DNA of 48,266 bases from Chitinophagales bacterium (GTDB taxonomy: Bacteria; Bacteroidota; Bacteroidia; Chitinophagales; UBA2359): contig JAEUUX010000056.1 of assembly GCA_016787295.1 (NCBI GenBank), forward strand, positions 1-48,266, given 5' to 3'. Each line of letters opens with the position of its first letter. Positions within the stretch are counted from its first letter, which is position 1. Below the pieces are notes generated by a model. It searched no databases. It was not told the origin of the DNA and saw only the letters and a list, made by a program, of their open reading frames with translations. The position numbers and the translations under genes were made by a program. Shown piece by piece: positions 1 to 48,266 of this stretch.

Positions 1-2010
1 ATAGGGAGCTGCAACACCATCGCCAAACAAAGCATATCCTGTAGGAGCTACAGCAGGATTACCACTTGCGTCTTGATATGTATAAATATCATAGTCAATA
101 GTAGCTCCGCCACCTGTACATGTTGCTGTTACTGGAACACTCGCTCCGCTACAAACGGCTGTTGGAGCCGAAATAGCCAAACTTGATGTAGTACAGTTTA
201 CGGGAACATCGCAACTAATAGCCCCTGTATTTGAAGCAATACCACCCCAAGTGATGGTAAAACCTACCCCAGTTTGGCTAAAATTGTCAATAACAAACAC
301 ATAATTTTGTCCTGCGGTTACAGACAAAGCCGCATCAAAACCAGAAGCAGAGCCGTCACCCAATAAGCCTGTTTGTCCACTACCACTTGTCCCTGCATAG
401 TCACAACGTATGGGTATGCCTGCTGTGGCATCACACGGAGGCGCACCTGTGAATGGACCATACATCACGAAGTCCATATCAGTACTAGGCGAATTGATTG
501 TAAATTCTAAGGTTCCTGTTTGTTCAATATTAATCGTATACCATGCTGAACCATTTTCACCAGCAATACAACCATCATCCATACTACCACCATCAGTAGT
601 AAAGTCGGTTACTGCTCCTGCTCCTGTTGGTGTACAAGTTGGATTGACACCAGGGCACATAGGTACGCGATCGACACAGTCATCGTTGGTAATAATACAA
701 GGTGGTGGTGAGCAAGAGGCAGGATTATTAACGGTAGTAGAAATAGTACAGTCGCTATCAGCAGAGAAACTTGCAGAGACGGTAGAAGTGCCACCATTAG
801 CTGGTAATGATACTCCTGTGAAAGTATATGTTGTTTCATTAAATCCTGCTGACAATGTCACAGAACCTGTGGCAGCGCCTCCCAAACTAAGTGTACTTCC
901 TGATACTAAAGGAGGATTGATATAGGTAACTGTCACGTCCGCAAGATAGTCATCATCACCGGGGTTGACGGTTGGCGTACCGCCGCTATTGTCGCGGCAG
1001 CCTGTGGTGGGTGTAACAGTGATGCTTTGCATAACACAAACGCCTGTACCCACACAATCGGTCACACCTGAACCACCGGTTTGTGTAAAGGAGATGTCTT
1101 GTACTTGGTTAGAGTAATTAGTTAATAGTACTAAATAAATTTGTCCTGCAGCAGTATTGGTGATACTTGCGGTCTCGGTAGCCGAAGCAGAATAACTACA
1201 AGCAACAGGAGCGGGTAAGCTACCACAAGCAGCAGCGGCGGAGTTGAGAGTAGTGTAGGGTCCCCATACGGCAAAGTCGATATCGCCGCCACCAAGACCT
1301 TGCATTTGCATATTGATAGTACCTACATTATTATATTTGATATAGTACCAAGCAGGATTGGGGGTACTACCCAAACAACCATAGTTGTTTCCTGCGGGTG
1401 CGCTACCGGCATCGGTGCTTGCGGGGAAATTTACACCGCTTTGTGTTAAACATGCTTTTTGTGCGCCTGCACAATATTGGTTGATACCAGGTATTCCGTC
1501 ACAATTTGTTTGCCCTGTACCACCTGTTTGTGTAAATGACACATTATTGGCAGTATTAGAAAAATTGGTTAATAAGAACAAGTATGTATCACCTGCTTGA
1601 GCACTGGGGATTTGTCCCAATTCTGTACCACTTGGCGAATAACTACAAGAGATAGGGGTGGGCAAACTGCCACATGCTAATTGTGCTGTTCCGATATTGG
1701 AATAAGGGCCCCATATAGCAAAATCTATATCTCTTCCTGATGTATTAGATTGAATGGCGATATCGATATTGCCACTTTCGGCGATGTCTAAATAATACCA
1801 GCTTGGATTGGGTTGTGTGCCAAGACAACCATAATTATTTCCTGCTCCTGCGCTACCACCACTATAAGAAGCATCAAAAGAATAGTTTACGGTGGTTACA
1901 CATGCTTTTACTGCGCTACTACAACTAGCAGAACCTTGTTGGGCAAAAACATAGTTAGCATTTATTAGGAGAAAGGTAATTGTTAAAATATACTGTATTT
2001 TAAAACGCAT
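1..2010 (-). CDS. Large secreted repeat protein, N-terminal 670 residues (runs off the window)
   Basis: The frame is open from an ATG at 2010 to the left edge without a stop, so only the N-terminal 670 residues are present. Residues 1-23 form a clear signal peptide ending near VFAQQ. At least three related domains follow, at about 25-165, 170-300 and 430-560. Each has a Cys near its start, then GNNYGCLG..PNP.WYY or a similar motif, then DIDFAIWGPY or DMDFVMYGPF, then a CSYS or CDYA motif, and ends near YLFLLTNFSN..... This is the pre-peptidase-C-like / gliding-motility-associated module of large cell-surface Bacteroidota proteins. A SprB/Ig-like linker (about 300-430) separates domains 2 and 3. 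The missing C-terminus probably carries more repeats and a T9SS sorting domain (inference). Likely exported and displayed on or shed from the cell surface; substrate unknown. Confidence 0.85.
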   Translation of the reverse strand, partial: MRFKIQYILTITFLLINANYVFAQQGSASCSSAVKACVTTVNYSFDASYSGGSAGAGNNYGCLGTQPNPSWYYLDIAESGNIDIAIQSNTSGRDIDFAIWGPYSNIGTAQLACGSLPTPISCSYSPSGTELGQIPSAQAGDTYLFLLTNFSNTANNVSFTQTGGTGQTNCDGIPGINQYCAGAQKACLTQSGVNFPASTDAGSAPAGNNYGCLGSTPNPAWYYIKYNNVGTINMQMQGLGGGDIDFAVWGPYTTLNSAAAACGSLPAPVACSYSASATETASITNTAAGQIYLVLLTNYSNQVQDISFTQTGGSGVTDCVGTGVCVMQSITVTPTTGCRDNSGGTPTVNPGDDDYLADVTVTYINPPLVSGSTLSLGGAATGSVTLSAGFNETTYTFTGVSLPANGGTSTVSASFSADSDCTISTTVNNPASCSPPPCIITNDDCVDRVPMCPGVNPTCTPTGAGAVTDFTTDGGSMDDGCIAGENGSAWYTINIEQTGTLEFTINSPSTDMDFVMYGPFTGAPPCDATAGIPIRCDYAGTSGSGQTGLLGDGSASGFDAALSVTAGQNYVFVIDNFSQTGVGFTITWGGIASNTGAISCDVPVNCTTSSLAISAPTAVCSGASVPVTATCTGGGATIDYDIYTYQDASGNPAVAPTGYALFGDGVAAPY

Positions 2011-2093
2011 AATATATTATTTTGCTTTTATTTAATTAAAAACTTTATTTGGTTATTCATTGGTTTTGGGGTGGTTTGTTATGCTTTGAGAGA

Positions 2094-2561
2094 TTATTTG
2101 AGCGTATCAAGTAAATACTGCTTGATTTGCTGTGGTGTTTTACCTTGTTTGTACAATTGCTCAACTGTTTGGTAGCTTTGTGTTACGACTTGCAAAAATT
2201 GTGTTTTAATAACATTAGAGTCAAGATTTGGATTGTGTTGTAAAACAACCGCTTCTTTGGGTAAAACCCATGAAATAACCCCATCATTGTACAACTTCCC
2301 TGCATTGTAGTTGATGAGTTTATCCATAATTTCGAGCATTATTGCGTTCTCACCTCCTTGTATATCAGCAAGGTTTTTAACGCGTAATAATTGTTTGAAA
2401 TCAGCAATTTCGGGGATTTCCGAAAATTTTACTACGATTTCTTTAAATTGCAACGTTGGTAGAGGTTGCAACGTTTGCACATTTATTTTACTTTGTGCAT
2501 TACTGTATTGTGATAGGATACATAAAAATATCACTATCAGCAATTTCGATAAATTTTTCAT
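2094..2561 (-). CDS. Small secreted protein of unknown function
   Basis: This 155-residue protein begins with a signal peptide (MKNLSKLLIVIFLCILSQYSN, cleavage expected near SNAQS). The mature part is mostly predicted helix, with no motif I recognise; the C-terminus has QLYKQGKTPQQIKQYLLDTL, a typical helical tail. It starts 25 bp downstream of the stop of the TMTC-like glycosyltransferase gene and is probably the last gene of the flippase-glycosyltransferase operon. Function not recognised. A periplasmic or outer-membrane accessory role is only suggested by the signal peptide. Confidence 0.75.
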   Translation of the reverse strand: MKNLSKLLIVIFLCILSQYSNAQSKINVQTLQPLPTLQFKEIVVKFSEIPEIADFKQLLRVKNLADIQGGENAIMLEIMDKLINYNAGKLYNDGVISWVLPKEAVVLQHNPNLDSNVIKTQFLQVVTQSYQTVEQLYKQGKTPQQIKQYLLDTLK

Positions 2562-2586
2562 AGATAAAAAATAAGGTAAATAAAAA

Positions 2587-4503
2587 TTATTTGTTTATAT
2601 CAATGTCTTTTTTTATGTTATTTATTTTGTATTGCAATTTCTCGTTATTAGGGTCTTTTTGGAGTGCCAATTGCCAATTTTTGTATGCTTCTTCTTTTAG
2701 GTCATTTTCATACAAAATCACTGCATTATTGTCATAAATGATGGCGCTTTGTTTTGGAAAAAGTTGCAAAGCTACTTGATTTGTTTTTAATGCTACATCT
2801 AATTGTTTAGTAGCACTTTGAAATCGAGCAAGATTTAAAAAAGCATTTATTTGAGAAGAGTCTTGCTGAATATAGTCTGTGTATAATTGTATAGCTTTAT
2901 TAAAATCCCCTTTTTTATTATAGATGTCTGCCAAATTCGACATTGCTAAATAATAAGGTTGTTTATACTTAAGTGCTTGTTCATAACAAATTTGGGCAGT
3001 AATTGTATCCCCTTTTCGGAAATTCATAACACCTAAATTATTCCATACTTCGGCATAAGTACTATCAATTTTCAATGCGTTGAGGAAAAGTCCTTCTATA
3101 GCAGTATGTTTATCGGGATTGTTTTCTGCTTCAAGTAAGTATGTTTTCATCATTTCTTCTGCCAAAAAAGAGTTGGCTTTGGCAGAATTAGGTAAATATG
3201 CAATATCATGTGCAGCAAGAGTGGTTGTATTATACCAATTGGGATTTCGTTGTATAACAACTATGGCAAATACTGTGGCAACCATTCCAATGATTGCAAT
3301 AGGAATTGCAGGCAATTTATTGGTTTGCAGTTGATATGTATCGGTTTTAAATAGTTTAAATACCATATATGCCACTATCATGCTTATTGGCACCGATGCT
3401 AAATAAGTCCAGCGCTCTGCTACTATCCCTGGTCCAATTTGCAAAAGGTTGGAAAAAGGGAAAATACAGGCAAAATACAATAATAATAAAAAGCCTATTA
3501 ATTTTTGTTTTAATATTCCCCAAATACCTCCTAACAATATGGTTGTATAAAGTAAAATGGATAGCAGTGGTAGTGTATTTTGCCAACTTTGGTACGGAAT
3601 TTGGTTATATCCATAGTAGTAGGCAAGCGGGTAAGGTATGAGTAGTTGTTTTAGATAAAATAAGAGGGAGTTGAACGATAAACCTATCATCTTATCTGTA
3701 TCATGGAAAACATACAAAGGGTTTTCCCACAAAAAATTAGTATCTACTTTATATCCTTGTGAAATAAAATCTGTATATAAATCGACAATTTTAAAAGAAG
3801 CAACAAACAGTATTATCAAAAAAGTTGCTACAATATTTTTGCCTTGCAATAGCGTCGTAATGGGTTGCTTGAACAATAATACTAACAGCCATATTGCCGC
3901 AAAAAGTATTGACATTGGATGTGCTAAACAAGCAACAATATACAATAAAGTACTTGTAATAAGTATTTTGATCTTTTGAGGATTTGCTACCAAGAGATTC
4001 AGAGCAAGTGTTATTGCCCAAACTCCAAACAAAAATGCAAAAAGAATATCACGCGATTTAAGGTTGTTCACTACTTCGGTGTGAATGGGGTGCAGGGCAA
4101 AAAGTAATATTCCTGCATAAATAAAGTAGCGATTAACATTTGGCAATAAGCGCAGAAAAAACACAAACAAGACTAATATATTGGCAATATATAGTATTAT
4201 GTTTACAAAATGGCTAATATGAGGATTAAAACCCCATAAACTATGTTCGATGGCAAAACTTATAGCCGAAATTGGGCGATAACCATAAGAAGCCCCATGA
4301 TAAACATCTAAGTAAGGTTGTGTAATAATTGTTGGAATCCCCTTGATACCTTTCGCTATTTCGAGGTTTTTAAAAATGGTTATGTCATCATCTAATCCAT
4401 ATTGATTAGCAATACTATTGGTGTATACCCCCAAAACAACAATACTAAGAATAATTGCAAAAAGTTTATCTTTAATACTCCAAAGAGTAGACAATTTGGT
4501 CAT
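2587..4503 (-). CDS. TMTC-like membrane glycosyltransferase with C-terminal TPRs
   Basis: A 638-residue polytopic membrane protein. The first transmembrane helix (about 12-30) is followed by YGLDDD, the acidic first-loop motif of GT-C fold enzymes of the TMTC/O-mannosyltransferase kind. HPIHTEVVNNLKSRD at about 145-160 matches the HP.HTE.V...RAD loop of that family. Around ten hydrophobic segments fill residues 10-420. From about 450 to 630 there are at least four TPR units (AEVWNNLGVMNFRKGD, AMSNLADIYNKKGDF and others). Family knowledge suggests transfer of sugar from a polyprenyl-phosphate donor onto exported protein; many Bacteroidota homologues are uncharacterised. It follows the flippase gene by 21 bp, so the pair is probably co-transcribed and may act in surface glycan or glycoprotein assembly. 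Confidence 0.8.
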   Translation of the reverse strand: MTKLSTLWSIKDKLFAIILSIVVLGVYTNSIANQYGLDDDITIFKNLEIAKGIKGIPTIITQPYLDVYHGASYGYRPISAISFAIEHSLWGFNPHISHFVNIILYIANILVLFVFFLRLLPNVNRYFIYAGILLFALHPIHTEVVNNLKSRDILFAFLFGVWAITLALNLLVANPQKIKILITSTLLYIVACLAHPMSILFAAIWLLVLLFKQPITTLLQGKNIVATFLIILFVASFKIVDLYTDFISQGYKVDTNFLWENPLYVFHDTDKMIGLSFNSLLFYLKQLLIPYPLAYYYGYNQIPYQSWQNTLPLLSILLYTTILLGGIWGILKQKLIGFLLLLYFACIFPFSNLLQIGPGIVAERWTYLASVPISMIVAYMVFKLFKTDTYQLQTNKLPAIPIAIIGMVATVFAIVVIQRNPNWYNTTTLAAHDIAYLPNSAKANSFLAEEMMKTYLLEAENNPDKHTAIEGLFLNALKIDSTYAEVWNNLGVMNFRKGDTITAQICYEQALKYKQPYYLAMSNLADIYNKKGDFNKAIQLYTDYIQQDSSQINAFLNLARFQSATKQLDVALKTNQVALQLFPKQSAIIYDNNAVILYENDLKEEAYKNWQLALQKDPNNEKLQYKINNIKKDIDINK

Positions 4504-4524
4504 AAAAATATTTTTAAGTACTTT

Positions 4525-6003
4525 TTAAGTCAATCCAACATATTTTTCCACAATATTATTAACATCTTGCGATATTTTAAAATAATAGACTAACACTCCA
4601 TATACAATTAGTATAAACAATGATTGTACTATTATATCTATAAAAGGATTTCCTGAAACAATAATACTCAATTGATTGCTAACAAACCATGTAAATAATC
4701 CTATCCCGACACAGTATAATGTTTTAAGACTAATCGGTAAAATACCAAACTTAATATATATTATTATCAACTTTGTTAAGTTGTAGGCTACAATGGTAAG
4801 GCTAGTCGCAAACGCAGCGCCTACAATACCATATTGTGGTATTAAAATGCTATTTGTTACAATTGTTACAATAATAAGTATTATTCCAACCGAAAGCGCC
4901 CATGTATAATAAGAAGAATATGCAATTATCTCTTCATTGTTACCTGTGGCTAAATCGAATAGCTTTGCTAATCCCACCCAAAAGAAAACATCTTTTCCAA
5001 TTGCGTAAATATTTCCGTTTGGCATAATCTGAAACAACATATCTATATTAAACCATATTATCAAAAACAACCCCACACCAATCAATAATTGGTTATTACT
5101 TACTCTTTTATATAAGGTTTCAAGTGCTTCTTTGTTTTTCTCCTGTGCATATTGAGCCACCAACGGAGCTACCAACTGTTTAAGTGCATGTCCAGGTATT
5201 TCAATCATCACACTTATAAAAAAAGAAATACGGTAAATACCATTCTGAGCTAAACCAAGATACTTTGTTATTAATAGGCTATCTATTTTAGTTACTGCTA
5301 TTCCGCAAATACCTCCTACTGTAATCAAAATACTATATTTTAATATATCAGGCATTTTATTGGTATCTATAGCGGCAATATTGATAGATAAAATATTTTT
5401 GCTTTTTAAAAAAACCAATAATAACACCAATAGCACAATATGTAGTATGACATAGTAAGCAACTAAGAAATTTAGCGCAATTAGTTGATAGTAAAATAAT
5501 AAAATCAAACTAACAATACCTAATCTTAAGGCTATTTCTCTTACAAAAACTAATGCTGTTGTGTATTTTTTAATTTGAGTATAAGCTTCTATAACACTAT
5601 AAAATACTAAAGCTATAGTAAGTGGTATTACCCAATATATATACTTTACAAAAAGAATTGATTTCTCTCTAAATAGAATTTCTATATATGGAGACACCAA
5701 TAAATAAACAGGTATAAATATAGCTATACTCCATAGCAATCGTTTGACAACCCAATAAAACAAAGTACTAATCGCATTCGGCACATCGGCAAATACAAAA
5801 TAGTAGCGAACCAAGATGGCATCGGCTCCAAACTTAACTAATGGCACTAACAAAAAAGCAGCATCGCTAATGGTGCCAAGCAAACCAATAATTTCGGGAG
5901 ATAGCAATCGAGGTTGTATGATGAGGGTACTTAATGCCCCAAGTATTACACCAACATACGAAATGACTGCATAGTATAACGATTGCTGTTTTATATTTCC
6001 CAC
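4525..6003 (-). CDS. Polysaccharide/oligosaccharide flippase (MOP/Wzx-like)
   Basis: A 12-14 transmembrane protein of the MOP superfamily. The opening segment, GNIKQQSLYYAVISYVGVI, matches the usual N-terminus of Bacteroidota polysaccharide biosynthesis (RfbX/Wzx-like) proteins, which move lipid-linked glycans across the inner membrane. I chose the GTG at 6003, giving 492 residues, rather than the ATG at 6051. The 16 extra residues from the ATG (MLCSKNCRIHILKHKI) would be encoded partly by the right arm of a 20-bp hairpin that looks like the terminator of the preceding gene, and they resemble no flippase N-terminus. It heads the apparent operon with the TMTC-like glycosyltransferase and the 155-residue secreted protein. 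Substrate cannot be told from sequence. Confidence 0.85.
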   Translation of the reverse strand: MGNIKQQSLYYAVISYVGVILGALSTLIIQPRLLSPEIIGLLGTISDAAFLLVPLVKFGADAILVRYYFVFADVPNAISTLFYWVVKRLLWSIAIFIPVYLLVSPYIEILFREKSILFVKYIYWVIPLTIALVFYSVIEAYTQIKKYTTALVFVREIALRLGIVSLILLFYYQLIALNFLVAYYVILHIVLLVLLLVFLKSKNILSINIAAIDTNKMPDILKYSILITVGGICGIAVTKIDSLLITKYLGLAQNGIYRISFFISVMIEIPGHALKQLVAPLVAQYAQEKNKEALETLYKRVSNNQLLIGVGLFLIIWFNIDMLFQIMPNGNIYAIGKDVFFWVGLAKLFDLATGNNEEIIAYSSYYTWALSVGIILIIVTIVTNSILIPQYGIVGAAFATSLTIVAYNLTKLIIIYIKFGILPISLKTLYCVGIGLFTWFVSNQLSIIVSGNPFIDIIVQSLFILIVYGVLVYYFKISQDVNNIVEKYVGLT

Positions 6004-6022
6004 TATTTTGTGTTTTAGTATA

Positions 6023-6066
6023 TGTATTCGGCAGTTTTTGCTACATAGCAAAAATTGCCGAATACA
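6023..6066 (-). terminator. 20-bp stem-loop between the 168-residue secreted protein and the flippase
   Basis: Arms at 6023-6042 and 6047-6066 (TGTATTCGGCAGTTTTTGCT and its near-perfect complement, one mismatch) enclose a 4-nt loop. It lies 35 bp after the stop of the 6101-6607 gene on the minus strand. The + strand also carries a T-run just after it, so it may work in both directions. Confidence 0.7.
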
Positions 6067-6100
6067 TTTTTGTAAGCTAATCAGGTGACTCCCGACCTAT

Positions 6101-6607
6101 TTATTTGGTAGCAGCCTTAATAGTAGCATCTATTTTTGCAGCAGTAGCAGCATCTCCATTAGCCAAATAAAACTCTTTTTGTATTTGCATACGTTTAATA
6201 CGACCTTCAGGGGTATTTACATCTACACCTTTAAGGTGTTGAGTTTCGTATGCTTGAAGTTTGGCATATTTTTCATTGTTGCTTTTTGCTTGCACTTCAG
6301 CCTGTTTTTGAGCCGCTGTTGGTTGGTTGGTAACAGCGCCTGTTTGTTTAGCTTGTTTTTGAACTACTGAATAAGCTTGCTTTTCTTCTGCCGTCTTAAA
6401 GTTGGGGACGTTACTTTTAATACCAACAGCAGGGTTAAAACCAGGAGCAGGTTGTGCATAAACAGGTGCTTCACGAGCTACCGATGGTTTATCAGGAGTT
6501 TGTGCTGGTTTAACACGGGTCAAGGTTTGCGCATTTGTTAAAGAACAAAACAAACCAAATACGCACAATACGAGTAAATTTGGTAAAAAATTACTTTTTT
6601 TCATCAT
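6101..6607 (-). CDS. Small secreted protein, Pro/Ala/Gln-rich, unknown function
   Basis: This 168-residue protein has a signal peptide (hydrophobic core NLLVLCVFGLFCSL, cleavage near NAQT). A Pro-rich low-complexity stretch follows (about 33-65, with KPAQTPDKPSVAREAPVYAQ), then a charged helical part rich in Lys, Gln and Ala (about 70-168). Two consecutive ATG codons (6607 and 6604) could each be the start. It has its own putative promoter -7 element at 6764-6771 with a roughly 155-nt leader, and a strong hairpin downstream, so it is probably monocistronic. No family recognised. Confidence 0.7.
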   Translation of the reverse strand: MMKKSNFLPNLLVLCVFGLFCSLTNAQTLTRVKPAQTPDKPSVAREAPVYAQPAPGFNPAVGIKSNVPNFKTAEEKQAYSVVQKQAKQTGAVTNQPTAAQKQAEVQAKSNNEKYAKLQAYETQHLKGVDVNTPEGRIKRMQIQKEFYLANGDAATAAKIDATIKAATK

Positions 6608-6763
6608 AAAAAAATTAAATTAGTTAGGTATATTATTACTGATTATTTATAGCTTTAATTGTAATAGTATTTGTTTTTTGCACAAGTCTTTTATCATAAC
6701 GAATACCATTTTACTCAAATATAATAAAAACTATGAAGCTACGATTATACAAAGACTCGTCCG

Positions 6764-6771
6764 CAAAGGTA
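6764..6771 (-). promoter_or_regulatory. Putative -7 promoter element for the 168-residue secreted protein
   Basis: TACCTTTG on the minus strand matches the Bacteroidota -7 consensus TAnnTTTG. No good -33 TTTG was seen at the usual spacing. Confidence 0.45.
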
Positions 6772-7332
6772 AGAATTTTTGTTGTAAATTGGTATAGGAA
6801 TGTTTTGTACAAATTTATCGGTTTGTTAACCCACATAGCAGTTTTTATTAGTGCTTTTTTTGTTTATTGATAGTATTTTTGGGGCAGTTTAGGTAGTTAA
6901 AATAAAAGAACATGGCATTTGTAAAAACACATTAAACAAAAAACAAACTTATAAAATCCTGATTTTTAGGGTTTTAAACTTTTTTTCACTAACAAACACT
7001 TAGAGGGCTTATTGTATTCTATATAATTGGAACACTCTGTCTTTTTGTGTGTGAATATTGTATTTTGCTAAGATTTGCTACTCATTTTTTCTTGTTTTTT
7101 TTTAAAAAAAAATGTCACAATTTTGAAACTTTTTAATTAATCAAGTTAACACTTATCCTCCGAAAGTCGTACAACAACCCATAGTAAATCTATTTGAACC
7201 ATCAACGATTAGCGCATACAACAAACAATTTAGTTCCCTGATATGCCCCCCTTCATAACACTACATCTCGCTTCTCAATACCCAAAACAACAATAAAAAT
7301 CTGCAATACTATAATAATTCAAGACTAATCCG
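6772..7332. other. Non-coding, very AT-rich spacer
   Basis: About 560 bp between two divergent transcription units (the secreted protein on minus, alaS on plus). It is rich in A and T runs and has stops in all frames. I see no conserved gene, repeat or convincing RNA structure in it. Confidence 0.5.
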
Positions 7333-7340
7333 TAACTTTG
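7333..7340 (+). promoter_or_regulatory. Putative -7 promoter element for alaS
   Basis: TAACTTTG on the + strand, 25 bp upstream of the alaS ATG, matches TAnnTTTG. No clear -33 element is visible, and the leader would be short. Confidence 0.5.
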
Positions 7341-7365
7341 CGACCCAAATTATATAGTGTAGCTC

Positions 7366-9999
7366 ATGATAATGACAGCCAACGAAATACGCCAATCGTT
7401 TCTGCGTTTTTTCGAATCTAAAAATCACCTTATTGTGCCATCGGCACCCATCGTAATAAAAAACGACCCTACCCTCATGTTTACCAATGCGGGTATGAAT
7501 CAGTTCAAGGATATTTTTTTGGGCAATGGTTCTGCTGTTGCTCCGCGTGTGGTCAATTCACAAAAGTGTATGCGCGTTTCGGGCAAACACAACGACCTCG
7601 AAGAAGTAGGCGTTGATACCTATCACCATACCATGTTCGAAATGCTCGGCAATTGGAGTTTTGGCGATTATTTTAAAGCAGATGCCATTGCTTGGTCGTG
7701 GGAGTACCTCACCGATGTTTTGCATCTACCCAAAGATCGCCTCTATGCCACCGTCTTTGAAGGCGATGCCAAAGAAGGACTGCCTCCTGCCGAAATAGCT
7801 TTGAGCGAATGGCGAAAAATACTGCCCGATAACCATATCATCTACGGTAACAAAAAAGACAATTTTTGGGAAATGGGCGATACTGGTCCTTGTGGTCCTT
7901 GTAGCGAAATCCACATAGATTTGCGTCCTGATGCAGAAAGAGCGTTGATCGCTGGCGAAAGTTTGGTCAACAAAGACCATCCACAAGTCATCGAAATCTG
8001 GAATAACGTCTTTATCCAATTTAACAGAAAAGCCGACGGCACACTCGAACCGTTGCCTGCCAAACACGTTGACACAGGTATGGGTTTTGAGCGATTGGTG
8101 CGAGCTGCGCAGCACAAATCGTCCAACTATGATACAGACGTTTTTATGCCTATCATCGACGAAATTAGCCGCATCACCCGCATACAATATGGTGATAACC
8201 CCAAAACAGACATTGCTATGCGCGTTTTAGCCGACCACATTCGCGCTATCATCTTCACCATTCAAGACGGGCAAATGCCTTCCAATACGGGAGCGGGTTA
8301 TGTTATTCGCCGTATTTTGCGCCGTGCTGTGCGATATGCGTTCAGTTATCTGCACTACAAGCAGCCGATTTTGTTCCAATTAGTGCCAACTGTCGTTGGA
8401 CAATTTGAGGGTTTGTATCCTGAACTGCGCACCAACCAATCTTTCTTAGAAAATGTTATTCGCGAAGAAGAGCAAAGTTTCTTGCGTACCTTAGATGCTG
8501 GTTTGAGCCGACTCAACAAGCTCGAAGAACAAATGCAAACCCAACAACAACAGCAAATAGAAGGCAAAGTGGTGTTTGAACTATACGATACCTATGGTTT
8601 CCCGCGCGACCTCACCCGCCTCATTGCTCAAGAAAAAGGTTTGGACATAGACGAAGACGGTTTTACGGTGGCAATGAACGAACAAAAAGAACGCGCCCGC
8701 CAAGCAGCTAAAATCGAAGCAGGTGACTGGATTATACAAAATCCCGATTATCAAAACAGTACTTTCTTGGGCTACGACATGCTCGAAGTAACCACAGAAG
8801 TCATTAAATACCGCAAAGTGGAACAAAAAGGCAAAACACAATATCAAATTGTACTTGCCGAAACGCCTTTTTATGCCGAAAGCGGCGGTCAAGTGGGTGA
8901 TACTGGCACTCTCACTTTTGGCAATCAATCCATCAGGGTGATAGACACCAAAAAAGAAAACAACCTAATTGTCCATTATACCACAAACTTGCCTAATGAC
9001 TTAAGTGCCAATTGTTTGGCAAAAGTTGATGCCGAAAAACGACACGCTATTAGCACCAATCACACCGCCACACACCTGCTACATGCCGCCCTGCGCCAAG
9101 TGTTGGGCAAACATGTTGAGCAAAAAGGTTCATTAGTGAATGCCGATTATTTGCGTTTCGATTTCAGTCATTTTGCCAAAATTACCGACGAAGAAATTGC
9201 TCAAGTAGAAGCTATTGTTAATGCTCGCATTCGCCAGAATATTCCGTTCCAAGAATATCGCCAAATGCCCATCGAAAAAGCAAAAGCGATGGGAGCAATG
9301 GCTTTGTTTGGCGAAAAATATGGCAACAAAGTGCGTGTGGTCATTTTTGACCCCAACTTTTCCATCGAGCTATGTGGCGGCACACACCTAAAAGCTACTG
9401 GTGAAATAGGTTTTTGCAAAATTACTGCTGAAAGTGCAAGTTCTGCGGGCGTTCGTCGCATCGAAGCCTTAACCGCTTTGCCTGCTTTTCAATACCTTAG
9501 CCAAGAAGCTCATCAGCTCAAATCCGTAAAACAGTTGCTCAAAAATCCACGCGAATTGGTCAAAAGTGTTGAGCAGGTATTGGACGAAAACAACCAATTG
9601 CGCAAAGAATTGGAACGCGTCAAATTGGAGGAAGCAGGGCGTTTGAAAAATCAACTCAAAGAGCAAATCCAAACATTGCCCAACGGTGTGCATCTACTTA
9701 CTGCCAACATCAAGGTAGATAGCGCTGATTTGGTGAAAAAAATTGCTTTTGACCTTCGCAACGAAACCGCAAATTTAGTCGCTGTTTTCGGAGCAAACCT
9801 CAACGGAAAAGCACACCTTAGCGTTATGGTTAGTGACTCTCTTAAAAACCGTTTTGATGCTATTCAAATCATCAAAAAGATTTCGGGACATATCAAAGGC
9901 GGCGGTGGCGGACAAAGTTTCTTTGCCACAGCAGGCGGGCAGCAACCCGAAGGCATTGCAGCCGCTTTGCAAGAAGCTCGCGAATTGATTACCCAATAA
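7366..9999 (+). CDS. alaS: Alanine--tRNA ligase
   Basis: The protein is 877 residues, the normal length for bacterial AlaRS, which charges tRNA-Ala in the cytoplasm. The class II catalytic core opens with EIRQSFLRFFESKNH and FTNAGMNQFKDIFLG; MFEMLGNWSFGDYFK is the family's motif 2 region. The editing domain carries the zinc-site motif HTATH (about 566-570) and C-GGTH (about 670-674), which clear mischarged Ser and Gly. The C-Ala domain ends with the Gly-rich stretch GGGGGQ near 846. Start is the ATG at 7366; the ATG two codons later (7372) is equally possible. It converges on hemB, with a hairpin between them. Confidence 0.98.
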   Translation: MIMTANEIRQSFLRFFESKNHLIVPSAPIVIKNDPTLMFTNAGMNQFKDIFLGNGSAVAPRVVNSQKCMRVSGKHNDLEEVGVDTYHHTMFEMLGNWSFGDYFKADAIAWSWEYLTDVLHLPKDRLYATVFEGDAKEGLPPAEIALSEWRKILPDNHIIYGNKKDNFWEMGDTGPCGPCSEIHIDLRPDAERALIAGESLVNKDHPQVIEIWNNVFIQFNRKADGTLEPLPAKHVDTGMGFERLVRAAQHKSSNYDTDVFMPIIDEISRITRIQYGDNPKTDIAMRVLADHIRAIIFTIQDGQMPSNTGAGYVIRRILRRAVRYAFSYLHYKQPILFQLVPTVVGQFEGLYPELRTNQSFLENVIREEEQSFLRTLDAGLSRLNKLEEQMQTQQQQQIEGKVVFELYDTYGFPRDLTRLIAQEKGLDIDEDGFTVAMNEQKERARQAAKIEAGDWIIQNPDYQNSTFLGYDMLEVTTEVIKYRKVEQKGKTQYQIVLAETPFYAESGGQVGDTGTLTFGNQSIRVIDTKKENNLIVHYTTNLPNDLSANCLAKVDAEKRHAISTNHTATHLLHAALRQVLGKHVEQKGSLVNADYLRFDFSHFAKITDEEIAQVEAIVNARIRQNIPFQEYRQMPIEKAKAMGAMALFGEKYGNKVRVVIFDPNFSIELCGGTHLKATGEIGFCKITAESASSAGVRRIEALTALPAFQYLSQEAHQLKSVKQLLKNPRELVKSVEQVLDENNQLRKELERVKLEEAGRLKNQLKEQIQTLPNGVHLLTANIKVDSADLVKKIAFDLRNETANLVAVFGANLNGKAHLSVMVSDSLKNRFDAIQIIKKISGHIKGGGGGQSFFATAGGQQPEGIAAALQEARELITQ

Positions 10000-10061
10000 C
10001 AGCCTCATTATAGGTTGCAAAAAAGACGACACATTGTCTTTCGACATCATCATACAAACCT

Positions 10062-10099
10062 CAAAGACGAGTAGACCAACTTAGGGTTACTCGTCTTTG
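10062..10099. terminator. Stem-loop between convergent alaS and hemB
   Basis: Perfect 12-bp arms (CAAAGACGAGTA at 10062-10073 and its complement at 10088-10099) lie in the 127-bp gap between the two convergent genes. It probably terminates transcription from both sides, although neither side has a long T-run. Confidence 0.6.
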
Positions 10100-10126
10100 G
10101 TTGGTTTACAAAAAGGCTGTTATCAT

Positions 10127-11110
10127 TTATAGCCATTCTTGCAGTACAATATCTTTGGCATGATAGGTAATGATGATATTCGCACCTGCACGAGCAAAAG
10201 CATACATATTTTCCATCACCAAATTTTGTTCGTTAATCAATTGGTGTTGTGCAGCCAACTTGAGCATACTATATTCACCCGATACATTATAACACGCCAC
10301 CGGTAAATGGGTTTGTTGTCGCAATTGGTGGATAATGTCTAAATACGCCAAAGCAGGTTTTACCATCAACACATCTGCTCCTTCATTCTCGTCGAGCATG
10401 GCTTCGCGCATAGATTCGTTGGGATTGCGAAAATCCATTTGGTAGCCTTTTCGGTCTCCCTTTTGTGGAGCAGAATCGGCGGCTTCGCGAAAAGGGCCAT
10501 AATAAGCAGAGGCATATTTGATACTGTATGCCATCAGCGCCGTTTCGCTATAACCCGCATTATCCAATACATGACGAATATGCCCCACTCTACCGTCCAT
10601 CATATCGGACGGAGCCACCATGTCGGCTCCAGCTTGGGCGTGTGTTAGTGCCATTTTGCCCAACAAGACAACGCTTTCATCGTTCAAAATATGGTCGTGT
10701 GCCAATACGCCGCAATGTCCGTGTGTGGTATAAGCACAAACACAAACATCGGTAGCCACATAAAGGTCGTTGCCAAAAGTGGCTTTGAGCAAACGAAGGG
10801 CTGTAGGCACAGCGCTATTGTCGTTATAGGCACTATCTGCCATATCGCTTTTGGTATCGCCCACACCAAAAAGCAAAATTTTGTTGATGCCACGCTTGAG
10901 CAAAGGTTCTATGTCACGTACCAACGTATCAGGTGAAAAATGGTCGATGCCCGGCATGGCAGCAATAGGATTTTGTATGCCTTTGCCTTTCATCACAAAA
11001 TAGGGATACATCAACATGTCTTTGGATAGGTGTGTTTCGGCAACCATGTTGCGCACAATGCTGTTTTTTCGCAAACGGCGCGGACGATGCAGTAGGTGTA
11101 AATTGGTCAT
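10127..11110 (-). CDS. hemB: Porphobilinogen synthase (delta-aminolevulinic acid dehydratase)
   Basis: A 327-residue enzyme that condenses two 5-aminolevulinate molecules to porphobilinogen in tetrapyrrole synthesis. The two Schiff-base lysines are visible: K198 in AYSIKYASAYYGPFRE and K251 in DVLMVKPALAYLD. DVCVCAYTTHGHCG has the three cysteines (C123, C125, C133) of the zinc-dependent class. The Arg-rich N-terminus RPRRLRKNSIVRNMV is also typical. Length is standard and nothing looks odd. It is transcribed convergently with alaS and divergently from an apparently orphan promoter at 11284-11315. Confidence 0.97.
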   Translation of the reverse strand: MTNLHLLHRPRRLRKNSIVRNMVAETHLSKDMLMYPYFVMKGKGIQNPIAAMPGIDHFSPDTLVRDIEPLLKRGINKILLFGVGDTKSDMADSAYNDNSAVPTALRLLKATFGNDLYVATDVCVCAYTTHGHCGVLAHDHILNDESVVLLGKMALTHAQAGADMVAPSDMMDGRVGHIRHVLDNAGYSETALMAYSIKYASAYYGPFREAADSAPQKGDRKGYQMDFRNPNESMREAMLDENEGADVLMVKPALAYLDIIHQLRQQTHLPVACYNVSGEYSMLKLAAQHQLINEQNLVMENMYAFARAGANIIITYHAKDIVLQEWL

Positions 11111-11283
11111 AATTAAGATATGGTTTTGTAGGTGTATGGGGTTAATATCGTGTATTTTTGCGATTCCACAAATGACGCGTGCAATGTGCTGTTATGCCAA
11201 TAATACTTGTATTCTTACTTGTTTTGCTACCAAATCGCTTAGGTTTTTTGGGGCGAAATTTCGGATAAACGGCTTTTTTTTTA

Positions 11284-11315
11284 TTTGGTTTTTATTTGCC
11301 CTTATGCTAACTTTG
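11284..11315 (+). promoter_or_regulatory. Orphan consensus promoter pointing into the 3' end of the M43 protease gene
   Basis: TTTG at 11284-11287, 20 bp of spacer and TAACTTTG at 11308-11315 make a full Bacteroidota promoter on the + strand. No sense-strand gene lies downstream: the next annotated gene is on the opposite strand. A transcript would begin close to the inverted repeat at 11324-11363 and run antisense to the M43 protease gene. Confidence 0.45.
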
Positions 11316-11323
11316 CGAGCAAT

Positions 11324-11363
11324 ATTCGCCATTCATAACGATTTGAAGCGCTGAATGGCGAAT
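11324..11363. terminator. 12-bp stem-loop downstream of the M43 protease gene
   Basis: Perfect arms ATTCGCCATTCA (11324-11335) and TGAATGGCGAAT (11352-11363) sit 16 bp past the stop of the minus-strand protease gene. It is a reasonable terminator for that gene, and also the first structure of any RNA made from the + strand promoter just upstream. Confidence 0.55.
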
Positions 11364-11378
11364 AAAGATAAAAAATTG

Positions 11379-13535
11379 TTATTGTTTAACGATTTTTTGA
11401 CTAAACACCACATTACCAATGTGAATTTGGGCTACATATACCCCAACACTCGGCAATTGTTGGTCGGTGAGAGTATAATCATAGCTGCCATTATGTTGTT
11501 TTTGCACTTGTTCCCACACTTGTTTGCCAACTGCATCATAGATAGTAATGCGAATGTCGCTCGTTGTGGGAGCATAACAATGGATTTGGGTGCTTTGGTC
11601 AAATGGATTGGGAGCGATATGCAGATAAGGTTTGGGGGCTGCAACAGTATTGTTACCAACTGCCCAAGCGTGAATATTGATATCGTCAATATAAAGGTTG
11701 TTTTCGAAGTGCGAACGATTGCGGAACACAACACGCACATTACCCAAATTGGTGTATGGCTGTAGTTCGATAGTTTCCATTCGCCATTGTGAGGCAGTGG
11801 GCGTAAATACGTTGGTAGTATTGTTGGCGGTGGCTAAATCGGAACTGTATTTGTTGTATAACAAAACAGGTTCACCACCACAAGTAGGTTGCAACCACAC
11901 TTGCAAAGTATCCCAAGTATTGCCTGCTGTTCCTGCTGCTGTATAGCTGGCGTAGGCTACCTGAAAATCGAGCGTAGCTCCTTGCAAAGAAGTAAGGTCA
12001 ATAGGAGGCGAGATAAAATCGTCATAAACGCCGCTATCTGCATTACCTGCTGTGTCGTAGTCATAGTTATTAATGTATACAGAGGCATTACCTGTTTTCT
12101 TAGCTGCTGTGGTGCGCTCCCACGTGATTCCGCCGTCAGGATTCGCCACTTCCCAACCGTTGGACGGAAAAGCAACGGTCTCGATACCTTGCAATAAAGG
12201 CACACTAACAGGTGTGGCATCGATAATCTGAAAATCAATTTCCCAATCGTCGTTAATATTGTTGGGATCAGCAATGTTGTTGGGCAGTTCGGTATAAGCT
12301 CTAATGGTGTGTGTGCCAATAGTAACAGTTGTTTCGGGTAGCACCACATCGGTTGTAGCCTCAGCAGCCAAATTGCCTGTCCAAGCAAAGCTAAGTGGTG
12401 TTCCATTATCTATAGTATACTTCACCAAAACGCTTGTAAGAGGTTCGCTACCAAAGTTTTTGAGGCGAATGGTAGGATAGATAGTTGTTTCGCAGGCATT
12501 GCCTTCGGGTGACCAAATTTTATCAACACCAGCATCTTGGGCATACACAATAGGCGACGAACAAGCCGTAGATTGGGCTAAAATACTCCAATACTGCTCA
12601 AACATATTAGTCATACGTTGGGCTTGTAGGCGAGTGAACATATTGAGGCAATCATCATCGGAATAGTCCATATAGTTCATAAACATGATGCCGTTGCCTG
12701 TGGTGGTGCAGTTGTCCAATTCGGGGAAAGTGCCACAACCTGATGTAGCATCGCCTTGATTAGGTGTATCGGTTACTTGGTCGGAGCCGCTACAAGCACC
12801 GCCATCATCGCCCCAAATGTGGTATAAGCCAAAGCAGTGACCAATTTCGTGCGAGGCAGTACGTCCGAGTCCAAAAGGTGCTTGAGCTGTTCCCATATCT
12901 CCAAAAGCAGTATAGTTGATAACCACACCGTAGGTATCTTCGTTGGGGTCGTCGGGAAATTGGGCATAACCCAACAAACCAAAGCCAAGGTCTCCTACCC
13001 AAATATTAAAATAACGTGTAGGATCCCAAGCATCGGCACCACCTGTAGCAGCAGATTTGATTTGGTCGTTACCACCAAAAGTAGTAGTTGTGGTCTGAAC
13101 GCGATGGATACCATTAGAGGGATTACCTTCGGGGTCTTGTTGTGCCATACAAAACTGAAAATCGGTGGCAGAAGCAATAGTTTTAAATGCCTGCGGAATA
13201 TTCACCGTGTCGGCATTGAGGAGAGCAAAATCGGCGTTTAATACCTCTATTTGCGAAAGCACTTGAGCATCGGAGATATTTTCGGCATTAGTGTTCCACA
13301 AAACATGCACCACAACAGGAATGGTATAAAGATCACGTGTGGGCGTGTGGGTATTGTGCTGCAATGCGGTAGCGGCTCGTTGGTCATTCCATTGGCGTAC
13401 TTTTGCCAATTTAGGGTTTTGTTCCACTTTTTGTTGCCAACGTTCCATAGTACCGCATGTGCGTTGTGCAAAAACCATAGATTCGCAATTCCAAGTGAAA
13501 GCAAGAACTGCGAGAAAAAAGTACCATTTTTTCAT
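11379..13535 (-). CDS. Secreted M43-family zinc metalloprotease with T9SS sorting domain
   Basis: The 718-residue protein has a signal peptide (cleavage near MVFAQ), a short propeptide and a metzincin catalytic domain at about 70-315. The zinc motif HEIGHCFGLYH (H229, E230, H233, H239) and the Met-turn MNYMDYS define the M43 cytophagalysin/pappalysin family. Conserved cysteines flank them (GACSGSDQVTDTPNQ...CGTFPELDNC). A CARDB-like beta-domain (about 340-440) and a jelly-roll, MAM-like domain (about 450-635) follow. The tail from about 640, with NPF, ITIYDAVGKQVW and VAQIHIGNVVFSQKIVKQ, is a T9SS type A sorting domain. Likely an outer-surface or extracellular protease used on protein substrates. 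The catalytic residues are intact. Confidence 0.93.
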   Translation of the reverse strand: MKKWYFFLAVLAFTWNCESMVFAQRTCGTMERWQQKVEQNPKLAKVRQWNDQRAATALQHNTHTPTRDLYTIPVVVHVLWNTNAENISDAQVLSQIEVLNADFALLNADTVNIPQAFKTIASATDFQFCMAQQDPEGNPSNGIHRVQTTTTTFGGNDQIKSAATGGADAWDPTRYFNIWVGDLGFGLLGYAQFPDDPNEDTYGVVINYTAFGDMGTAQAPFGLGRTASHEIGHCFGLYHIWGDDGGACSGSDQVTDTPNQGDATSGCGTFPELDNCTTTGNGIMFMNYMDYSDDDCLNMFTRLQAQRMTNMFEQYWSILAQSTACSSPIVYAQDAGVDKIWSPEGNACETTIYPTIRLKNFGSEPLTSVLVKYTIDNGTPLSFAWTGNLAAEATTDVVLPETTVTIGTHTIRAYTELPNNIADPNNINDDWEIDFQIIDATPVSVPLLQGIETVAFPSNGWEVANPDGGITWERTTAAKKTGNASVYINNYDYDTAGNADSGVYDDFISPPIDLTSLQGATLDFQVAYASYTAAGTAGNTWDTLQVWLQPTCGGEPVLLYNKYSSDLATANNTTNVFTPTASQWRMETIELQPYTNLGNVRVVFRNRSHFENNLYIDDINIHAWAVGNNTVAAPKPYLHIAPNPFDQSTQIHCYAPTTSDIRITIYDAVGKQVWEQVQKQHNGSYDYTLTDQQLPSVGVYVAQIHIGNVVFSQKIVKQ

Positions 13536-13579
13536 ACAATTTTAGGTAATTGGGTAATCAATATTTGTTTATGTAGTGT

Positions 13580-14689
13580 CTAAAATCGCAATTTTGTAGA
13601 AGATTGTTTTCCTGTGGTGGTGTGACAATACTCTTGTAGGGCAGCAATTTGATTAGGCGTTCCCAAAGCAATTAGGCACATATCAGACTCTAAAATAAGG
13701 TCTAAGGAAGGATTGATGATATAACGTCCGTCCGGCATTTTCACACCAATAAGGTTAGCCCCCGTTCGAGCAACAATATCCAACTCGCGCAACGTTTTGG
13801 GCATTTTTTTGTTAGAAATATCATCAAAACTAAGTTGTTCGAAGCTAATGCTGTGGTGGGTTTCGTTGGAGATGATCCTAAAAAATTCTACCACATCGGG
13901 TTTGGTTGTGAGTGATGCCATATAGAATCCGCCAATGGTTTCAGGTGTAATAACTTCGTTGGCTCCTGCCAAATGTAGTTTCGTTTCAGATTTGGCAGAG
14001 CTGGCACGACTAACAATTTTTAGTTTTGGATTCATTTGGCGCGCCGATAAAACGACAAACAAATTGGCAACATCATCGGGAAGACAAGCAATTAAAGCAC
14101 GGGCTTTGTGAATACCTGCCTCCTCTAAAGCCTCATCATGAGTGGCATCTTCTTGAATAAAAGTTATATCGGCTAATTTCAGTTCTTCTATGGTTGCCTC
14201 AGAGCGTTCAATAACCACAAAAGGTAATTTGTGATGCAAAAAATACTCACACACTTCGCGCCCATAACGCCCATAGCCACAAACGATTACATGATGTTCG
14301 AGTTCTGTAATTTTTTTTAACATGGTATAATGTTCCCAAAGTTTTCGGAAGTTGCCTTCTATCAAAAAACCAGATAATACCGAAATAGAATAGGCAAATA
14401 CTCCTAAATTGGTAATAATTAAAATTGCGGTGAATATCCGCCCCACATCGCTTAACGGGCGAACTTCCATAAAACCCACCGAAGCCAAGGTAATAATAGC
14501 CATATAAAACGCCTCTATAAAAGTATAGTCTTCTATGAAGATATAGCCAACAATACCTATGGTGAGGGTGAGTATTAATAGTAGAATACCTACATACAAA
14601 CGCTTTAAATATCCTACTACAATTTGGGTGCGTCTGTCTTTTATTCGCTGAAATAAAAGAATGTGTAAAATCTTTCCCTTTATAGTCAT
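13580..14689 (-). CDS. Two-helix potassium channel with RCK (TrkA-N/TrkA-C) domain, unusual filter
   Basis: The 369-residue protein has TM helices at about 32-52 and 84-110 around a pore loop, then a Rossmann RCK domain starting at HVIVCGYGRYGREV (about 130-145, GxGxxG) and a TrkA-C-like regulatory domain (about 250-355). Such proteins gate K+ flow by ligand or nucleotide binding. The pore loop reads TLASVGFMEVRPLS (67-80): the canonical T-V-G-Y/F-G signature is S-V-G-F-M here, with the last glycine replaced by Met74. Selectivity may therefore be altered, or the filter may be read differently. A -7 element lies at 14750-14757. The gene ends 44 bp upstream of the start of the M43 gene, and the two could be co-transcribed. 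Confidence 0.85.
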   Translation of the reverse strand: MTIKGKILHILLFQRIKDRRTQIVVGYLKRLYVGILLLILTLTIGIVGYIFIEDYTFIEAFYMAIITLASVGFMEVRPLSDVGRIFTAILIITNLGVFAYSISVLSGFLIEGNFRKLWEHYTMLKKITELEHHVIVCGYGRYGREVCEYFLHHKLPFVVIERSEATIEELKLADITFIQEDATHDEALEEAGIHKARALIACLPDDVANLFVVLSARQMNPKLKIVSRASSAKSETKLHLAGANEVITPETIGGFYMASLTTKPDVVEFFRIISNETHHSISFEQLSFDDISNKKMPKTLRELDIVARTGANLIGVKMPDGRYIINPSLDLILESDMCLIALGTPNQIAALQEYCHTTTGKQSSTKLRF

Positions 14690-14749
14690 ATCGACAAGTG
14701 TTTGAGAGGGTTTCGCAAGTTCGTTATATTAGACCAACAAAACATCGAG

Positions 14750-14757
14750 CAAAGGTA
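14750..14757 (-). promoter_or_regulatory. Putative -7 promoter element for the potassium channel gene
   Basis: TACCTTTG on the minus strand, 60 bp upstream of the channel ATG. No TTTG at 19-20 bp spacing was found. Confidence 0.45.
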
Positions 14758-14932
14758 CAACTTTATTGGCAAAAAACACTACTTTCGCACAAGAAAAGTA
14801 TGTTTTGAGTTTGTTTTGTTTGGTTATGTCAAAAAAAAGCGCAACTTTTGTAGCGATTTTTTGCCTAACAATATAGACAGCCTGATAGATACCCTAAATT
14901 TTACTTAAAAAAATATCCCCAAATGTAATAGC

Positions 14933-15583
14933 ATGAAAAAATTAGACCTCAAAAAACTAAAATACGATACCGACCATGTAATAGCCTATTTCGGTATAAA
15001 AAAAGACCGACAATGCGTCTTGTTAGACGAATGGTTACAAGTAACTATAGATAACGGCTATACTTTACCGCCACCATTAGAAAAACAACGGCAAAAATTG
15101 GCGTGGGAGGGTGATATGTGGAATGAAGAAGAACTGAAAATGCACTTCCTTTCATTTGTGTTCTTTTTTGCTGATTTTGAAGTACCCGACAAAGCCAAAC
15201 TTTTTTATGAACGCCCACTATCTGGTATGGTGCAAGACATTCCTTTATCGGTGATTTGTGATGCCATGTTAGCAACACCCTTGGGCATTAACACACCCAA
15301 AATTCCTTACTTTTTTCTACAAGAATTCAAAAAAGGCAAAAAATCCCAAGACGATGCCGAAGGACAAATGTTAGTGGCAATGCTCTTGGCACAAGAACAA
15401 AACAACCACCAACAAGCCGTCTATGGTTGTTATCTACAAGGAAAATATTGGCACTTCACCACTTTGTTAGACCAACACTATTGCATAAGCCATTCTTATG
15501 ATGCCACAAAAACCGAAGATTTAATGCAAATTATTTACATCTTACGCCATTTGACCCAAATCGTTACTACCCTCAATAATTGA
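14933..15583 (+). CDS. Unknown protein with a PD-(D/E)XK-like core
   Basis: A 216-residue soluble protein with no signal peptide or membrane segment. I do not recognise a named family. The stretch SVICDAMLATPLG (about 106-118), followed by PYFFLQEFKKGK (about 125-136), has the D...(D/E)xK spacing of PD-(D/E)XK nuclease-fold proteins (D110, E131, K133, with Q145 downstream), in hydrophobic beta-strand context. The later VYGCYLQGKYWHF looks like a further core strand. The same fold also occurs in non-cutting proteins, so nuclease activity is inference. It is transcribed divergently from the channel gene and stands alone among unrelated genes. Confidence 0.75.
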   Translation: MKKLDLKKLKYDTDHVIAYFGIKKDRQCVLLDEWLQVTIDNGYTLPPPLEKQRQKLAWEGDMWNEEELKMHFLSFVFFFADFEVPDKAKLFYERPLSGMVQDIPLSVICDAMLATPLGINTPKIPYFFLQEFKKGKKSQDDAEGQMLVAMLLAQEQNNHQQAVYGCYLQGKYWHFTTLLDQHYCISHSYDATKTEDLMQIIYILRHLTQIVTTLNN

Positions 15584-15661
15584 AAAAAACAGACAATACG
15601 CTCCCTCAAAAAGCAGTTTTTGTCTTTCTATTGCCAAAAATTAACAAATTATTTACTTTTT

Positions 15662-15693
15662 TTTGCACAAAACAATAAAAACCCCTACTTTTA
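15662..15693 (+). promoter_or_regulatory. Promoter for the BNR-repeat T9SS protein
   Basis: TTTG (15662-15665), 20-bp spacer and TACTTTTA (15686-15693, close to TAnnTTTG) lie about 130 bp upstream of the ATG at 15823. The leader contains a small imperfect palindrome around CCCATAGCTATTGGG. Confidence 0.45.
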
Positions 15694-15822
15694 CGACGCA
15701 ATTAAGGACAGCAAGTTTTAATAGCTGCCCAAACTTCTTAGCCTAAATGCTATTTCAATAAAATACCCATAGCTATTGGGGAATAAGTAGTTTTTCCAAA
15801 ATAATCTTAAACAAAAAATACA

Positions 15823-18600
15823 ATGAAGAAAAAACTTTTACTACTTGGCTTAGTAGCTGCCTCTGCGATAGGTGCTTATCCTTTGTGGCAGCAATACAGT
15901 CGCCAACAGGCACAAGCAGAACGCATTGAACGCAATGCCGAATACGTGGAAGAAGAAGCACAGGAATGGGCAGGCGCACGCGACTATTTATGGCGCCGCA
16001 AAGCTAACCCCACCACTAACGCTATTGACCCCGCCGATGTATTTAACGCCCGCAAAAAAACTATGCAAAAAGCAGCAGAACGCGCAGGCGAATTAAATTG
16101 GGAATTCTTGGGTCCCAACGATGTCGGCGGACGTACTCGTACCATCATCGTAGACCGCAATAACTCTAACCATTTATTGGCTGCCAGTGTAGCAGGTGGT
16201 ATCTTTGTATCTTATGACGGAGGCTTAAATTGGTCTGACCACCCACAAAACACCCAAGAAGTAAACGGACAACCAATGTTCGAATCAATGGCGTTCTCTT
16301 GTGGCGTACAAGACCCCACCAATGGTGACATCTATCTCGGCACAGGCGAAGGATTCTACTACTACTTTGGACAAGGAGCAGGAGGCGTACCCGGCGAAGG
16401 TATTTACAAATCTACCGACGGCGGACAAACTTTCCGTTTGTTGCCAAGCACACGCCCTTCTAATGCCAATAATGCCAATGATGGTTGGGCAAGTATCAAT
16501 AAAATTACAGTGGCTCCCGATGGCACCATTTATGCAGGCACAGGAGGTACTGGAGGTACACTAAAAGTAAGTGAAGATGGTGGTGAAACTTGGACAACTG
16601 TACCCGGTGTGACAGGACAAGGTTTTGATGTAGTGGTTGCCAACAACGGAACAGTTCACGCCTTTGCGGGCGGTAGCTATTATCGCTCTACTGATGGCAA
16701 TACCTTCACGATGATGAGTGGCACACAAACAGGCAAATTACCCAATAGCGGCGCCCGTCGCCGTTTGGCTGTATCGCCCACCAATCCCAACAAGGTTTAT
16801 GCAGTATATGTTCTAAGCAATGAATGTACCGACAAAGTATATAGCACAGACAACGGTGGTGACTTCTGGTATGTTATTGGTGATGGAGACGAAAACTTCT
16901 TCGAACCAATGGGTAATAGCGTACAATGTCAAGGAGGATATGATTTAGCCATTGCTGTTGACCCCAACAACGAAAACCGTATTTTCTTGGCGGGTGTAAC
17001 CCTCTGGTCATGGTCTTCGACAGACAACTGGATGCAAATCGACAATTTGTTTGAAGATGCCAGCAACCCTTACTATGTCCACTCCGACAAACACGATGTT
17101 GTCTTTGACCCCAACAACCCTAACCGTATGTATGTCGTTTCGGACGGTGGTGTGAGTGTTAGTAATAATGCCTATTTAGCACAACCCACTTTCAAAACAA
17201 TGAACAAAAACTACAATATTACACAATTCTATAGTGTAGCTGCAAGTTTGGAAGGACGCGTTTTGGGAGGCACACAAGACAATGGTACACAATATGTTCG
17301 TTTCAATGGGATCAATGCCATGTTGTCTGCCAACGAAGTAAATGGTGGTGATGGTGGCTATGCCGAAATTTCGCACATCAATTCCAATGTCATGTTCGTA
17401 GGCAATCCGAATGGCGCACTGTATCGTTCGGCTAATGCAGGTGATGGTTTTGTAGTGCCTTTTGACGAAACAATTGACTGCCAACCGATGGTGGGTACTC
17501 CTCCTGCTTGTAGTGGTGACGGAGCTATTGATGGTGGAGCAGAATTTGTGACACCTTTTGCTTTGTGGGAAGATTTGGTAAAATACCAAACCACAAACCA
17601 AGTAGATGCTAAGTTGGCAACAGGTTCTACCAATGGCGAAATTTATTTTACCAAAAATCCTCTTGATGTAGGAACTATCCCCACTTGGATTAACCGTCCC
17701 AATGTCAATTTAGCAGAAAACAATACTACCAATGCTCCCTACAAATTTAGCAGCGGTGGCGTGAGTTGTGTGGGTTTCACCAAAGACGGCAATACCCTTT
17801 GGGCAGGTTCCGACAATGGTAAAGTGTATCGTTTGGGTAGCCTAAATACTACACCCACCAAAAAAGAAGTAACTGTTGACGCAGGACGCTATGTAACCAG
17901 CGTTGCACAAGGTGTAGTCTCTACCGAATTGATTGTGACTTTGGGTAACTATGGCGAGGCAGACAATATCTACCTTTCTACCAACGCCAATACCACTAAC
18001 CCCACTTTCACCTCTATCCAAGCCGACTTACCTCCGATGCCTATCTATGATGCCGTTGCTTTAACTGATGACCCCGACAAAATTTTGGCAGCTACCGAAA
18101 TGGGTGTATGGATGTATAGCCGTTCGACAGAAACATGGACTCCCGAATTGACCAATGTCGGCAATGTGCCTGTGTTCCGTATCCGCGAACAAGCTATGAA
18201 AACCGCCGGCTGTAATGTACTCTACATTGGCACACACGGTCGCGGTATGTATCGTTGTACCAAATATGCTAATCCCGATTTTGGTTGTGATACGACCTTG
18301 CCAAGTTTTGATGCAACAGGCAACAACAACGTGATGCCAAGTGCTTTGGCAATTAACGTATTCCCTAACCCTATCCACGAGGCTGCCAACGCAGTAGTGA
18401 GCCTTCCTGCCAACACAACTGCTACTATTACTATCTATAACCTCAAAGGACAAGTGGTGCGCAGCGTGAATATGGGCAAACGCGCAGCAGGCACACACCA
18501 AGTTCCGCTTAACTTTGGCAACCTGCCCGCTGGTTCTTATTTTGTAAACCTTACTACCTCCGATAATCAACAAATTGTGAGAAAAGTATTGGTGCAATAA
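15823..18600 (+). CDS. Secreted BNR/sortilin-like beta-propeller protein with T9SS sorting domain
   Basis: The 925-residue protein begins with a lysine-rich n-region and hydrophobic core (MKKKLLLLGLVAASAIGAYP), a signal peptide or anchor. An Ala/Glu-rich helical linker (about 25-85) follows, and then a beta-propeller (about 92-820) with repeated Asp-box motifs: SYDGGLNWS, STDGGQTF, SEDGGETW, STDGNTF and STDNGGDFW. This is the BNR / VPS10-sortilin-like architecture of many Bacteroidota exoproteins annotated as glycosyl hydrolases, usually without proven activity. The C-terminus (VFPNPIHEAANAV..., TIYNLKGQVV, GSYFVNLTT, VRKVLVQ) is a T9SS type A sorting domain. No sialidase catalytic set could be verified by eye. 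A strong hairpin terminator follows. Confidence 0.9.
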   Translation: MKKKLLLLGLVAASAIGAYPLWQQYSRQQAQAERIERNAEYVEEEAQEWAGARDYLWRRKANPTTNAIDPADVFNARKKTMQKAAERAGELNWEFLGPNDVGGRTRTIIVDRNNSNHLLAASVAGGIFVSYDGGLNWSDHPQNTQEVNGQPMFESMAFSCGVQDPTNGDIYLGTGEGFYYYFGQGAGGVPGEGIYKSTDGGQTFRLLPSTRPSNANNANDGWASINKITVAPDGTIYAGTGGTGGTLKVSEDGGETWTTVPGVTGQGFDVVVANNGTVHAFAGGSYYRSTDGNTFTMMSGTQTGKLPNSGARRRLAVSPTNPNKVYAVYVLSNECTDKVYSTDNGGDFWYVIGDGDENFFEPMGNSVQCQGGYDLAIAVDPNNENRIFLAGVTLWSWSSTDNWMQIDNLFEDASNPYYVHSDKHDVVFDPNNPNRMYVVSDGGVSVSNNAYLAQPTFKTMNKNYNITQFYSVAASLEGRVLGGTQDNGTQYVRFNGINAMLSANEVNGGDGGYAEISHINSNVMFVGNPNGALYRSANAGDGFVVPFDETIDCQPMVGTPPACSGDGAIDGGAEFVTPFALWEDLVKYQTTNQVDAKLATGSTNGEIYFTKNPLDVGTIPTWINRPNVNLAENNTTNAPYKFSSGGVSCVGFTKDGNTLWAGSDNGKVYRLGSLNTTPTKKEVTVDAGRYVTSVAQGVVSTELIVTLGNYGEADNIYLSTNANTTNPTFTSIQADLPPMPIYDAVALTDDPDKILAATEMGVWMYSRSTETWTPELTNVGNVPVFRIREQAMKTAGCNVLYIGTHGRGMYRCTKYANPDFGCDTTLPSFDATGNNNVMPSALAINVFPNPIHEAANAVVSLPANTTATITIYNLKGQVVRSVNMGKRAAGTHQVPLNFGNLPAGSYFVNLTTSDNQQIVRKVLVQ

Positions 18601-18653
18601 TGGCAAAGTGAGTTTTGCTCACACCTATCAAACTGCCACAATACTATTTATTG

Positions 18654-18691
18654 AAAAACGGCGAATGCTATCGTAGCATTCGCCGTTTTTT
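18654..18691 (+). terminator. Rho-independent terminator of the BNR-protein gene
   Basis: Arms of about 17 bp (AAAAACGGCGAATGCTA and its complement) around a 3-nt loop end in a run of T on the + strand, 54 bp after the stop codon. Confidence 0.85.
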
Positions 18692-18711
18692 TGTTGCCCT
18701 TTAGACCAAAT

Positions 18712-19108
18712 TTTGATAGCGACATTATTAAGTGGTATTTCTGAAAATAGCAACGATAAGAAAGTATTTAAATAAACCCTGAAAGGGTGATAGGTTTATA
18801 GCAAAAAAAACGGAACAAAAAAAGCATAAACCCCGACGGGGTGAAATGATGTCATGTTTTGTCGAATAATGTGTCACCCCATCGGGGTTTATGTTAATTA
18901 TTCTATTGTTTCTGGGCTATAAACGTGTCACCCCATCGGGGTTTTTATTATTTTGAGCTAGTAATATTGTCAGTTAATCGGTTTGTTTGGATAATAACAA
19001 ATAACACCTTGATAAGGTACTTATCAGATTATCATTATCAAATATCAGGTATTTGTCATTTTTTTAGAACAACACAAGCTAAAACTACTTGATAATGTCG
19101 TTATCAAA
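18712..19108. repeat. MITE-like dispersed repeat, copy 1 (397 bp)
   Basis: A non-coding element between two convergent genes. Its ends are imperfect 25-bp terminal inverted repeats, 18712-18736 (starts TTTGATAGCGACATTATTAA) and 19084-19108, agreeing at 22 of 25 positions, and all three differences are transitions. Internally it has four short G/C palindromes of the kind ACCCCGACGGGGT or CACCCCATCGGGG, plus ACCCTGAAAGGGT. A second copy at 47352-47750 is close to identical over the whole length with small indels. No transposase is encoded, so any mobility would be in trans. A clear target-site duplication was not found. Confidence 0.8.
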
Positions 19109-19124
19109 TTCTTCTGCCATAAAA

Positions 19125-19814
19125 CTATTTCGTGTCTGAAGCTCGTTGTCCAAATTTATAGGTGAAACCAAAAAGAAAATTCGTTGAATTTGTTTTAGTA
19201 GTTCCATTGTTTTCAATAGGAACTGCACTTACATTATAAAGTCCAAGATTGTTTCTTGCCTCAAATGAAAATTCAAACTTTTCTTTGATTGGAACAGAAA
19301 ATCCCAATCCTTTTGAAATGCCAATATCAAATCGTTTGTTGTCCGATGTTCTGTCATAGGTTGTATTAGGAATATTGTCTCCTTTAGATACAAACGTTTG
19401 TTTAATTAAATAACCAAAATATGGTCCAGCATTTACAAAAAAATGAATCTTTTTTCCAAATGTTGCCCGAACAAGGAGTGGAAAAGTCAGGTAATCAAAG
19501 TTTATATTGGTAGTTACTTTTCCAACTGGATTTCCGTTAACATCTATCATTTGAGAATAAATAATACTGCCTTTTCTCTCAAAAGAAAGATTTGTCCGTA
19601 ACGAAATAATCTTTTTGAAATTAAACTGAAAAAAAAGTCCGCTCGAAAAACCGATAGTTGGTTTTTGGTAACTACTAATATAGTTGTTGCCTCCCATAAA
19701 AATTAAACTTGGGCTACCTTCAACACCAACGTCAAACCTATTCGTTTGTCCGTATATTGTGGTGCCAATGCTTAAAAGGAAAAGTCCGAACCAAAGAGAT
19801 TTAATTTTTGTCAT
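19125..19814 (-). CDS. Outer-membrane beta-barrel protein (PorT/OmpW-like fold)
   Basis: The 229-residue protein has a signal peptide (cleavage near IYGQT) and then alternating amphipathic strands typical of a small eight-strand barrel: FDVGVEGSPSLIFMGG, GFSSGLFFQFNFKKIISLRTNLSFERKG, YLTFPLLVRATFGKK, and a terminal FLFGFTYKFG. This matches the outer membrane beta-barrel (PorT family) proteins common in Bacteroidota, whose roles are mostly unknown. The last residues, QRASDTK, extend past the usual aromatic C-terminus. Its stop lies 16 bp from the end of repeat copy 1, with which it shares the convergent intergenic space. Confidence 0.8.
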   Translation of the reverse strand: MTKIKSLWFGLFLLSIGTTIYGQTNRFDVGVEGSPSLIFMGGNNYISSYQKPTIGFSSGLFFQFNFKKIISLRTNLSFERKGSIIYSQMIDVNGNPVGKVTTNINFDYLTFPLLVRATFGKKIHFFVNAGPYFGYLIKQTFVSKGDNIPNTTYDRTSDNKRFDIGISKGLGFSVPIKEKFEFSFEARNNLGLYNVSAVPIENNGTTKTNSTNFLFGFTYKFGQRASDTK

Positions 19815-19905
19815 AGCTGTATGTTTTATGGTTGTTTATTTGTGTTTATAGTACACATTTGTTGTTAGTTGTTGTAATTACTCGCTGAAAAATACAGTTT
19901 TTCCA

Positions 19906-19996
19906 AATTTGGAGCAAAGCTAAGGCATTGGGCTATGTGCAAGATGAAATTTACACCTCTACCGCTCTCACAAATACCACATTCACCCGCCACTAA
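19906..19996 (+). pseudogene. Possible C-terminal remnant of an unidentified gene
   Basis: In the gap between the barrel gene and the nuclease gene the + strand reads a protein-like tail with no start codon: KAKALGYVQDEIYTSTAL, then TNTTFTRH and a stop. The reading frame is closed by a stop shortly upstream. Its composition looks more coding-like than the flanks, and it overlaps the nuclease stop by a few bases. I cannot name the parent family, and chance is possible. Confidence 0.22.
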
Positions 19997-20838
19997 TCTT
20001 CTCCCCTACGCAGTTGAGCTATTTGTTCGAGAGTTAAATCGGTCATTTGGGCAATAAAATCATCTTTCGAACCTGCTACAATCATTCTTTTAGCAATTTC
20101 GGCTGCTTGTTCTTGCCTTGCCGTATAACGCACACTATTTTCGATGCGTCTATTTTCTTGAAAACGGTCATACATTTTCTTTTCTTCGTCGGTCAGCCTT
20201 TCGTAGCGCAATTTTTCCTTTGCCTTGTCCAAACCCTTCGCCTTAAAAGTATCTTTTACTTCGCTGTTTTTGAGAAAATACACCCATTCGTCCAATGTGT
20301 CTTTTGCGATGTTGTTAAAGTTGTTTACTTTCAGAATGTAGTATTTAGGAAAAATGTCAGATACTTTTTCTACTTTGAAACCCTGTTTTTGCAAGCTGGT
20401 GGGCAGCAAAATGTCGTTTTCGTGCAAACCAACAAACTCACCTTTGTATTCATACACATAATCTTTGCCTTGTCCCAATCCGAAATAGACAATATTGATG
20501 GAGTAGATTTTTTTAATGGTGCCATATGGTTCGCCTTCTTTGATATACTCCGTAATTAACTTCGACACCCCAAAAAGCATCCGTTGAAAGTAGTCTATTT
20601 GGGAGTCGTTCTGAATTTCTACCAACAATAATTCGTTACTTTGGCTTTTGACCAAAATATCTACTCGGTTATATTTGTCATACTCGTCTTGTTTGTTGCC
20701 TTCGCTTTCTAAAATGCTTTCTATGGTCACATCAAAACGAAGTAACTCGGATAAAAAACCCTCTAAAATGCCAAAATTGGCTTTGTGACGTAGCAATTTT
20801 TTCATCGCCCAATCAAAACGAATTAGTTTCTTGGTCAT
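19993..20838 (-). CDS. PD-(D/E)XK nuclease family transposase-like protein (Rpn/PDDEXK_2 type)
   Basis: A protein of 281 residues when started at the ATG at 20838. The upstream ATG at 20913 lies within the -7 promoter box, so it cannot be the start. RFDWAMKKLLRHKANFGILE near the N-terminus and YNRVDILVKSQSNELLLVEIQND (D...ExQ catalytic motif) are hallmarks of the PDDEXK_2 'Rpn family recombination-promoting nuclease/putative transposase' group. The C-terminus (EIAKRMIVAGSKDDFIAQMTDLT, LEQIAQLRRG) is the family's usual helix-turn-helix-like tail. Family members are often multicopy and act in DNA breakage and recombination; activity here is inferred. Its promoter and leader are duplicated upstream of the neighbouring operon (22151-22259). 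Confidence 0.88.
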   Translation of the reverse strand: MTKKLIRFDWAMKKLLRHKANFGILEGFLSELLRFDVTIESILESEGNKQDEYDKYNRVDILVKSQSNELLLVEIQNDSQIDYFQRMLFGVSKLITEYIKEGEPYGTIKKIYSINIVYFGLGQGKDYVYEYKGEFVGLHENDILLPTSLQKQGFKVEKVSDIFPKYYILKVNNFNNIAKDTLDEWVYFLKNSEVKDTFKAKGLDKAKEKLRYERLTDEEKKMYDRFQENRRIENSVRYTARQEQAAEIAKRMIVAGSKDDFIAQMTDLTLEQIAQLRRGED

Positions 20839-20872
20839 CTGATACTGACTATGTTTTTGTGAAAAATACCCT

Positions 20873-20982
20873 GCTCTGCTTGCAAACAAGCCAAGCAACA
20901 AACTTAGGAACAAAGGTACGTTTTTTTTTCATTTTTTTGACAAGTGTGGAGCAGTTTTTTAGGAAAAAGCAGCTATATATCC
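20873..20982 (-). repeat. Direct repeat A, copy 1, containing the nuclease promoter
   Basis: About 105 bp that recur with few changes at 22151-22259 in the same orientation. On the minus strand it holds TTG (20941-20943), TACCTTTG (20911-20918) and a leader with the short inverted repeat GCTTG...CAAGC. The two copies bracket the operon at 21070-22076 and its terminator. Confidence 0.85.
20911..20943 (-). promoter_or_regulatory. Promoter of the PD-(D/E)XK nuclease gene
   Basis: TACCTTTG (20911-20918) with TTG at 20941-20943 on the minus strand, spacing 22 bp, followed by a roughly 72-nt leader to the ATG at 20838. Confidence 0.6.
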
Positions 20983-20988
20983 AATAAA

Positions 20989-21031
20989 ATTCCCTCCCTG
21001 CGAAGTTTTTTGGGACTTCGGGGGAGGGAAT
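20989..21031 (-). terminator. Stem-loop terminator of the two-gene operon
   Basis: A G/C-rich inverted repeat, starting ATTCCCTCCCTGCGAAG and returning with CTTCGGGGGAGGGAAT, 38 bp after the stop of the 181-residue gene on the minus strand. Confidence 0.7.
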
Positions 21032-21069
21032 GATTTAATTGGAATAAAAAAGCGATGGAAATAAAAAAA

Positions 21070-21615
21070 CTAATTACGTTCAGAAGTCTCTAATAGACGT
21101 TTAAGGTCTGATAAAATTTTTTTAGTTTCCTGATGCTCTTTCTCCATGTTCTGAACTCTACTAAGAAGTTGTAGCAAAATACTATCTTCTTTTAGGGAAT
21201 GTTCTAGTTTATTTTTTAATTCCAGCGCATACGGTTCATATCTACTTGCCTCAAAAAAAGTTTTTTGAGAGGGAAGATAGTCGTTTGGTATATTTTCAAA
21301 AGCACAGATGTAAATACCTAAGCTATTTAGGTTATCGTCTAAATCCAAAAAAGTTACGGCATTATTTTGGGCTATTAAATCAAGTTCTGAAAATTGTTTG
21401 TTAAAAAACTTCACTAAATCTTGACTTGTGGCTTTGAATATCAGCCAGCGATTAGCTTCGTCATCATTATCAACCCAACGATAAAAATAATGTTCATTGG
21501 GTTTGCTTGCATCTTGAAAATGCGAAAGCAAGGGACCTTCGTAATATAGTAGGTCGCCTATCTTTTGGGGGTTAAAGTCTAACCCATTTACATTTATGCA
21601 GTCTAGCGTATTCAT
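21070..21615 (-). CDS. Unknown protein, DUF6575-like N-terminal part
   Basis: A 181-residue soluble protein. The segment LLYYEGPLLSHFQD (about 22-35) and YFYRWVDNDDEANRWLIFKA resemble the GPLLSLF..D...YLYYWCD.D....RWLVF pattern that I associate with DUF6575, from memory. The C-terminal 60 residues are helical and charged, with a coiled-coil look (QNMEKEHQETKKILSDLKRL). No catalytic motif is visible. The ATG overlaps the stop of the upstream gene by one base (TAATG), so the two are translationally coupled. The pair is bracketed by promoter-bearing direct repeats and lies next to a recombination-type nuclease. This suggests a transferable accessory module; its job is unknown. Confidence 0.75.
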   Translation of the reverse strand: MNTLDCINVNGLDFNPQKIGDLLYYEGPLLSHFQDASKPNEHYFYRWVDNDDEANRWLIFKATSQDLVKFFNKQFSELDLIAQNNAVTFLDLDDNLNSLGIYICAFENIPNDYLPSQKTFFEASRYEPYALELKNKLEHSLKEDSILLQLLSRVQNMEKEHQETKKILSDLKRLLETSERN

Positions 21616-22076
21616 TATTTAATAAGATTTGCTATTATTTGAAAACGTTTTTCATAATCAACAAGTTCAAAAGGGTGATGATTGAAATGTCCATTTTCGT
21701 CAATTTCGCTATTTATGCCGTCTTGTTTTGTAAGTTTTGCAAAAGCAATATACTTGCCAAACACCGCTTTGGGAAATCTTTCGGACAAGAAAATGAAACT
21801 ATCTCTCGCTTTTTCGGCTGTGGTATACATAGAATATGCCATATCTTCACACATTTTTGCTCCTCTTTTTTCCAAATCTGAAATATCATTGTATCTTTTG
21901 GGCGGTTTTGAAGGATTAGGGAAGCGTTTCATAAATTTTTCATACTGTGTTTGAAAATTCTGTTCGTCTCCCTCGTCGAATACCCATCTATATGCATCAA
22001 TATCTAGTGGCTTGTAAGTTTTCGGTGGACATTCTGCTTGAAGCCGGTTATGGTGTTCTTTGTATTTGAAGTCCAT
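21615..22076 (-). CDS. Unknown protein, first gene of the coupled two-gene operon
   Basis: A 153-residue soluble protein without signal peptide. Notable stretches are AYRWVFDEGDEQNFQTQYEK, FMKRFPNPSKPP, AKMCEDMAYSMYTTAEKARD and FPKAVFGKYIAFAKL. There is no motif I can assign. The start lies 112 bp downstream of the -7 element at 22189-22196. Coupling to the 181-residue gene suggests that the two products act together, as in toxin-immunity or defence pairs, but nothing in the sequence shows this directly. Confidence 0.72.
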   Translation of the reverse strand: MDFKYKEHHNRLQAECPPKTYKPLDIDAYRWVFDEGDEQNFQTQYEKFMKRFPNPSKPPKRYNDISDLEKRGAKMCEDMAYSMYTTAEKARDSFIFLSERFPKAVFGKYIAFAKLTKQDGINSEIDENGHFNHHPFELVDYEKRFQIIANLIK

Positions 22077-22150
22077 TTTAATTGATTACTGTTTTGGGGG
22101 TTCTGTAATAGCCTACAATAGGCTGTTATTTGTAAAAAAATAACTTCATC

Positions 22151-22259
22151 GCTCTGCTTGCAAACAAGCCAAGCAACAAACTTGGGAACAAAGGTACGGT
22201 TTTTTCGTTTTTTTGACAAGTGTGGAGCAGTTTTTTTGAAATAAGCCGTTATATACTAC
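22151..22259 (-). repeat. Direct repeat A, copy 2, containing the operon promoter
   Basis: Second copy of the sequence at 20873-20982. The shared part starts GCTCTGCTTGCAAACAAGCC and continues through the -7 box, a T-rich stretch and GACAAGTGTGGAGCAG. Confidence 0.85.
22189..22219 (-). promoter_or_regulatory. Promoter of the unknown two-gene operon
   Basis: TACCTTTG (22189-22196) with TTG at 22217-22219 on the minus strand, spacing 20 bp. It is practically the same promoter as that of the neighbouring nuclease gene. Confidence 0.6.
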
Positions 22260-22283
22260 AAGACTAAACTGAAAAACTATTTA
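22247..22283 (-). repeat. Partial match to intergenic repeat family B
   Basis: On the minus strand, TTTTTCAGTTTAGTCTTGTA resembles the opening of the repeats at 45692-45772 and 28481-28551. The hairpin half of the family is absent, so this is a fragment or a chance match. Confidence 0.3.
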
Positions 22284-22294
22284 GTACATAAAAA

Positions 22295-22339
22295 AACCAC
22301 ACCCTTCCAGCGTTTCGCAATAGTTGAAAGGGTGTGGTT
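22295..22339 (-). terminator. Terminator of the giant PKD-repeat protein gene
   Basis: Arms AACCACACCCTT (22295-22306) and AAGGGTGTGGTT (22328-22339) are perfectly complementary. On the minus strand a run beginning TTTTTT follows directly, 34 bp after the stop. Confidence 0.85.
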
Positions 22340-22373
22340 AATGTTTTATGGAAAAACGAACAGAAATAAGTGG

Positions 22374-25300
22374 CTATTGTTTCAGCAAACGCACTACGGC
22401 AGTCGTTTGTCCGCTCGAAACTTGTACCCAATATAGACCGTCACTATAGTTTTGTAGATTAATAGCAAAAGTATTGTTGCCTTTTATGGCGTTTTGAGGG
22501 AATTGTTGTAGGATACGCCCTGCCATGTCATATATCGAGCATTGTATGGTTTCGGTTTGAGTGGCATAGTATTCGATTTGGGCAGTTCCTTTTGTTGGGT
22601 TGGGATACAGGTGTAAGGTAGGCGTTTTTGTGTCTGCTGTGCGGAACAATGCCACTTGTCCTACGGTCTTAGTTTCGCCGTTTTTGTCGGTTTCCAACAA
22701 ACGATAGTAGTGCCATCTGGCTTCGGTCTGTTGGTGTAAAAAAGTATAGCGATGAACGGTGTTGCTATTGCCTTGTGCTTTTGTGTGGTGTATGTCTGCA
22801 AACTTTTGTTCGTCGCTGCTGTATTGTAAGGTAAAGAAATCGCTATTGATTTCGTTGGCGGTTACCCATTGTAGGGCATTACCATTGGGCAATATCTCGC
22901 CCGAAAAACTTAATAAGTCAATAGGCAATGGATTGTCGCAATTTATCATCTCAATGCTCAAAGTGTCGGTAATGTTGTTGCAGCCCAAAGCATTGTTGAC
23001 CTGCAAAACATAGTCGCCTGCTTCTGATAAGATAAGATTTGCGCTATTGTTGTTGGGAATGGGGTCTCCATCGTGATACCATTGGTAAGTATTTCCCAAC
23101 ACATTGTCTACCGCCAAGTTGGTGCCTTCACAAACGGTATAGCAACCCACAGGGAAAGTTCCTAAATTGGGTAGTGCATAGACAGTTAGGTTGCGTGTTG
23201 CGCTACTTTTGCAGCCTTGTGCATTGGTGACGGATACGGTGTATGCTCCTGCGCTTTGAACGTTAATGCTGGCAGATGTGTTGCCGTTGTTCCACACAAA
23301 ATTAGACAATGTGGGGTGTGTGGCGGTAAATGTGGCGCTTTGTCCCATGCAAATAGTGGGTGCGCTCATGTTAATGAAAGGAGCAGGAGGGTTATTAGCC
23401 GCTACAACGTTAAAAGTGTGGGTTGTGCTACAGGTGGTTTGGGTGTTCGTAATTGTTACGGTATAAACGCCTGCTTGGGCAATAGGATATAGTGGTACAT
23501 TATTACCGCTCCCTTCCCACGAATAACTATAGTCGTAGTTATATTCGTCGTCGGCACGCAAATATACCGTTTTATTGGGACAAAGATAGATGGGGTTTTC
23601 CAAAGGGCTTATTTGTGTGACGGGCAGGTCATGTACTACTAATTGGTTGCTGATAATGCGTGCTGTACAACCCAAATCGTCTGTCACTGTTAGGGTATAT
23701 ATACCTGTCTGGCTCACTTCGAGGTTGTTGTTGGTGCTTCCGTCACTCCATAGATAGTTTAAAGCGGCTGTTGTGTTGGCTTCGAGGGTGATGGTTTCGC
23801 CCATGCAAACGGCTTCGGCGCTTGCGATAAGGGTCACTTGGGGACTTTCTGCTACATGGGCTATTAAAGTATGATTGGCGGTGCAAGTGTTAGAGTCTAT
23901 GGCGGCTATGTTGAGACTATAGTCTCCCGTTGTATTATATTGATAGGACGCATTAAGGGCATTGCTTTGGTCGTTGTTGCCAAAGTCATAATGGGCGCTA
24001 ATAAAGCTATTGGGCAGGTCTATGGCAAAGGAATTGTTTTGGCAAACGCTAAGACTGTCGGGCAGATTTAGGCTGGGAGCGGGATAGACCGTCACTGTTT
24101 TGCTAATAGCCTGACTGCATTCGTTATTGCTGATGGTTAGTGTTACGTTATAGCTGCCTGCGGTGGAATAAGTGTGTATTGGATTGGTTTGGTTGGAAAA
24201 AGTACCATCGCCAAAGTTCCACAACATTTGCGTTATCTCGCTTAGGTGGGTATGTACGGAATAATCTGTAAAAATTACTGGTGTATTTACACAAGCATTA
24301 TCGGCAACAAAATCGGCTTTGAATGGCAATTCGGCTATTTGCTGTTTTTTCAAAGCACAATACTGCGGGTCGGGCGTTAAGTTCTCATAAAAAGCCATTA
24401 GTTGAACCAAATAAGCGCCGGGTAAGGCGTATTCATGTCCTACATTCTCAGGGTCGGACGTATCGAGTGCGGGCGTTTGGTCACCAAATGTCCAAATATA
24501 AAAAGCTGCCGCATTGCTCGAAAGGTTATCAAAACCCACAGGATTATCACAAGTAGTTAATATGTCAAAATCTGCATTAGCGCTGGCGGGAATGGTACAA
24601 ACGAGGGTATCGGGTGGCGAAGGCGGGCAATTGGTACAAGGAAGTCCATTGATGTCACAATAGGATTGCTCAATGATGAAGGCATTGGACACGGAACGGC
24701 AACCTGTAATGGCGTGTGTGATTTCCATTTCATACATTACCTCCAAAACCGTTGTATCGGGTATGTGTACTAAGGCTGTGTCTGTAAAACCTGTGGATAC
24801 GCCGTTTTTTATCCAGTTGTATTGATAATTTTCCCCCAAAAGACTGTTCATCGTTACTGTATGTGGGTTATCTATACATATTATGGTTTCGTCGGTGGTG
24901 GTAATGTGGGCAATAGGACTCGGATAGGACGTTATATTGACAGCCGCCGCAGCTTGGCAGCCATATCCGTCCGTTACGGTCACGCGATATAGGTTTGCAG
25001 CATTGATAGGAACGTTGGGAGCATTGACAGGTGTGTGACTCCAATGGTATTCCTCAAAACCGTCGGTGGCTATCAGTTCCGTACTTTGTCCGTCGCACAA
25101 AATAGCCGTTTGTTCTATGCTCACTGTCGGCAAGGCATGGATATTAACTGCCAAATCAGTGCTGTAGTCGCAATAAGTCAATTGTATCTGGGCTGTTCCG
25201 TCCCATGTATGCCACATAACTGTTATGGTATCGTTGCCTTGACCATTGGTGATAGTACCCGCCTCCGAAGGCAGTATGTTCCATTCATATTCGCCTTCAT

Positions 25301-27983
25301 TGGGGAGCGGAAAGTTGGTGGTATAGGTCTTACTGCTATTGCTACAGGGGTCTGTGTTGCCTACAATTTGGAGATTACTATTGCTTAACTTCGTAGGTTC
25401 TATCACAAAGGAATTCGACGGACAATTATCTACTATTTGCACTACCCCAACATTATAAAAAAGCTCGTTGTCGTTGAAACTAATAATGGCAGCATCATTC
25501 GAAAGGGTTTGTAATACACTTCCTCCCACTACTGTCCATTCGAGGCTTGCGTTGGGTAGGCTTTGTACGCTGTAGGTGTAGGGCGTGTTGACACATATCC
25601 ATTCGGGACCTTCGATATTGCCCAAAGCAGGCGGCGAAGGTGTGATGGCTATGCCTACTGTTACGCTATCATTACAAAAAGTGGTATTGTTCATCAAATA
25701 AGCGGTAAAAAATAGGCTATCGGCTGCATTATCTGCCGAAACCCAACACAAAGTATTGTTCAAATAAGGCACAAATCCTACAACATAGCCTCCTACACAA
25801 TTAATATCAACACCTGCATCGGAAGGCATATTGAGTTCAATGCTGGCTTGTGCCTCTCCGCATATTGTTCCTTCCGCACTGGTAGCCGTAAATACCGGTA
25901 AAATGTTTACAGATAATTGGCTGGATGCATGGCAGGGCAATAAAGTATGGGCATAATCGACTCGTATTTGTCCTGACTCTTGCCATTGGACGCTAATGGT
26001 GTTGGTGCCTATTCCTGATAGAATTTGCCCCGCCGTTACTGGCACAATTGACCATTCAAACAGACCGCCACTATAATAAGACAAATTGTAGATGGCTACC
26101 TCGCCCGAACAAACTTGTGTGTCTCCGTTGATGGGCGCGTTGGGAGCAATAATGGGTATTACAAAATCCGTTTCGCTACTGCATAGGCTATTACTACATT
26201 CGGCAACGCTAAGGTGTATGATCCCTTGACTGCCGCTGCCCCAATGTACTACAATATTGTCACCGTTGCCTCCGCTTACAAGGTCACCACCTTCTACTGA
26301 CCATTCGTGCCAAGCACAATCTATGGGAGCAGTGTAGGTTTCATAACTGCCCGCACACACAGGACTTGTGCAACTCAAAGAAGGTGCAATGCCTTCAAGC
26401 ACTACGACAACCATTGTGGTAGTATCTGCCGCACAACTCTGGTTGCTGTCGTCAAGGCTGTTTTCTGTTCGTTGGGCGGGCTGCTGACCATCATTTTCGT
26501 TAGGTGGCAATGGGTCATTACCACAACCTTGGTTGGGAAAAGTAGCGGAAACAGGTACAGTAGCCACGCCGTCATTGATAAAACATTCAAAAGGCGGAGA
26601 GCCAGGCGGAAAGGGGGTACCAAATTCATCGCTTCCTAAAATAGCCACAATACTGTTGTCTCCTTGTATGGTAAAATTACCTTCAATAAAAAAAGGATAA
26701 CCACAAATCATTTGATACGTGCCAAACCCATAACAAGCCGCAGTACCTCCTGCTATGGTAAGTTGTACAAGATATCCACCGCTTTGCGGATCACAAACAG
26801 CAGTAGCGTGTGCTGAAAGGACTGGGCAATTGGATTGGATATAAATACTTGCGGTGCTGCTACAACCAGTATCATTGCAAGTTATAGTATAAGTAAAAAC
26901 ATCGGACATCACCCATGAAGAAGAGTTATAGGTAATGGTTTGGTCGGGATTAATCACTGCTTCCCCATACATTGGTTGTGTTATGCTAAGGGTATTGCAA
27001 TTATTGTTCGCCACATTGTCGTTGCTCAAGGGATTGATGATAATACTTCCTGTTTGCAAGTTCATATCTACATAGTCATTGTATATTTGTAATTGCTGTT
27101 GGCAAGGAATATCAGTTTCTCCAATATCTGCAATAAGCTGAACGGTATAAGTTCCCGCAGTATTGTATTGATGGGAAGGGTCGGAGAAAGTAGAGCTGGT
27201 ATTGTCTCCAAAATCCCAATGATAGGTATTGCTGTATTGTGAATGATTGTTGAATTGCACCGTTTGTCCGCTACAAATAAACAAGGTATCGCTATTGGTA
27301 GTGGTAGGGTTGGTATCAAAAGCCGCAATTGGTGCTTGAGTGTCTATTGTATTGAGTTGTAAGTGCAAATCGGCAGTTCCTCCTCCATATCCATAGTCGA
27401 AATCCATTGCCATAAATTCTTGCATGTCCAAATCGATGTCTTGGTTTTCGTCTATGATATCAAAACAAATCATGCCTATGTCCATAGTGGGCAATTGATT
27501 GTCGTTATAACAATACTCAATAATACCAGCCTCTATTGTCTCATGTTGTGTTTGAATAACAAAACCTTCATTGGTGTTTGATAATACTACATTCCTTATA
27601 GTACTTCCACCATCAGTACCAATAACTACCCACCCTCCATAACAAGGTATATCTATCAACGAAATAGGGTGATAGACGGGGTTAGTAATGGCTGCTTCGT
27701 TGAAAGTAACAGGAATGTAAAAATTCGAGTAGCCAACGTCATTGGCAAAATTAAATTTTAAGGTAGTGCAAAAAGTGCTTACTCCGTTGTTGCAATACTT
27801 TACAGGATCTCCAAAATAAGCTGACACCCAAGGATCGTCTTGTTTTGGGGCATTTCTTGTTTTTGTGAGTGTTTGAATGTTGTTGTTGGTGTGATTAACA
27901 CGCGTTGCGGTTTCTCCAGTAAGGCGCAAGGATAGCCCCCACAAACAAAAGCTTATCCAAATCATTTTTCTAAGTGGACTCAT
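22374..27983 (-). CDS. Giant PKD/Ig-like cell-surface protein with T9SS sorting domain
   Basis: The 1869-residue protein starts with a signal peptide (MSPLRKMIWISFCLWGLSL; Met7 is an alternative start). PKD domains are marked by YHWDFGDNTSS (about 255), YIWTFGDQTPA and LWNFGDGTFSNQTNPIHTY. Between them are many Ig/PKD-like units with the WSI..., YTYSVQ... and LWSDGSTNNN, VWNNGNTSASI patterns. A cadherin-like/Ig region with VFTYTITCNDTGC lies near 370. The segment ALQWVTANEINSDFFTLQYS (about 1690) is the fibronectin-like unit usual just before the tail. The end (LYPNPTKGTAQIEY..., IYDMAGRIL, GLYWVQVSSGQ, VRLLKQ) is a T9SS type A sorting domain. Likely an adhesin or matrix protein displayed on the cell surface; ligand unknown. 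Confidence 0.92.
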   Translation of the reverse strand: MSPLRKMIWISFCLWGLSLRLTGETATRVNHTNNNIQTLTKTRNAPKQDDPWVSAYFGDPVKYCNNGVSTFCTTLKFNFANDVGYSNFYIPVTFNEAAITNPVYHPISLIDIPCYGGWVVIGTDGGSTIRNVVLSNTNEGFVIQTQHETIEAGIIEYCYNDNQLPTMDIGMICFDIIDENQDIDLDMQEFMAMDFDYGYGGGTADLHLQLNTIDTQAPIAAFDTNPTTTNSDTLFICSGQTVQFNNHSQYSNTYHWDFGDNTSSTFSDPSHQYNTAGTYTVQLIADIGETDIPCQQQLQIYNDYVDMNLQTGSIIINPLSNDNVANNNCNTLSITQPMYGEAVINPDQTITYNSSSWVMSDVFTYTITCNDTGCSSTASIYIQSNCPVLSAHATAVCDPQSGGYLVQLTIAGGTAACYGFGTYQMICGYPFFIEGNFTIQGDNSIVAILGSDEFGTPFPPGSPPFECFINDGVATVPVSATFPNQGCGNDPLPPNENDGQQPAQRTENSLDDSNQSCAADTTTMVVVVLEGIAPSLSCTSPVCAGSYETYTAPIDCAWHEWSVEGGDLVSGGNGDNIVVHWGSGSQGIIHLSVAECSNSLCSSETDFVIPIIAPNAPINGDTQVCSGEVAIYNLSYYSGGLFEWSIVPVTAGQILSGIGTNTISVQWQESGQIRVDYAHTLLPCHASSQLSVNILPVFTATSAEGTICGEAQASIELNMPSDAGVDINCVGGYVVGFVPYLNNTLCWVSADNAADSLFFTAYLMNNTTFCNDSVTVGIAITPSPPALGNIEGPEWICVNTPYTYSVQSLPNASLEWTVVGGSVLQTLSNDAAIISFNDNELFYNVGVVQIVDNCPSNSFVIEPTKLSNSNLQIVGNTDPCSNSSKTYTTNFPLPNEGEYEWNILPSEAGTITNGQGNDTITVMWHTWDGTAQIQLTYCDYSTDLAVNIHALPTVSIEQTAILCDGQSTELIATDGFEEYHWSHTPVNAPNVPINAANLYRVTVTDGYGCQAAAAVNITSYPSPIAHITTTDETIICIDNPHTVTMNSLLGENYQYNWIKNGVSTGFTDTALVHIPDTTVLEVMYEMEITHAITGCRSVSNAFIIEQSYCDINGLPCTNCPPSPPDTLVCTIPASANADFDILTTCDNPVGFDNLSSNAAAFYIWTFGDQTPALDTSDPENVGHEYALPGAYLVQLMAFYENLTPDPQYCALKKQQIAELPFKADFVADNACVNTPVIFTDYSVHTHLSEITQMLWNFGDGTFSNQTNPIHTYSTAGSYNVTLTISNNECSQAISKTVTVYPAPSLNLPDSLSVCQNNSFAIDLPNSFISAHYDFGNNDQSNALNASYQYNTTGDYSLNIAAIDSNTCTANHTLIAHVAESPQVTLIASAEAVCMGETITLEANTTAALNYLWSDGSTNNNLEVSQTGIYTLTVTDDLGCTARIISNQLVVHDLPVTQISPLENPIYLCPNKTVYLRADDEYNYDYSYSWEGSGNNVPLYPIAQAGVYTVTITNTQTTCSTTHTFNVVAANNPPAPFINMSAPTICMGQSATFTATHPTLSNFVWNNGNTSASINVQSAGAYTVSVTNAQGCKSSATRNLTVYALPNLGTFPVGCYTVCEGTNLAVDNVLGNTYQWYHDGDPIPNNNSANLILSEAGDYVLQVNNALGCNNITDTLSIEMINCDNPLPIDLLSFSGEILPNGNALQWVTANEINSDFFTLQYSSDEQKFADIHHTKAQGNSNTVHRYTFLHQQTEARWHYYRLLETDKNGETKTVGQVALFRTADTKTPTLHLYPNPTKGTAQIEYYATQTETIQCSIYDMAGRILQQFPQNAIKGNNTFAINLQNYSDGLYWVQVSSGQTTAVVRLLKQ

Positions 27984-28040
27984 AACGAAAGGGGATTAAG
28001 TAGGTAAATAATGTTACATAAACGTTGGTTTATGTGCGTA

Positions 28041-28048
28041 CAAAGGTA
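28041..28048 (-). promoter_or_regulatory. Putative -7 promoter element of the giant PKD-repeat gene
   Basis: TACCTTTG on the minus strand, 58 bp upstream of the ATG. The region at the expected -33 is A/T-only and has no TTTG. Confidence 0.5.
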
Positions 28049-28192
28049 GTATTTTTTATTTTTTTAGCGCTATCTCCCTACTTTTTTTTCGCTTTTTTTA
28101 TTTTTTTGTTCCAAATTCGCTTCAAATACTTTGGTAACGGACTTTGTTTAGGCGTTCGAGCTAAATGGCTCGGTGTTTAGGTTAAACATTTG

Positions 28193-28265
28193 ATAGCCCT
28201 TCAGGGATTTTGAACCCCCGAAGGGCTATTTATCGTAAACATTTAGGTCTTTAGGCTAAATGTTT
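28193..28265. repeat. Two adjacent stem-loops in the 600-bp gap upstream of the giant gene
   Basis: ATAGCCCTTC (28193-28202) pairs with GAAGGGCTAT (28220-28229), and AAACATTTA (28237-28245) pairs with TAAATGTTT (28257-28265). The first resembles the short G/C palindromes of the dispersed element at 18712-19108. They may be REP-like elements; no gene is seen in this gap. Confidence 0.45.
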
Positions 28266-28280
28266 CCAAGAAGGGGTATT

Positions 28281-28360
28281 GTTCGACAAAGTATGACATC
28301 ATTTTCACTTCGTTTTTTTGTTAACGGTTCTATTGTTTTGAGACTATCATCTTGTCAGTA
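28281..28360. repeat. Rearranged relic of the MITE-like element
   Basis: 28281-28308 is, in reverse, close to 18841-18867 (ATGATGTCAT...TTTGTCGAA). 28328-28359 matches the + strand of 47536-47567 (TTCTATTGTTTTGAG then CTTGTCA-like). The two pieces are in opposite relative orientation, as if an old copy had been inverted internally. Confidence 0.45.
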
Positions 28361-28431
28361 CGTTCGTCAAAATTATAGATGAAACTAAAATCGGGAAGTC
28401 GTTTAATCATGATTCCATACCCCAAAAATAA

Positions 28432-28460
28432 TAGCGTAGCATTCTTTAAATGCTACGCTA
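28432..28460 (-). terminator. Stem-loop terminator downstream of the FG-GAP protein gene
   Basis: TAGCGTAGCATT (28432-28443) and AATGCTACGCTA (28449-28460) are perfect arms. On the minus strand a T-rich stretch follows. It lies about 130 bp beyond the stop of the minus-strand gene at 28592. Confidence 0.6.
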
Positions 28461-28480
28461 AAAAAACGCATACATACGGT

Positions 28481-28551
28481 CTTAGTAGTCTTTCTTAGTT
28501 CAATCTTGTAACATTTCTCCGTAAAACCTACTTTACGGAGACACAAACAAA
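28481..28551 (+). repeat. Intergenic repeat family B, copy at 28.5 kb
   Basis: This copy begins AGTAGTCTTTCTTAGTTCAA (from 28485) and contains a perfect stem TCTCCGTAAA / TTTACGGAGA, then ACAAACAAA. The layout matches 45692-45772 and, in reverse, 47884-47960. Confidence 0.6.
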
Positions 28552-28591
28552 TGTACTAATTGCTTCTGATAGTGTCAACTTGAATAACTAC

Positions 28592-30844
28592 TTAGTGTGT
28601 TACCATCAATTGGCTTTGATAGGTTTGTTGGGGAGTGGTGATGACAATGGTATAGTAGGCTTCGGGTAGTTGGTAGGTGGGGACTTGTGCCATGCCTATA
28701 TGGTTGTAACTTTCCCAAACGCGTCTGCCAATAGCATCAAAAATAGCTATATCAAATTTCGCGTTTGCCTCATATTTGACCCACATCATATCACGAGCAG
28801 GATTGGGATAGAGTAACATTTCTGTAGGCAGTTGATTGTTTATGCCGACGGCATAAAGTCCTACTGTTGCTGCTTGTGTGCAGTTATTGACATCGGTGAC
28901 GGTGACGGTATAGTTGCCTTGGGGAGCGGTGAGGGTATTAGTAGTTTGTCCGTTGCTCCATACAAAAGTATAGGCACCCACGCCACCTGTTGCCATAACC
29001 GTTGCGCTGCCGTTTTGGGTAGGGCTTGGCGGTGTGGTTTGGAAATCGATGACAATAGCGGGCGGTTCGGTGATGGTGACGGTGCTTGTCGCTCCGCAAC
29101 CTTGTTCGTCTGTAACGCTAATGTCGTAAGTGTCAGCAGTGCGTCCTTGTACAATAAAGATGGACGACATCAAAGGTGGTCCTGTGAGGGTATTGACGGC
29201 ATAGATGTAGGGAGCATCGCCATTATTGACATGGATAGAGATAGACCCTGTATTGCCACCTGCACAAGCCACATTTTGAGCACTAACATCGATATTAAAA
29301 TCGATACATTGGTCAAAATGATTGTCATAGATACCAGTGTAGTGTGTTCCCATGTATGCGCCAAAAGCAAGGTTGGGTGGAAGGGTAGAACCTAAGTTCC
29401 AACGTTCGATTTTGTAGCCACTTTCGGCATAAGGCGGCTCGCTAAAACTTGCGCTATTGACATGATGCGCATATACCATATCTAAATCTTCGTCGCCGTC
29501 CATATCTCCTACCCAAGGGGTGGAAGCAAAGTTGGTACCGGGCTGTCCGCCACCATTGACGGAATAAGTGGTATCGTTGGCGAAGTCGTGGGCTAAGATA
29601 TTGTGCTTAAACACGCCATTTTCTACCACATTCACACCCGTTAGGAGTTCGTCGCGGTAGTCACCATTCAAGTCGACGGCAACACCAGTCGTATATTGAA
29701 AAATACCGATGGTGTCTTGCCAAATAACCGTGCCATTGGCTCCGTCCATTGCCACTTGGATAAAGCGGTTGTAGGAAGGAGCAACGCCTTCGCCCACAGT
29801 CACAAAGACATCGGGAACATAGTCGGCAGTGAAGCGTCCAACGGTGGCGGCGGCACTTGTTTCGGTACCGGGCAAGATATGTTGCCACATAATTATGTTA
29901 GTGCTGCCATTGATAGCGGTTGTTTTGCCGTCAAAACTGTTGGCAATAATGTCTTTTATGCCATCGGCGTTGAGGTCGGCGATGGTGGGCGGAGCAATGA
30001 AGCCTTTTGTGCCAAAAGCAATAGGAATGCTGCTCGAAAGGTCTTCGTTTCGGACTGCCTCCAACGACACACGCCAGAGGTTGCCGCTGCGCGTTTCGCC
30101 TCCTGTACCATAAATGACCTCTAAGTTGCCATTGCCCAAAAAGTCATGCACCACAGCCGAGCAATAGGTTTCTTTGCCGTCGGGAACTTTGGCAGTGGCA
30201 ATGATTTGTCCGTTTTGGGATTCGATGATGTACAACTTGCCGACGGGACGGTTGAGGGTGTCAAAAGATGGAATGTCGTGGTTGCCGCCATTAGCTACCA
30301 AAATATCGGGTGTTCCGTTGTTGTTTTGGTCGGGAATGGGTTGTGGGTTGTAGAAGTTAAAAATACTGTCTAACTGCGAGTCCATCGTGTCACCTTGCGG
30401 ATAAAACTGCCACAAGAGTTCGCCTGTCGAGCCGTTGATGGCGTTGAGTTGTCCGCGTCTGCCGCCAATAAGCGCATCTTTGTGACCATCGTTGTTGATG
30501 TCCATGAAACTTGCGCTGCCATAGATTTGGTTCCAAGCATACAGGCCCCACATTCTTTCTCCTGTTTCGCCGTCGTAGGCGCAAATGGTGTTGGTGCGTC
30601 TTTGTCCGTCGGAGCCGCCGCCAATAACAATATCCAAAATATTGTCATTGTCCAAGTCGACAAGGTGTGGTGACGAAATACAGCCCATCGAATCGGTATT
30701 GTTTTCCCACAATTTGACGGGATTATATTGTGCATACAATTGTTGTCCTCCTACAAACAGTAGGAAAGCAAGAGACAAGGCAGCAAGTGTGTTGGTGGCG
30801 GAGCTATGCTGCGAGATAGCTACCGAAGAAAAAACTTTTTGCAT
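28592..30844 (-). CDS. Secreted FG-GAP/SprB-repeat protein with T9SS sorting domain
   Basis: The ATG at 30844 gives 750 residues and a normal N-terminus (MQKVFSSVAISQHS..., hydrophobic LAALSLAFLLFVGGQQLYAQ). The ATG at 30922 would add 26 residues unlike a signal peptide. Residues about 45-470 form an FG-GAP/VCBS or PQQ-like propeller with calcium-type loops: LVDLDNDNILDIVIG, DINNDGHKDALIGG, DQNNNGTPDILVANG, DLNADGIKDI, DLNGDYRDELL and MDGDEDLDMVY. Two SprB-like repeats follow (CAGGNTGSISIHVNNG..., GAYTFVWSNGQTTNTL). The tail (LLYPNPARDMMWV, IFDAIGRRVWES, YYTIVIT) is a T9SS type A sorting domain. Its promoter is a near-duplicate of that of the methyltransferase gene upstream. Confidence 0.9.
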   Translation of the reverse strand: MQKVFSSVAISQHSSATNTLAALSLAFLLFVGGQQLYAQYNPVKLWENNTDSMGCISSPHLVDLDNDNILDIVIGGGSDGQRRTNTICAYDGETGERMWGLYAWNQIYGSASFMDINNDGHKDALIGGRRGQLNAINGSTGELLWQFYPQGDTMDSQLDSIFNFYNPQPIPDQNNNGTPDILVANGGNHDIPSFDTLNRPVGKLYIIESQNGQIIATAKVPDGKETYCSAVVHDFLGNGNLEVIYGTGGETRSGNLWRVSLEAVRNEDLSSSIPIAFGTKGFIAPPTIADLNADGIKDIIANSFDGKTTAINGSTNIIMWQHILPGTETSAAATVGRFTADYVPDVFVTVGEGVAPSYNRFIQVAMDGANGTVIWQDTIGIFQYTTGVAVDLNGDYRDELLTGVNVVENGVFKHNILAHDFANDTTYSVNGGGQPGTNFASTPWVGDMDGDEDLDMVYAHHVNSASFSEPPYAESGYKIERWNLGSTLPPNLAFGAYMGTHYTGIYDNHFDQCIDFNIDVSAQNVACAGGNTGSISIHVNNGDAPYIYAVNTLTGPPLMSSIFIVQGRTADTYDISVTDEQGCGATSTVTITEPPAIVIDFQTTPPSPTQNGSATVMATGGVGAYTFVWSNGQTTNTLTAPQGNYTVTVTDVNNCTQAATVGLYAVGINNQLPTEMLLYPNPARDMMWVKYEANAKFDIAIFDAIGRRVWESYNHIGMAQVPTYQLPEAYYTIVITTPQQTYQSQLMVTH

Positions 30845-30947
30845 ACAGCGTCGTTTTTGGGTTTGGATAATTTTATGATGATATTGCTTTATGCAGCAAT
30901 AATACTGCCAAAGTGTCGACAAATGGTGTTGGGTGTATAGAAAAGTG

Positions 30948-30984
30948 CCAAACCGTCCCTACTATGCAAGTAAAGACGGTTTGG
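30948..30984 (-). promoter_or_regulatory. Stem-loop in the leader of the FG-GAP protein gene
   Basis: CCAAACCGTC (30948-30957) and GACGGTTTGG (30975-30984) are perfect 10-bp arms about midway between the promoter at 31053 and the ATG at 30844. It could be an attenuator or mRNA-stability element; a short T-run follows on the minus strand. Confidence 0.4.
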
Positions 30985-31052
30985 GAATGGTTGATAGGAT
31001 ACATAATTGTTAGCAAATTGAAAAATAAGCGGGTATTGGTGGGATTTTCGCA

Positions 31053-31091
31053 CAAAGATACGGCAAATTTTGTGGGATTCAAAATTTGCCG
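31053..31091 (-). promoter_or_regulatory. Palindromic promoter module, copy 1 (drives the FG-GAP protein gene)
   Basis: On the minus strand TTTG (31080-31083), a 19-bp spacer and TATCTTTG (31053-31060) form a full consensus promoter. The spacer and -33 box lie inside an inverted repeat with 11-bp arms, 31061-31071 and 31081-31091 (CGGCAAATTTT / AAAATTTGCCG), 9-nt centre GTGGGATTC. Copy 2 at 33232-33270 is identical apart from one base in the -7 box. Such a palindrome is a natural operator. Confidence 0.7.
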
Positions 31092-31132
31092 TGGCATAGT
31101 TTCTTTGTTTGGCGATGATGAATGTTTGATAC

Positions 31133-33190
31133 TTACAAACTACCCTCTATCAGTTGGTTAGTTCTTTCTTTAATTTGTTTTTTAAGTTGGATAATAGTTT
31201 GTATTTCGTTGCTGATGCGTGCCATTTCGTTCTTATCTTTGTGGATAGGCAGTTGCAAGTCCATGATTCTATTACCCAAAGTCGATAAGGTGGCTTGTAC
31301 AAAAGTAAGCATTTCAACTTGTTTTTGTACGATATTGGCATTTAGTAGGTAAAAAAGATAAAAAGGATTTAGTTTATCTGGTTGTAGCACTCTTATTTTT
31401 CGCAAATGGCTTTGGATAATACATTTAGTATCGTTTTCGGTCAAAATGGCACTTCTGCCAATCAAAAATGTACCATCATTGACAAACAAAATGTCGTTTT
31501 CTCTTACATCTTGCTGTTTTTTGTATTGTTGATAAATTTCTTCGGCTACCGATTTGACAGGGTTGGCTTTGATTTCCCAATTTACAATATCAGTAGTGCG
31601 AACGAAAGGCACATCACCTGTTCCATAATACTTTGAGCCTATTTCGTTGCCTCTTTTGATTTGCAAAATGTTTTTCTCGACCAAATCTCCCACTTTTACT
31701 AAATCATACAAGCCGCTTTTTTTGATTTTAAAAAGCGTTTGTTTTACTTCGGGTTTATAGGTTTCGGGGATATAAATGTGGTTGTCGGTTTCTGCGGTAG
31801 GTACTGCAAAACCCAAAACGCTCTCCTCTTCCAAATTTCCGTTTAAGAATTTTGTAAAGTTTTGCGCAATTTCGGGCGTTTCGTCATCAAGGATTTTGTT
31901 GCTTTGTTGGTCAAGAATGTAGGAGCCGTCTTTGTTAAACTTAAAAGTCGGTTTTCCATTTTTGTCGTGTCCTATATTTTTGGCAATTGCCATAAAAACT
32001 TGGTTGTGGTTATTGGGTTTTTTCTCTAAGAAAACCACACTTGTTTTGGTATGCGTACTGGGTTGAAAGGTTTCTTGCGAAAGAGAAACAATACCTATAA
32101 TGGAGCAGTATTTTTTTATGTATTCCCAAACATAACGGTCAGATGGATTGCCAAAGACACCTTCGGGCAATACAATGCCTGCTCTTCCTCCGTTTTTCAA
32201 AAGTTGTATAATGCGCTCGATAAACAAAATTTGAGGTGGCTGTTTTTCTCTTAGTTCTTTGGTGATAAAATACTTACTGTTGTTGCTTGTTATGCCGTTT
32301 GTTGTGTTGTTTTCGTTCCAGAAATAACCTAATTCGTATTGTTTCAACAATTTTTCGCCAATTACAGGAATTTTTGCCCCAAAAGGTGGATTTGCCAAAA
32401 TCAAATCAAAGGAATTTAATTGAATTTGGGCTTGGGTTTCGGGTTTCCACAAAGCAGGTACTTCAAGACTGTTCTCGCAAAAAATATGGTACTCACTTTC
32501 GCCCAAAATGCTTAGGTATATCTTTGCCAATTTAGACAAAAACAAATCTTTATCAATACCCGAAATGTAATAAGCACTCGCTTTTTGTTTGATGAGTTGT
32601 TGCAAGATGTGGGCAATAAAACCGCCCGAACCGCAAGCAGGGTCAATAATTCTTTCGCCCGATTGTGGTTGCAACACGTCTATCATCATTTGTACAATGT
32701 TGCGGGGTGTAAAAAACTGTCCTTCTCCACCACGAAAGGAAGTGCCTATCAATTCCTCGAAAGCATCGGCAATAATATCGCGGTCGGCATTCAAAATAGA
32801 ATGTTCTTCCATTTTGGATACAATAAAAGACAAATCACTCGCTTGTATTTCTAATGCTTCATCGAGTTCAAAAATGTCGGAATATTGATTTTTAACATTT
32901 TCGAAAAGCGTAAAAAGTCTTTTTTGAAAGTCTTGCAAACTTTCGTTAGGACGGTTTGCGAAATTGACTAACTGCTCATGGTCTGTGTGTTTTTCATCAT
33001 AAATTTTGCAAAAAAGCAACCGCATGATGTTTTGAGCAATTTTTTCGTCTCTTGTTATACCCGTAACATTACCTGCAAAGTAATCGCGAATTTCCCTAAA
33101 AATAACTTTTAGGTTATTGATTGGAGATAACTGGTGTTTGTAGATAAGTTTTTCGGGTTTATTAATTTCGGCAGCAACAAAAATATCCAT
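31133..33190 (-). CDS. N6-adenine DNA methyltransferase fused to half a type I specificity subunit (HsdM-HsdS)
   Basis: This 685-residue protein opens with an HsdM N-terminal helical domain (about 20-150). A SAM-binding methylase core follows, with motif I DPACGSGGF (183-191) and catalytic motif IV NPPF (267-270), preceded by GGEGQFFTPRNIVQMM, typical of HsdM. From about 495 to 685 it reads as one target-recognition half of HsdS: YDLVKVGDLVEKN, GTGDVPFVRTTDI, ENDILFVNDGTFLIGRSAIL, FYLFYLLNANIVQKQVE and a closing helix with IQLKKQIKERTNQL. No nuclease motif is seen in it and no hsdR lies in the window. It may be an orphan or BREX/type I-like methylase that dimerises to make a full recognition unit. 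Promoter module copy 2 lies 42 bp upstream, and copy 1 lies just downstream. Confidence 0.9.
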   Translation of the reverse strand: MDIFVAAEINKPEKLIYKHQLSPINNLKVIFREIRDYFAGNVTGITRDEKIAQNIMRLLFCKIYDEKHTDHEQLVNFANRPNESLQDFQKRLFTLFENVKNQYSDIFELDEALEIQASDLSFIVSKMEEHSILNADRDIIADAFEELIGTSFRGGEGQFFTPRNIVQMMIDVLQPQSGERIIDPACGSGGFIAHILQQLIKQKASAYYISGIDKDLFLSKLAKIYLSILGESEYHIFCENSLEVPALWKPETQAQIQLNSFDLILANPPFGAKIPVIGEKLLKQYELGYFWNENNTTNGITSNNSKYFITKELREKQPPQILFIERIIQLLKNGGRAGIVLPEGVFGNPSDRYVWEYIKKYCSIIGIVSLSQETFQPSTHTKTSVVFLEKKPNNHNQVFMAIAKNIGHDKNGKPTFKFNKDGSYILDQQSNKILDDETPEIAQNFTKFLNGNLEEESVLGFAVPTAETDNHIYIPETYKPEVKQTLFKIKKSGLYDLVKVGDLVEKNILQIKRGNEIGSKYYGTGDVPFVRTTDIVNWEIKANPVKSVAEEIYQQYKKQQDVRENDILFVNDGTFLIGRSAILTENDTKCIIQSHLRKIRVLQPDKLNPFYLFYLLNANIVQKQVEMLTFVQATLSTLGNRIMDLQLPIHKDKNEMARISNEIQTIIQLKKQIKERTNQLIEGSL

Positions 33191-33231
33191 ATTTTTTAGA
33201 TTTGGTTGTTATAGCGGTTTATTTACTTACA

Positions 33232-33270
33232 CAAAAATACGGCAAATTTTGTGGGATTCAAAATTTGCCG
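33232..33270 (-). promoter_or_regulatory. Palindromic promoter module, copy 2 (drives the methyltransferase-specificity gene)
   Basis: TTTG (33259-33262), 19-bp spacer and TATTTTTG (33232-33239) on the minus strand. The inverted-repeat arms 33240-33250 and 33260-33270 and the 9-nt centre are the same as in copy 1. The -7 box ends 42 bp before the ATG at 33190. Self-regulation by a DNA-binding product, or control by a shared regulator, would fit but is not shown. Confidence 0.7.
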
Positions 33271-33397
33271 TGGGATAAGGATATGTAACTTTTGTTGAAT
33301 GAATTGGTATGTTGTATTTTATTGGATAATAGCACCTCATTGGGGATTTTGAAAGACAATAATCTATTATTTTTATCTGCACATGCGTACTTTAAAT

Positions 33398-33436
33398 AAA
33401 AAAGCCTCAAAAAGCGAGTTTTTGAGGCTTTTTTTA
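33398..33436 (-). terminator. Terminator of the ppiD-like gene
   Basis: AAAAGCCTCAAAAA and its complement around a GCGA loop end in T-runs on both strands, about 40 bp after the ppiD stop. Confidence 0.85.
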
Positions 33437-33477
33437 TTGTTTTTGTTTTATGGCGTAGAATGGTATAAGTATAGAGA

Positions 33478-35616
33478 TTAACGCATTTTGTAACGATTAT
33501 CTTCTACGTTCATCATTTTTTTGATAGCTTGGAACAAACCATAATCTGCCATTTGCTGCATAGGCTGTACCGTTTGGGTTTTGATAGCCGACAAGTCAGC
33601 GGCGGGTGTGGCTTCCGCAATCGTAATAGGTTGGATAAAGAATACCCCTGTATTGCCGATGATAGGTTTAGATACTTCGCCTTGTTTCAAAACAGAAGCG
33701 GCGGCTTGCACTTTGGGTTCGTTACCAATACTTTCTATTTGTTTGGCATTAAAAGTAACACCTTTAACACTATACATTTGTTGTCCGCTTGCTGCTGCAA
33801 TTTTGCTCATATCTTTGGCATTGCCTATTTTTGTCAATATTTTTTCGGCTTTTTTCTCCTTAATTACTTCGGCTTCCACTCTTTGGCGAGCGTCTTCGAC
33901 ACTTGCCAATCCTTCTTTTTTGGCAGCACTTAAGGCAGCTACGACATAACTACTGCGTTTTCTGCCATCAGGAAGGTTTTCGTCCACTTGGAAAGTAGTA
34001 GGAGATGTTTCACCTACATTGGCTTGGTTGAATGCCCAAGATACAATGCTACCTGCACCGTTTAGTTGCTCTACGCGATAAGCATTTTTGGTTAAATCTT
34101 TGCCTTCGCGCACTTGTAAACCTTGTTTTGCGGCATTGGCTTCGAGGGATTTCAAATCGCGGTTGGCACTTACAAAAGCTTGTGCATTGTTATAGATAGC
34201 ATTTACTGTTTCGTCTGATGGGCTTACCATTTTGCTCAAGAAGCCTACTTTCACGCCTTCTTTGCTACCACCTGTATTGGTGATTTGCATGATATAATGT
34301 CCGCCACCTAAGTCGGTTTTGAAAACATCACCATTTTTATAGCGATAGAAAAGGTCATAGCGCACTTGTTCGGGTAGTTCTTGAACGCTTGACTTCACCC
34401 AACGTTGGTTGCCACCTTGTAATTTAGCTTTGGGGTCGGCAGAGTGTTTTTTCGCTAAGGTATCAAAATTGGCTCCGCCACGAATGGCAGCGATAATACT
34501 GTCAGTCGTTTTTTTGTTGGCTTCGGAGGTTGATTTTCCAATAGGCAAAATGATTTCGCGGATTTGTAGCGAGTCTGCTACTGCGCGGCGGTCTATGATA
34601 CGTCCCACTTTGTAGGTGCCATTTTCGAGGAAAGGACCTACTGTTGAGCCTATCGGCAATTTAAACAAAGTGTCTTTTACCATTGGTGACAAAGCCTCTT
34701 TCATTTGATAGGTACTGTCAAAAGGTGTGTCACTTTCGCTAAGACGAAGATAATTGCCTACATTTGCCAAAGCAGCATTTTTGAAGCCATCTAAGCGCTC
34801 TGAAATAGCTTTTTGTGCTGCTGTACTGTCTGCCATAGAAGCATTGACAGGAAAACTCACAAACTTCACGCTACGGCTTTCTTCTTGTTTGAATTGTCCG
34901 GCGTGTTTGCTAATATAAGTTTTCAAGTCAGAGTCGGTGACTTTAACTTCATTGTCGTTAACAGTAGTATAAGGAACTAAAACGTAATTAATGTCTGCGC
35001 TACGCGTTTGGTCGGCATTAATTTTCTCGGCATACCACTTAGGCACATAAATACCTTTTTTCACCAAATTGGTATATTTGCCGCGTTCGGTTTCGGCAAT
35101 TACACCTTGCTCAAATTTTGACCATTGTTGCAATTTATCTGCATTTTCTGGTTTTTTGAGGTCTTTGATGTATTGTTCCAATTTAGCTTTGCTAAATTGT
35201 CCATTTTCTTGAAATCCTTCCGAACTTTTAATAGCGGAGTGAAGATTTTCACCGCCTGAGTATAGCAGTTGCGCCAATTCATCATCGGTAACAGTTATGC
35301 CCGATGCGTCGTAGATTTTGCGTTGTATGATTTCTTCGACGTATTGATTCCACGCTTGTTCAGAGGCTTGGTTGCGCATTTCGTCCGAAATTTCCATTCC
35401 GTTGCGCTGGTAGCTGTCTAAAGCGTCTTGTGTTTTTTGTTGGTAGATTTGTGGCGAAAGTTCTACATCACCTACTTTGCCCAAAACGTTGTTGTTGCTA
35501 CGAAAAGGAGAGCCACTGCCAAATGCATCCATCAATAGGAACATGACAATAGAAAGCCCGATTAAGCCCACGGCTATCGTTGCTCCTTTATCGCGTATTT
35601 GTCCAATTAGAGCCAT
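33478..35616 (-). CDS. ppiD: PpiD-like peptidylprolyl isomerase / periplasmic chaperone
   Basis: The 712-residue protein carries one N-terminal membrane anchor (ATIAVGLIGLSIVMFLLMDAF, about 13-32), then a SurA-N-like chaperone region starting VLGKVGDVELSPQIYQQK (about 43-60). A parvulin-type PPIase domain lies at about 355-455 (REIILPIGKS, ANFDTLAKKHSADP, GGNQRWV, LGGGHYIMQIT). A second, degenerate parvulin-like part follows (about 570-690). This is the Bacteroidota PpiD/SurA-N architecture: an inner-membrane-anchored chaperone at the Sec translocon helping newly exported outer-membrane and T9SS cargo fold. It has a strong promoter with an overlapping palindrome at 35646-35677. Confidence 0.92.
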   Translation of the reverse strand: MALIGQIRDKGATIAVGLIGLSIVMFLLMDAFGSGSPFRSNNNVLGKVGDVELSPQIYQQKTQDALDSYQRNGMEISDEMRNQASEQAWNQYVEEIIQRKIYDASGITVTDDELAQLLYSGGENLHSAIKSSEGFQENGQFSKAKLEQYIKDLKKPENADKLQQWSKFEQGVIAETERGKYTNLVKKGIYVPKWYAEKINADQTRSADINYVLVPYTTVNDNEVKVTDSDLKTYISKHAGQFKQEESRSVKFVSFPVNASMADSTAAQKAISERLDGFKNAALANVGNYLRLSESDTPFDSTYQMKEALSPMVKDTLFKLPIGSTVGPFLENGTYKVGRIIDRRAVADSLQIREIILPIGKSTSEANKKTTDSIIAAIRGGANFDTLAKKHSADPKAKLQGGNQRWVKSSVQELPEQVRYDLFYRYKNGDVFKTDLGGGHYIMQITNTGGSKEGVKVGFLSKMVSPSDETVNAIYNNAQAFVSANRDLKSLEANAAKQGLQVREGKDLTKNAYRVEQLNGAGSIVSWAFNQANVGETSPTTFQVDENLPDGRKRSSYVVAALSAAKKEGLASVEDARQRVEAEVIKEKKAEKILTKIGNAKDMSKIAAASGQQMYSVKGVTFNAKQIESIGNEPKVQAAASVLKQGEVSKPIIGNTGVFFIQPITIAEATPAADLSAIKTQTVQPMQQMADYGLFQAIKKMMNVEDNRYKMR

Positions 35617-35645
35617 TGTTGTATATCGTTATTTTTTTCAGGGTG

Positions 35646-35677
35646 CAAATGTACGCACATTTGTTCTAATATTCAAA
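35646..35677 (-). promoter_or_regulatory. Promoter of ppiD with overlapping palindrome
   Basis: On the minus strand TTTG (35674-35677), 20-bp spacer, TACATTTG (35646-35653). The inverted repeat CAAATGT-ACGC-ACATTTG (35646-35663) overlaps the -7 box, as an operator would. The start codon is 30 bp downstream. Confidence 0.6.
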
Positions 35678-35746
35678 CACTTTTTAAAAAATGCTGCGTA
35701 AAATCTTTTTTTAGCCTCGAAAAAATGCAAAAAAGCCATCTTTGGG

Positions 35747-36694
35747 CTACAAAAGAAGTAATTTTGAGGCGGGAATAATGGTTGTGAAGCCTTTTTGTTG
35801 GAAATAGTGCATGGTGCTAAAGGAATCAGCGGAGGAGGTTGCCAACACAAAATCGCCTCCCCAAGCTCCCAATGATTTGATTATTCCGTGTGGATAATCG
35901 TCAAAAAGTTGGTCTTGCTGTCGCGGCATTTGTAGATATCGACTCACCATTTTTTCGTGTTCCAATAGGTATTGTTCAAAGCTTGACAAGTGGTCGGCTT
36001 GGGCTATTTGTCGGCTTAATTCGCTGATTTGTTGAAGCAAAATAGTGGGTGGTTCGCCCTGAGCGCGGTAACGTTGTATGCCTTCGCGCGAGTTTTGTTT
36101 TTTGCCCAAATGCACCAAATACAATTGCTCGACAAAAGGATAGTGTAGGTTTGTGGGTTGATAATGGACGGCTTGCTTTGCGGTGATTTGATAAAAAATG
36201 GGGTGTTGTGAAGTGGCACAAGCTATATCGTATCCCGAACCCGAAAACGCCCAACGGTTGAGCCAAAATGGGTCGACACCTGCCCACGCTGCCAGATTCG
36301 CAACAAGAGTGGAACTACTTCCTAAACCCCAATTCTGTGGAAATTCGGTGTTGGTATTGATGACTGTGGAAGGAAGTTTTTGCCAGAAATCGGGTCGTTG
36401 TTTTGCAATGCCTTGAGCAAGGTGCTGTAAGGTTTCGACGATGTTTTGTTGAGCAGTATCATATTGCATTGGCACAAAATCGGGTAGGCGAAAGGTAGCA
36501 GCAAACCACATTTTTTGTTGGTCATCATAGCTTTGCCAGGTCAATTGTGGAGCGGGAGTTGTTGCATAATGAACGCTCATGCTTTGTCCCAAACGAGCTG
36601 GAATCGCCAAGCCAACAGCTCCCGAAAGGATAAAATACTCAGCAGAAAGCAACAGTTTGCCATTGGCACGAAAAATTGTGGGTTGCAAATCCAT
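35747..36694 (-). CDS. GYDIA-family GHMP kinase (mevalonate-kinase-like)
   Basis: The ATG at 36694 gives 315 residues and the expected N-terminus MDLQPTIFRANGKLLLSAEYFIL, with the substrate-loop GK..L.GEY-like motif. The longer frame from 36844 would overlap the tsaD start region. The ATP-binding motif is WGLGSSSTLVANLAAWAG, and SGSGYDIACATSQHPIFYQ holds the GYDIA signature that names this Bacteroidota subfamily. These proteins occupy the position of mevalonate-pathway kinases for isoprenoid precursor synthesis, although substrate is not proven for the subfamily. It is transcribed divergently from tsaD, with only 70 bp between their starts. Confidence 0.88.
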   Translation of the reverse strand: MDLQPTIFRANGKLLLSAEYFILSGAVGLAIPARLGQSMSVHYATTPAPQLTWQSYDDQQKMWFAATFRLPDFVPMQYDTAQQNIVETLQHLAQGIAKQRPDFWQKLPSTVINTNTEFPQNWGLGSSSTLVANLAAWAGVDPFWLNRWAFSGSGYDIACATSQHPIFYQITAKQAVHYQPTNLHYPFVEQLYLVHLGKKQNSREGIQRYRAQGEPPTILLQQISELSRQIAQADHLSSFEQYLLEHEKMVSRYLQMPRQQDQLFDDYPHGIIKSLGAWGGDFVLATSSADSFSTMHYFQQKGFTTIIPASKLLLL

Positions 36695-36725
36695 AAGGTA
36701 GCTAATGTGTTTGGGGAAAAAGGTG

Positions 36726-36733
36726 TATCTTTG
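36726..36733 (+). promoter_or_regulatory. Putative -7 promoter element of tsaD
   Basis: TATCTTTG on the + strand, 31 bp upstream of the chosen tsaD ATG, inside the 70-bp divergent gap with the GHMP kinase. A TTTG lies only 12 bp further upstream, too close for a normal -33. Confidence 0.5.
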
Positions 36734-36764
36734 CGCCGATTTGTATAAGACCAAATATCTCAAA

Positions 36765-37766
36765 ATGACGACAATTTTAGCCATTGAATCTTCTTGCGAC
36801 GATACGGCAGCGGCGGTAATTCGCAATGGTACGATGTTGAGCAATATCGCAGCGAGCCAGAGCGTACATGAGGCGTGGGGCGGTGTGGTGCCAGAGTTGG
36901 CATCACGCGCCCATCAACAACATATTGTACCTGTGGTGGATAGGGCGTTAAAAGTGGCAGGTGTGTTGCCTGCCGATTTGTCTGCGGTTGCTTTTACAGC
37001 GGGACCGGGACTTATCGGGTCTTTGTTGGTGGGCAGTTCGTTTGCAAAAGCCTTTGCTTTGGCGCTTGATGTACCTTTAATTGCGGTCAATCACATTCAG
37101 GCACATGTTGTGGCACATTTTATTGATGCACCGCGTCCAAAGTTTCCTTTTTTGTGCCTCACCGTGTCGGGCGGACATACGCAAATTGTGAAAGTTAGCG
37201 ACCATTTGACTATGGAAATTGTTGGCGAAACTATCGACGACGCAGCAGGCGAAGCATTCGATAAAACAGCCAAAATGTTGGGGCTTCCGTATCCTGGCGG
37301 ACCTTTGGTAGACAAATATGCTCAACAAGGCAACCCCAAAGCCTTTAGTTTTCCTGAACCCAAAGCACACGGCGAATTTAATTTTAGCTTTAGCGGACTA
37401 AAAACATCGGTTTTATATTTTTTGCAAAAACAAACTACCGAAAACCCACAATTTATTGCCGAAAATTTAGCCGATTTGTGTGCCTCTATACAGTATACTA
37501 TAGTAAAGATATTGCTCAACAAACTGCAAAAAGCAGCGAAGCATTATCAAATCAACGAAATTGCTATTGCAGGCGGTGTGTCGGCAAACAGCGGTTTGCG
37601 GGCGGCTTTGCTCGATTTGGGGCAACGCAAAAAATGGCAGGTCTATATTCCCGATTTTCAATATTGTACCGACAATGCAGGAATGATTGCTATGGCAGCA
37701 CATTATCTCTACGAAAAAGGCGCATTTGTGGAACAAACTTTTATGCCTATGGCACGAATGCGGTAG
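36765..37766 (+). CDS. tsaD: tRNA N6-adenosine threonylcarbamoyltransferase
   Basis: The ATG at 36765 gives 333 residues starting MTTILAIESSCDDTAAAVI, the canonical TsaD/Kae1 N-terminus; the frame from 36705 would run through the promoter. The protein transfers the threonylcarbamoyl group to A37 of ANN-decoding tRNAs, working with TsaB and TsaE. Metal-binding histidines lie in VNHIQAH. The Kae1 signatures HEAWGGVVPELASRAHQQH, TAGPGLIGSLLVG, GGHTQIV, AGEAFDKTAKMLGLPYPGG, FSFSGLKT and AGGVSANSGLR are all present. Length is normal. It is convergent with the VWA protein gene, 17 bp apart. Confidence 0.97.
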   Translation: MTTILAIESSCDDTAAAVIRNGTMLSNIAASQSVHEAWGGVVPELASRAHQQHIVPVVDRALKVAGVLPADLSAVAFTAGPGLIGSLLVGSSFAKAFALALDVPLIAVNHIQAHVVAHFIDAPRPKFPFLCLTVSGGHTQIVKVSDHLTMEIVGETIDDAAGEAFDKTAKMLGLPYPGGPLVDKYAQQGNPKAFSFPEPKAHGEFNFSFSGLKTSVLYFLQKQTTENPQFIAENLADLCASIQYTIVKILLNKLQKAAKHYQINEIAIAGGVSANSGLRAALLDLGQRKKWQVYIPDFQYCTDNAGMIAMAAHYLYEKGAFVEQTFMPMARMR

Positions 37767-37783
37767 GGATGATTATCCTCCCA

Positions 37784-39835
37784 CTATATCTTCCTATATT
37801 CATACACTTCTTTACTATTGCCTTGCCCTGTCACCTCCAATTTTTCGCCATTCGAAAGGCGCAAATCTTTTTCTTTCGGTTTGTCTATAGGAAAACCTGA
37901 AATGTACATGCGTTCGTTTTGCGATTCGTCGGCAATGAGGATATGACTACAACGAGCGCCCGCTTTGAACAATACACCGCCAACGACTTGTTTTTCGGGT
38001 AGATACGGCACTAAATAGCGGTTCACAAAACTTGTAGGCAACAAATAGCTTTGCGGTTTTCGCTGTACGAGCGGCGTTGTTTTGGTGTAAATAACTTCGG
38101 CACCGCGACAAAAGCGCGGTTTTTTGTAAATACCCCACAAATACCACAACAAAAACAGTGTACCCAAAACGCCCACAATAAGCGCCCCACATTTCGCCCA
38201 AAAACTATCATCGGCAACCGTGACTGTTAGTTGTAATGTGCTATTGGGGGCAATTTCTATTTGTTTATTGCGCGATTTCAGTTGTAACGCAATTTTTTCG
38301 GTGCCTGTTGGGGTGAAACAAGCGCAGATATTTGCCACAGGACGAATGACTAATTTGCCTCCTTCTTGCGAAATATCCAATCGCAAACGCGTGTCGCTCG
38401 GTTGTTCAAAATATAATTGTTGTAATTCCTCTTCTGTAGGCGGTCTCAATGGTAGGTCGCCTACTTTTATTTGTGGTGTAACGATGATGCTGGGTGCATT
38501 CGCCAAATCGGTTACTTTGGCAGTAATGGTGGGCGCATTGGCTTGTATGGAGGCTTGTGGTTTGGCACAAAACGCTTTATTCACCACAAAAACATTACTT
38601 TGATAATTGAAATAACCCACATACTCCGCTTCAACAGATACCATTGTGCGGTCTTGAGACAAAGGAATAGGCGCAGAAAAATCTTTAGTTTTGGGTTGAT
38701 ATTGCAACCTTACGCGCTGTTTGGTGAGTTCGTTCACAAACTCTACACGTGCCGATTGCAGGACACTTTCTGCCAAAGCTTGATTGTTAAGGTCTAACAG
38801 TTGTGCCACAATGGTCACGTTTTTCAGCGAATCGCAAACCGTGAAAGTATTGCCGCCTTCTTTTTTGAAACCACCTTTGATTTGCACTTCTAATTTAGCG
38901 GCTGCTTCGGGCAGAAATTTGATTTTTTGTACATCAACAGCTTTGTCAAACTCAAAAGTTAGCGTACTGCTGGGGATAATTGCCTCATTAGTTCCCGATT
39001 TGACGTGTGTAATAATCCCCGACATTTCGTAGTCTCCCTTAGCTTTTTGTGCTTTGTAGGCAGGCTCTATATACAGATTTTTTTTGTCTCCAACAGCTAT
39101 TTTCAATTGTGGCAGTTGGTTATTTTTTTGGTCTGATTGAGCTAACAAAATGATTTTTTTGAGCGGGATAGGCGACTGCAAAGTGACTTTGTTGCCTTGA
39201 GCTTGGGTTTTGATACCACCTTTTGACAAAGTCATTACGTTGCCCGCAATGTTTTCCATTGTGTTAATAATCTGTTCAAAACTGCCTTGAGTTCGAAGGG
39301 TATTGTTTGGCGTTGCGGTACGATTTAGGTGAGAATCCAATTTGCTTTGTTTACTATTCACATTCAAAAAGATGATTCGTGTCCCTGTGTTTTCGACTAA
39401 TCCGCGCAAACGATTGCCTGCGGTGGCTTCGAAATTATTGTCTGTAATATCGCCATCGGACAAGATGATTAACCATTTGCTTTTTTTGCTACTCGTCGAA
39501 AGGTTGTTAGCCGCTTGCAAAATAGCGCCAAAAGGTGTGCGACCCGCGGCGCAGGTATACTCCGTCGACGCATTTTGCATTGCCACCCTTTTTTGTTGCA
39601 AATCTATGCGGTTGCCTTGTGCAGGTTCCATGCGGTAGACATACAATTCGTCTTGGGCGTGCAACAGACCTATCATCACTTGTAAGGCATAATTTACGCC
39701 TTCGCATTGTCCTGCATCTTGCATACTGCGCGAATTATCATACACAATAGCAACTGCTCTGTTTTGGGCATGTATAGAATAGGTGTGGCAGAAAAAGAGG
39801 GAGAAAACAACAATAAAACCGAATTTGCGCAACAT
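37784..39835 (-). CDS. Secreted/membrane von Willebrand factor A domain protein
   Basis: The 683-residue protein has a signal peptide (cleavage near SIHAQN) and an N-terminal VWA domain (about 26-210). The MIDAS motif is intact: DNSRSM (D33, S35, S37), with SDGDITDN supplying the later acidic residues. Beta-rich regions follow, including TFEFDKAVDVQKIKFLP and repeated I/V-rich strands. One transmembrane helix (CGALIVGVLGTLFLLWYLW, about 565-583) is followed by a roughly 100-residue tail rich in basic and aromatic residues. This topology puts the VWA domain in the periplasm and the tail in the cytoplasm. Function unknown; a metal-dependent protein-interaction role is the family expectation. 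A -7 element lies at 39885-39892. Confidence 0.85.
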   Translation of the reverse strand: MLRKFGFIVVFSLFFCHTYSIHAQNRAVAIVYDNSRSMQDAGQCEGVNYALQVMIGLLHAQDELYVYRMEPAQGNRIDLQQKRVAMQNASTEYTCAAGRTPFGAILQAANNLSTSSKKSKWLIILSDGDITDNNFEATAGNRLRGLVENTGTRIIFLNVNSKQSKLDSHLNRTATPNNTLRTQGSFEQIINTMENIAGNVMTLSKGGIKTQAQGNKVTLQSPIPLKKIILLAQSDQKNNQLPQLKIAVGDKKNLYIEPAYKAQKAKGDYEMSGIITHVKSGTNEAIIPSSTLTFEFDKAVDVQKIKFLPEAAAKLEVQIKGGFKKEGGNTFTVCDSLKNVTIVAQLLDLNNQALAESVLQSARVEFVNELTKQRVRLQYQPKTKDFSAPIPLSQDRTMVSVEAEYVGYFNYQSNVFVVNKAFCAKPQASIQANAPTITAKVTDLANAPSIIVTPQIKVGDLPLRPPTEEELQQLYFEQPSDTRLRLDISQEGGKLVIRPVANICACFTPTGTEKIALQLKSRNKQIEIAPNSTLQLTVTVADDSFWAKCGALIVGVLGTLFLLWYLWGIYKKPRFCRGAEVIYTKTTPLVQRKPQSYLLPTSFVNRYLVPYLPEKQVVGGVLFKAGARCSHILIADESQNERMYISGFPIDKPKEKDLRLSNGEKLEVTGQGNSKEVYEYRKI

Positions 39836-39884
39836 ATCAACTGTTTTTTTGGGAGCAGAATAATCAGAGAGCTTGTTCGAGGGG

Positions 39885-39892
39885 CAAAGGTA
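39885..39892 (-). promoter_or_regulatory. Putative -7 promoter element of the VWA protein gene
   Basis: TACCTTTG on the minus strand, 50 bp upstream of the ATG. No TTTG at proper spacing. Confidence 0.45.
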
Positions 39893-39943
39893 CGAAAATT
39901 TGTGGGTTTTAGCGTGCGACTTGTAGGATAGGCGCTAAAAAAA

Positions 39944-39996
39944 CAACATAAGTTGCATACTAATTGGGGGTGGCAATTGGTGTGCAACTTATGTTG
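39944..39996 (-). terminator. Terminator of the DUF1800-DUF1501 operon
   Basis: Perfect 14-bp arms (CAACATAAGTTGCA at 39944-39957 and its complement at 39983-39996). On the minus strand the second arm runs directly into a T-run, 37 bp after the DUF1501 gene stop. Confidence 0.8.
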
Positions 39997-40032
39997 GGCA
40001 ATAAACATAGCTTATTTATGGATAGACTGATG

Positions 40033-41634
40033 CTATTGTTGATTAGTTTGTTCTACATTTAGTGTCCCTACAACACCTGCGTTCCACATTATCTGAACAG
40101 CATTTGTACCTTGTCCTGCCACAATAGTACCACCTTGTACAGTCCACTGATAGGTAGCACCCGCTACCAAAGGTACACTATAAGTATAACTGCCATTTAT
40201 ACAAGCATTTGTACTACCTGTGATAATAGGTGCAGGCATGCCAACACAACAAGGTGAATTGGCAATAACTGGCAGCAAGGGTATGGCTTCTAAGTTATTG
40301 TTGAGGGCATTAGGTTGTACAATGTCGTTGAGTTGCGCAGCAGGCGTACAGAACCAAGAGTTTAAGATGGTACTGTAGATACTGCGTATGTCAAACTGTC
40401 GTGCGATATTGTTGGAAGCATCAAAAGTAGCAGGATTTGCGAAAGCAGATAAAGGTGGCAGGATAGGATTGGTGCCATATACGCCTCCGACAATAGGTGT
40501 GCCAAATAGCAACATTACCGAAGAAGTAGCATGATCTGTTCCTTGACTGCCATTTTGTTTGATAGTACGCCCAAATTCGGAGACGGTCATGCCAATTACG
40601 CGATGGTCTATGCCCATAGTGGTTATGTCGTCCATAAATCTTTTAATGGCTGTTGATAACCACCCTAATAGTTGCGAATGCCCATACTGTTGGTTGCCAT
40701 GTAAATCAAAACCAGAAAGCTTCACCACATACATTCGTGTATTTAAACCACCTTTTATCAAGCGGGCAATGATGTACAGTTGTCTGGTAAGTTCATGCAA
40801 GTTATAGGGATTACAAGCAAAGTTAATATCAGGATCGGTATTGCCAACACCTACCATAGCTCCTAAATCAAAGGCTTGTTTTAAGCGATTGGCATAATGA
40901 CTAGATAACTTGGTAAGTTGTCGGATATAGGTAAGTTTCCCTTTGGCTTTACCTGCATTTAAGTCTATATCGGGAATAGGTTCGTTCAGGTCGCAGCCGA
41001 TGTCGTTGTTACTCGTACCCCAATAGAGATTACAAAAACTTTGCGCGTTATTCATCAACACACTCAGGGAGGCGTTACTGTCCTGTAGTAATAGAGAAGC
41101 ATAATCGCCAAATTCGAGTGCAATAGGGTCATCGGGCAAAAGGTCGGGATAATCGGGATATTCGTTAGGGTGATGCAGGTATCTGCCAAATATGCCTGTA
41201 GAAATGTATTCGCCAGCCTGCATTGCCCCGTTGAGCATATGTTGAGTGCCGGTGGGATGAGAACTACTATGGTTATTGTAGCCCACTGCTTGCACAATAG
41301 CTATACGTTCTTCGTTATACAAGCTTTGAATGCCTGTCATTTGGGGATTTAGGCGAATATTGGGTGTATTATTGAGTGATAAGTATTCCGACTCAGGGTG
41401 TACTATATTTGGGCGCAATGCCAATAATTGTCCATATTGGTCGGCAGGTATTGCCATATTTAACCCATCGTTGCCTCCATCTAACTGTATGACAACTAAT
41501 ACCTTGTCTGTTTCGGTAGGAGGTAATAAGAGCGGTAATTGCGGTTCGGCGCTCACCTTTACGCCAAAACCTTGCAGTAAGGTAGGTAAAACTACCCCCG
41601 CAGTGGCATTTTTTATAAAATTTCTTCGTTGCAT
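40033..41634 (-). CDS. DUF1501 protein with a C-terminal PKD-like domain
   Basis: The 533-residue protein starts MQRRNFIKNATAGVVLPTLL, a twin-arginine-type signal, with cleavage expected near VSAEP. The DUF1501 body shows VLVVIQLDGGNDGLNMAIP, IVQAVGYNNHSSSHPTGTQH, GFDLHGNQQYGHSQLLGWLS and TVSEFGRTIKQNGSQGTDHATSS, the alkaline-phosphatase/sulfatase-like fold signatures of this family. From about 460 a PKD/Ig-like unit follows (PAPIITGSTNACINGSYTYS to the end). The protein stops inside or just after that domain, with no T9SS sorting tail, which is unusual for such a module. It lies 3 bp after the DUF1800 gene: the two families are almost always paired and are probably co-exported. Activity unproven. 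Confidence 0.88.
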   Translation of the reverse strand: MQRRNFIKNATAGVVLPTLLQGFGVKVSAEPQLPLLLPPTETDKVLVVIQLDGGNDGLNMAIPADQYGQLLALRPNIVHPESEYLSLNNTPNIRLNPQMTGIQSLYNEERIAIVQAVGYNNHSSSHPTGTQHMLNGAMQAGEYISTGIFGRYLHHPNEYPDYPDLLPDDPIALEFGDYASLLLQDSNASLSVLMNNAQSFCNLYWGTSNNDIGCDLNEPIPDIDLNAGKAKGKLTYIRQLTKLSSHYANRLKQAFDLGAMVGVGNTDPDINFACNPYNLHELTRQLYIIARLIKGGLNTRMYVVKLSGFDLHGNQQYGHSQLLGWLSTAIKRFMDDITTMGIDHRVIGMTVSEFGRTIKQNGSQGTDHATSSVMLLFGTPIVGGVYGTNPILPPLSAFANPATFDASNNIARQFDIRSIYSTILNSWFCTPAAQLNDIVQPNALNNNLEAIPLLPVIANSPCCVGMPAPIITGSTNACINGSYTYSVPLVAGATYQWTVQGGTIVAGQGTNAVQIMWNAGVVGTLNVEQTNQQ

Positions 41635-41637
41635 AGT

Positions 41638-43626
41638 TTAAATTAGTTGGGTTTCTTCTAATTGGTTAAATAAAATGCAAATACCGCGCAGGCGCGTAGT
41701 CACACTATCCAGTAAATTGACATTGGTAGGATTAGCCAAATAGTTTGACCAAGTAATAGTCCAACTGCTTTGTCCAGCAGGATTCAGGGCAGCAGCCAAT
41801 TGTTGTTGTGCATCGTCACAAAGTGGAATCACACAAAAATAGTCTTGTAACTTTTGTATGATATTGTCAGCAGTCATCACATTGTTAGTCAAGTCCTGCA
41901 TATAGGGTATGGGGTCGAAACGGATATTCCAATCAATACTTGTACTACACATACAAATTGCTGTATATCGATTCCAATGGTTGGAGAGATAGGTGGCAGC
42001 AAACTGGCGCCTTGCCTGCAAATTAGTGGCATTTATCCAGTGACGGTCATACGCAGGTGTATCATAATAGGCACGCCAACCAAAAGCAGAAGGAAAATGA
42101 TCAAGCATTTGCGCTAAATTTTCACTTGCTAAGTGCCTGCTTGGCATTACATCGCCAAATACTTCTTTATCTAAAAGCATTGCCACAGCCGGAGTTATCC
42201 CTTGCGTTTTATGCACATATAAATCAAACTCGCGATACAGCCCAATAAGGAAATCAACAGGCGGTTTTACCATACCTCCTCTAATGTTCATACTATAGAA
42301 ATGTTGACTCTTGAGTAGCGTTTGCATCACAGGCAGTATTTCATAGTTATTGTTGCGCAATATTTGGGCTAAGGGTGTTATGATGGTTGTTTCAATGGTT
42401 TCGTCAATGTCCGAGCTTACAAAAAAACGATATAGTTTGCGACAAACATTTAGGGCGGTCTGTGGTTTGGTATAGACAATATTCAGAAATTGGTCTAACT
42501 CCGTCTTGGCATTGGCTACGGTATTGCCACCAGTAATAAGGGCGTTGCCATAAAAAGCAGACAATTGTTTGTTGCCTGTATCGTGATTTGCTAATACAAA
42601 TTCAGGGCGGCTACCCGGATGGAAAAATGTCCAACCTGTTAGTATGCGGCTTACTTCGACCACATCTTGTTCGGTATAGGATTCATTAGGATTAACAGAA
42701 GCAGGCAGACCAATAGCATATATTTCTTGCAATTCGCGCCCATAGTTTTGGTTAGGCGTATTTACCGTATTGACATATCCGTCTAACATCATCAACATAG
42801 CGGGCGATATAGTGACGCTTTTTAGGAGGTCTTTATAATTGCCCAAACATCGATGCCGCAAGTTGGCGTTGTGCCAATAAGTGGAAATTTGGTAGGTGCA
42901 GCAATAATTTTTACTTACATTGACAGGAAAGAAATTAGACCAGAAAAGGGTCATCTTTTCGCGAATGCTGCGCGGGTTGTTAATCATGTGTTTTACCAGC
43001 CAAGCCCAATATGACTGAATTCTTAAATAAGCAGCTCCTTCGTTATTTTGTGTTGTGTTACTTCCATTTGTGAATACTCCTGCTGCATTAGACACTACCC
43101 ATATTTTGCCCTCTGGAACAGATAGGTCATTGTAAGCACTATTCCCCATGCCCGAATTTGTATCCCAAATAAAGTCGACAACTGGTGGTGGTGGATTTAG
43201 GTTTGCTAACTGTGTCATTAAAGTAGCAATGGCAGGTATTGAGGTTGAGCCAGTTGCTAAATAATTGTGTAATTCGCCTTGATTAAAATAAGGATACGTT
43301 CCTTGCCATGCTTCTGAGGTGTAATCATCAGGGGGTTCGGGTGGTAGGTCGGCGGCATTATTTCCTGCACACGAATTGAGCAGTTCGTCGACACTTGCCG
43401 ACATGCCGAGCGATAGAAAATAGTCGATGTCCGCTTTTTTTGCTCCAAACATGGTGCGTTTGAGCAAGTGTACTACATCTGCCCTTGTCCAAGTGCCTAT
43501 ATAAGCATCTAAAGGGGCTTGAGGTTGCGGTTTGGGAGTGGGCGTAGGTGAAGCCGCTCGTTTTTGAGGTTTTAACCACCTTGCTTGCAAAAAACGGCGA
43601 CGATCTAAGGTAAATGTGTTACTCAT
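41638..43626 (-). CDS. DUF1800 protein, partner of the DUF1501 protein
   Basis: The 662-residue protein starts with LDRRRFLQARWLKPQKR and a Pro/Thr-rich linker (PTPTPKPQPQAP). The double-Arg stretch lacks a following hydrophobic core, so its export route is unclear. DUF1800 hallmarks are VVHLLKRTMFGAKKADIDYFLSLG, MLIFW-type MTLFWSNFFPV, NYGRELQEIYAIG, YTEQDVVEVSRILTGW, KPQTALNVCRKLYRFFV and RGGMVKPPVDFLIG. These are helical proteins of unknown activity that occur in operons with DUF1501. It is immediately upstream of the DUF1501 gene. Confidence 0.88.
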   Translation of the reverse strand: MSNTFTLDRRRFLQARWLKPQKRAASPTPTPKPQPQAPLDAYIGTWTRADVVHLLKRTMFGAKKADIDYFLSLGMSASVDELLNSCAGNNAADLPPEPPDDYTSEAWQGTYPYFNQGELHNYLATGSTSIPAIATLMTQLANLNPPPPVVDFIWDTNSGMGNSAYNDLSVPEGKIWVVSNAAGVFTNGSNTTQNNEGAAYLRIQSYWAWLVKHMINNPRSIREKMTLFWSNFFPVNVSKNYCCTYQISTYWHNANLRHRCLGNYKDLLKSVTISPAMLMMLDGYVNTVNTPNQNYGRELQEIYAIGLPASVNPNESYTEQDVVEVSRILTGWTFFHPGSRPEFVLANHDTGNKQLSAFYGNALITGGNTVANAKTELDQFLNIVYTKPQTALNVCRKLYRFFVSSDIDETIETTIITPLAQILRNNNYEILPVMQTLLKSQHFYSMNIRGGMVKPPVDFLIGLYREFDLYVHKTQGITPAVAMLLDKEVFGDVMPSRHLASENLAQMLDHFPSAFGWRAYYDTPAYDRHWINATNLQARRQFAATYLSNHWNRYTAICMCSTSIDWNIRFDPIPYMQDLTNNVMTADNIIQKLQDYFCVIPLCDDAQQQLAAALNPAGQSSWTITWSNYLANPTNVNLLDSVTTRLRGICILFNQLEETQLI

Positions 43627-43748
43627 AGGTAAGAATTTTAAAGGTAACTACTATCGTCAGGTTGTATAGAGAAAATTATATTGCTTATTGTTGTGTATAA
43701 TTTTGTTAGCAGTTTTAGATTTGTTGGTTATGAACAGGGATAAAAACC

Positions 43749-43791
43749 CAGCAATAGCCACACACACCATTAAACGAGTTAGCTATTGCTG
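43749..43791 (-). terminator. Terminator of the DUF6624/TPR gene
   Basis: CAGCAATAGC (43749-43758) and GCTATTGCTG (43782-43791) are perfect arms. On the minus strand the structure is followed by GGGTTTTTA, 26 bp after the stop. Confidence 0.75.
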
Positions 43792-43816
43792 TGATAGATG
43801 TAGATAGCGCATTATT

Positions 43817-44767
43817 CTACTTCGCACCACCCCAAATCTTTTGTTCTATTTCGGGTAATTGTTTTTTGTATGCCTCCACGTCCCAGACAATATTGCTTCT
43901 GCTAAGGTATTCGGCAATGGGACCCAAACCCATTGCTGTTCGTCTTTTGTCGACATTATCGGGGTCTTCGAGCGGTTGCAAATAGTTTTTGCCGTCATCA
44001 AGTCTTATTGTTTGCGTGCCGTATATTTGTCGCCTGCCCTCGCGAAGTGCTACTCTATCTTCGAGCAAAGCTAATTGCGATTTGTCTGCTTTATTGTTTT
44101 TTACTGCTTCGCGCATCAATGGTAAGTATTGTTGTTGGCTTGCTAAATCGGAGTGTTGAATAACCGCAAATATGGCATTATTGGCTTCTTTTCCTACTGT
44201 TTCGGGACCAACCCAACCGTCTTTGTCCAATATCTTTTTGAGTTGCACCAAATTTACACTATCAGTATAAAGCACAATGTGGGCAATGCTATCCATTTGA
44301 GGCGTTTTGTAGCCATATCTATCCCTTATCTCCACAAGTTCTTGGCGCACGCCTTGGTCAGAGTCTAAAATGGCTAACAAAGTTGTTTGTAAAGTTTTGT
44401 CGTAGTTTGCCTCTTTTTGGTCAATTTGTCGCATCAATGCGCGCCATTTTTTGTCTTTGTGCAAAGTTGCAAGGTCTTTGTCTTTTTTTAAGTGATGAAA
44501 GTATTGCCAGCCATTTTCGATAGTTAAGTCAAGCCATTGAAAAGCTGTTTTTTTGTCACCTGCCAAAGCCGCCGAGCAAGCTGCATCATACAAATCGCCG
44601 TATTTCAATGTTGTTTGGGTTTTGAATGCCTCTTTATAGGCAGCTACTGCTTGTTTATAATTGCCTTCTTCGTGGTATTGACCAGCTTTGGCAATCAAAG
44701 AACGATAGTCTTGCGCCCAAACTAAGGCAGACCATAATAACAAGCTTGTCAACAAAAGATGTTGCAT
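43817..44767 (-). CDS. Secreted TPR protein with DUF6624 domain
   Basis: The ATG at 44767 gives 316 residues with a clear signal peptide (MQHLLLTSLLLWSALVWAQ); the frame from 44809 would put 14 charged residues before it. Two TPR-like helices pairs (YRSLIAKAGQYHEEGNYKQAVAAYKEAF, YDAACSAALAGDKKTAFQWLDLTIENGW) cover about 20-100. The C-terminal half matches DUF6624 from memory: SDQGVRQELVEIRDRYG, VQLKKILDKDGWVGPETVG, NNAIFAVIQHSDLASQQQYL and EDRVALREGRRQIYGTQT. Envelope-located; function unknown. It stands alone with its own terminator. Confidence 0.8.
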   Translation of the reverse strand: MQHLLLTSLLLWSALVWAQDYRSLIAKAGQYHEEGNYKQAVAAYKEAFKTQTTLKYGDLYDAACSAALAGDKKTAFQWLDLTIENGWQYFHHLKKDKDLATLHKDKKWRALMRQIDQKEANYDKTLQTTLLAILDSDQGVRQELVEIRDRYGYKTPQMDSIAHIVLYTDSVNLVQLKKILDKDGWVGPETVGKEANNAIFAVIQHSDLASQQQYLPLMREAVKNNKADKSQLALLEDRVALREGRRQIYGTQTIRLDDGKNYLQPLEDPDNVDKRRTAMGLGPIAEYLSRSNIVWDVEAYKKQLPEIEQKIWGGAK

Positions 44768-44914
44768 CTTGGGTTGTTTGTGTTTGTACACTGACTTTCC
44801 TACAGCCAAAGCATAGAAGTTTGGTCAGTGGTGTGTTATAAAATAGTTGTTTTGTATGTTTTTATTGTCTTAACCTGCCTTTGCTATCCGTTATGTAGAG
44901 AGTACCTACAAAAA

Positions 44915-45634
44915 TTATTGTTCATCTGCTTTTTGTTGAATATAATCTATCCATTTATGATTTTTACGATGCCATTTAGTTCTTTTTTTATTCAGTTTAT
45001 ATTCCCATACCGATTCGCAACAAGCTCCCACATGTACTCGAGTAATCAGAGTTCGGTTTTTATTATTTATTTCTTCGGGGAAGAACTCCATTCGATTGGT
45101 CAAAAAAGTATCTATAACAAACTGTTGATTAGCTTGCTGGATATAGTAAATGTATCTTTCTCCAGACATAGATATTTCGTTAGCAATAGCAATATCATCT
45201 TTTTCATCAAAATTAAAATCAGCAATGACTATATCAGCGGGATGCTCGTATGAAATACCTTCTATATTAACTTTGGTTGAGAAAGAAGACACCACATTTG
45301 TACGATAGGGTGTTGTATCCTGTTCTTGTAAAATTCCAAAAAACCAATAGCTTGTATTAAGCAGTATAGTATCTACAGCTCGCTTGCTACTTTTGTCAAT
45401 GACGTATAAAGTAAGGTCACGAAAATCTTCCGTTTCTGTGAAGTGCCACTCAAAAATTGCCTTAAAGTCAAATTCATTAGAAATTTGGGTATAAACACGG
45501 TATTCTTTGCGAATTGAATCGCGTTTTATCAAAGGCGTAGTTTCATTGGCAACAAAGTTGTTAACAGCTTGAGGCTCTTGGTTTTGAGCAAAACTGTAAA
45601 TAGAAAAAAGCAAAATTATTAGTCCGCGAATCAT
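44915..45634 (-). CDS. Secreted protein of unknown function with an FG-GAP-like loop
   Basis: This 239-residue protein has a short signal peptide (MIRGLIILLFSIYSFAQN). The body is beta-rich. DIVIADFNFDEKDDIAIANE (about 132-151) looks like the FG-GAP/EF-type calcium loop seen in the XAC2610-like families, and HVGACCESVWEYKLNKKRTK near the C-terminus is the usual closing strand pair with two adjacent cysteines. No catalytic motif is visible. No close neighbour in an operon. Confidence 0.72.
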   Translation of the reverse strand: MIRGLIILLFSIYSFAQNQEPQAVNNFVANETTPLIKRDSIRKEYRVYTQISNEFDFKAIFEWHFTETEDFRDLTLYVIDKSSKRAVDTILLNTSYWFFGILQEQDTTPYRTNVVSSFSTKVNIEGISYEHPADIVIADFNFDEKDDIAIANEISMSGERYIYYIQQANQQFVIDTFLTNRMEFFPEEINNKNRTLITRVHVGACCESVWEYKLNKKRTKWHRKNHKWIDYIQQKADEQ

Positions 45635-45691
45635 ACTTTTAGTGGGGGTTTATTGTTAGATTAAAACGATTTGGGTTTATGCAAAAGAAAC

Positions 45692-45772
45692 TTACTAGTC
45701 TTTCAGTTTAATCTCGTCAAGTAGGGTTTCTCCGTAAGGTAGGGTTTAAACATTAGGGAGAAACAAACAACC
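45692..45772 (+). repeat. Intergenic repeat family B, copy at 45.7 kb
   Basis: Reads TTACTAGTCTTTCAGTTTAA, then a stem TTTCTCCGTAA / TTAGGGAGAAA with one mismatch, then ACAAACAA. It is the clearest copy of the family also seen at 28481-28551 and, reversed, at 47884-47960. Confidence 0.65.
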
Positions 45773-45875
45773 TGACCGTATTAACTTTAAGCACTACTTG
45801 CAAAGCAGTTTATTTTTTGCTAATTTAGCAGCTACATTTTGAAAAACAAACAAGCGAATGGGACGAAATTCAATG

Positions 45876-46466
45876 CTATGCCAAATGTTTAATCAATGAT
45901 TGCAGCCGTTCGGGTTTATCTTTGTTGCTTTCGATAGTGCCAATTTGTTGCAATACAAATTCTTTCAAAAGCATATTGGGTTGCGAATGTTGGGCAATGC
46001 GCGACATATTGCTATTTAGCATGACCGCCTGAATGGTGCGGATAATTCCCCAAGGAAATCCCCACCAACCTAACAAAAGTGTTTTGATAAGCGCAGTTTT
46101 GTTTGCTTTATCTAAACAAGTGGGGCAGGCTATCAGCAATTCTTTTTTGTAGTAGGTAATAACGAAGCTAGTAACCGTTGCTGTTATTGTTGCATTTAAT
46201 TGGTTAGTATTGGCGTTGCAAACAGGACAAGGCAAAGAACGAAGTAGTTCGCAATAATCCCATAGTTCTTGCTCACTAACATTTTTCAACTGAACAGCTA
46301 TACCTTTTAATAGGTCGGGCGAAAGTTGGCGTTTTGCTATTTCTTCTTGCAATACCTCAACGGCTTCGGGACTAAGCAAATGTGCTTCTTTTGTTGCAAT
46401 ACGAACTATTTCGTCATCTGAATAACGTTGGTAGTTCTTCCGCAAATTTTCAATGGTAATTTGCAT
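45876..46466 (-). CDS. Unknown membrane-associated protein with a zinc-ribbon-like CxxC pair
   Basis: A 196-residue protein. The N-terminus (ENLRKNYQRYSDDEIVRIA, LLSPEAVEVLQEEIAKRQLSPDLLKGI) is a helical region common in Bacteroidota membrane-adjacent hypothetical proteins. CPVCNANTNQ (about 80) and CPTCLDKANK (about 116) form two CxxC knuckles of a likely zinc ribbon, with a hydrophobic stretch between them. A short amphipathic/hydrophobic segment (TLLLGWWGFPWGIIRTIQAV) follows and may touch the membrane. Function not recognised. Confidence 0.72.
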   Translation of the reverse strand: MQITIENLRKNYQRYSDDEIVRIATKEAHLLSPEAVEVLQEEIAKRQLSPDLLKGIAVQLKNVSEQELWDYCELLRSLPCPVCNANTNQLNATITATVTSFVITYYKKELLIACPTCLDKANKTALIKTLLLGWWGFPWGIIRTIQAVMLNSNMSRIAQHSQPNMLLKEFVLQQIGTIESNKDKPERLQSLIKHLA

Positions 46467-46661
46467 GGTTGTTATTTTTTTTGTCTTGTTGGAATAAGGC
46501 GTGTGAAAAAAATTATTTTTTATCCGCCCATTTTTTTTTGAAAAAAATTATTGTTTATTTGAAAGTCGATATTTTTTCGTATTGGATAACAGCATTAAAA
46601 AAACGACAGACAAAACCGACAGTGTATCATCATACCCCTTTAAACAAATGCCATTATCAAA

Positions 46662-46925
46662 CTATTGCGAAAAAAGTTGTTGCAACAAGCCTTTTTTCCA
46701 CAATTCCGTTTTTGTTATTCCCTCCTGCATACTGTTTATTTTTTGGTCAAGGGCAGAAAGAAAGGAGGCGATTTTTTGTTGTTCGGGGAGAAGATGGAGC
46801 GGAATATCAATATTCTTTAATTGACTATCTGTAATTTATGGTTGTCCAGAACCAAAAACTAATTTATTTATACTGAATTGAAAATACTTTTCGGATTTGA
46901 TAATGAACGATGTTACATACTCGTC
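46662..46925 (-). pseudogene. Remnant of a type I restriction specificity subunit (hsdS), C-terminal end
   Basis: On the minus strand the frame reads YVTSFIIKSEKYFQFSINKL, then VFGSGQP, a TAA stop (46836-46838), then ITDSQLKNIDIPLHLL, PEQQKIASFLSALDQKI and ends SQ with TAG. GSGQPQ-TDSQL..I.IPLPPL.EQ..IA is the conserved end of an HsdS target-recognition domain, so the TAA replaces the expected Gln codon (CAA) by one base change. An in-frame TGA lies just upstream and no N-terminal part is present. It is a degraded relic. Confidence 0.8.
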
Positions 46926-46944
46926 TCAAAATGCAACATCAATT

Positions 46945-46961
46945 AACGGCAATTTGCCGTT
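46945..46961. repeat. Small perfect palindrome
   Basis: AACGGCAA (46945-46952) and TTGCCGTT (46954-46961) flank a single T. It lies just upstream of the hsdS relic in that relic's orientation. Confidence 0.35.
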
Positions 46962-47000
46962 CCTCCAAATGCTATTATCGTAAGTGACAAATAGTGACTC

Positions 47001-47256
47001 TACTTTTTTGCTCACCCAAAAAAGTAGCAAAAAAGGGTGTTCTTTTTCGAGTGGATTCGTCCGGCGTGCTGTGGTCTTTGCTTAATTTTGTGGTAGCAAG
47101 CAAATTAGTAAGTATTTTGTTTGTTTTATCGTATTAGCTACCACAAAATGTAGGCAATCGTTGAGGCAATTTATCATTCTTTGTCTGTTTTTTCGTGACT
47201 TCGGTGCCTCAACGACCGACTACAGCACTATTTCGGAGAACGAAAATAGTGTAGGC
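47001..47256. ncRNA. Candidate structured RNA locus: chain of inverted repeats
   Basis: Non-coding in all frames. TACTTTTTTG (47001-47010) can pair with CAAAAAAGTA (47017-47026). An overlapping alternative, CTTTTTTGCT (47003-47012), pairs with AGCAAAAAAG (47026-47035), and the two are mutually exclusive. Then come a 13-bp stem (47085-47097 with 47137-47149, ATTTTGTGGTAGC), an 11-bp stem (47158-47168 with 47205-47215, TCGTTGAGGCA) and a stem CACTATTT..CG with one bulge (47226-47251). A TAATTTTG box at 47083-47090 could be a -7 element, but no -33 is clear. Direction and even transcription are unknown; it could equally be repeat debris. Confidence 0.35.
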
Positions 47257-47351
47257 AGATGTGCGTTTTTTGTGACCCCAATTACTCGACTGTCAACATT
47301 TTACAAAATCCGAAGACTGTATTCAATTTAGTATAAGTTTTCAAATGATAG

Positions 47352-47750
47352 TTTGATAGCGACATTATTAAGTGGTATTTCTGAAAATAGCAACGATAAG
47401 AAAGTATTTAAATAAACCCTGAAAGGGTGATAGGTTTATAGCAAAAAAACGGAACAAAAAAAGGCACAAACCCCGATGGGGTGAAATGTGTCATGTTTTG
47501 TCAAATAATGTCACCCCATCGGGGTTTATGTTAATTATTCTATTGTTTTGAGGCTATAATCGTGTCACCCCGTCAGGGTTTCTATTATTTTGATGTTGTA
47601 ATCTTGTCAGCTAATCGGTTTGTTTTGATAATAACAAATAACAACCTCGATAAGATTCTTATCAGAGTGTCACTATCAAAATATCATTCCGCATTTGTCA
47701 TTTTTTTACAACAATACAAGCTAAAACTACTTTTTAATGTCGTTATCAAA
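47352..47750. repeat. MITE-like dispersed repeat, copy 2 (399 bp)
   Basis: Same orientation and nearly the same length as copy 1 (18712-19108), differing by scattered substitutions and 1-4 base indels. Ends are 47352-47376 and 47726-47750; the right end has a few more changes than in copy 1. The four internal G/C palindromes are kept. Confidence 0.8.
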
Positions 47751-47802
47751 GTTTAATGAAATACCCTCACACATCTCCTCCAACTTCTTCACTTTCCATT
47801 CC

Positions 47803-47882
47803 TTTCACCCTTTCAGGGTTTATTTGAATGTTTTTTTTATTGTTGTCATTTTCTGCGATACCTCCTAATGTCATTATCAAAT
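47803..47882. repeat. Inverted left-end fragment of the MITE-like element
   Basis: About 80 bp that read, on the minus strand, as the left end of the element (TTTGATAATGACATTAGGAG, then a degenerate match down to the ACCCTGAAAGGGT palindrome). It sits 52 bp beyond copy 2 in opposite orientation, so the outermost ends of the composite are again inverted. Confidence 0.65.
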
Positions 47883-47883
47883 T

Positions 47884-47960
47884 TGTTTGTTTTTCTGTAA
47901 GCTATGGTTTAAACCTTACGAAGAAATGCTACTCGACAAGATTAAATTGAAAGGCTATTC
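47884..47960 (-). repeat. Intergenic repeat family B, copy at 47.9 kb (inverted)
   Basis: On the minus strand it reads CTTTCAATTTAATCTTGTCG, then TTTCTTCGTAAG, a spacer, CTTACAGAA and AACAAACAA, the same order of parts as at 45692-45772. It directly abuts the inverted element fragment. Confidence 0.55.
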
Positions 47961-47969
47961 AGCCGTTTA

Positions 47970-48266
47970 CTTTTGTTTGGGGAGTGAAAACTTTTGTTTT
48001 GGGATAAAAACTTTTGTTTTGGGATAAAAACTTTTGTTTTGGGATAAAAACTTTTGTTTGGGAAGTGAAAACTTTTGTTTGGGAAGTGAAAACTTTTGTT
48101 TTGGGATAAAAACTTTTGTTTTGGAAGTGAAAACTTTTGTTTTGGGATAAAAACTTTTGTTTTGGAAGTGAAAACTTTTGTTTTGGAAGTGAAAACTTTT
48201 GTTTTGGAAGTGAAAACTTTTGTTTTGGAAGTGAAAACTTTTGTTTTGGAAGTGAAAACTTTTGTT
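47970..48266. repeat. Tandem repeat of about 15 units (20 and 21 bp), running off the window
   Basis: Units begin CTTTTGTTT. Type A is CTTTTGTTTTGGGATAAAAA (20 bp); type B ends GGAAGTGAAAA or GGGAGTGAAAA (21 bp). The order is B A A A B B A B A B B B B B, followed by a cut-off unit. The mixed unit lengths shift frame, and stops occur, so it is not coding. The array has no spacers and so is not a CRISPR array. Copy number is likely variable between strains. Confidence 0.9.

Follow-up and report, generated by a model that had tools for sequence, protein, structure and literature searches.

Paired palindromic modules with features of both a terminator and a promoter flank a putatively foreign orphan DNA methyltransferase gene in a Chitinophagales bacterium

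A short intergenic hairpin, specific to one lineage and dispersed through the genome of a Chitinophagales bacterium, appears to combine two signals: its RNA form putatively terminates the upstream gene, and its DNA form contains the promoter of the downstream gene. We favor this composite reading with moderate confidence. As RNA, a stem followed at once by AUUUUUG would end the transcript of the preceding gene. In the DNA, the inner palindrome would provide the spacer and the -33 region of a promoter for the housekeeping sigma factor, with the same T-rich tail serving as its -7 box (TAnnTTTG), so that the next gene would start there. Two copies, modules a and b, lie in the window (the whole stretch of 48,266 nucleotides that was analyzed, contig JAEUUX010000056.1). 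Module b would start an orphan methyltransferase gene, while module a would close this gene and offer a start for the FG-GAP gene that follows. That termination and transcription initiation actually take place at the modules, and in which order the events described below occurred, we infer from the sequences. If correct, one short stretch of DNA between genes serves to stop one and start the next, and has spread through a single Bacteroidota lineage, providing a natural set of constructs for how termination and initiation share bases and suggesting how a foreign orphan methylase comes to be expressed.

Both modules face genes on the minus strand. Module a (31051–31098, minus strand) is located 3' of the methyltransferase gene and 5' of the gene for an FG-GAP/SprB-repeat protein with a type IX secretion (T9SS) sorting tail (28592–30844, minus strand). 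It consists of a 13-bp inverted repeat (31060–31092) and the tail TATCTTTGTGC, with the -7 box at 31060–31053. Module b (33230–33277, minus strand), a 13-bp inverted repeat (33239–33271) followed by TATTTTTGTG, is located 48 nt upstream of the start codon of the methyltransferase gene and downstream of ppiD (33478–35616, minus strand). As the original prediction held, segments 31053–31091 and 33232–33270 have the same orientation and differ at one of 39 bases; the likeness extends to 48 bp, 46 of which are identical between the two modules, and a match of this type was found in none of 100 shuffled windows. The predicted palindrome is present, and its perfect arms measure 13 bp around a loop of 7 nt, longer than the 11 bp first described. 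The promoter layout was also found as described, on the minus strand, with TTTG separated by 19 nt from TATCTTTG or TATTTTTG. Each hairpin has a folding energy of -16.5 kcal/mol (z-scores of -4.1 for module a and -5.6 for module b).

The modules belong to a larger family. The exact palindrome occurs at five places in the 5.42 Mb host genome, with near copies at several others, and a covariance model trained on ten copies detects about 30 sites with E below 0.001. Eleven copies form the core of the family, and about 20 others are divergent. The model has 48 matches in the host genome versus 5 weak matches in 39 relatives, and the exact palindrome, sought in 40 genomes, was present in the host genome only. 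An Rfam search gave no match near a gathering score, and a literature search found no description of such an architecture. The core copies follow the pattern ACGGCAAATTTTG-N7..11-CAAAATTTGCCGTATTTTTGYG, with loops of 7 to 11 nt that are free to vary in sequence. Stem positions are paired in 98% of cases, and three pairs are changed on both sides, a level reached in just 2 of 500 shuffles. Further arm variants are CGAC/GTCG, CGCC/GGCG, CACC/GGTG, and CAGA/TCTG. Neighboring and downstream genes are unrelated, and include prmC, yqeY, an exonuclease, endonuclease III (nth), dnaK, a DUF3800 protein, a 2H phosphoesterase, and a class B1 metallo-beta-lactamase. For the latter gene (subclass B1; L235, 3812–4644), the palindromic module is the apparent promoter.

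This distribution bears on the earlier suggestion of a shared operator tying the methyltransferase to the surface protein. The same palindrome is found at about 11 core and about 20 divergent sites next to unrelated genes, which makes a dedicated methylase/surface-protein operator unlikely; the genome-wide search largely returned what the original prediction had named as evidence against itself, a generic repeat present dozens of times next to unrelated genes. A broader version, in which the palindrome is bound by a dimeric regulator that covers the -33 box and spacer and governs a regulon including both genes, would draw on the perfect symmetry, the placement over the spacer, and the presence of about 11 core sites near promoters. 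However, with loops ranging between 7 and 11 nt, the half-sites are displaced by one third of a helix turn; base changes in one arm are compensated in the other, which would not be expected for a single regulator that reads the sequence; the downstream genes lack a common function; and the sites avoid divergent promoters. We regard such an operator as highly improbable. If the composite reading is right, the special link between methylase and surface protein falls away, and the modules are gene punctuation. Two other candidates were rejected. The single arm GGCAAATTTTG is not widespread as expected of an uptake sequence (23 matches, 13 of them arms of known modules), and the RYYYAAC and GTTRRRY core boxes of integron attC sites are absent from the sequences, as read by eye.

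The housekeeping promoter of Bacteroidota has a -33 TTTG and a -7 TAnnTTTG box (PMC7366714, PMC9723704). Both window modules and most other copies have a TAnnTTTG box with a TTTG about 19–20 nt upstream, as in a sigma-A promoter of this phylum; the exceptions are C29a, which has TATTTTG, and C180, which has a longer spacer. The left arm of the palindrome covers the -33 region and the right arm the spacer, and the -7 box, nearly always TATTTTTG, follows immediately past the stem. Using a matrix derived from 177 promoter-like sites of the host genome outside the modules (training median 23.2), module a, in front of the FG-GAP gene, scores 23.6 and module b, in front of the methyltransferase gene, 16.6. 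The best rival site upstream of the FG-GAP gene reaches 7.1. The abutting TAnnTTTG scores between 10 and 28 in all ten modules scored, whereas 99.9% of random positions fall below 3.1. The consensus of TAnnTTTG sites upstream of genes, CG-TAYYTTTG-YRC, was obtained from 0.87 Mb of sampled stretches of the host genome with simple ORF calls, which also provided the background statistics; with positions given relative to the T of TA, it has a TTT near -24 and A-runs near -28 and -9, all matched by the modules. The fit to host-genome sites thus supports the original view of the modules as promoters, at which transcription is predicted to start. They resemble the housekeeping promoter in the -7 box, in the spacing of copies with a 7-nt loop, and in flanking bases that agree with the genome consensus. 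In contrast to ordinary host promoters, a perfect palindrome abuts the TAnnTTTG, an arrangement present at just 16 of 1744 sites, mostly of the module family. The PM2 motif of Bacteroides thetaiotaomicron, with boxes centered at -10 and -30, is found apart from the canonical sigma-ABfr promoter at oxidative stress genes (PMC7366714). It is likewise a near-palindromic promoter motif from the same phylum, but the modules keep the canonical TAnnTTTG.

The genomic context of the copies points to a second role at the end of genes. Ten of the eleven core copies lie between co-directional genes and one (C250) between convergent genes; divergent gaps hold none of 10 core copies, compared to 77 of 168 ordinary promoter-like sites (Fisher P 0.005). 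The distance from stop codon to module is about 10–105 bp in all but one of the eleven, the exception being module b, about 200 bp past ppiD. TA and TTTG are separated by TT in at least 9 of 11 copies, compared to 11% of ordinary promoters, which places a U-run directly 3' of the stem. Since the copies are related by descent, these counts of context and tail are suggestive and not fully independent. Stem folding energies range from -16 to -26 kcal/mol across the copies, and a terminator scan lists both window modules, which have the stable stem and U-tract of intrinsic terminators; the tail of module a is the weaker one, and module b is the one farther from a stop codon.

These features could also be explained if the modules were plain intrinsic terminators, with a T-run that merely resembles a TAnnTTTG box and true promoters located elsewhere. 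Hairpins after stop codons are indeed abundant in this genome (0.87 Mb contains 113 whose arms measure 10 bp or more, including 34 that lie between convergent genes), C250 lies 12 nt past a stop codon with no gene downstream in its direction, and the TT bias is what a terminator would show. Nevertheless, the tail TATTTTTG-Y-G fits the promoter consensus beyond the T-run, and upstream of both window genes no other sequence matches a promoter nearly as well as the modules do. A group of sister palindromes, CCACGCCAAATTTTGC...GCAAAATTTGGCGTAACTTTGC, also argues against this explanation: they stand in front of a multicopy gene and end in TAACTTTGC, a promoter tail that has the box and lacks the U-run. 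We therefore consider plain terminators unlikely. Together, the positional bias, the TT spacer, the promoter fit, and the sister group favor the composite over a terminator or a promoter alone. Several observations stand against the composite reading as well. The U-tract is short (TATTTTTG), and the TATCTTTG of module a is weak as a terminator tail. Upstream of module b, ppiD is already followed by a terminator of its own, a two-way, A/T-flanked hairpin (33398–33434). A strong hairpin (30948–30984, minus strand; -24.4 kcal/mol), which may be a second terminator or a leader structure, separates module a from the FG-GAP start codon, about 216 nt from the -7 box. Sister palindromes are found at L240 (272–321 and 3754–3803), L241 (1373–1422), L242 (6948–6995), and L243 (8349–8398), along with several broken copies; the multicopy gene behind them starts with MPPEVLTIAEIKAQYPDQWVLVG.

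The gene between the two window modules (31133–33190, minus strand) encodes a 685-residue N6-adenine DNA methyltransferase fused to one S-type target-recognition domain. The N6_Mtase domain (Pfam, 2e-37), the NPPF motif, and a C-terminus matched by PADLOC specificity models agree with the original assignment as a methyltransferase-specificity gene, and the protein has the features of a type IIG or orphan N6 methyltransferase with an S domain. Its best relative, from Raineya, is 86% identical, and other relatives are scattered over several phyla, while a search of 19 family members found no close ortholog (best 38%). ppiD in the two genomes with the closest methyltransferases is just 25–27% identical. 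Judged from these comparisons, the methyltransferase gene is foreign to this lineage. Nearly all of its close relatives (about 16) have a 333-residue endonuclease-type gene directly upstream; the corresponding gene in L074 matches DraIII, a restriction enzyme. The window methyltransferase is 58–86% identical to those encoded behind an endonuclease-type gene, DraIII-like in one case, but unlike these operons it lacks the endonuclease gene, and module b stands in its place. We regard the window gene, considered together with the locus in L086 (4997–8058), as an orphan derived from a DraIII-like restriction-modification pair. No modules were found beside the methyltransferase relatives in other hosts.

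The two window modules are 94% identical over 47 aligned nucleotides, including the loop, whereas the second-closest pair of the family is 85% identical. That modules a and b are closer than any other pair suggests a recent local copy or gene conversion, and it is plausible that one module was duplicated locally, around the methylase. We infer that the methyltransferase gene lost its operon promoter and uses the copied module; the foreign gene would have lost its partner endonuclease gene together with that promoter and was probably given the module of a neighbor. The alternative in the original prediction, insertion of the methylase at a promoter with duplication of the promoter on both sides, is possible insofar as the window pair is the most alike and the gene is foreign, but no relative is close enough to provide an empty site. 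Synteny around ppiD is not kept in the nearest family genomes, where neither orthologous neighbors nor an empty site were found.

More generally, the modules could mark the boundaries of mobile single-gene cassettes, with recombination between them moving or capturing genes and leaving direct repeats on both sides. Modules flank single genes as pairs far more often than by chance (of 22 sites, 7 pairs are no more than 4 kb apart, against 0.34 expected), although local copying can account for this excess. The bracketed genes look mobile: the orphan methyltransferase of the window, a C29 protein with homologs on cyanobacterial plasmids, and a PDDEXK_2 nuclease (C66) between repeats of the sister palindrome. 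Against such cassettes, many copies occur singly next to housekeeping genes (yqeY, nth, dnaK), the two loops of most pairs are not alike, the genome lacks a Y1/RAYT transposase, no empty site was found, and the methyltransferase occurs without a module in other hosts. Cassettes of this type seem quite unlikely, and it is very improbable that the modules are exchange points that capture foreign single genes, such as the orphan methylase and the nuclease-like gene, supplying terminator and promoter and leaving direct repeats.

REP and REPIN sequences are short, dispersed intergenic palindromes that are lineage-restricted and often follow stop codons (PMC3733652, PMC3116915). The modules share these properties, but are few in copy number and carry a conserved one-sided promoter tail. 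A PF01797 search of the 98%-complete genome gave no match to the Y1 transposase (RAYT), with control genomes positive, and the module ends, which read ACGG.../...CCGTATTTTTG, carry no GTAG or CGTC tag. A REP/RAYT system was therefore rejected. The Correia elements of Neisseria are likewise dispersed palindromic repeats of small size, and promoters and terminators can be present in them. They are longer transposon derivatives with terminal repeats, a structure not seen in the modules.

Three further arrangements were observed. In L027, two modules (1260–1309 and 1847–1896) surround a 136-residue gene and, like the window pair, have a common downstream flank, GTGCCTCAAAAACA. In L244 (7986–9114), a gene for a PDDEXK_2 (Rpn-type) nuclease is framed by two direct repeats, each about 58 bp long and containing the sister palindrome. 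Another palindrome, CTACTTTTTTGGGTGAGCAAAAAAGTAG, forms a second dispersed family in which the flanks AATCACCATTTG and CAAAAAAAGGTGTT are conserved; it is present in the window at 47000–47027 and also in L036, L037, L054, L055, and L066.
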